Assembly (NCBI GenBank): GCA_963169055.1
Contig: CAUJFU010000261.1
Location: 1 to 36,119 of the forward strand
DNA length: 36,119 nt
From: Myxococcota bacterium
GTDB taxonomy: Bacteria; Myxococcota_C; UBA6777
Reading direction: 5' to 3'
In this document: in pieces, positions 1-36,119 of the stretch
How positions within the stretch are numbered: position 1 is the first letter of the stretch
Layout: each line of letters begins with the position of its first letter
The notes under the pieces: model-generated
Databases searched by the model: none
Told to the model about the DNA's origin: nothing
Seen by the model: the letters and a program-made list of their open reading frames with translations, nothing else
Translations under genes and position numbers: made by a program

Positions 1-10
1 GGGGGGTGGG

Positions 11-2473
11 CTAAAAGCCGACAGAGAGGTTAAAAAAGCCGTTGATTCCGGGCATAGGGACGAGAGAGCTAAAGTTGGGTTCTCGGGCGCTGCGGTATCC
101 GATATCGTTGTAGTTCCAGTTGAGGATATTTTCGGCGGTTGCGGAGAGGGAGATCTTTTTGATGGGCCAATTTTCGGGGGGTCGCCAGAGGTATCCTGCG
201 GAGAGGTGGAGGACAAAGTAAGGTTCGATCTGAGGCCCACGCTGGACGGTAATCTCGCCGTTTTCGGCCTGATCGAAGCCCGTATTTTGGCGTCCTGATT
301 GCACGTTGAGGCGGATACTTCCGAAGAAGTGAGAGAGATCGTGCGAATGGGAGCGAAAATCGAAGATCAGCGAGCCTTGAAGGAGGGGGATATCTTGGAG
401 GAGGATGGGGTTTTCGGCTCCACCGCGAAGACCTTGGATATCAAGGCGCGGAAAAAGTACGGCCAGAGCAGCAGAGATATCCATCCAAGGCACAAGTTTC
501 AAGACGGTGTAGAGCCGGCCTCCAAGCGTCATTTGATTTCCGATATTGATATTTCGGACTTCATTTTGTCGGAAAGGGACGAAGATCAGCGCATCTACGT
601 TGTTGAGCCAGTGGTGAAAGACGCTCGCGGTAAAATACCATTTTGAAAAAAGCCCTGCGTAGACGTTGAGTTCGACCGAGTGTTTGTCTTGCGGCAAGAG
701 GTCGCGTGCGTCGAGGGCACGAGCGACGTTGGAGCCGTAGAGCTGCCAGTTGGAGGGCGAAAGGAAGGCGTAGCCGTAGGAAAGGCGGGCCTGAAGGGAC
801 TCACCGAACTTTCCGATCAAAGAAGCACGACCGACGAGCGGCGCGCTAAAGCGGTAACAAGGCGAAAGAGGCCGATAACAGTTGGGAACGATATCCAGAT
901 CCCCACGCGCCCAATCCCAATCGGAGCGCACACCGACGCTTGCACTGAGCCAGTCAACGATGTTGACATCTGCTTGTAAAAAGGCGCTGAAGCGGATGTG
1001 TTCGAAGTGGTTTCCTGCGCCGGTGCTTGTGGGTGCGGCAGCGGCAAAGCGATCGGGATCGGGACGGTCGGAGATCACATAAGCCCCTTGGATATGTTCG
1101 ATCGCGGTATCAAACCCTACGGACATACGCAGACGGCTGTTGAGCAGTTGGAAATCCAGTTTGGGTTGCGCTTGGAATGACTGTGAGATCACATAGTAAT
1201 AGCGGGGTTGCCAAGCAAACTCCGTCCAAGTGCAAGGGATCTGGTTGTTGCCGGTGGGGTCGGTGCAAGGCTTTTCGGGGTTTACAAAAACGCGTTGTTG
1301 TCCATCAAAAAACACCCGAGAAGAGGACGTGGGGATCTCGTGTCTTCGGTAAACCAAGTTCAAGTTGAGATAGATGACTTGGGCCTTTTCACCGACGCCA
1401 GAAGACCACAGCTCGCTTTTGAGGTGGTGCAAAGAGACGGCGAGGTTGCGTACAGTCCATGTCGTGTTGGCTTGGCGCAAGTAGGCGGGATAGCGGAGTC
1501 CTTCGCCTGTGTCCATGCTCCACAAAAAGAAGCGCAAGAACCAGTTATCAAAGCGCAAGCCTGCTTCTCCGACAAAAGTCTGGTTTCGATCGGAGTATGT
1601 CGGGTTGGCATAAAGTCCGCTGTTGGCGGGATCATCACGAAAGGCCGAATCAAGGCGTTTGCGATAATTTGCGACTTCTTGATCGATCTTGCTTTGCTCG
1701 GAACTTGGGAAGGCGCGTTGATAGTCGAGTCGGTATTGTGCGGCGCGTTGGTCCAAAAAGCCTCGGATGTCGGGGTTATCGAGACTCCATCGTTGATTGA
1801 TGCCGTCATCGCGTGCATCGCTGAGATAAAGGCGACCGCGCACGTACCAAGAAAACAGATTTTTGGCGAGGTTTTTGTTGCTACGTTTGTTGTAGCTGTG
1901 GCCGAGCATCAGATCGAGAGCCCACATATTGGTGCGGATATCTTTGGTAAAGGAGAGATCACCGTATCCATCAGCAAGATCTTCTGCTTTTTTGGTATCA
2001 ATAAAAACGACGCCAGAGACGGCGTTTGCACCAAAGCGGGTGGCAGCAGGTCCGTAGAATACAGTGATATTTTTAATGAAATAGGTAGAGTATTGGTAAG
2101 AAAGCCAGATCGAGCGCCGCCAAAGATCTTGTTCGAGAACACCGTCAACAAAGAGCATAAACTTCTCGTTGTTTTGGGACTGTTCGCCGTCCATGATCAA
2201 GTTGACCCAACCTTGACCAAAACCACCACGGGTAGAAAAGCCGGGCAGATCGCGTAAGATCTCGTAAACCGAGCGGTATCCGCGTGATTGGATCTGTTGG
2301 TGAGTCAGAACGATCACCATGCCGGGGATCTCGTTGGTAAGAAGGGGATAAGCCGATCCTGTGTCGATGGTTCCTTCGATGGGGTTCACGCGTTCGTCCG
2401 CTTTGGCCATCGAAGGGAAAGAAAGAAGCAGCCCGAGAACAAGAGCCAAGATCCGTCGCAAACAACCGTCCAT
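11..2473 (-). CDS. TonB-dependent outer-membrane receptor
   Basis: The 820-aa product begins with a cleavable-looking signal peptide (MDGCLRRILALVLGLLLSF.., cut probably after the AKA near residue 25). A plug domain follows at about residues 45-165, with the typical pattern of 'SRGYRSVYEILRDLPGF', a 'LFVDGV' strand and 'FYGPAATRFGANAVSGVVFI'. The rest reads as alternating amphipathic strands of a 22-strand barrel and ends in an aromatic residue (NLSVGF), as outer-membrane barrels do. The family takes up siderophores, B12, sugars or peptides using TonB energy; the substrate cannot be read from sequence. No convincing TonB box is visible between the signal peptide and the plug. The ATG at 2471-2473 has a GGGAG about 10 nt upstream. 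It lies 107 nt behind an exported repeat-type protein on the same strand, so the two may form one unit. Confidence 0.88.
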   Translation of the reverse strand: MDGCLRRILALVLGLLLSFPSMAKADERVNPIEGTIDTGSAYPLLTNEIPGMVIVLTHQQIQSRGYRSVYEILRDLPGFSTRGGFGQGWVNLIMDGEQSQNNEKFMLFVDGVLEQDLWRRSIWLSYQYSTYFIKNITVFYGPAATRFGANAVSGVVFIDTKKAEDLADGYGDLSFTKDIRTNMWALDLMLGHSYNKRSNKNLAKNLFSWYVRGRLYLSDARDDGINQRWSLDNPDIRGFLDQRAAQYRLDYQRAFPSSEQSKIDQEVANYRKRLDSAFRDDPANSGLYANPTYSDRNQTFVGEAGLRFDNWFLRFFLWSMDTGEGLRYPAYLRQANTTWTVRNLAVSLHHLKSELWSSGVGEKAQVIYLNLNLVYRRHEIPTSSSRVFFDGQQRVFVNPEKPCTDPTGNNQIPCTWTEFAWQPRYYYVISQSFQAQPKLDFQLLNSRLRMSVGFDTAIEHIQGAYVISDRPDPDRFAAAAPTSTGAGNHFEHIRFSAFLQADVNIVDWLSASVGVRSDWDWARGDLDIVPNCYRPLSPCYRFSAPLVGRASLIGKFGESLQARLSYGYAFLSPSNWQLYGSNVARALDARDLLPQDKHSVELNVYAGLFSKWYFTASVFHHWLNNVDALIFVPFRQNEVRNINIGNQMTLGGRLYTVLKLVPWMDISAALAVLFPRLDIQGLRGGAENPILLQDIPLLQGSLIFDFRSHSHDLSHFFGSIRLNVQSGRQNTGFDQAENGEITVQRGPQIEPYFVLHLSAGYLWRPPENWPIKKISLSATAENILNWNYNDIGYRSAREPNFSSLVPMPGINGFFNLSVGF

Positions 2474-2536
2474 GAAGGCGCATCTCCCGACAGTGAAAAC
2501 AAGACGAAGGGCCTCAGAAGCACAAACAACAAGGGC

Positions 2537-2566
2537 ATCTTAGCCTCAGAAGGGGAGGCTGTGCAA
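2537..2566 (-). promoter_or_regulatory. possible sigma70 promoter for the TonB receptor gene
   Basis: On the minus strand TTGCAC is followed after 18 bp by TAAGAT, inside the 107-nt gap upstream of the receptor. Each box matches consensus at only four of six positions, so this is a weak call. A small GCCTC/GAGGC inverted repeat lies in the spacer. Confidence 0.25.
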
Positions 2567-2580
2567 GATCGGCAAGTCGG

Positions 2581-3666
2581 TCAAGGTTTTTTGGGAGGGA
2601 TGGGGGGAAGGGGAGAAAATGGAGGTTCTTGGGTGATTTGGAGCAGTAGTTGTTGTGCGCTTCGGTAGTTCGGCTCTTTGCGCAGCGTATCTTGTAGATA
2701 ACGCAAAGCAGTGTTGGGTTGGCCGAGTTGTATCCATAGCCAGACAACGATTCGTGCGGAATCAAGGGTGGGATCGATGTTTAATAGCTCGCGTGCTGCC
2801 CAAAGTCTCCGTTCAGCCGAAGCAGAAAAGATCAAACGCGCACGCGTGTAATCGGCATAGATCGGCCCGCCCATCAAGACGGGCAACGGGAAGACACCGA
2901 CCACCTGATTGGCCCAGCGCGCCAAGAACAAAGTACGCATCCAATAACGCTGTTCTTGGGAGAGCTGCTTGGCGTTTTCGAGAACTCCGAGGCGCGAGAA
3001 AAGAGGAGGGAAATTGCCGGCATATTGGGCCAAGTCGAGGGTTTGTTGAAACGCAGGAGAGTGGGCGGCTGGCCGTTTGAGTAGGGATCCGCCTTGGGCA
3101 AGAAACCGCTCAAGGGCTTTTTCGAGTTGTTTGAGTCGCAAAAAGCCTAACAATCGGTATTTTGGTAATCCATACAAACGAAGATGGCGGTGCATGCGGT
3201 ATCGAACCTCGCTGCGCTGCATGGTTTCTTGTTGCCATTCACGCAGGGCTTGCCTTTCGAGAAAGGCGAGCAGGTCTTGATCTTGATTGGTCAGCTTCAT
3301 GGAAGAAGCGATCGAAAATACCCTTGTATAGGTCAAATCAGAAGGATCGAGAGGAAGGTCAAAGGGGAAAGGGCGGAAAAAAGAAGAGGCTCGGAGGTCA
3401 TGCCGCAGCTCGCGCCGAAGAAGCGCAGCAAGATCAGTAGTTATAGAGGGCTGCGAAGCGGGGGGGGGAAATTTTGTATCGGAAGAGGCTGTGGGTTGAG
3501 AAGTTGCAGAGCGGCGCGTCGCGGTATTGGTCGGATTTATTTTTTGGGAGGGTAGAATGCGAGGACGAGAGGTTTGCGCGCAAAGCACCGAAGGAAAATG
3601 GATCGCGCACAGGCAAAGCAAAAAATAGCAGAGTCTTCGAAAGATGGACAAAACAAACAAGTCCAT
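2581..3666 (-). CDS. exported TPR-like protein of unknown function
   Basis: The 361-aa product is not a family I can name. I moved the start from the ORF-track position to the ATG at 3664-3666, because the protein then begins with a clean signal peptide (MDLFVLSIFRRLCYFLLCL..) and the 21 extra residues upstream look non-coding. After the signal comes a Ser/Thr/Pro linker to about residue 75, then an all-helical region. The C-terminal 80 residues look like one or two tetratricopeptide repeats (pattern 'LLNIDP..DSARIVVWLWIQLGQPNTA' and 'LRKEPNYRSAQQLL'). The protein ends in a proline/lysine tail. It is probably periplasmic and may act as a scaffold. It precedes the TonB-dependent receptor gene, which suggests a shared envelope job, but that is inference. 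Confidence 0.65.
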   Translation of the reverse strand: MDLFVLSIFRRLCYFLLCLCAIHFPSVLCAQTSRPRILPSQKINPTNTATRRSATSQPTASSDTKFPPPASQPSITTDLAALLRRELRHDLRASSFFRPFPFDLPLDPSDLTYTRVFSIASSMKLTNQDQDLLAFLERQALREWQQETMQRSEVRYRMHRHLRLYGLPKYRLLGFLRLKQLEKALERFLAQGGSLLKRPAAHSPAFQQTLDLAQYAGNFPPLFSRLGVLENAKQLSQEQRYWMRTLFLARWANQVVGVFPLPVLMGGPIYADYTRARLIFSASAERRLWAARELLNIDPTLDSARIVVWLWIQLGQPNTALRYLQDTLRKEPNYRSAQQLLLQITQEPPFSPLPPIPPKKP

Positions 3667-4038
3667 GATGTAACCGCCCGTGTGTTGGTTCGGTGCGTGT
3701 TCCTGAAGGATGAAGAAACAGCGCCCCAAAAAGTGATGCGAAGGAAGCCCCTGCGGAATCCAAAAAGCGCAACCAAGGCGAGAAGCAACAGGAGCGAAGA
3801 AGCGGGGGGTTTATACCACTTTATGTTTGGCGTGAGCAAGGAGGAAACGAAGCAAGAAAAAGCAAACGGGCTGCTTGGGGCTAAAGGGCTTGGGTGTTAT
3901 GGGTTAGAAAGAAGACAGAAGGTTCCAGATCAACAACAAGAGCGGTCGGTCTTTGCCTCACGGAGAGGCAAGAGACAGAAGGAGTGATGGGAGCGGAACA
4001 AAGAAGGGGTAGTAGGAGCGAAGCAGAGACGAGGGGGG
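3667..4038. other. intergenic region between rplQ and the TPR-like gene
   Basis: This stretch of 372 bases has no credible ORF on either strand. It should hold the end of the rplQ transcript and the promoter of the downstream pair. A perfect 7-bp hairpin (TTGCCTC / GAGGCAA, 3953-3971) lies after rplQ but has no U-tract, so it is at best a weak terminator. On the minus strand a TATAAA (plus 3810-3815) has TTGCTC 18 bp upstream. This is a possible promoter for the TPR/TonB-receptor pair, with a good -10 and a poor -35. Confidence 0.4.
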
Positions 4039-4482
4039 TTATTCGGCGGTGCTGGCCGATTTGGTGGTTTTATCGTAAAGATGAACCAATTCGATGAGGG
4101 CGACAGGTGCGTTATCGCCTTGGCGAGGGGCGAGTTTAAGGATGCGAGTGTATCCTCCGGGGCGTTGAGCGAAAACGGGGGCGTACTCGTTGAACACTTT
4201 GCGAGCCACATCTTTGTCTTGGAGAAAAGACAGCGCTTGGCGGAAAAGATGCAGGTATTTTTGTTGGTATTCTTCGTCGGGGAGTTCGGAAGGAAAAGAG
4301 GAGCGAAGGGCTCGTTTTCCGAGAGTGATCATTTTTTCGGCTTCGCGGCGAAGTTCTTTTGCGCGTGCTTCGGTGGTGGTGATCTTTCCGTGTTCAAGGA
4401 AAGAAGTGACCAAGTTGCGCATCATCGCGCGGCGATGGCTGCTGTTACGCCCGAGCCGACGGCCATCCTTGCGGTGTCTCAT
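4039..4482 (-). CDS. rplQ: 50S ribosomal protein L17
   Basis: The 147-aa product starts with the L17 signature [20 protein letters not shown] and continues with '[17 protein letters not shown]'. L17 binds 23S rRNA near the exit-tunnel side of the large subunit. It is the last gene of the alpha operon, directly behind rpoA, as in most bacteria. The gap to rpoA is 208 nt, longer than usual, and contains a CCTGT/ACAGG hairpin close to the rplQ start. The C-terminus carries a roughly 25-aa extension ending in a Thr/Ser/Ala-rich tail. Length and motif are typical and I see no defects. Confidence 0.97.
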
Positions 4483-4690
4483 AATCGTATCCTCGTATGG
4501 TTATGCGTCAGTGTTTTTCTTTGCATGATTCCTGTTTTCGGACAGGTCAAGCGAATGAAAGAGAAGAAGCGTGCAAGGGACGCAAAAAGCGGGTATCTTG
4601 CAGCACAAACGCGGATGTTCTTTGCGGCATGATGAAGCGAGGGCGGTGCGGATGCAAAGCTCTGTACAACCCGCGAAGAAGCGCGAAGAT

Positions 4691-5719
4691 TCAGGCGTTG
4701 TTTTTGCGTTCTTTTTCTTTCAGATCTTTCGGGGGCCAGCTATCCAATTTCATTCCAAGGCTGAGGCCCATTTCGGCCAAGACATCGCGAATTTCTTTGA
4801 GCGATTTGCGGCCAAAGTTTTTGGTGTTGAGCATCTCCTGTTCGGATCGCTGGACAAGTTCGCCAATATAACGGATGTTTGCGTTGGCGAGACAGTTTGC
4901 AGATCGGACAGAAAGTTCGAGCTCATCGACAGTTTTCAGCAAGTTCTCGTTGAGTTTTTGCTCTTCTTCGGAGACCTCAGCATCAGGCGCATCGTCGATA
5001 TCTTCAAAATTCAAGAAGATCGAGAGCTGCTCACGCAATATCTTTGCGGCGAAAGCGACGGCATCATCAGGCCGAACGGATCCGTTGGTAAAGACTTCGA
5101 TGGTGAGTTTGTCGTAGTCAGTCACCTGACCAACACGTGCGTTGGTGACGAGATAGTTCACTTTTTTGATGGGGGAAAAGATGGCATCCACGCCGATGGT
5201 GCCTACAGGGAGTTCTCCCCACTGTTTGCGTTCGGCGGGGACATAACCGCGTCCACTGTGGGCGGTAAACTCGGCCTGAAGGCGAGCATCTTCCATCAAA
5301 GTAGCAATGTGTTGATCGGGATTGAGGATCGCGATATCAGGAGGAGTTTGGATATCGCGGGCTCTGACGATCACCTTTTCTCCGGGTTTTCCTTTGACGT
5401 CGATACGAAGTTTGCGAACATCGGGTTTATAGTCGTCAAACTTTAAGACAACTTCTTTGAGATTCAAGAGGATATCTGTAACGTCTTCAAGAATACCGGG
5501 TAGGGTTTGAAATTCGTGGTGCGCGCCTTCGATTTTTGCAGCGGAGATCGCGGCACCTTGGATAGAGGAGAGCAAAACACGACGCAGGGAGTTTCCAAGC
5601 GTGACCCCAAAACCACGTTCGAGGGGTTCCGCAACGAACTTGCCGTACGTATCACTAAGGGAATCCTGATCGACCTGTAGGCTTTTGGGGCTGATCAGCT
5701 CACGCCAAAATCTATACAT
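4691..5719 (-). CDS. rpoA: DNA-directed RNA polymerase subunit alpha
   Basis: The 342-aa product contains both alpha domains. The N-terminal assembly domain shows '[21 protein letters not shown]'. The C-terminal domain shows '[21 protein letters not shown]', including the DNA- and activator-contacting Arg of VRSANCL, and ends near '[10 protein letters not shown]'. I use the ATG at 5717-5719 (MYRFWREL), not the track's TTG six bases upstream, because GGAG is well spaced only for the ATG. In many bacteria rpsD lies between rpsK and rpoA. Here it is absent, and a 259-nt gap with an intrinsic terminator takes its place, so rpoA-rplQ probably has its own promoter. Confidence 0.97.
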
Positions 5720-5784
5720 AGGCAATCACTCCATCGGCTCAAGAGCAAAGGGGCGATCCTACGACGAGTGAGAGGAGCCCCAAC

Positions 5785-5813
5785 AAGATAAGATGCCCGA
5801 TAACGGCTACCAA
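5785..5813 (-). promoter_or_regulatory. candidate promoter for rpoA-rplQ
   Basis: On the minus strand TTGGTA is followed after 17 bp by TATCTT, 65 nt before the rpoA start and downstream of the rpsK terminator. Each box matches consensus at four of six positions. A promoter is needed here if the terminator works. Directly upstream lies a GCGATAC direct repeat with an 11-bp period. Confidence 0.4.
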
Positions 5814-5821
5814 CACGCATC

Positions 5822-5839
5822 GCGATACTAAAGCGATAC
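5822..5839. repeat. 11-bp-period direct repeat upstream of rpoA promoter
   Basis: GCGATAC occurs at 5822-5828 and again at 5833-5839, separated by TAAA. The 11-bp period places both copies on one face of the helix, just upstream of the candidate -35 box. This suits binding by an activator, or it may be chance. Confidence 0.4.
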
Positions 5840-5853
5840 GCGGGAGGATGAAC

Positions 5854-5892
5854 AAAAACCCGCCCTCTTTCATCAAAGAGTGATGGCGGGTT
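5854..5892 (-). terminator. rho-independent terminator after rpsK
   Basis: On the minus strand AACCCGCC, a TGAT-type bulge, CTCTTT, a 4-nt loop, AAAGAG and GGCGGGTT form a two-part stem of 8 plus 6 bp, followed immediately by a run of five T (GGCGGGTTTTTG). Position and form fit an intrinsic terminator closing the transcript from rpsL through rpsK. Confidence 0.8.
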
Positions 5893-5978
5893 GGATGCAA
5901 CAGCAAAGAGTTCTTGCGAGGAGCTCCAATATTGGGTTCTCTCACAAAGAGAGGGATCCCACGAACCAAGCGTGGCGT

Positions 5979-6374
5979 TCAGACGCGGCGGCGTTTGGGA
6001 GGACGACAGCCGTTGTGTGGGATCGGCGTTACATCGCGGATCAGGGAGATTTTCAAACCAGAAGCAGCGAGAGAGCGCAAGGCAGCTTCTCGGCCCGATC
6101 CGGGACCTTTGACATGCACGGAAAGGCTTTTCATGCCATGCTCTTTGGCTTTGCGAGCGGCATCTTCAGCGGCTTGCTGTGCGGCGTAGGGTGTACTTTT
6201 GCGGGAGCCTTTAAAGCCACGCTCACCGGCGCTCGACCATGTGAGAACATTTCCAGAAGGATCGGAGATGGTCACGATGGTGTTATTGAAAGTGGATTGG
6301 ATATGCGCGACGCCAACAGGGATATTCTTTTTAACTTTTTTGCGTCCGCTTTTGGCTCGTTTTGGTTTCGCCAT
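5979..6374 (-). CDS. rpsK: 30S ribosomal protein S11
   Basis: The 131-aa product has the S11 core: '[28 protein letters not shown]', '[15 protein letters not shown]' and the conserved end '[22 protein letters not shown]'. S11 sits on the 30S platform and contacts the mRNA exit region with S7. It follows rpsM by 21 nt. It is the last gene before the terminator; rpsD, the usual next gene, is absent. Confidence 0.98.
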
Positions 6375-6395
6375 CGTCGTATCCTATCGGGTGAA

Positions 6396-6761
6396 TTAGC
6401 GTTTGCGCATCATGTTACGGCGGGGGCCTTTGCGGGTCCGCGCGTTGGTTTTGGTACGTTGGCCGCGAACAGGAAGACCGCGTCGGTGACGAAGTCCCCG
6501 ATAGCATCCGATGTCCATAAGGCGCTTGATGTTCATGGAGATCTCACGTCGGAGATCCCCTTCCACTTTGTGTTCTTGCTCGATAACCTTACGGATACGT
6601 TGGACTTCACCTTCGCTCAACTGGTAGGTGCGCGTGGAAGGCGGAACTTCCGCTTTTTCTAAGATTTTGTTGGCAGTGTGAGGCCCGACCCCGTAAAGGT
6701 AGGTCAAGGCGATATCGATACGTTTGTTGCGCGGCAGGTCGATACCAGCGATGCGTGCCAT
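6396..6761 (-). CDS. rpsM: 30S ribosomal protein S13
   Basis: The 121-aa product starts [21 protein letters not shown] and contains '[26 protein letters not shown]', the standard S13 signature. S13 lies in the head of the small subunit and bridges to the large subunit. It is preceded by rpmJ (12-nt gap) and followed by rpsK. Length is normal and the C-terminus is the usual basic tail that approaches the P-site tRNA. Confidence 0.98.
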
Positions 6762-6773
6762 GCTCTTTCTCCC

Positions 6774-6887
6774 TTAGCCCTGACGCTGTTTATGCTTGGG
6801 GTTATCGCAGATCACCCGAACGACGCCACGTCGTTTGACGACCTTGCATTTATCGCAGATTTTTTTCACAGAAGCTCGAACTTTCAT
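6774..6887 (-). CDS. rpmJ: 50S ribosomal protein L36 (too short for the ORF track)
   Basis: Reading the minus strand from the ATG at 6885-6887 gives a 37-aa protein that begins [20 protein letters not shown] and ends PKHKQRQG. It keeps the zinc-ribbon ligands in the pattern C-x2-C-x12-C-x4-H, so this is the zinc-binding form. L36 is the smallest 50S protein and binds 23S rRNA near the GTPase-associated region. It lies between secY and rpsM, the usual place once adk/map/infA are missing. Confidence 0.97.
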
Positions 6888-6902
6888 TGTTTAGCCCGTG
6901 AG

Positions 6903-6925
6903 ACCCAAGTACATTTGCCTTGGGT
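6903..6925. other. hairpin in the secY-rpmJ gap
   Basis: A perfect 7-bp inverted repeat ACCCAAG / CTTGGGT with a 9-nt loop lies between secY and rpmJ, close to the rpmJ start. No U-tract follows, so it is more likely an mRNA processing or regulatory structure than a terminator. The 185-nt gap holds no ORF; adk, map or infA would often sit here. Confidence 0.4.
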
Positions 6926-7072
6926 AAGGAGGGCATTCACCGACATTTCGGTTTCAGCCCATGTTGTAGAGAGTGAGGGATAGAGTGTTTCGACTTCTCC
7001 CTCTATTCGCGAATGTTTCCTATGGAAGGATTCTCTCAGGTTGGTTTGGGGTACACGATCACGATGAGATCG

Positions 7073-8389
7073 TCAAGCGGTAGAACTGTTTCGACCACGA
7101 ATTTTTGTACCACGAGATCCTGTAAGGCCTTCGTAATGGCGAGTGATCAAGTGAGACTCGATCTGTTGGGCGGTATCAAGGGCAACACCGACAACGATCA
7201 GCAAGGATGTCCCTCCAAAATAAAAAGGGACACCGTACTTTGCGATCAAGATATTGGGCAGTACGCAAACAGCCGAGAGATAGACGGCTCCCGCGAAGGT
7301 GATTCGGGAAAGCACAAAGTCGATGTACTCGGCGGTTTGTTTTCCGGGACGGTATCCGGGGATATAGCCGCCGTTTTTCTTGATATTGTCTGCGACGTCG
7401 GTAGGATTAAACGTGACGGCAGTATAAAAGTAAGCAAAGAAAACGGTGAGAGCGACATAGATGCTGTTGTAGAGAAGACCATCAAATCGCAGGTTATCGG
7501 AAACAGGTTTAAGAACAGGAAGCCACTGGGAAACAGTGGCGGGGAACATCAAGACCGACGACGCAAAGATGGGGGGAATAACACCAGCGGTATTGACTTT
7601 GAGAGGCAGGTGCGATGCTTGGCCGCCTGTGACTTGGTTTCCGATGACGCGTTTGGCGTATTGAACTGGGATACGTCGGTGTGCGCGTTCAAAAAAGACG
7701 ATCACACCGACAACGATGATCATAAAGGCAACGAGAAGAAGAAGTTCGACGAGCTTTTCGGAGAACATATCGACAGTTGAGGCAATAGCCGAAGGGAAAG
7801 CTGCGACAATACCCGCATAAATCAAGAGGCTGATCCCATTTCCGATGCCATGTTCGGTCATTTTCTCACCGAGCCACATCAAGAAAACAGCACCACAGGT
7901 CAGGGTCAACACAGTCATAAAAATAAACATGAAGTCGGCATAGACCACCAATCCGGGGATGGTGACGCTTTGGCTTCGCAGCCAAAATCCGATCCCGATC
8001 CCTTGCACGATGCTCAGCAGGATGGTGCCGTAGCGCGTGTATTGGTTGATCTTTTGTCGTCCGACCTCGCCCTCTTTGGAAAGGCGAGTCAACGTGGGGA
8101 CAACGACTTGCAAGAGTTGGATGATGATCGAGGCGCTAATGTAGGGCATGATGCCCAACGCAAAGATCGACATCCGTTCAAGAGCGCCGCCCGTGAACAT
8201 GTTAAATAGGCCGAGTAGACCGCCTCTTCCGCCGCCACCGCCACCAACCATCCGCATCATTTTTTCACGGTTCACGCCCGGGATGGTAATGAACACCCCG
8301 ATGCGATAGACCGCGAGCATACCGAGAGTAAAAAGGATACGGCGGCGAAGTTCAGGGACGCGCGTGATGTTTGCGAAGTTACTGAGCAC
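7073..8389 (-). CDS. secY: protein translocase subunit SecY
   Basis: The 438-aa product is the ten-helix channel subunit of the SecYEG translocon in the inner membrane. Family marks are '[18 protein letters not shown]', '[33 protein letters not shown]' (the C4-C5 loop contacting SecA and the ribosome) and the C-terminal '[12 protein letters not shown]'. It uses a GTG start at 8387-8389 that overlaps the end of rplO by 11 nt; GAGG lies upstream, suggesting translational coupling. A glycine-rich insert ([16 protein letters not shown]) occurs in the first periplasmic segment, near the usual plug region. It is encoded at the end of the spc block, as is normal. Confidence 0.97.
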
Positions 8390-8846
8390 TTTCGATTACC
8401 TCGACGGTTCCGCCTGCGGCCTCGATTTTTTCGCGGGCAGCAGCCGAGAAGCGATGCGCACGAACAGTCAGCGCGACGTTAATTTCACCATCCCCAAGAA
8501 CTTTGACGCCTGCGTTGTTAAGGTTCGAAGGAGCGAGGCCGCGTTGAGCGAGAGTCTCGACATCCACAACAGAACCAGCGGAAAACGCTTGAAGGTCACG
8601 CACGTTAACGACGTGGTATTCTTGGCGGAATAGATTGGTAAAGCCACGTTTCGGGAGGCGGCGTTGGAGAGGCATTTGGCCACCCTCAAATCGGGGATGG
8701 GGTCCTGCTCCAGCACGAGCATGTTGGCCTTTGTGGCCACGCCCTGCTGTTTTACCGAGACCAGAGCCGGGGCCGCGCCCCACGCGCTTTTTCTTTTTCA
8801 CTGCGCCTTTTGGGGGTTGTAGGCGCGACAGCATCTTGTCAGACAT
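8379..8846 (-). CDS. rplO: 50S ribosomal protein L15
   Basis: The 155-aa product starts at [20 protein letters not shown] and shows the L15 glycine-rich rRNA-binding stretch '[20 protein letters not shown]'. The ORF track extends 27 residues upstream into rpmD; the ATG at 8844-8846 gives the expected N-terminus. One nucleotide separates it from the rpmD stop, and its own stop lies inside the start of secY. L15 is a late-assembly 50S protein. Confidence 0.97.
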
Positions 8847-8847
8847 T

Positions 8848-9030
8848 TTATCGTTCCTTCCACTCGACAAGGTGCTCGACAGCGCGAACCATGCCGCGCG
8901 TTTCTGGCGTATCGTTGATCTCGACACTGTGGCCGATCTTGCGCAACCCGAGGCTGCGCAGAGTGGAACGTTGTCGTTGTGGGCGACCGATCACGCTGCG
9001 AACTTGAGTGATTTGAAGTTTTTTTACCAT
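8848..9030 (-). CDS. rpmD: 50S ribosomal protein L30
   Basis: The 60-aa product [20 protein letters not shown].. matches the full length of bacterial L30, with '[25 protein letters not shown]' in the middle. It lies between rpsE (15-nt gap) and rplO (1-nt gap), the canonical spc position. Confidence 0.96.
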
Positions 9031-9045
9031 AGGTTCGGTCTCCTC

Positions 9046-9564
9046 TTAGCGCTGGATCTCGTCAAGCGCCTTACCACGCATTTGCGCCGTATCTTCGGGC
9101 GAGCGTAGCTGCTCAAGAGCGTTGAGCGTAGCTTTTACGACGTTGTGTGGGTTGGTTGTTCCGAGACACTTGGTCAAGATGTTTTTAATGCCGGCAGATT
9201 CAAGGACAGCGCGAACAGCACCACCCGCGATAACGCCCGTGCCAGAAGAAGCAGGGCGCAAAAGGACGCGCGCTGCGCCGAAATGGCCGATGACTTCGTG
9301 GGGGATGGTTTCGTTCATCACGGGAACGGCGATCAGTTCGCGTTTGGCGCGCTCGCTGCCTTTTCGGATAGCTTCGGGAACTTCGTTGGCTTTTCCAAGG
9401 CCGCTCCCAACGCAACCTTCGTTATTACCAACCACGACTAGCGCGTTGAAAGAAAAGCGGCGACCGCCTTTTACAACTTTCGCGGTGCGGTTGATCATCA
9501 CAACCCGCTCTTTCAGGTCTTCGGGGTTGAGCTGTTCCATTTGCTCGCGATTCAACGTGGCCAC
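9046..9564 (-). CDS. rpsE: 30S ribosomal protein S5
   Basis: The 172-aa product carries the S5 N-terminal RNA-binding domain ('[18 protein letters not shown]' and '[17 protein letters not shown]') and the C-terminal domain ('[20 protein letters not shown]', '[24 protein letters not shown]'). S5 helps decoding fidelity and mRNA unwinding at the entry channel. It is followed after 15 nt by rpmD and preceded after 9 nt by rplR. Confidence 0.98.
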
Positions 9565-9573
9565 ATGATCCTC

Positions 9574-9942
9574 CTAGAATTCCAGACCGCCTTCACGGGC
9601 GCCGTCTGCGAGAGCTTGAACACGACCGTGGTAAATGTAACCGTTGCGGTCGAAGACAACAGAAGCGATGCCGAGTTCTTTGCAGCGCTCAGCGAGCAGT
9701 TGGCCTACACGTGCAGCACGTTCCTTCTTTTTCAAGGATTTCAGCTCTTCACGGAGTTGTGGTGATTGATCCGAAACCGAGGCAAGAGTATGCCCGGCTT
9801 GGTCATCAATGATTTGCGCGTAGATAAACTTACTGCTACGAAAGACTGTCAGGCGGGGGCGCTCAGGAGTCCCCGAGATCGTCGCACGAATGCGTCGCTT
9901 ACGACGTAAACGCGCCTGCAGTTTTGGATTGGTCTTGCCCAT
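9574..9942 (-). CDS. rplR: 50S ribosomal protein L18
   Basis: The 122-aa product starts [20 protein letters not shown]; the track's 17 extra upstream residues are not conserved-looking and were removed. '[20 protein letters not shown]' and the terminal '[22 protein letters not shown]' are L18 hallmarks. With L5 and 5S rRNA it forms the central protuberance. rplF lies upstream and rpsE 9 nt downstream. Confidence 0.97.
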
Positions 9943-10019
9943 CCTAGCCTCCTTGGAGCACACCTCGGGATCAATGAGGGGGGCAGATAACACGTCGAAG
10001 AAAATACGTCAACGAAAAA

Positions 10020-10601
10020 TTACTTTTTGCCGCCTTTGCCGCCTTTGCCACCAGTTTTTCCGACTTTTGTGCGGACTTGTTCGCCGGTGTAGCGGATCCC
10101 TTTGCCTTTGTAGGCATCGGGGGGGCGCAATTCACGAAGAGTGGCGGCGACTTGGCCGAGTTGACCTTTGTCGTTGCCTTTTAGGATGATCTTGATACGA
10201 TCTTGAACTTCGGCTTTGATTCCATCCGGAATGGGAAAGCTGATAGGATGGCTATAGCCAAGTTCGCCTTTTTTGAAGACGATACAATCGCGTCCATCGA
10301 CTTTTTCAATGGCAGCACGATATCCAACCCCAACCAATTCAAGACTTTTTACAAAACCTTGGGTCACGCCCGTGACCATATTGGCGAGAAGTGCTCGGTA
10401 GAGACCGTGAAAAGCACGGGTTGTACGCTCGTCATCTTTTCGGGTCAGAACGATCTGGTTTTCTTCGAAGGCGACATGGATATCGCTGCGAAAGGATTGG
10501 CTGAGTTCGCCGCGCGGTCCTTTGATCGTGACGTTTTGATTTTCGATCTTGACGTTTACGTTGGCGGGAACACGGATCGGCAGTTTGCCTATGCGGCTCA
10601 T
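10020..10601 (-). CDS. rplF: 50S ribosomal protein L6
   Basis: The 193-aa product starts at MSRIGKLPIRVPANVNVKI; the 32 upstream residues in the track belong to the rpsH/rplF gap and were removed. Both L6 folds are visible, ending with 'RELRPPDAYKGKGIRYTGEQV'. The C-terminus has an unusual glycine/lysine run (KTGGKGGKGGKK) that makes it slightly longer than common L6 proteins. L6 binds near the factor-binding site at the base of the stalk. Confidence 0.97.
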   Translation of the reverse strand: MSRIGKLPIRVPANVNVKIENQNVTIKGPRGELSQSFRSDIHVAFEENQIVLTRKDDERTTRAFHGLYRALLANMVTGVTQGFVKSLELVGVGYRAAIEKVDGRDCIVFKKGELGYSHPISFPIPDGIKAEVQDRIKIILKGNDKGQLGQVAATLRELRPPDAYKGKGIRYTGEQVRTKVGKTGGKGGKGGKK

Positions 10602-10665
10602 GGCACTTGCCCTTTTTGATCTAGCGAGAGGCGTGGCCTCGTCGCTGGTTAGCAATAACGAGAAA

Positions 10666-11067
10666 CTACCAAACGTAACAGAGAACTTCGCCACCAACGT
10701 TGGTTTCGCGTGCTTTTTTATCGCTCATCAGCCCGCCGGAAGTGGAGAGTATGGCGATTCCAAGACCCGAACGAACGCGAGGAAGAGTGCGAGTATCCGC
10801 ATACACGCGTCGCCCGGGACGGCTGATCCGACGAAGACCTTGGATGGAGGATTCGTTACGGCGTTTGTAGCGCAATTGGATGGTCAAGACATCTTGGGGC
10901 TGTTGTTCTTGCACCGAGAAGTCCTCGATGTAGCCTTCTTCTTGAAGGATCTCCGCGATGCGGAGCTTGATTTTTGACAAGGGAATCGTCACTTGCTGAT
11001 GTTTTGCGAGGATCGCGTTGCGGATCCGCGTCAGCATATCGGCGATCGGATCAGAGATCGCAGCCAT
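10666..11067 (-). CDS. rpsH: 30S ribosomal protein S8
   Basis: The 133-aa product starts MAAISDPIADMLTRIRNAI and ends with 'TSGGLMSDKKARETNVGGEVLCYVW', the S8 RNA-binding C-terminus. In E. coli S8 represses spc translation by binding mRNA near rplE; whether that happens here is unknown. In the usual order rpsN (S14) lies between rplE and rpsH. Here only 105 nt separate them and no S14 can be read in that gap. Confidence 0.97.
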   Translation of the reverse strand: MAAISDPIADMLTRIRNAILAKHQQVTIPLSKIKLRIAEILQEEGYIEDFSVQEQQPQDVLTIQLRYKRRNESSIQGLRRISRPGRRVYADTRTLPRVRSGLGIAILSTSGGLMSDKKARETNVGGEVLCYVW

Positions 11068-11172
11068 GGGAGCACTCCTCATTCTTCATAACGCTCAACC
11101 AGCCCTGAGGGCGGGAGATACAGCAAAGGGGTACACAGTCAGTTCCAACGCCCAAAGCACAGGGCAGATCGT

Positions 11173-11724
11173 TTAAGCGCGGCGGAAAGGCATCCCAAGA
11201 TGCTTAAGCAGAGCACGGCCCTCGTCATCGCTTTGTGCGGAGGTCACGATCGTGATATTCATACCGCGAATCTTGTCGATCTTGTCGTAGTCGATTTCTG
11301 GGAAAATAATTTGTTCGCGAATCCCTAGAGAATAATTACCTTTTCCATCAAAGGCTTTTTGAGAGATACCACGAAAATCGCGTACGCGTGGGAGAGCGAC
11401 GTTCATCAATCGCTCCAGAAATTCGTACATACGTTGTTTGCGCAAAGTGACACAACAGCCGATTCGCATCCCTTCGCGCAATTTGAAACCCGCGATAGAA
11501 AGGCGGGCACGCGTCACGATCGGTTTTTGACCCGCGATGATCTCAAGATCTTGAAGAGCAGCGTCCACAGCTTTTGGGTTTTGGACAGCTTCGCCAAGAC
11601 CGATGTTGATCACCACTTTTTCGATCTGCGGGACCTGCATGCGGTTTTTGTAACCAAACTCCCGCATCAGCGTGCCGACGACTTCATTTTCATATTTTTC
11701 CTTGAGAGGAATTGCTCTCGCCAT
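11173..11724 (-). CDS. rplE: 50S ribosomal protein L5
   Basis: The 183-aa product starts [20 protein letters not shown] and contains '[21 protein letters not shown]', '[20 protein letters not shown]' and '[19 protein letters not shown]'. L5 binds 5S rRNA and contacts the small subunit across the bridge. It follows rplX with a 123-nt gap that contains no ORF. Confidence 0.98.
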
Positions 11725-11847
11725 ACCGTCACCTGTTTCTTTATATTACCGGTTCATCCATTAAAGAACGCGGTACGAAGACGACCCAAAGACGCATCAC
11801 AATTTGCGTGCGTGAAAAGAGTGGTCTGTCGGCTTTTGCGGGAAGCG

Positions 11848-12219
11848 TCAATCCAAGATTTCGCCGCTTTTTTTGGCATAACGGACTTTTTTCGAGGGCT
11901 TGACTGGGGTGCCTGCAGTTTCGAGACGTTGACGTTCTTCGTCAGAGATATCAAAGACCAACTTAAATCCAACACGAGTGGGTTCGTTGGTTTTGGGATC
12001 CACGATCATCACGTTGCTAATATCGATCGGAGCTTCTTTACGCAGGATCTCACTCTCTGATTGACCCGTCACACCGCGTTTATGGCGTTTGATGATATTT
12101 ACCTTTTCAACCCACACGCGGTTTTTGCTGGATTGTACACGGATCACGCGACCGCGGGTATCTTTGTATGCACCCGCAATCACTTCAACGAGATCGCCTT
12201 TACGGATCTTGGCAGCCAT
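11848..12219 (-). CDS. rplX: 50S ribosomal protein L24
   Basis: The 123-aa product starts [20 protein letters not shown], the KOW motif of L24, and contains 'VNIIKRHKRGVTGQSESEI' and 'APIDISNVMIVDPKTNEPTRVG'. It starts assembly of the 50S subunit. Its ATG overlaps the rplN stop as TAATG, indicating translational coupling. It is about 20 residues longer than the E. coli protein because of a lysine-containing C-terminal tail. Confidence 0.97.
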   Translation of the reverse strand: MAAKIRKGDLVEVIAGAYKDTRGRVIRVQSSKNRVWVEKVNIIKRHKRGVTGQSESEILRKEAPIDISNVMIVDPKTNEPTRVGFKLVFDISDEERQRLETAGTPVKPSKKVRYAKKSGEILD

Positions 12220-12587
12220 TAGAGTACCTCCGGAGCCAAGGAGACGATCTTCATGAATTGTTTTGCGCGCAATTCACGGGCTACGGGTCCAAAGATACGC
12301 GTACCGATCGGCTCATTTTGGTTGTTCAACAACACCGCTGAATTTTCATCAAAGCGGATGTACGAACCATCTGGACGTCCAAGTTCTTTGCGGGTACGAA
12401 CGACCACGGCTTTATGAACGTCGCCTTTTTTTACTTTTGAGTTGGGCAGGGCTTCTTTGACGGAAACAACGATCACATCACCGACCGAAGCGTAGCGTCT
12501 TCTCGAACCACCCAACACTTTGATGCACATCACTTTTTTGGCGCCAGAGTTGTCTGCGACCTCAAGCGCGGTTTGCATCTGAATCAT
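12219..12587 (-). CDS. rplN: 50S ribosomal protein L14
   Basis: The 122-aa product [20 protein letters not shown].. is highly conserved along its full length ('[19 protein letters not shown]', '[19 protein letters not shown]', '[11 protein letters not shown]'). L14 forms bridges to 16S rRNA and is the binding site of the silencing factor RsfS. Elsewhere it starts the spc operon. Here the promoter I see lies one gene earlier, before rpsQ. Confidence 0.98.
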
Positions 12588-12622
12588 GGAACTCCTCCTG
12601 CGCCGAAACGCGCCAACAGCGC

Positions 12623-12886
12623 TTATTCGGGAGACTTTTCAATCGTCCGCTGAACACGCCAGCGTTTGTCACGGCTGATCGGGCGTGTTTCTTCGATCAT
12701 GACGCGATCGCCAACACGACAAAGGTTTTGTTCATCGTGCGCTTTATAACGATTTCGGCGCGTCGTATACTTCTTGAATTGGCGGTTTTGAACAAAGCGC
12801 TCAACCTCAACCACCACCGTCTTGTCCATTTTGTCGCTCACAACGATCCCAGTTAGGGTTCGGCGATTGCCCTTTTGCTCACTCAT
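12623..12886 (-). CDS. rpsQ: 30S ribosomal protein S17
   Basis: The 87-aa product begins [20 protein letters not shown] and contains '[19 protein letters not shown]' and '[20 protein letters not shown]', typical of S17, an early 16S 5'-domain binder. It is separated from rpmC by an unusual 290-nt gap holding a strong promoter, so it is probably the first gene of a sub-operon as well as being read from upstream. Confidence 0.97.
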
Positions 12887-12914
12887 CGGTAAACCTTATG
12901 CTTTTCAATGCTTG

Positions 12915-12932
12915 CTCGATCCGAGGATCGAG
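12915..12932 (-). promoter_or_regulatory. stem-loop in the rpsQ leader
   Basis: CTCGATC CGAG GATCGAG is a perfect 7-bp hairpin with a 4-nt loop, about 28 nt before the rpsQ start codon and inside the leader made from the 13.05-kb promoter. It could be an autoregulatory or translation-control structure; the ligand is unknown. Confidence 0.45.
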
Positions 12933-13048
12933 TCCTGCCGTAGAAATGCGCACCATACACTTGGGGAGGATCTTGTTTTGCGTGGACCCGTTCTTTGTGA
13001 GGTGCCAAGACGCATCAAAAGATCAAGCGGATTCTTAAAGAGCGCCGT

Positions 13049-13078
13049 TTTATACAGCAGTCTTCGATCTGCTGTCAA
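13049..13078 (-). promoter_or_regulatory. strong sigma70-type promoter before rpsQ
   Basis: The minus strand reads TTGACA, an 18-bp spacer, then TATAAA. Upstream is an A-tract (CAAAAAATAGC), like an UP element. An inverted repeat CAGCAG / CTGCTG runs from the end of the -35 box to the edge of the -10 box, so a bound protein could block the polymerase. The predicted leader is about 155 nt. Confidence 0.8.
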
Positions 13079-13176
13079 GCTATTTTTTGCACAAGAAGCG
13101 TTGCTTTTTTTGTGCGTTTGCGAGGTGGGCGCTCAAGGATAGGAGGAAGACGCGATGGGCTGGGCGGATGCCCGAC

Positions 13177-13386
13177 TCAAGCGTTGAGTGCACGCTCACG
13201 CAAGAGCGTGCTGAGACGCGCAATATTTCGCTTCACATGGGCAATTCGACGAAAGTTTTCGAGCTGGCCTGTGTGATGTTGAAAGCGCAGATTGAACAGT
13301 TCTTGTTTCAAGTCGCCAAGTTGTTTGGACAACTCGTCGTCTGTACGTTTGCGCAACTCTTCTGTTTTTAAGATGTGTTCGGACAT
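13177..13386 (-). CDS. rpmC: 50S ribosomal protein L29
   Basis: The 69-aa, two-helix product reads [20 protein letters not shown].. with '[19 protein letters not shown]' and '[18 protein letters not shown]', the L29 signature. It lies near the tunnel exit beside L23. It follows rplP by 3 nt. The 290-nt gap after it is unusual, because rpmC and rpsQ are normally tightly linked. Confidence 0.97.
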
Positions 13387-13389
13387 GAT

Positions 13390-13803
13390 TTAAAACTCCT
13401 CCCGTACGATCACTTTGGTCGGGATAGGGAGCTTGGCGGCTGCAAGGGTCAACGCTTCTCGCGCCAAATCCTCGGGGACGCCTTCCAATTCATACATAAC
13501 ACGACCGGGTTTCACGACAGCAACCCACAATTCGGGGTTCCCTTTTCCTTTTCCCATCCGTGTTTCTGCGGGCTTTTTGGTCACAGAACGATCAGGAAAA
13601 ATGCGGATCCACATCTTTCCACTACGGCGGATACGACGGTTGATCGCGATACGCGCTGCTTCGATTTGACGCGCTGTAATGCGCGCGGAACCTTGTGCTT
13701 GAAGACCAATATCACCAAAGCTCAGCGAATCTCCGCGCTTTGCGTTGCCGGTAACACGGCCTTTGCGCTGCTTTCGCCATTTGGTGCGTTTTGGAGACAG
13801 CAT
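13390..13803 (-). CDS. rplP: 50S ribosomal protein L16
   Basis: The 137-aa product begins [20 protein letters not shown] and includes '[24 protein letters not shown]' and '[20 protein letters not shown]'. L16 organizes the A-site and the peptidyl-transferase neighbourhood. The Arg in the ETRMGKGKG loop that is hydroxylated in some bacteria is present. It lies between rpsC (33-nt gap) and rpmC. Confidence 0.98.
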
Positions 13804-13836
13804 GACGACGACTCCCTATTCTCTTTGCACAACCGC

Positions 13837-14490
13837 TCAGACAGAGCGTGGTGCGCGATTCTTCTCTGGCAAGACTTCTCCACGGAAGATCCAGACTTTG
13901 ACACCGATGGTTCCATAGGTCGTCTTCGCGATCGCGTAACCGTACTGAATATCTGCACGCAATGTATGAAGAGGAACACGACCTTCACGGTACCACTCTT
14001 GGCGGGCCATCTCCGCACCACCAAGGCGACCCGAACAACAGATTCGTATGCCGCCCGCGCCCATTTTCATGGCGGTACCAACTGCTTTTTTCATTGCACG
14101 GCGAAAAGCCACACGGCGAACCAACTGCGTTGCCACGGCTTCTGCCACAAGCTGTGCATCCAGTTCGGGCTTGCGTACTTCTTCGATGTGGAGGATCACT
14201 TCGGAAGTTGTCAGCTTACCCAGCTCGACTTTCAATCGATCGATCTCGGCACCTTTTCGACCGATCACGATACCGGGACGGGCTGTGTGGATACTGATCT
14301 TCACTTTGTTGGCTGCGCGCTCGATCTCTACTTTTGCAACACCAGCGTTTTCACACGCTTTTTTGACGTGTTTACGAAGTACGTCATCTTCTTTCAAGCA
14401 ATGCGCGTAGTTTTTCTCTTCGTACCAGTTCGAGTTCCAAGAGCGGATCACGCCCAAACGAAACCCAACAGGATGAACTTTCTGACCCAT
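13837..14490 (-). CDS. rpsC: 30S ribosomal protein S3
   Basis: The 217-aa product starts [20 protein letters not shown]. It holds the KH domain ('[21 protein letters not shown]' style) and the C-terminal S3 domain ('[23 protein letters not shown]', '[16 protein letters not shown]'). S3 forms part of the mRNA entry tunnel helicase. It follows rplV by 3 nt. Confidence 0.98.
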
Positions 14491-14493
14491 CGC

Positions 14494-14916
14494 TTAATCC
14501 TCTTCTCTCAAAACCACAGTTACGTGGCTGGTGCGCTTGTGGATACGGGCTGCTCGGCCCATGGCGCGTGGCATAAAGCGCTTTAACACAGGACCGCCAT
14601 CCACCCAAGCGTCTGAGACTTTGAGGGCATCCAGGTTCAGTCCTTCTTGTTCTGCGTTTGCAAGCGCTGATTGAAGCAATACGCTCACAGGTTTGGCTGC
14701 GTTGCGAGGTGAAAAATCCAAAATTCGCATCGCTTCATCCACGGATTTCCCACGGATCTGATCGATCACAAGGCGTACTTTGCGAGGAGCCACACGAACC
14801 GAGTTGAGGTGGGCGCGCGCAAAATCCAACTTGCCGTTTTCTTGACGCTGACGCTTGCGCACTTGGCGTGGGCTGCGTTTGCTTTTTTTTGTACGAATAC
14901 TCTTTTTGTCTTCCAT
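14494..14916 (-). CDS. rplV: 50S ribosomal protein L22
   Basis: The 140-aa product contains the L22 core 'ARAHLNSVRVAPRKVRLVIDQIRGKSVDEA' and the tunnel beta-hairpin ending 'RAMGRAARIHKRTSHVTVVL'. I prefer the ATG at 14914-14916 (MEDKKSIR) over the track start three codons earlier, because GGAGG is directly adjacent to the earlier ATG but well spaced from the later one. It has a basic N-terminal extension of roughly 30 residues before the conserved core, longer than in E. coli. L22 lines the exit tunnel and is a macrolide-resistance site. Confidence 0.96.
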   Translation of the reverse strand: MEDKKSIRTKKSKRSPRQVRKRQRQENGKLDFARAHLNSVRVAPRKVRLVIDQIRGKSVDEAMRILDFSPRNAAKPVSVLLQSALANAEQEGLNLDALKVSDAWVDGGPVLKRFMPRAMGRAARIHKRTSHVTVVLREED

Positions 14917-14942
14917 CGAACCCATCCTCCAGCCCGCCGCTC

Positions 14943-15215
14943 TTATCGACCTTTGCGATCTCCGGCGTGGGACTTAAAGGTACGGCTTGGAGCGAATTCG
15001 CCCAACTTGTGCCCTACCATATTTTCCGTCACGTACACCGGGGTATGCGTTTTTCCGTTATGAACAGCGAACGTATGGCCCACAAACTCAGGGAGAATCG
15101 TCGAGCGGCGGCTCCACGTCTTGATCACTTTGTGTGAGCTTTCTTCGTTGGCCTGAAGGACTTTCTTCAGGAGATGTTCGTCCGCGAAGGGACCTTTCCG
15201 AATCGAGCGTGCCAT
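14943..15215 (-). CDS. rpsS: 30S ribosomal protein S19
   Basis: The 90-aa product starts [20 protein letters not shown] and contains '[24 protein letters not shown]' and '[19 protein letters not shown]', a full-length S19. It lies in the 30S head with S13. It has a GGAGGAGCC ribosome binding site, 21 nt after the restored end of rplB. Confidence 0.98.
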
Positions 15216-15236
15216 CGGCTCCTCCAGCTCTTTCGC

Positions 15237-16063
15237 TTACTTCTTGCGTTTGGTCACGATGTATTTATTGGACGACTTTCGCTTAGAGCGAGTCTTGTAC
15301 CTTTTGTTGGTTTACCCCAAGGAGTACAAGGATGACGCCCACCGCTCGAACGGCCTTCACCACCACCCATCGGGTGATCAACAGGGTTCATCGCGACGCC
15401 CCGAACGCTCGGACGACGTCCAAGCCAACGAGAGCGGCCCGCTTTCCCCAAAGCAACGTTATAGTGATCGATATTTCCAACGTGTCCGACAGTTGCGCGA
15501 CAACGTTGGGGGACTTGGCGGACTTCACCAGAAGGCAAACGCAACAAAGCATACTTGCCTTCTTTGGCCATCAAAATCGCACCCACACCCGCGCTGCGCA
15601 CGAGCTGGCCACCACGGCCCGGTTTCATCTCGATGTTATGAAGCACAATGCCCGTCGGAATGTTGGCCAACGGTAAGCTGTTGCCGGGTTTGATATCCGC
15701 ACTATCGCTGCTGACGACCTCGTCCCCCACGTTGAGACCTTGGGGAGCGAGAATGTAACTCTTTTCACCGTCGCGATAAAACAATAACGCAAGACGGGAA
15801 GTTCGGTTGGGATCGTACTCAATCGCGGCAACCCGCGCTGGCACATCAAGCTTGCTGCGCTTGAAGTCGATCACGCGATATTTGCGCTTGGCACCACCGC
15901 CACGATGACGGCAAGTAATCTCGCCCTCATTGTTGCGACCAGCGCGACGATTGAGCGTTTGCAGAAGGCGCTTTTCGGGGCTTGACTTGGTGATCTCGGC
16001 AAAGTCTGCCACGCTCATGCCGCGCCGCCCTGCAGAGGTCGGTTTATATTTCTTGATGCCCAT
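15237..16063 (-). CDS. rplB: 50S ribosomal protein L2 with apparent 1-base frameshift near the 3' end
   Basis: The frame from 16063 encodes L2 to 'TPWGKPTKG', then turns into '[14 protein letters not shown]' and stops at 15254. Shifting frame at about 15296-15305 restores the expected basic tail, which begins [19 protein letters not shown] and stops at 15237, giving about 275 residues, the normal L2 length. A single missing base (for example GGTTAC read as GGTAC, giving KGYKTR) explains everything, so a sequencing or assembly error is the simplest reading. In the conserved '[14 protein letters not shown]' the usual His after HP is Met, a variant I recall from some other phyla. L2 is essential for subunit association and the peptidyl-transferase centre. 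Confidence 0.93.
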
Positions 16064-16082
16064 GATCTTATCCCTGTACTGC

Positions 16083-16376
16083 TCAGGTATTTTCGAAGAA
16101 CTCGATTTTTTGTCCCTCGTGCAAGGTCACGATCGCTTTTTTTCGATTGGGGCGCTTTCCTTGCGTCCGACCAAAGCGTTTAATCTTGCCGCGCACGATC
16201 AGCGTTTGCACGTTTTTTACCCGAACATCAAAGATCTTTTCCACCGCTTGGCGGATCTCGATCTTGTTAGCGTCCGAACGCACAATAAAACTCACCTGGT
16301 TATTCGCACCACGCAGCACAGAGCTTTTCTCCGTAAAGAGCGGATGCTTGATAATTTCGTAGGGAGACTTGCTCAT
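16083..16376 (-). CDS. rplW: 50S ribosomal protein L23
   Basis: The 97-aa product [20 protein letters not shown].. contains '[39 protein letters not shown]', the L23 fold. It forms the tunnel-exit docking site for trigger factor and SRP. It is followed by rplB after 19 nt and preceded by rplD after a 110-nt gap with no ORF. Confidence 0.97.
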
Positions 16377-16486
16377 TTGCTATTCCTTCACAAAGCAACT
16401 TTTGTTGTTGTATTCGAACTTTTCGCTCAAGCGACTTTTTCGAATACGCCCTGTCCTTGGTTTCAGTCGTCCTTCTTCCGAGGAGA

Positions 16487-17143
16487 TCAGCCTTCGTTGC
16501 TTTCCGCTTCTTGTGCTTTGCGAGAGCGCGTCAACCGAGCCACCAGCGCTTCTGCAGCGCGGCGCGTCAGCACCAAATGATCGTAACGTAGCACATCAAA
16601 CACGTTCACTCCGATCGGAGGAATGGTTTGAAAGTTTTCCAAGTTGCGGCAAGAAAGCAACAGATTGTTGTTTTCTTCGTCCACGATCAACGCTTTGTTC
16701 AGACCAAAACGCTCCAACACGCTTTTGAGTCCTTTGGTCTTGGCCTGTGCAAGGTCAAGATCTTCGAGAATCGTCAACCGTTGGTTTTTAGCACGATACG
16801 AAAGTGCGCCGCATAGCGCTTGTTGGCGCACTTTTTTGGGAAGTGTGTAAGAATAATCACGCGGGTGAGGGCCATGAACCACGGCACCGCCGACCATGTG
16901 ATGCGCACGCGTCGAACCTTGGCGTGCGCGACCTGTTCCTTTTTGGCGGAACGGCTTGATACCACCACCGCTTACATAGGCGCGTGTCTTCGCACATGCT
17001 GTACCAGCGCGGCGGTTTGCGAGTTGGTTTCGCACCGCTTCCCAAAACAGGTGTTCTTTGACTTCGGTGCCAAAGACGCGATCATCCAACTCGATTTGCG
17101 AGACTTTTTCTCGATTTTGATTGTAAACATCAAAGGTCGCCAT
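16487..17143 (-). CDS. rplD: 50S ribosomal protein L4
   Basis: The 218-aa product starts MATFDVYNQNREKVSQIEL and has the rRNA-binding loop 'GTACAKTRAYVSGGGIKPFRQKGTGRARQGS' and 'VHGPHPRDYSYTLPKKVRQ'. I use the ATG at 17141-17143, which has GAGGAAAG upstream; the track's GTG overlaps the rplC stop. In E. coli L4 also represses the S10 operon through its leader; whether that applies here is unknown. Confidence 0.97.
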   Translation of the reverse strand: MATFDVYNQNREKVSQIELDDRVFGTEVKEHLFWEAVRNQLANRRAGTACAKTRAYVSGGGIKPFRQKGTGRARQGSTRAHHMVGGAVVHGPHPRDYSYTLPKKVRQQALCGALSYRAKNQRLTILEDLDLAQAKTKGLKSVLERFGLNKALIVDEENNNLLLSCRNLENFQTIPPIGVNVFDVLRYDHLVLTRRAAEALVARLTRSRKAQEAESNEG

Positions 17144-17154
17144 CGTCTCTTTCC

Positions 17155-17772
17155 TCACTTACGCCGGATCAGCACAAAGTTGTTGCTCGCCCCGGGTACT
17201 GCACCCTTGACCAGCAACAAATTGTTTTCTGCATCGACCTCGACGATCTCTAGATTGTGGATCGTCACTCGCTTATTGCCCATGTGGCCGCCCATGCGGT
17301 GTCCGGGGAAAACGCGCGCAGGGAAGGTGTTTTGGCCGATCGAACCAGGGCGACGGTGTGTCATCGAACCGTGTGTCTCACGACCACCACGGAAACCATG
17401 ACGACGAACAACCCCTTGGAAACCGCGGCCTTTGCTGGTCCCAGTAACGGAGATGCGTTGACCCGCTTCAAAACCTTCGGTTTTGAGTTCTTGGCCCACC
17501 TCGTACGTATCGACTTGTTCGACACGAAACTCGGCGATCTTGTAGAACGCGCCTTTGTCCGCTTTCTTAAAGTGGCCTAGGGCGGGTTTGTTGCAGCGCT
17601 GTGCAACTTTTTCAGCAAAGCCCAACTGGATTGCGTTGTAGCCTTCTTTGCTGTGTGTTTTCTTTTGCAAGACCGTACAGGGTCCTGCTTGAATCACGGT
17701 CACTGGAACACGACGACCATCTTTGAATATCTGGGTCATGCCCAGCTTTTTTCCGATAAGTCCACTTGCCAT
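17155..17772 (-). CDS. rplC: 50S ribosomal protein L3
   Basis: The 205-aa product MASGLIGKKLGMTQIFKDGR.. contains 'GQRISVTGTSKGRGFQGVVRRHGFRGG' and 'THGSMTHRRPGSIGQNTFPARVFPGHRMGGHMG', including the loop with the Gln that is methylated by PrmB in some bacteria. L3 starts 50S assembly and touches the peptidyl-transferase centre. It is followed by rplD after 11 nt. Confidence 0.98.
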   Translation of the reverse strand: MASGLIGKKLGMTQIFKDGRRVPVTVIQAGPCTVLQKKTHSKEGYNAIQLGFAEKVAQRCNKPALGHFKKADKGAFYKIAEFRVEQVDTYEVGQELKTEGFEAGQRISVTGTSKGRGFQGVVRRHGFRGGRETHGSMTHRRPGSIGQNTFPARVFPGHRMGGHMGNKRVTIHNLEIVEVDAENNLLLVKGAVPGASNNFVLIRRK

Positions 17773-17875
17773 GGCCTGACCCCTCTCCTCTACCTTCGTT
17801 GGGGTGAGTCCATCCTTGCAGGGGGAAGGACTTGAGTCATTGCCTCAAAACGCCTGAACGAAAGGCTCAGGGGCG

Positions 17876-18187
17876 TCAAACTTGCTTAATTTCTACGTCT
17901 ACACCAGCTGACAGATCGAGCTTCATCAGTGCTTCGAGTGTGTCTTGGGTAGGATCCAAGATCTCCACGAGGCGTTTGTGGGTACGAATCTCGAACTGTT
18001 CGCGGCTTTTTTTGTCTACGTGCGGCGAACGCAGCACTGTATAACGGTTGATCTTCGTCGGCAACGGAATCGGGCCGGCGACTTGGGAACGCGTCTTGCG
18101 TGCAGTGTCCACGATCTCACGGGTCGACTGATCCAACAGCTTGTGATCGTAGGCTTTGAGGCAGATCCGAATTTTGGTGGTGTACAT
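17876..18187 (-). CDS. rpsJ: 30S ribosomal protein S10
   Basis: The 103-aa product [20 protein letters not shown].. with '[37 protein letters not shown]' is full-length S10, which is also NusE in antitermination complexes. It is the first S10-block gene and directly follows rpsG here, because fusA and tuf are absent. The 103-nt gap to rplC has no ORF. Confidence 0.98.
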
Positions 18188-18356
18188 TCTTCTCGTTCCG
18201 TCGTTTCTTGGGTCTTTTTGTTTTGCGTTCGATCACCAGCCACCGCCCAGACTCGGGCTGGAAAGCTTTTGAAAGGAACCAAACATCATCAGCCGGATGA
18301 AAGAACCATCCGATGTTGGCGTTGCGCTCGCCCGCTTCGCGTTCAAGCGGGAAAAC
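18188..18356 (-). promoter_or_regulatory. structured rpsG-rpsJ intercistronic region
   Basis: This 169-nt gap replaces fusA and tuf. A perfect 7-bp hairpin (CCCGCTT / AAGCGGG, 18331-18351) follows the rpsG stop, and a CCAGCC / GGCTGG pair lies further on toward rpsJ. Neither has a U-tract. The region could act as the S10 leader, a control site in E. coli, but no promoter boxes stand out. Function is inferred. Confidence 0.4.
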
Positions 18357-18827
18357 TTACCAACGATAGTGAGCAAAAGCTTTGTTGGCTTCGGCCATGC
18401 GGTGCGTGTCTTCACGTTTTTTCACCGCAGAACCGCGATCATTGAAAGCATCCAACAATTCGCCGGCCAATTTTTCGCGCATGGTCCGCTCGTTGCGCTG
18501 TTTTGCGTAGCCGATCAACCAACGAATCGCAAGAGCTGTACGGCGTTCTGCGCGTACTTCGACCGGAACTTGATAGGTCGAACCACCCACACGACGGCTT
18601 TTGACTTCCACTTGGGGGCGCAGGTTATCCAATGCCTTACGAAACACCTCAAGGGGTTCGCGGCGAGTTTTGGCTGCGATGATCTCAAATGCACCATACA
18701 CAATGTGTTCTGCGACAGACTTTTTGCCGCAACGCATCACGTTTGCGATACAACGGGCCACCAACGCGTCCTTAAAGACAGGGTCCACATGGGCTCGTTT
18801 TTTGTGGACGACTTTACGCCTTGGCAT
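18357..18827 (-). CDS. rpsG: 30S ribosomal protein S7
   Basis: The 156-aa product [20 protein letters not shown].. contains '[26 protein letters not shown]' and ends '[14 protein letters not shown]', a typical S7. It organizes the 30S head and, in E. coli, represses its own operon by binding the rpsL-rpsG intercistronic mRNA. A strong hairpin sits in that same gap here. Confidence 0.98.
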
Positions 18828-18894
18828 CGGGGGTCTCCTCTACGTTTATTTCTCAGCTCATCCGCTTGTTGTTTTTTAGGCTGCATCTTGAACT

Positions 18895-18923
18895 TGTGGC
18901 CAACGTTCTCGTCTTTGGCCACA
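18895..18923 (-). promoter_or_regulatory. candidate S7-binding stem-loop between rpsL and rpsG
   Basis: TGTGGCCAA, an 11-nt loop and TTGGCCACA form a perfect 9-bp stem in the 131-nt gap between rpsL and rpsG. E. coli S7 binds this intercistronic region to repress translation. A match of position and strength suggests, but does not prove, the same role. Confidence 0.5.
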
Positions 18924-18958
18924 CCAAATCAACAGGATCAAGATACGATCTGCTTTGA

Positions 18959-19333
18959 TCAGGACTTGGGACGTTTGGTGCCGTATTTGGAGCGACCTTG
19001 ACGGCGTTTTTGCACTCCCACAGAGTCCAGCGCACCGCGGATGATGTGGTAGCGAACCCCTGGAAGATCTTTTACACGACCACCACGAATCAACACCACA
19101 GAGTGTTCTTGGAGGTTGTGACCTTCGCCGGGGATGTACGCGGTCACTTCCATTTGGTTGGTCAACCGCACACGAGCAACTTTCCGCAACGCAGAGTTCG
19201 GTTTCTTTGGCGTCGTTGTATAGACGCGCGTACAAACACCACGTTTTTGGGGGCAGTTTTTCAAGGCAGGAGCGGCCGTTTTCTTCTTCCGCTGAACCCG
19301 ACCGTGACGGATCAATTGATTGATTGTCGGCAT
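18959..19333 (-). CDS. rpsL: 30S ribosomal protein S12
   Basis: The 124-aa product begins [20 protein letters not shown]; the track's 58 upstream residues are leader and were removed. '[19 protein letters not shown]' and '[20 protein letters not shown]' are the decoding-centre loops. The lysines in PKKPNS and RVKDLPG, where streptomycin-resistance changes usually fall, are wild type. It is first in the superoperon, behind a near-consensus promoter and a leader of about 330 nt. Confidence 0.98.
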
Positions 19334-19662
19334 AGAGTGCCTCTCCTCGTTCCATATCTGTGCGCATCCGCGACATCGCAGATGCCGCTGGGCGCTATAC
19401 ACATCACGCGTTTCGTGTCGAGTTTGCGATAAGATATACGCGCACACGGAAACACACGAAAAAACTCGATGCTTCGGAGCTTGTGTGATTTGCAGGCGAT
19501 GAAACACTGCGAAAACAGGCGGGGAGGGTTCCCCGTGATCGAATGATCAAATGGGTGTAGCTGGGTCGCGAAACATAGTTCGGAGGACCCGGAAAGAAAA
19601 ACGAATGCTTGAGTGCGCGAATATACGCTTTTCAAGCGTTTGCGTTGCTATCTCGCAAGTGG
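19334..19662 (-). promoter_or_regulatory. long structured 5' leader of the str operon
   Basis: About 330 nt lie between the predicted transcription start and rpsL, with no convincing ORF. The minus-strand RNA can form several hairpins: ACGCTT/AAGCGT early, GGGTC/GACCC, GGGG/CCCC, a TGATC/GATCA palindrome, and GCATC/GATGC about 25 nt before the rpsL start. Such length suggests attenuation or processing control. Confidence 0.45.
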
Positions 19663-19668
19663 AGTGGG

Positions 19669-19697
19669 GTTATATCGCCCTTCTTCCTTTCTGTCAA
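19669..19697 (-). promoter_or_regulatory. near-consensus sigma70 promoter of the str-S10-spc superoperon
   Basis: The minus strand reads TTGACA, a 17-bp spacer and TATAAC, with an A-tract (GGAAAAAAAGC) directly upstream as a possible UP element. It lies between the amidase stop and rpsL. The shared context A-tract plus AGCTTGACAG is also seen at the rpsQ promoter. Confidence 0.85.
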
Positions 19698-19715
19698 GCT
19701 TTTTTTCCTTCCACT

Positions 19716-21074
19716 TCACGGTTTCTGTTCTTTGCGCGTGATCGGTGCCGTCCGTTGGGGATTTGCAATCACACTTGCTTCCGCGATCTTAAAAAAATGC
19801 AACAACCCTTGACCGATCCCTCGTGCGATCTCTGATCGATATCTCGCCGTTCCCAACAAGCGCTCCTCTGTTGGGTTCGTTAAAAAAGACGCTTCAACCA
19901 AAATTCCCGGAACTTCGGAAGCAAAAAGCAAATAAAACAATCCATCACGCACCCCCAAGTCCCGAACCTGCGGATACGTTGCCTGTACGCCCTGCACCAT
20001 TCCTCGTTGGATCGCAACCCCCAAAACCCTCGAAACAACGGAGTGATTTTGCACTTGCATCCCACTCAAGATCAAATTGACGTCTTGGAAAAGACTTGGA
20101 TCCACTCCTTGGTTTTCACGAGCCATCAACGCATCCGACGCCATCAACCGCGACGCATAAAAACGCTCGTCCCAATTTAACAAGTAGGTTGCCAGCCCCT
20201 GTAACTTTCGATCTCGGTTCGCGTTGATATGCACAGAAATCAGTAAATCCGCCGCTTTTTGCTTCACCAACAAAGCCCGTTGCGAGATCGACATGTACTC
20301 GTCTTGTTCCCGCGTCAAAAAAAACTCCACCGACGTTCTTGGACGCAGCCAATTCACCAACCGGCGGGCTATATCCAGCGTCACGGTCTTTTCCCGCAGC
20401 CTCGTTCGCAACCCAACTGCCCCATCTTCTCGCCCTCCATGCCCTGCATCAATCGCCACTCGGCGCACTCGAACAGGAAACGGCAAACGCAACGGACCCT
20501 CGTAACGCAAGACGTACGGGCGCTTCTCGGGCGGAGATGCCGGGTTTCCCTCAACAGGGCGACCCAACGTGCTGGACTCTCTGGCGTTCTGTTGCAACGC
20601 GGGCTGTTGGGCTGGCAAAGGGGTCTTTGTCGTTGGACGCACTGGCAACTTTTGATCCGCAAGATCGATCACGATCCGCACAGGATCGCTCAATACCGTG
20701 ACTTGCGAGCGCCCCACCTCTCCTAACTCCAGAACCACCCGCGTGGTACGCAATGTGTGACGTGCCACACGCATTCGACGCAAACGCCGCCCTTGTACCA
20801 ACAACGGCCCCTGCCTCAACCTCCGCACCGGCAAACAAGGCGTCAAATCAACATACAAGCGCGGGGGGAGCCCTTGATGCACGACCGCAGGCGCTTCCCC
20901 TTCTTCGATCTGCACCCGCCCGCTCAACAACAACACCACACGCGTATAATTCTCGCGTTTTTCGTAGCGAATCTCTCGCAAAACACGCATCCGCGTTCGC
21001 TTCGCTGCGTGGGGTTGTTCCACTCCCATCCATCCCAACAAAAAGAATCCTATGGCCCAAATCTTGTTGCGCAT
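19716..21074 (-). CDS. N-acetylmuramoyl-L-alanine amidase (AMIN + Amidase_3)
   Basis: The 452-aa product has a signal peptide (MRNKIWAIGFFLLGWMGV..), an AMIN-like targeting domain at about residues 30-140, a Pro/Gln-rich linker, and an Amidase_3 catalytic domain from about 200 to the end. The zinc ligands and catalytic residues are visible: H212 in DAGHGG, E228 in 'REKTVTLDIA', H282 in 'SVHINA' and E394 in 'VEASFLTNP'. It cleaves the bond between MurNAc and L-Ala in the periplasm, as AmiA/B/C do during cell separation. An extra insert around 'GVDPSLFQDVNLILSGMQ' may be the autoinhibitory helix region seen in AmiB/AmiC. Its stop lies only about 18 bp before the -35 box of the str promoter, leaving no room for a terminator. 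Confidence 0.92.
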   Translation of the reverse strand: MRNKIWAIGFFLLGWMGVEQPHAAKRTRMRVLREIRYEKRENYTRVVLLLSGRVQIEEGEAPAVVHQGLPPRLYVDLTPCLPVRRLRQGPLLVQGRRLRRMRVARHTLRTTRVVLELGEVGRSQVTVLSDPVRIVIDLADQKLPVRPTTKTPLPAQQPALQQNARESSTLGRPVEGNPASPPEKRPYVLRYEGPLRLPFPVRVRRVAIDAGHGGREDGAVGLRTRLREKTVTLDIARRLVNWLRPRTSVEFFLTREQDEYMSISQRALLVKQKAADLLISVHINANRDRKLQGLATYLLNWDERFYASRLMASDALMARENQGVDPSLFQDVNLILSGMQVQNHSVVSRVLGVAIQRGMVQGVQATYPQVRDLGVRDGLFYLLFASEVPGILVEASFLTNPTEERLLGTARYRSEIARGIGQGLLHFFKIAEASVIANPQRTAPITRKEQKP

Positions 21075-21434
21075 TGCTTCTACCGCTTTATTTCAAAAAC
21101 ACTTCCTTGCGCTTCTCGAACGCTCGTTTGCTTCTCGATGAATCAACACGAATGCGCTTGGAAACGACCGTTGGCTTGGTGTTGATGCTTCTTTCACAAC
21201 GGCCCCTGTCCTCGTGTGTCTCTTCGCCCACCGCACGACGCGTTCGGTGCGTCGCTTTGTTATGCCAGAACCTACTCTCGCGCAAGTCCCTCCCTTTGAC
21301 ACCGCACCTTATGTGCCCGCCAACAAAAACACGCCTTCTTTACCTCCACGCGGTTGATCTCTGCGCCGGCATAGCGTAACATACACCCCCACTCTGCGCT
21401 TAAGTGCCGTCTCTTGCGAATCGAGGAGTTTGCC
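21075..21434. other. divergent intergenic region with a candidate plus-strand promoter
   Basis: This 360-base stretch separates the amidase (minus) from the GYF/TPR gene (plus) and holds no credible ORF. On the plus strand TTGATC (21354-21359), a 17-bp spacer and TAACAT (21377-21382) could be the promoter of the large gene, about 45 nt before its start. I could not find clear boxes for the amidase. Confidence 0.35.
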
Positions 21435-24400
21435 TTGACACGCGATCGTTCCAAATCCCCTCCAGATCCAAAACAGCCTTTTCGACCCTCCGAAACGGCA
21501 CGCTCTCATCCACCCCAACCCACCCACCACACCAACGCGCTCCCCCATCAACACGTCGCTCAAGCCCCAAACAACTCACCATCTCATCGACCTACGCGCC
21601 CTCCTGCCTCCCCGCAACACCGTCAATCCTCCGCACATCCTCCTCACCCCCCCACACAAAAACAGACTTTTTCAAGCGACCAACTTCATGAAATCTCCCC
21701 AGAAGTTTGGGATATCGAAGAGAATCATCCTCCGCTTCCCGAACACTCGCCTTCTCGCTCTGTTATCAGCCCACCACGACATTATCGCCCACCACAATCA
21801 GACTATCCCCCTTCTACCTATCAACCTCGATCAAAAACCAACCTCCCACAATTCTCGAAAACAGATCTCCCTTCGGCCTATTCGCCTGCTTCCATCCAAA
21901 TGGATGCTTACCCACCCGCAAACCATCCCGCTCCCCATCGCGGATTTTCTGGTTCTTACCCTGCACCCCATTTTGGGCAACAAGCTACCGCCTACCCCCC
22001 TTCCCCTCAAGGCCCCTACCCACAGCGCAGCCCCTCAAGCGATCAATACAACGCACGCCACTGGACCCCTCCCGAAGAACCCCTCGGCGAGTCCCTCTCT
22101 TTCGCCGATCTCCCCATGGCGGATGACCATCTCCCCGAACAGATCGCCATGCAAGAACAAGATCTCGATGTTTTTGATGACTTTCTCTCGGCCAACACCT
22201 CCCCTCCTTTCAAGCCCAACCACGACCACCCGCTTACCCCCCTCACCAGCGCACGAGAAATTAGCGATCTCCTTGGTGAACCCTTACGGTTTGAAGATCG
22301 CCTTTCTTCTGAAACAGAACTACCTTCTTTCTACGAACAACCTCCTCCCCACAATCCGCCTATTTCAGCTTCCGCACTCCCTGACCTTCCGTCGCTCTCC
22401 GAAGATCTACGCTCCGCCATCCGCAAAACCGTTGACCCTGTTCCTCCCTATCGGAACACTGCCTCCCATGCTCCCCCTGCCCTCCCTGACCCCAGCTTCC
22501 ATCTCGCCGAAGCTCCGCCCTCACAAACACACTACCCTCGCCCACAACCCCGCAGCGACGAGCACCCAACGCCACCCGTTCTTGATGCCTCTCCAACCGA
22601 AGGAGGCCTCCGCTATTCCACAGGAAAGCGCAGCCCCTCTAAACCGAATCCCAATCCTGATACGGCTCCGCCCAAACAACCCGCCCCTCCCCGCCCGAAT
22701 ACCCTCCCCAACGAGAAAAAAAACCCGCCAAATCATTCAAAGATGCAAGAGCTTTTAAAAGACTTCATCCACAGCGAAAACGAGGCGACCTCGACCCTTC
22801 AGCGCTTTTTGATCCGCCGTGGTGGGAAGCAATTTGGACCCTTCCACGAAGAAGAAATCTTCGATATGTTGAACAAACATGAATTGGATGGCAACGAAGA
22901 TCTCGCTCCCTTGCTCGCAGAGTCCCCCGAAACACTCCAATGGCAACCCCTTTACACTTGGACCAGCTTTTCACCCCTCATCCAATGGCTCGATCAAAAT
23001 CCCCTTCGGGTCGCGATGCCGGGGACACGCACACGCAGCGAAGGCTCTACTCAGGCCCTCGTTGCTTCTTCGCGGGAAAATACGCCCGCCTCCACACAAA
23101 CCTCCTTCTGGCGAAGCATCCACCCCGCCGTCTGGACGCTTGCGAGTCTTCTTTTCTTTGGCAGCATCTTCGCCACTTTTTGGGCCTTTCGCAGCGCATC
23201 CTTCCGACGAAGCCAACGCCTCAAAAAACCCCCGCTTTCCCTCACCCAACGCGCTCTCCAGCTCGATCACATCCAAGCGCACCGCACGCTCAGCCAAAAA
23301 GCCATGCAGGCTTATCAACAACAAAAAACCCCTGCAGACTGGCTCGCGATCCGCTACGCTTATCTTCTCTTTGATAGCCACGGCATCGAACGCTCGATGC
23401 GCGCAGATGTCGAGATCATCTGGCGCGATCTCCTGAAACAAAAGTTCCCTCCCGCCCTCCAAAAAGAATTTTCACTCGTCGAATTGAGCCGTGCAATCGC
23501 TCTGCGCTCCCAAGATGACCTTCAAAAAATCTACCCACAACTTCGACAATCTCTAAAAGAGCGCATTCAAGACCCCGCATGGGGATACGCGATCGCCCGA
23601 ATGTTCGAACTCATGGGGCGCGAAAAACCCGCCATCGAGATCTATCGCTCCCTCTGTCAAAAACACGCCGCTTACGTCCTGCCTTGTTGGCGACAAGCAC
23701 TCTACCACCTCCGACACAACCAAGAAAACCAAGCCACGGCTTTTTTGCTTCAAGCCAAAAGCCGTGCCCCCGAACATCTCCCTACCCTTCTCACGATCCT
23801 TCAACACGCTTGGCAAAAGGATACGCCCGAGTGGAACGCCCGCATCCTTCAAATCCGCCAAGCCCTCCAACAAAAAACCCTCGATACACGCTACCCACAG
23901 TCCCTGATGGCTCAATACCACGCGCTCGAAGCACGCTACCTCTGGAGCGAAAACCAAGCAGATGAAGCCCTCCGCGCCCTCGAAAAAGCCCACAACCTCG
24001 CACCCCAAAACGAGGACATCCTCCAGCGTCGCCTGCGCTATGCTTTTTGGGCTGGACAACCCCAACGCGCCTTGGACGCCATCCAAAAAACATACCCACA
24101 ACACACCCCACAACAGCCCGAGATGCTCTTGCTTTACTTCCAGCTTTTGCGCCACTTCAACCTGCGCAAACCTTGGCAACAAGCCCTCCGTCACCTTCAG
24201 AAAAAAGGGCTTGCCCACCCTCGTAACCGCTTCCTCACTCTCTACATCCAAGGCCAATGGTTCGAACTTCAAGGCAAAACACAGATCGCCTTACAAGCCT
24301 ACCGCCAAGCCCTCCAAGAGCGTTGGCGACCCCAAACCCCCTTTGCCTACCCTGCCCTGATGCGCCTGTTGTTGGCCCAAGAAGAACCCGATCCCAACGA

Positions 24401-25619
24401 GCGCACCAAATACCTCGAAGACTTTTTGCGCGATTACCCAAACCAACCTGAACCCCTCTATTGGCGCGCTCTCTCTCTCGATCCCACCAAAGAATCCGCC
24501 GAGCGTCTCGCCCTCCAACAAACTCTGCGCTCCCGCTTCCCTCGTTCCCCCTACGGCTACGAATTGGTCGCTCTTGATACGACACGCCCCCCCCATGAAC
24601 GTCTCGCCTTTTTGCGCCAAGCCTACACCCTTGGCGACGGACGCATCCGCTTGATCTACCCGCTGATCCAGACGCTTACCGACCAAGGCCACACCAAAGA
24701 AGCTCTCCCCTACATCAAATACGCCCTCCAAACACGCCCTCCCACCGAACATTGCAAGATCTTTTCGATACAATCTCTTGTCCTCGCCAATCTCGCAAAA
24801 TGCGAAGAAATACCCTCCCCCGAACAATGCCCTTCCCATCATTTCGCCCTTGCCAACGGCATTTGCCTCTTGCGCGATGCAAAGGCAGAACAGGCTCTCC
24901 CACTCTTCCAACGCGCAGAAGCCCAAAGCGAAGAAAAAACCGCGATGCAATTCGGACAAGCTCTTGCGTATGTCGCTTCCGAAAAACTCCCGAAAGCCAT
25001 CCGTATTCTTGAAATCTTGCTCAAAAAAGAAACCGATCTGCTTCCTGCTTGGCTGCTTTGGCTTCAACTCGCCACAGACACCAAAGCCCGCTCTGCCTTG
25101 CGACTCTTTCACAAAAAATCCACTCTCCCTACCCACACAGATCTCCTCCACGCTTGGCCTTTTTTGCTGGATCTTCTGTTTCAAGATGCCCCTGCCTCCA
25201 CAAAAAAACTCAAAAAGTGGCTTTCCTCCCCTCTCCCTTCCAAGCCCAAATCCCTTTCAAAAAAACAGAAAAAAAGCCACCCAAAACCCCCCACACCTGC
25301 CCAACTTCCGCGTTCCGCTTCTTCCGATACTCTCCCCACCATCACACCGCGCATCCGCGCACTTTTGCAAATCCTTTTCGACCTCCAACAACAACCCAAC
25401 ACCGCAAAGGCTCGCTTTGCCGCTCTTGCTCGTGACTACCCCCTTTGGGAGATCCCGTGGCTCGCACAAAGCGAGATCGCACGGCGCGAAAACAATCCCC
25501 CCGCGTGTCGCTCGCCGCTCGTTCAACTCCGCCACAGCACGCCACCGCCCTCCCCTTCTATGCGACTTCTGCTCGCTTATCTTTACGCACGTTGTCTTCC
25601 CCCAGCTTCCGACGAATAA
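21435..25619 (+). CDS. large Pro-rich / GYF_2-like / membrane-anchored TPR protein
   Basis: The 1394-aa product is a family I cannot name. I choose the TTG at 21435-21437 because GAGGAG lies 6 nt before it; the track starts seven codons earlier at another TTG inside no visible binding site. Residues 1-450 are disordered and rich in Pro, Ser, His and Tyr ('YPP' motifs). About 457-525 resembles a GYF_2 domain ('IRRGGKQFGPFHEEEIFDML', later 'LQWQPLYTW'). One membrane helix follows near 566-585 ('WTLASLLFFGSIFATFWAF'). From about 600 to 1380 come TPR-like helical repeats ('ALRALEKAHNLAPQNEDIL', 'ALQAYRQAL'), broken by a Lys/Pro linker near 1270. Predicted topology is N-terminus in the cytoplasm and TPR region in the periplasm. 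GYF domains bind proline-rich peptides, so it might bind itself. Similar GYF-type domains occur in myxobacterial motility proteins (such as GltJ), from memory. Confidence 0.75.
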   Translation: MTRDRSKSPPDPKQPFRPSETARSHPPQPTHHTNALPHQHVAQAPNNSPSHRPTRPPASPQHRQSSAHPPHPPTQKQTFSSDQLHEISPEVWDIEENHPPLPEHSPSRSVISPPRHYRPPQSDYPPSTYQPRSKTNLPQFSKTDLPSAYSPASIQMDAYPPANHPAPHRGFSGSYPAPHFGQQATAYPPSPQGPYPQRSPSSDQYNARHWTPPEEPLGESLSFADLPMADDHLPEQIAMQEQDLDVFDDFLSANTSPPFKPNHDHPLTPLTSAREISDLLGEPLRFEDRLSSETELPSFYEQPPPHNPPISASALPDLPSLSEDLRSAIRKTVDPVPPYRNTASHAPPALPDPSFHLAEAPPSQTHYPRPQPRSDEHPTPPVLDASPTEGGLRYSTGKRSPSKPNPNPDTAPPKQPAPPRPNTLPNEKKNPPNHSKMQELLKDFIHSENEATSTLQRFLIRRGGKQFGPFHEEEIFDMLNKHELDGNEDLAPLLAESPETLQWQPLYTWTSFSPLIQWLDQNPLRVAMPGTRTRSEGSTQALVASSRENTPASTQTSFWRSIHPAVWTLASLLFFGSIFATFWAFRSASFRRSQRLKKPPLSLTQRALQLDHIQAHRTLSQKAMQAYQQQKTPADWLAIRYAYLLFDSHGIERSMRADVEIIWRDLLKQKFPPALQKEFSLVELSRAIALRSQDDLQKIYPQLRQSLKERIQDPAWGYAIARMFELMGREKPAIEIYRSLCQKHAAYVLPCWRQALYHLRHNQENQATAFLLQAKSRAPEHLPTLLTILQHAWQKDTPEWNARILQIRQALQQKTLDTRYPQSLMAQYHALEARYLWSENQADEALRALEKAHNLAPQNEDILQRRLRYAFWAGQPQRALDAIQKTYPQHTPQQPEMLLLYFQLLRHFNLRKPWQQALRHLQKKGLAHPRNRFLTLYIQGQWFELQGKTQIALQAYRQALQERWRPQTPFAYPALMRLLLAQEEPDPNERTKYLEDFLRDYPNQPEPLYWRALSLDPTKESAERLALQQTLRSRFPRSPYGYELVALDTTRPPHERLAFLRQAYTLGDGRIRLIYPLIQTLTDQGHTKEALPYIKYALQTRPPTEHCKIFSIQSLVLANLAKCEEIPSPEQCPSHHFALANGICLLRDAKAEQALPLFQRAEAQSEEKTAMQFGQALAYVASEKLPKAIRILEILLKKETDLLPAWLLWLQLATDTKARSALRLFHKKSTLPTHTDLLHAWPFLLDLLFQDAPASTKKLKKWLSSPLPSKPKSLSKKQKKSHPKPPTPAQLPRSASSDTLPTITPRIRALLQILFDLQQQPNTAKARFAALARDYPLWEIPWLAQSEIARRENNPPACRSPLVQLRHSTPPPSPSMRLLLAYLYARCLPPASDE

Positions 25620-25703
25620 GCCTTTTCACTTGATTTTCCGACCCTTCCAAGCCTATACCCTCTTTTTTCGTATCTCTGCCTCTCCCTAGATAGGAGTCCT
25701 CTC

Positions 25704-27371
25704 ATGCCTTCTCCCTCGCGTACCTCACCCCATGTTTTGCACCTACCCCTCGCTGTCTTTGGCGCGCTATTGGGTGCGTGGGCCGTTATTTTTGGTTTCC
25801 TGCTTCCTTTCTTTTGGCCGCCGTCGATCCGGTGGCTCATCCATTCACCCGAATCCATCGGCGTTCCCATCTTCGGGATCTCTGTTCTCACCAGCGCGAT
25901 CCTCAGCCCCTTTCTCTTGATCTTGGGTATGCAATCGATCGCACCCACGATCTCTACACGCCTCCATACCTTGTTCCGAAAGACCCTTGCCATCGAACTT
26001 TTGCTCGGTTCTTTTCTCTGGCTCTTGATCGATATTGTTCGCCTTTTCCAAGCCGATCCTTCGATCCAAAGCATGCTGACCCGCAAACTGATCTTGATGG
26101 ATCCTGCCTTCATTCGGGCCTTTCCCGGCCTCTTCCTTGCGCCGCTGTCTCTTTCCCTTGGCTGCGGCTTGCTCATTCACGACCGCCTGCGCGATCAGAT
26201 CGGCCTCTTTCTCACCACCCTTGCTTACGAAAGCCTCGTACTACTCGCCATCTTCGGATATATCCTCCAAGGTGCCACCGATCAAGCCGGATTGATCGCT
26301 CAAGCCATCACCCAAAAAGCCATCCTCGGACTCCATTCGGATATCGCACAACCCCTCGCAAAGCTCCTCCAATCGCTCTTTCCCTCGCTCACCGCAAGCA
26401 CGCTGAGCAAACACATCGCTGGTTTGATCGTCGCGCTTTATATCGCCCTTCCTTCGGGTGCATTGTTGTGGTCATGGAGTAAACAACGCCAGTTGTCCGC
26501 ACGTTCCACCGCGTTGCTTTTTCTTAGCCCTCTTCTGCTCGTCTTGCTGCTGGATCGGGCCTTCGCGCTCGCTTCTCCCCTTACAGCCAATCTCCTCCTC
26601 AGCGCGACGGCTGCGCTGCTCTCCGTCCCTCTTCTTCTTACCCTTGTATCGGCCTTACTCCCTCTTTACGCGCTGCTCGGCCTCTCTCTCCGACAGCCCA
26701 AACCCTCTTACCCCCAATTCGCTGTCATCTGGCTGCTTTTTGGGTTTTCTTTCTTCTTGCTTCGCCTCTTTGTCTTCTACAGCAACACCCTCCCCGCTGG
26801 ACAAAACCTCCACAAGATCACACTATTGCTCGCTTTCCTCGTACCCATCGCAGGCATCGCGGGCGTTTGGTGTATGCAGCCCGAACTGCGCCTCCGCGCA
26901 CAGCTGCTTTTTAGCGCGCCTCTTTGGGTTCCCTTCTTTTTCCTCTTTTTCCTCTGGTCACTTATCCTCAACACGACCCTCTACTTCCTCAGCGATCTCT
27001 CCAAACGCACGCTACAACCTCCGCTATGGATGCGGATCTTTCCTTTGTCTGTCCTCAGCTTGCTGCTCTTTCCGCTGTTGCTCGTTCTCGACTTTGTCGT
27101 GGGCATGATGCGTCAGCTCGGAGAAAATGCCCTCGACGCACTCTATCCACGCGAAGAACGCATCACTTCCGAGGGTGAATCCACCCAAGCACCCGCACTT
27201 TCCGTTGCTTATGTACTTGGTGCGCTGCTCTTGCTCAGCTTACCTCTGTGGGGCCTCCCCGCTCTGCTTTATCTTGCGGTTCGCTTGTTTGTCTACGAAG
27301 CCATCATCCTCCAATTGCTCGGTGGTTCCGATGAAAACGATGCCCCACAAGCCTCCGATATCTCCAAATAA
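25704..27371 (+). CDS. polytopic inner-membrane protein of unknown function
   Basis: The 555-aa product has roughly a dozen or more hydrophobic helices spread over its whole length and few charged loops. Examples are 'VFGALLGAWAVIFGFLLPFFW' near the N-terminus and 'LLLLSLPLWGLPALLYLAV' near the C-terminus. The only sizeable soluble stretch is near residues 470-495 ('RQLGENALDALYPREERITSE'). I recognise no transporter signature. The ATG has AGGAG 7 nt upstream. It starts 84 nt after the GYF/TPR gene on the same strand, so the two are probably co-transcribed and may work together in the inner membrane; that is inference. Confidence 0.7.
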   Translation: MPSPSRTSPHVLHLPLAVFGALLGAWAVIFGFLLPFFWPPSIRWLIHSPESIGVPIFGISVLTSAILSPFLLILGMQSIAPTISTRLHTLFRKTLAIELLLGSFLWLLIDIVRLFQADPSIQSMLTRKLILMDPAFIRAFPGLFLAPLSLSLGCGLLIHDRLRDQIGLFLTTLAYESLVLLAIFGYILQGATDQAGLIAQAITQKAILGLHSDIAQPLAKLLQSLFPSLTASTLSKHIAGLIVALYIALPSGALLWSWSKQRQLSARSTALLFLSPLLLVLLLDRAFALASPLTANLLLSATAALLSVPLLLTLVSALLPLYALLGLSLRQPKPSYPQFAVIWLLFGFSFFLLRLFVFYSNTLPAGQNLHKITLLLAFLVPIAGIAGVWCMQPELRLRAQLLFSAPLWVPFFFLFFLWSLILNTTLYFLSDLSKRTLQPPLWMRIFPLSVLSLLLFPLLLVLDFVVGMMRQLGENALDALYPREERITSEGESTQAPALSVAYVLGALLLLSLPLWGLPALLYLAVRLFVYEAIILQLLGGSDENDAPQASDISK

Positions 27372-27373
27372 AA

Positions 27374-27535
27374 AGGCTCACGACCCTAATCAGTGCTTTG
27401 CATGGCAAAGACGCCTTCCCAAAACGCTGGAGGGACGAGCTTCTCGGACGCTTGCGCAGAAACGACGACGGCACGATCTTCAAACTGATCGAACAAGCCA
27501 AAGCCTTGTTTTGGAGTCCCACATCTACCCCATAA
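27374..27535 (+). pseudogene. C-terminal fragment resembling an ADP-ribosylglycohydrolase
   Basis: A short open frame, not in the ORF track, begins right behind the stop of the membrane-protein gene and reads 'LTTLISALHGKDAFPKRWRD' and then 'LLGRLRRNDDGTIFKLIEQA' before a TAA. This matches, from memory, the C-terminus of DraG/ARH-type ADP-ribosylglycohydrolases (..GALxGxxAFPxRWRDxL..). There is no ATG, no ribosome binding site and none of the metal-binding N-terminal parts, so it looks like the remnant of a deleted gene. The assignment is tentative. Confidence 0.4.
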
Positions 27536-27583
27536 TGCCCGTCTATCCGTCATCTACACCATCTGCGTTGTTGGTTTTGTTTT

Positions 27584-27633
27584 TGTGGGGCGCGGCCCCA
27601 CACCCCGCAAGGGGTCTTAGCCCCCTTGACCCC
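27584..27633 (-). repeat. double-hairpin intergenic repeat, copy B
   Basis: Two perfect hairpins stand side by side: TGTGGGGC GCG GCCCCACA (27584-27602) and CAAGGGG TCTTAGC CCCCTTG (27608-27628). Read on the minus strand it starts GGTCAAGGGGGC and ends CGCCCCACA, the same beginning and end as a second copy near 30.15 kb. This suggests a REP-like dispersed element. Confidence 0.6.
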
Positions 27634-27714
27634 ATATTGGCGAAGAGATCATCGTTCTTTCACTCAAGCAACACTGCCGCTTGAAATGCCGCGAACACAA
27701 ATTTTATCTCTTTA

Positions 27715-27830
27715 TAGGAGTTACGCAGTTGAAAAGGAAAACCCTGAGATGTCAGCACATTGTAGGGGCGGTTCGCGAAACGCCCGCGCCCGAACAATGG
27801 CCTTTTTCGTATCCAACAGCGTAAGTCCTA
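27715..27830. mobile_element. MITE-like element with TA flanks
   Basis: The left end TAGGAGTTACGCAGTTG and the right end CAACAGCGTAAGTCCTA are inverted repeats matching at all but two positions. Each end begins at a TA dinucleotide, as expected for Tc1/IS630-type TA target sites. The 116-bp interior has no gene but holds a GC-rich hairpin (GGGGCGGTTCGCGAAACGCCC) inside an ATTGT/ACAAT pair. It is non-autonomous and would need a transposase elsewhere. Confidence 0.65.
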
Positions 27831-27931
27831 TCTTTAATCTTGAAAATTTTTCGCGTTAATAACGAACAAAAAAGATGGAAGCGCAAAGAAGCGCCGCAAG
27901 GAAAAACGAAAACCTCACAAGAAAGAGAAAC

Positions 27932-28273
27932 ATGAAAAAAATAACCGTCTTTGTGTGTATTTGGCTGATGGGATGGGTGGTAGGCGTTTGGTGTGGGATG
28001 GCGATATACGAGCATCAGAAAAGTAAGATAGCATCAGGCCAAGCACCAGACAGAGACGGATGGCCCAGCTCACCGAGCGATGGATGTCGTTTGTTTCTCA
28101 ATGCCTGCAAACAAAGCTGCGTCAAAACCCTAAGGAAGCAGTACAAAGCAGACAGCAAACAAGCCAACTCCTTGAAACTCACCAGCGGGTGCATCGAAGA
28201 GTGTTGGAGCCGCCGCCTTGGGGACGACACGAAAGAAGGAAAGATGATCCAGCAGCTTTGCCGAGAACCGTAA
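27932..28273 (+). CDS. small membrane-anchored six-cysteine protein
   Basis: The 113-aa product is unknown to me. I start at the ATG at 27932 (MKKITVFVCIWLMGWVVGVW..), which gives a signal or anchor helix of about 22 residues; the track start 19 codons earlier adds only basic residues. An AAGAGA-type binding site lies 4 nt upstream. The exported part has six cysteines as C-x6-C-x3-C ('CRLFLNACKQSC'), 23 residues, C-x3-C ('CIEEC') and a final C near the end, enough for three disulfides. The twin C-x3-C spacing recalls helix-hairpin proteins such as small Tims, surely by convergence. The gene is AT-richer than its neighbours and stands beside a MITE, so it may have been acquired. Confidence 0.6.
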   Translation: MKKITVFVCIWLMGWVVGVWCGMAIYEHQKSKIASGQAPDRDGWPSSPSDGCRLFLNACKQSCVKTLRKQYKADSKQANSLKLTSGCIEECWSRRLGDDTKEGKMIQQLCREP

Positions 28274-28483
28274 TTTATGCAGAGAATACTCATAAGAAAT
28301 CCGAGAGCAGCGTTATAGAAACGTCGATGCGCTCCGCTATAATTGCCCTGTTCTCGTACATCCACCGACATCTTTCAATCACGCACTTGGCAGATTTTGT
28401 ATGATGTGGCAAACAGCCCCTGTGCTTGCAGGTGTGGAAACAACGCTGCGATTGATTTGAACAAGCCCTCGATCTTCCAAGAT

Positions 28484-29725
28484 TTATTTTTTCTTCTTTT
28501 TGCTGCTTTTGTTGGCAGTTTGTTGCGAGGCAGAGGATTTCGGGGCGGGCTTGTGCTGATTCGGAGCATTGTTCTTTTTCGGAGGAGCGGCCTTTGCCGA
28601 AGGAGCGGTCTTTATCGAAGGAGCGGTCTTTGCCGAAACAGCAGAGACTTCATCCGAGGGTGGGTTTGCGGGTGCTTTGGGGGCGGCCTCTTTAGCCTTA
28701 TTCGATGCCTTTGCAGGAGAAGATGTAGACGAAAGAGGCGGATCTTTCGGAGAAGATGGGCGCTGCCGATCTTTGGACGCTGCCCCGCTTTTGGGAGCCG
28801 AAGCCGAAGCCTTGAAAGGCGGAGGATTGCGATAGGGCGAAGCATCATCCCCCACAAAGGAGGTGCGATTTTGTTGGAGTCGGATCATCATTACCACCCC
28901 GACGAGGAACATCGGGACAGAATAAAACATCCCCGAAGTGAACCATCCCAACGACCAAGCGATGCTCGGATCGCGCACAAATTCAACCATCGTCCGAAAT
29001 AGACCATAGAAGGCGACAAACGCCCACGCCATCACACCCCGCGCAGGCTTGCGGCTTTTGATAAACAACAAGATCAACATCAGCACCAAGCCCTCAAGCA
29101 AAGCCTCGTAAAGCTGCGAAGCGTGGCGTGGCTCTGTGTACGGGCGCAATGCCTCAGGAAGTTTGATCCATTTCTCGTATCCACCGACCTTATCGTAGAG
29201 GGGAAAGCGCATCCCCCAGATCGAAGACGTCTTTGTTCCGTAGAGTTCGGCGTTAAAGAAGTTCCCCATCCGACCGAAAAACAGCCCGGGCGTCGCAGCA
29301 AGAACCGCCCAATCCCCGATGTGCGAAAACTTGTAATTGTAGCGGCGCAAGAACAACAAGATCGCCACAAACACCCCGAACAATCCGCCGTGAAAAGACA
29401 TCCCGGACAAGGCAAAGTGGCTAAACTTCCCATCAGGTCGATAATGGAAGCCGATGACTTCCCAAGGCCGCAAAACAAACACTTCTGGGCTATACAGGAT
29501 ATAGTTGCCCACCCGCGCACCGATCATCAAACCAAGGATCAGATACATCATCAAGTCGTAGAGTCCGCCCTCTTCTTCGAGCGAGATCTTGAACTCCTTG
29601 GTTTTGATATAATGGCGCATGATCAAGAAGCCAGACAAAAAGCCCAACACATACATCGTGCCATACCAACGCAGCGGGATATCTGGCGAGATAATAAACG
29701 GCGATAACCACTCTGGATACTTCAT
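28484..29725 (-). CDS. lgt: prolipoprotein diacylglyceryl transferase with disordered C-terminal tail
   Basis: The 413-aa product starts at MKYPEWLSPFIISPDIPLRW (ATG 29723-29725, AAAAGGAG upstream); 20 track residues before it are untranslated. Residues 1-285 are the membrane enzyme, which moves diacylglycerol from phosphatidylglycerol to the lipobox Cys. Lgt signatures are present: 'SFHGGLFG' (H112), 'GRMGNFFNAELYG' at 151, 'EPRHASQLYEALLEG' near 200, and 'FRTMVEFVRDPS' near 243. Residues 286-413 are a low-complexity tail of Ala, Pro, Ser and Lys ending in KKKKK, absent from ordinary Lgt of about 260-300 residues. It should lie on the cytoplasmic side, since the Lgt C-terminus does. Confidence 0.93.
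   Translation of the reverse strand: MKYPEWLSPFIISPDIPLRWYGTMYVLGFLSGFLIMRHYIKTKEFKISLEEEGGLYDLMMYLILGLMIGARVGNYILYSPEVFVLRPWEVIGFHYRPDGKFSHFALSGMSFHGGLFGVFVAILLFLRRYNYKFSHIGDWAVLAATPGLFFGRMGNFFNAELYGTKTSSIWGMRFPLYDKVGGYEKWIKLPEALRPYTEPRHASQLYEALLEGLVLMLILLFIKSRKPARGVMAWAFVAFYGLFRTMVEFVRDPSIAWSLGWFTSGMFYSVPMFLVGVVMMIRLQQNRTSFVGDDASPYRNPPPFKASASAPKSGAASKDRQRPSSPKDPPLSSTSSPAKASNKAKEAAPKAPANPPSDEVSAVSAKTAPSIKTAPSAKAAPPKKNNAPNQHKPAPKSSASQQTANKSSKKKKK
28581..28634 (-). repeat. 18-bp tandem repeat inside the lgt tail
   Basis: Three 18-bp units (GAAGGAGCGGTCTTTGCC and close variants, plus-strand sense) stand in a row and encode a hexapeptide like APSAKT on the minus strand. They show how the tail has grown by slippage. 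Confidence 0.6.
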
Positions 29726-30244
29726 CAAACATCGCTCCTTTTCACAAACTGCACACCAAACAGACAGATCGAACACACAGCACATGGGAACTTTTTAACG
29801 ATTCGGCCAACCATCTACACCAGCGTTCGGCCAGAACCCACAAGGCACAAACAAGATTTAGATCGCCAAACGTTGCTCGTCGTTCAACGAGATCACGCTC
29901 GGTACCCCACTGCTCACCCCAACGATGAGATAGGGCCAAACAAAACTCGACAAGCCCCGACGCGATCGCGCAGCAAAGTACAAACAAGCAACTCGGCACG
30001 CAAGTAGGCCCCCGCTCTCTGCACGTCGCACATACCGCCAACCCAAAGAAAGCTCTCGTGTCACTTACGGACAAAAACCCCCGTGTTCGCGTTCTTTCAA
30101 GCGGCAGAGTTGTTGGTTTGCAAACATCTGTTCAGCCCGCCAATCCGAGGTCAAGGGGGCAACGCTCTGTGGCGGGGCGGGGTACCTCGCCCCACATCCA
30201 CAAGATCAACCACAAAAGCCCGATACTACGAAGGAGACGATCTC
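29726..30244. other. divergent lgt / alpha-2-macroglobulin intergenic region
   Basis: About 520 bases without a credible gene. Features seen are a TGGCCGAA direct repeat on the lgt side, a GTTTGCAAAC palindrome near 30.12 kb, and copy A of the double-hairpin repeat just before the macroglobulin start. No promoter boxes stand out clearly in either direction. Confidence 0.45.
30149..30195 (+). repeat. double-hairpin intergenic repeat, copy A
   Basis: The plus strand starts GGTCAAGGGGGC and ends CGCCCCACA, as copy B does on the minus strand. The right part, GGGGCGGGGTACCTCGCCCC, is a near-perfect 20-bp palindrome with one G/T mismatch. The left hairpin is degenerate. It lies about 50 nt before the macroglobulin start and may fold in its leader. 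Confidence 0.5.
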
Positions 30245-33200
30245 TTGAAAAAGAACAAACGCCTAAAACGAAACGTGCTGTGGCTTTTTGGCACAGCACT
30301 ACTCCTCGGCGGCAGCCTCGCTTGTGAGCCCCGTCAGATCGCCCAAAACGTCGATCGCCTCACCAAAGCCCCTCTCAGCTTTATCGACTGGGGCTGGTCT
30401 ACACCGCCGATGCCGCGCTTTGCGCCCTTGCGCTTTTCCGACAAATCTCCACTCCCCCCCACGCCTCCGCTTCCCCCCTCTTCTGCCCCTCCCACTGCGC
30501 AAAAACAACTCGCCGCCCTTTCAACCGAAGGCCCGCTGTGTTCATCCCAAAAACTAAAGCTCCAAGATCGCGGATTTGCCGAGCGGATCAAACGCTCCAT
30601 CGGAAATGGCCGCAACTACCGGCTGCTCCTCGAAACCGATAAACCTCTCTACAAACCAAGCGAAACCATCTGGGTGCGCGGCGTCGAGATCCAAGAATAC
30701 ACCAACGACACCCGCCAAGCCCTTGATGCCGCAATCTTTGAATTGCGCGGACCTCGCGGCGATATCGTGCATCGGCACAAACTCCCCGTTGCGCAAGGCC
30801 ACACCATGACCGCCTTTCCTCTCAGCAACGACGCAAAAGGCGGTGAATACACGCTCCACCTCCACTTCCAAAGCACCCAAAGCAAGGCCGAGAAAAAAAT
30901 CTTTGTCATGGCCTATCAACCACCCCGCCTCCAAATGAAAATGGAATTCGTGCGCAAAGGATACGGACCCGGCGATACCATCGAGGCCACGCTGCGCGTC
31001 AAGACCGCTTCAGGGGGGATCTTGGCAAACCACCCCGTACGCGCAGAAGCCGCCCTCTCAGGTCGCGTGTTTCGCCAATGGACCGCCAAAACCAACGACA
31101 AAGGTCACCTTTTGCTGCGCGCCGATCTACCGAAAGAAACCACTTCCGAAGAAGGTACGTTGACGGCCTTTGTGACAGAGTCGGGCGCACAAGAATCGAT
31201 CTCTCGCGCAATCCCCCTTCGCGCCAAGCGCCTATGGGTGGGGTTTTTCCCCGAAGGCGGCAGTCTGGTGAGTGGACTCCAAAACCGCGTATACTTCTCG
31301 ATCCGCCGCCAACTCGATCAAAAGCCCCAAGACATCGAAGGGATCATCGAAGACAGCACTGGGGCCAAGATCGCCGAAGTTCGGTCTTTCTACGATGGTA
31401 TGGGTCGATTTAGCTTCGTTCCAGCAGACAAACAAACCTACACGCTACGAATCACCCAACCCATCGGACTGACCGAACGATACCCCTTGCCCTCCGCTCG
31501 GCGCAACGTCGATTTGACGATGCGGCTTGTGGACGATTGGCAATCCCAAAACCCCGATCTCCAGATCCTTGTCGAAGCGCAAAAGCCCCGTCAGATCGTT
31601 GTCATGGCGATGCAACATGAACAGATCATCGGACACCAAAGCTACATCCTCAAACAAGGCGCACAACATCTCAAACTGCCATTGACCTCGCAAAAACGAG
31701 GGATCGTGCGTCTGACATTGTTTGATGCAGCCTATCGCACCCCGATGGCCGAGCGTTTGGTGTTTCGACATCTCGACCAACAAGTCAAGATCGAGATCTT
31801 CCCCGATCAACCAAGCTATCAGCCCCGTCAAACCGCGAATCTCAAGATCCGCGTGACGGACCTCCAAGGAAAACCGCTCAAAGATGCCCGCCTCGGGGTC
31901 GCAGTTGTCGATGATACCGTCCTCACCTACGCCGATGACCACGAACCACACATCCTCACCCAACGCCACCTCACCACCCAACTCGTCGGCAAGATCTACA
32001 AGCCCAACCGCTACTTCCGCGCCTCCAACAAACAACGCTTCGCGGCCATCGACCTCGTGATGGGAACCCACGGATGGCGCGACTTTTCGTGGAAGCTGCT
32101 CAAAACAGGGCGCCCTCCTAAAGCTCTTGTGGAACTCACCGAAACCCCGGATACTTCGTTTCTTCAACAACCGCTCGCCCAAGATGAATCCGCGATCCAA
32201 CAAGCGCAGTGGCTCAGTCAACGCCGTAGGCATCGACGATTTCGCAGCTATGGTGGATACACAGGACAACGCTACGAATCCTCACCCGAACCCACCGCAA
32301 CGATCCAAAGCCCAGCCGAACCACCAACAGGTTTGGGGATGCGAAGCGATGGAATCGGCGGCGGGGGAGCATTCGGATCGTTGGGCGGCACAAGACGCGG
32401 CAACATCGGCGGAACGGGGCGCGGCTATGGCAGCGCAAATCGTACAGAAAATGGTTCGGCCCCACGCCCCACAAGAGCCAAACGCCCAGCAAGAGCCAAA
32501 CGCCTCGCAAGACCCACCACTACCGAACCGCCCGCTGTCGCATCTCCCGCCGAATTACCCACGCCCACCCCTGTCGCGAGGGCTGCTCCTTCCGCACGCA
32601 CACAAAAGCCCGAATCACCGCCGCCTGCACGTATCCCGATGCCTGCTCCCGATCTTGAAAAAAGCGCCTCTGCTGTAAGCAACACACAAAACGCCCCCTC
32701 CGCAGAACCTGCGCCCTCACAAGAACAACAGCGCGCCAACCCCGATCCTGCGCCTGTGATGGGCAGCGTAGACGAGAAACAATCTCCCCCTGCTGATATC
32801 GTCCGACCGTTCAGCGCAGACGAAGCAGCACGTCCGAAAAAATCGCGAGCTCCCGCTCGTCGTGTACGCCGTTCTCGTCGTGGAATGCGTGGCAAGCGAG
32901 ACAGAGCCCGACGCAGATGGAACACCATCGCGGCTCATAGCGGAATGGCTCCCCTTACAGCGATCGCGACCGCGCCCACTGCTTCGTTGTTTGCACGACT
33001 CTCTTGGCAAACTCCTCGCGTCTTCCCAATCCGCTTTTACGCCCAAACCAACACAGCCCCCACAAACCCCACACAACCGACCCAAGCCCAAGCCCCCACA
33101 AAACGCACAGACTTTCGGGAAACCCTGTATTGGAACCCGTTGATCAAAACGGATGCTTGGGGAGAAGCCAAGATCAGCTTCGGTCTCAACGATAGCATCA

Positions 33201-35176
33201 CCTCTTTTCGGATCCTAACCACCAGCGTTGGAGGCGGATACATCGGGAGAAAAACACACACCATCGCCTCCAAGCGGCCCTTCTTCCTCGCCGTTCGCAT
33301 CCCCAACGAAGTCTCTTCCTCCGACGCGATGGTCCTCCCCATCACCTTGCGCAACGACAGCAAAACCCCACTCACCCTCCGCACGAAAATCCAGATCAGC
33401 CACCATTTTAAACTGCTCGAAGATCCTTTCGCAGACGGCCTCACCCTCCAACCCAACGAAGGCATCACCACCTTTTTGCCGCTGCGTGTTCAAGCCCAAC
33501 GTGGCGAAGGCTCCGTCAGCATCACCGCCTCCTCCCAAGGTCTCTCCGATGCGATCTCGCAATCCATCCGCATCCGCCCTCGCGGGTTCCCCCGCCAAGT
33601 CGGTGTTTCAGGCACCCTTCGACACGAAACACCCCAACAATTCGCCTTGCAACTTCCTCCTGCCAGAGATTTCACCAATCTCCACACACAACTCAAACTC
33701 TACACCTCTTCCCTCCAAGGCATGACCCAAGCCGCCGCTGGTATGCTCCGCTATCCGTCGGGTTGCTTTGAACAAACTTCCTCCACCAACTACCCCAACA
33801 TCATGGCCTTGCGCTACCTCAAACAAAAACGCATCGACAATCCCGCCCTTTACGCCCGCGCCCATCGCTATCTCGCTTCGGGATACCGCCGCCTGATCAG
33901 CTTCGAGATCCGAGGCGGCGGCTTCGATTGGTATGGCTCTCCTCCCGCTGACGAAGCCCTCTCCGCTTACGGCCTCCTCCAATTCCTCGCCATGCGCGAT
34001 GTCTATCCCGTCAGCGAATCTCTACTCAAACGCACGCGCCGTTGGCTCAAAAGCCGACGAAACGGAAAAGGCGGCTTTCGTACAGGCCGAAGCTACGGCG
34101 ACTTTGGAAATACCTCCCGCGACGTTCACAACGCCTACATCACCTTTGCTTTGTTTGAAGCAGGCGAACGTGACCTATCCACCGAGCTTTCCGCAGCCCA
34201 ACACACCGCAACCCAAACCCAAGATGCCTACCTGCTCGCTCTCGCCACCCTCGCCACTCAACACGCTCATGGCCCCAAAAGCGCCGAAGCTGCCGCTTAT
34301 TTGAAGCAACTGCTCAAACAACGCCGCGCAGGTGGGCATTTCCGAGGCCGCAAAGGCTCTTTTGTCGGATCCTACGGTAGCAACCTCGCCATCGAAACCA
34401 CCTGCTTCGCCATCCTCGCCATGCTACGCGCCCAGATGCCCGAAGAACGGATCTCTCCTTCTGTGTATTGGCTTCAACAACGACGCAGTATGTACGGGCG
34501 TTATGGAGCTACTCAAGCCACCGTCCTCGCTCTGCAAGCCCTTGCCGCCTTTGAACAGCGCTTCCCTTCGACCTCCACCAAGTACGAGCTGCTCGCATCG
34601 CTTGACGACACTCCCTTCTTTACCCAAACGCTCGACCCCCAACACAGCAACCTAAACCGTTCCATCTACCAAAAAATCCCCCTGCACCCGGGCAAAAATC
34701 AACTCAAAGTTTCGCTCAAAGGCAAAACCAACATCCCCTTTAGCGCCCACGCCTCTTTCTACATCTACACACCTCCTTCCGCCCGCAACGCACCGATACA
34801 CCTTGAGATCGAGATGAGCAAGCGTCGCCTCAAACTCGGCGAGATCACCCGTCTCTCCGCCTCGATTCTCAACAAAAGCGACCAACCACAAGCCATGACT
34901 CTCGCACGCATCGCCTTTCCCGGCGGCCTCACCCCCCAGATCTGGCAACTCAAAGAACTCAAAGAAAAAAACATCGTCGACTTTTACGAACTCCATCCCC
35001 GCGAACTGATCGTCTATTTGCGCAGCATGAAACCCAAAGCCCGACGCACCCTCCACCTCGACCTTGTCGCCCACGTCACCGGCAACTACACCGGCCCCGC
35101 CTCTTCTGCCTACCCCTACTACAGCGACGACCTCAAGTTTTGGCAACACCCCCTCCGCATCAGCATCATCCCTTAA
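30245..35176 (+). CDS. alpha-2-macroglobulin family protease-trap, probably lipid-anchored
   Basis: The 1643-aa product starts, in my reading, at the TTG at 30245-30247 with AAGGAG 8 nt upstream; the track's 54 extra residues cover the repeat. A signal peptide ends at 'LLGGSLAC' (C27), an imperfect lipobox. Macroglobulin (MG) domains follow, e.g. 'LLETDKPLYKPSETIWVRGV' near 125 and 'FPDQPSYQPRQTANLKIRV' near 520. About 655-940 is a low-complexity stretch (Arg/Gly, then Pro/Ala, then Arg-rich) in the bait position. 'ETLYWNPLIKTDAWGEAKISF' begins the next domain, and the thioester motif is intact: 'YPSGCFEQTSS' with Cys 1174. A helical thioester domain and a final beta domain end the protein. 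Members trap proteases by bait cleavage and covalent capture, protecting the cell envelope. It is not next to pbpC as in E. coli. Confidence 0.9.
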   Translation: MKKNKRLKRNVLWLFGTALLLGGSLACEPRQIAQNVDRLTKAPLSFIDWGWSTPPMPRFAPLRFSDKSPLPPTPPLPPSSAPPTAQKQLAALSTEGPLCSSQKLKLQDRGFAERIKRSIGNGRNYRLLLETDKPLYKPSETIWVRGVEIQEYTNDTRQALDAAIFELRGPRGDIVHRHKLPVAQGHTMTAFPLSNDAKGGEYTLHLHFQSTQSKAEKKIFVMAYQPPRLQMKMEFVRKGYGPGDTIEATLRVKTASGGILANHPVRAEAALSGRVFRQWTAKTNDKGHLLLRADLPKETTSEEGTLTAFVTESGAQESISRAIPLRAKRLWVGFFPEGGSLVSGLQNRVYFSIRRQLDQKPQDIEGIIEDSTGAKIAEVRSFYDGMGRFSFVPADKQTYTLRITQPIGLTERYPLPSARRNVDLTMRLVDDWQSQNPDLQILVEAQKPRQIVVMAMQHEQIIGHQSYILKQGAQHLKLPLTSQKRGIVRLTLFDAAYRTPMAERLVFRHLDQQVKIEIFPDQPSYQPRQTANLKIRVTDLQGKPLKDARLGVAVVDDTVLTYADDHEPHILTQRHLTTQLVGKIYKPNRYFRASNKQRFAAIDLVMGTHGWRDFSWKLLKTGRPPKALVELTETPDTSFLQQPLAQDESAIQQAQWLSQRRRHRRFRSYGGYTGQRYESSPEPTATIQSPAEPPTGLGMRSDGIGGGGAFGSLGGTRRGNIGGTGRGYGSANRTENGSAPRPTRAKRPARAKRLARPTTTEPPAVASPAELPTPTPVARAAPSARTQKPESPPPARIPMPAPDLEKSASAVSNTQNAPSAEPAPSQEQQRANPDPAPVMGSVDEKQSPPADIVRPFSADEAARPKKSRAPARRVRRSRRGMRGKRDRARRRWNTIAAHSGMAPLTAIATAPTASLFARLSWQTPRVFPIRFYAQTNTAPTNPTQPTQAQAPTKRTDFRETLYWNPLIKTDAWGEAKISFGLNDSITSFRILTTSVGGGYIGRKTHTIASKRPFFLAVRIPNEVSSSDAMVLPITLRNDSKTPLTLRTKIQISHHFKLLEDPFADGLTLQPNEGITTFLPLRVQAQRGEGSVSITASSQGLSDAISQSIRIRPRGFPRQVGVSGTLRHETPQQFALQLPPARDFTNLHTQLKLYTSSLQGMTQAAAGMLRYPSGCFEQTSSTNYPNIMALRYLKQKRIDNPALYARAHRYLASGYRRLISFEIRGGGFDWYGSPPADEALSAYGLLQFLAMRDVYPVSESLLKRTRRWLKSRRNGKGGFRTGRSYGDFGNTSRDVHNAYITFALFEAGERDLSTELSAAQHTATQTQDAYLLALATLATQHAHGPKSAEAAAYLKQLLKQRRAGGHFRGRKGSFVGSYGSNLAIETTCFAILAMLRAQMPEERISPSVYWLQQRRSMYGRYGATQATVLALQALAAFEQRFPSTSTKYELLASLDDTPFFTQTLDPQHSNLNRSIYQKIPLHPGKNQLKVSLKGKTNIPFSAHASFYIYTPPSARNAPIHLEIEMSKRRLKLGEITRLSASILNKSDQPQAMTLARIAFPGGLTPQIWQLKELKEKNIVDFYELHPRELIVYLRSMKPKARRTLHLDLVAHVTGNYTGPASSAYPYYSDDLKFWQHPLRISIIP

Positions 35177-35246
35177 ACCCTGTCTCAGCCCTCCACAACT
35201 CATCGCACTTTTCCTGCCCGCTTCTTCGCAAACCGCCATATCGCCC

Positions 35247-35276
35247 TTGACAGGCCGCGAAACGGATTGGTATGTT
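35247..35276 (+). promoter_or_regulatory. promoter of sixA
   Basis: TTGACA is followed after 18 bp by TATGTT with an extended -10 (TGG before it), about 50 nt before the sixA start in the 151-nt gap after the macroglobulin gene. Confidence 0.6.
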
Positions 35277-35327
35277 CCCCCCCCGATTGCTCTCGATTGT
35301 CCCCACCACCGCCGAGATGATAGATCC

Positions 35328-35831
35328 ATGAAAAAAATCTACCTTGTCCGACACGGTAAAGCCCTCAAACAAGCGGGCCTTCTTGACGCCGAACGCCCTC
35401 TCGTCCACGAAGGGGTCCAAGAATCCCGTCATGCCGCCCGATTCTTGCTCCGCGCAGGTCTCACTCCCGCGCTCTTGCTTTCAAGCCCCGCACGCCGCGC
35501 AGCAGAAACCGCCAAGATCTTCTGCGAGCGATGGGAACGCCCCATCGACAGCATCCAGATCAACGAGCGCATCTACACCGACGATCACGAAGGATTGTGG
35601 CGACTCTTGCGTACACTTGACGATCAGCACGAAGCCGTCTGCTTGTTTGGTCACAACCCCTCCTTTGAAAACCTCGCCCGCGCTCTCTCAAACCAATACA
35701 ATCAGCCACTCCCTACAGGCGGCGTCATCAGCATCTCCTGCCCTGTCGAGTTTTGGCGCGATCTCCAAAAACAAATCAATGCCTTCGATTTTCTCGAAGT
35801 CCTCCCGCTCAACTCAACTAAACGTTTATAA
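35328..35831 (+). CDS. sixA: SixA-type phosphohistidine phosphatase
   Basis: The 167-aa product starts at MKKIYLVRHGKALKQAGLLD (ATG 35328); the track's 88 upstream residues are a shadow of the macroglobulin gene. Histidine-phosphatase signatures are the RHG with catalytic H9, 'LLSSPARRAAETA', 'CLFGHNPSFENLARAL' with the second active-site His, and 'LPTGGVISI'. The short form without extra domains is SixA, which removes phosphate from His on phosphorelay or PTS proteins. The stop is TAA at 35829-35831, yet the same frame continues open to the window end through an 18-bp repeat. Confidence 0.9.
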   Translation: MKKIYLVRHGKALKQAGLLDAERPLVHEGVQESRHAARFLLRAGLTPALLLSSPARRAAETAKIFCERWERPIDSIQINERIYTDDHEGLWRLLRTLDDQHEAVCLFGHNPSFENLARALSNQYNQPLPTGGVISISCPVEFWRDLQKQINAFDFLEVLPLNSTKRL

Positions 35832-35955
35832 AAACAAATCAACACAGAAAAACAAATCAGATCAGAAAAACAAATCAGCTCAGAAAAACAAATCACCTCA
35901 GAAAAACAAATCAGCTCAGAAAAACAAATCAGCTCAGAAAAACAAATCAGCCCAG
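35830..35955. repeat. 18-bp tandem repeat, seven units
   Basis: Seven head-to-tail copies of AAAAACAAATCAGCTCAG and close variants run from 35830 to 35955, with a decayed eighth. The 18-bp period keeps every frame open; in the sixA frame it encodes KQISSE, and in another KNKSAQ. There are no spacers, so it is not a CRISPR array. Confidence 0.95.
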
Positions 35956-36119
35956 AAAAGCAAGATCAAAAACACTTACAAACACAACTCATCGAAACAC
36001 TCGAATCAGCCGCCAAAACGATCGTTTCAGAGCTTTCGCTCAAGATGAAAGAGATCATCGAAAAAGCCGCAAAAAAACTAGCAAAAAAAATATCTCCTGA
36101 AAAAACAGAGAGCGAAAAT
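35832..36119 (+). CDS. open frame after sixA: hexapeptide repeat plus coiled-coil, runs off the window
   Basis: Directly after the sixA TAA, in the same frame, codons stay open to the last base. They encode seven KQIxSE-like hexapeptides, then an amphipathic charged helix ('QLIETLESAAKTIVSELSLK', 'KEIIEKAAKKLAKKISPEKT'). The helical periodicity favours this frame as the coding one. No ATG, GTG or TTG occurs in it before the ATG at 36045, which has no ribosome binding site, so the start is unexplained. It may be a C-terminal extension of SixA cut off by a stop mutation, a readthrough product, a base-call error, or a separate gene. It is partial at the window edge. Confidence 0.5.

Follow-up and report, generated by a model that had tools for sequence, protein, structure and literature searches.

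Two proteins of Myxococcus xanthus, GltJ/AgmX of the gliding machinery and the MglA effector SgmX, are the closest described systems for the locus considered here. In GltJ, the cytosolic zinc-ribbon and GYF parts act as an MglA-responsive switch. GltJ is counted among the MglA effectors (PMC12288465). SgmX lacks a transmembrane helix and is probably cytoplasmic, and its description makes no mention of GYF or zinc (PMC7519303). The genome that contains the window (the whole analyzed stretch of 36,119 nucleotides from a Myxococcota bacterium) encodes a separate GltJ-like protein with a zinc ribbon, a GYF domain, a helix and an AgmX-type tail, located beside an ftsY-like gene (G000:C511, L031:1448-3991, minus strand); it scores 136 bits with the GltJ model, below the cut-off of 450. 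The same genome has an mglA-like gene (L065:1190-1777, minus strand) with an adjacent mglB-like gene (L065:1965-2435, minus strand), identified by eye and by an Arf match, and Arf-family matches were found on ORFs of similar size in four relatives.

The locus comprises two genes, termed A and B, and A is flanked in the window by an amidase gene and by B. The sequence-only reading of this DNA had described a 1394-aa protein followed after 84 nt by a 555-aa many-helix membrane protein, and both ORFs, open throughout and separated by that gap, were confirmed. The features of the two genes are as follows.

21423..21428, plus strand: GAGGAG, likely ribosome-binding site of A, 6 nt upstream of the TTG (from the sequence)
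21435..25619, plus strand: gene A (1394 aa, start codon TTG), best taken as a diverged copy, without zinc ribbon, of a zinc-ribbon/arm/GYF/transmembrane/TPR kind of protein
21435..22754, plus strand: low-complexity arm, A residues 1-440, 21% Pro, no Cys, no PPG
22095..22424, plus strand: acidic segment, A residues 221-330, dN/dS 0.075, aligning with the acidic arms of other genera
22800..23015, plus strand: GYF domain, A residues 456-527, found by an independent model at 41.5 bits
23127..23183, plus strand: predicted transmembrane helix, A residues 565-583, from hydropathy; stronger in homologues
23232..25616, plus strand: TPR solenoid, A residues 600-1394, from TPR matches and AlphaFold
25692..25696, plus strand: AGGAG, likely ribosome-binding site of B
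25704..27371, plus strand: gene B, 555 aa, ATG start, polytopic membrane protein outside any known family
26256..26819, plus strand: hydrophobic insertion of about 190 residues, B residues 185-372, only in the window's genus

The sister genome (G001) has both genes, with protein identities of about 86% for A and about 93% for B, and dN/dS between it and the window's genome ranges from 0.08 to 0.30 in A and from 0.06 to 0.25 in B. Since both genes are kept in G001 and dN/dS lies at 0.06-0.30 in every segment, A and B are real, maintained genes. Downstream of B, the window encodes a prolipoprotein diacylglyceryl transferase of 433 aa that carries additional residues (28484-29785, minus strand) and, divergent from it, an alpha-2-macroglobulin protein of 1697 aa (30083-35176, plus strand). 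A strong C-over-G bias of the coding strand was observed at positions 21000-27000 and 30000-36000 of the window; it reaches an extreme at the four-fold sites of A and of the macroglobulin gene, and has the opposite sign in the amidase gene.

The earlier description of A as a proline-rich arm, a GYF_2-like domain, one membrane helix and TPR-like repeats is borne out by a GYF model and by the AlphaFold TPR superhelix. The GYF model, derived from 16 proteins of Myxococcota that all lie outside the window's bacterial family, scores residues 456-527 at 41.5 bits, the top score among 2000 shuffles of A being 6.4. Pfam GYF_2 itself matches neither A nor its isolated N-terminal part; it does match three A homologues of other genera in the region aligned to the GYF region of A, and the G004 homologue lies above the curated cut-off (26.0-27.9 bits versus 25.8). 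The groove of the A domain deviates from the usual form in lacking the first Trp characteristic of GYF_2, and in the AlphaFold model the order of elements at this position is strand, strand, helix, strand, strand, helix, at low confidence. The single hydrophobic helix of A is barely above the threshold (1.66 versus 1.6). Pfam reports only weak TPRs on A, and the AlphaFold model of residues 441-1394 contains a confident helical solenoid, with pLDDT of about 80-94 for a large part of its length, that is well modelled to approximately residue 1160 and of low confidence beyond. Foldseek matches of this model are TPR superhelices; the likeness to Ski3, Ctr9, IFT-A and APC/C is one of superhelix shape and does not show kinship. 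MamA, PrsT and LapB were rejected as the identity of A, the NCBIfam matches all being generic TPRs far below cut-off. A defence role for A or B was dropped, as PADLOC matches neither protein.

A profile of the GYF-helix-TPR part of A, searched in 58 Myxococcota genomes, matches 44 of them, and a GYF match on an ORF of about 1000-1770 aa was counted from the search output in at least 32 of the 58. All 16 Myxococcota homologues that were fetched possess a zinc ribbon (degenerate in one case), a proline-rich or acidic arm, a GYF domain, a helix and TPRs, and in 12 of these 16 loci the gene adjoins serS, which was confirmed in one case by TIGR00414. The canonical serS-adjoining member is present in the sampled genomes of the Myxococcus-like family. 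In a sample of 146 genomes from beyond the window's bacterial family, just one, the Myxococcota representative (G032), has this GYF type on a large ORF, and three others have it on short ORFs. No description of a zinc-ribbon/GYF/TPR protein was found in the literature searched, which was mainly openly licensed; the zinc-ribbon/arm/GYF/transmembrane/TPR class is conserved in Myxococcota and apparently without a name. The focus accordingly shifts from a one-off protein to a conserved myxobacterial protein class with a GltJ-like layout, the function of which is modestly interesting. Two other large proteins (L032:2417-5122 and L073:3122-6187, both minus strand) were seen beside zinc-ribbon proteins; they have a degenerate ribbon at the N terminus and two hydrophobic stretches, and repeat units resembling 'YVYQE..RAYAYW'.

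Within the window's bacterial family, A is present in 5/5 genomes. Its zinc ribbon is retained in the A proteins of G002, G003 and G004 and absent in the window's genus, where the arm has no Cys; the A protein of G003 has a short solenoid (756 aa). The family also has a second copy, A', which has retained the ribbon and whose GYF domain is more typical, scoring 54.9-65.7 bits versus 24.6-42.1 for A (G000:C159:5000-18000, with the gene at L071:1659-5021, plus strand; further copies in L072, L073 and L074). A' sits between a DHH-type gene and a gene for a secreted protein, near likely mevalonate-pathway kinases. In a GYF tree that is suggestive only, being based on a short alignment with midpoint rooting, the five A proteins form one clade and A' groups with the Myxococcota proteins, at support values of 0.87 and 0.78. 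Given the A' paralogue and this split in the tree, A is best read, on sequence evidence, as a diverged extra copy of a widespread Myxococcota scaffold-like protein and not as a new architecture. In the window's genus, the zinc ribbon of A has been lost and its arm has become longer.

By analogy with GltJ, an evenly balanced judgment is that A serves as a GltJ-like single-span inner-membrane adaptor reaching from cytosol to periplasm. What is shown for A is its domain content, its homology, its copy number and where it occurs; its topology, the binding of clients and any connection with MglA or B are inferred. The N-terminal arm and the GYF domain would lie in the cytosol and bind a client or regulator, the one helix would cross the inner membrane, and the TPR superhelix would hold envelope proteins in the periplasm. 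Such a protein would have arisen as a second, diverging copy of the Myxococcota zinc-ribbon/arm/GYF/helix/TPR protein, with ribbon loss and arm lengthening probably following in the window's genus. The long N-terminal part without a signal sequence before the single helix fits an N-in, C-out orientation. Lys and Arg residues around the helix, summed over the 16 Myxococcota homologues, agree with it (80 before, 41 after), and the sum over the five proteins of the window's bacterial family is reversed (14 before, 31 after). Because of this reversed charge bias, the TPR part of A is possibly cytosolic, or its helix weak. The altered GYF groove also counts against the adaptor reading.

The principal alternative is that A and B constitute an obligate two-protein envelope module in which the TPR part or the GYF arm of A docks on B. 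Both genes are present in all five genomes of the bacterial family, and in G000, G001 and G003 they are direct neighbours separated by a short gap (3/5 genomes, 2/3 genera). However, G002 and G004, which represent one genus, carry the two genes on separate contigs, and in both of them the DNA that follows A does not code for B. The thiI gene directly precedes A in G002, G003 and G004, and is not at that place in the window. The place of A is therefore independent of B, and B either joined A later or left it in one genus. The distribution of B is also much narrower than that of A-type proteins, which are common in Myxococcota: a B profile found 5/5 genomes of the window's bacterial family and 0/381 others, B was absent from 193 Myxococcota genomes (by a profile with a positive control only within the window's bacterial family), and a genome-contig scan with B returned only the sister MAG contig JAKLKB010000001.1.

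B has about 12 hydrophobic segments by hydropathy and no match in Pfam, NCBIfam, PADLOC or PDB, and thereby adds one orphan membrane-protein family. Its homologues in G002, G003 and G004 have 368-386 aa; self-duplication as the source of the insertion in the longer B was rejected, as it gave marginal matches only. An AlphaFold model from five sequences has a pLDDT of 41.7 and no usable fold. The most constrained region of B is its C-terminal part (dN/dS 0.06), which need not face A. An obligate A-B module is thus considered unlikely. The undescribed module with a polytopic partner that the sequence-only reading proposed is not well supported, since A belongs to a widespread kind and B to a single bacterial family, and since two of the five genomes lack the adjacency. 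B is more probably a lineage-specific neighbour of A than the conserved half of a new system. In some genera the two are possibly transcribed together, and B is perhaps among the clients of A.

A broader version of the adaptor reading, to which we give little credence, would take A and its ribbon-bearing relatives as undescribed Myxococcota-wide membrane adaptors that, in the manner of GltJ, pass a cytosolic signal (for example, from MglA) through arm and GYF domain to a periplasmic TPR scaffold, A and B being a lineage version with a new cytosolic input after the ribbon loss.

The GYF domain could instead bind a proline-rich arm, either that of its own chain or that of an adjacent one, so that A would self-associate or be switched on and off, as had been suggested from the presence of GYF and a potential ligand on one chain. 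In all relatives examined, an arm of 101-718 residues with 9-23% Pro does precede the GYF domain. The classical eukaryotic GYF ligand is PPG followed by a hydrophobic residue; bacterial GYF ligands are, to our knowledge, poorly known. However, residues 1-440 of A contain no PPG motif, and none of the 21 arms examined contains PPG with a following hydrophobic residue. The arm sequence is not conserved: its proline-rich ends are the least constrained and fastest-evolving part of A (dN/dS 0.30, 0.19 and 0.22), and constraint is strongest in the acidic stretch 221-330 (0.075). Moreover, C-richness covers the entire A gene, with a four-fold-site skew of -0.65 and only 2.1% Gly, so that the proline richness is possibly compositional in part. 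As the arm of A lacks PPG and its most constrained stretch is acidic, GYF-proline self-association is unsupported, and we regard it as very improbable. The view of A as a gene copy in decay that does little, which the ribbon loss in the window's genus, the diverged GYF domain and the short G003 solenoid might suggest, is hardly credible in view of purifying selection in all A segments (dN/dS 0.08-0.30) and its retention in 5/5 genomes.

The reading of A as a single-span adaptor can be set against the known systems. The ribbon-bearing Myxococcota proteins, of about 1000-1770 aa and homologous to A over about 520 profile positions at best, have in common with it the arm, the GYF domain (RR..GK.FGPF..), one helix and the TPR solenoid. 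A differs from them in having no N-terminal MJ0042-type zinc ribbon (no Cys in residues 1-440), in adjoining the amidase gene and B instead of serS, and in its separate position in the GYF tree. SgmX resembles A as a large protein with many TPRs. GltJ/AgmX shares with A a GYF domain before one membrane helix and proline-rich linkers, whereas A has neither the zinc ribbon nor the AgmX/PglI tail: it has no match to the AgmX/PglI-type tail (NF033768) or to the GltJ equivalog model at E up to 1, and the window is not among the AgmX-type tail matches listed for its genome. A TPR solenoid stands in place of that tail, and A would in this respect have the layout of GltJ/AgmX with TPRs replacing the GltJ tail and, by extension, a possible link to MglA.
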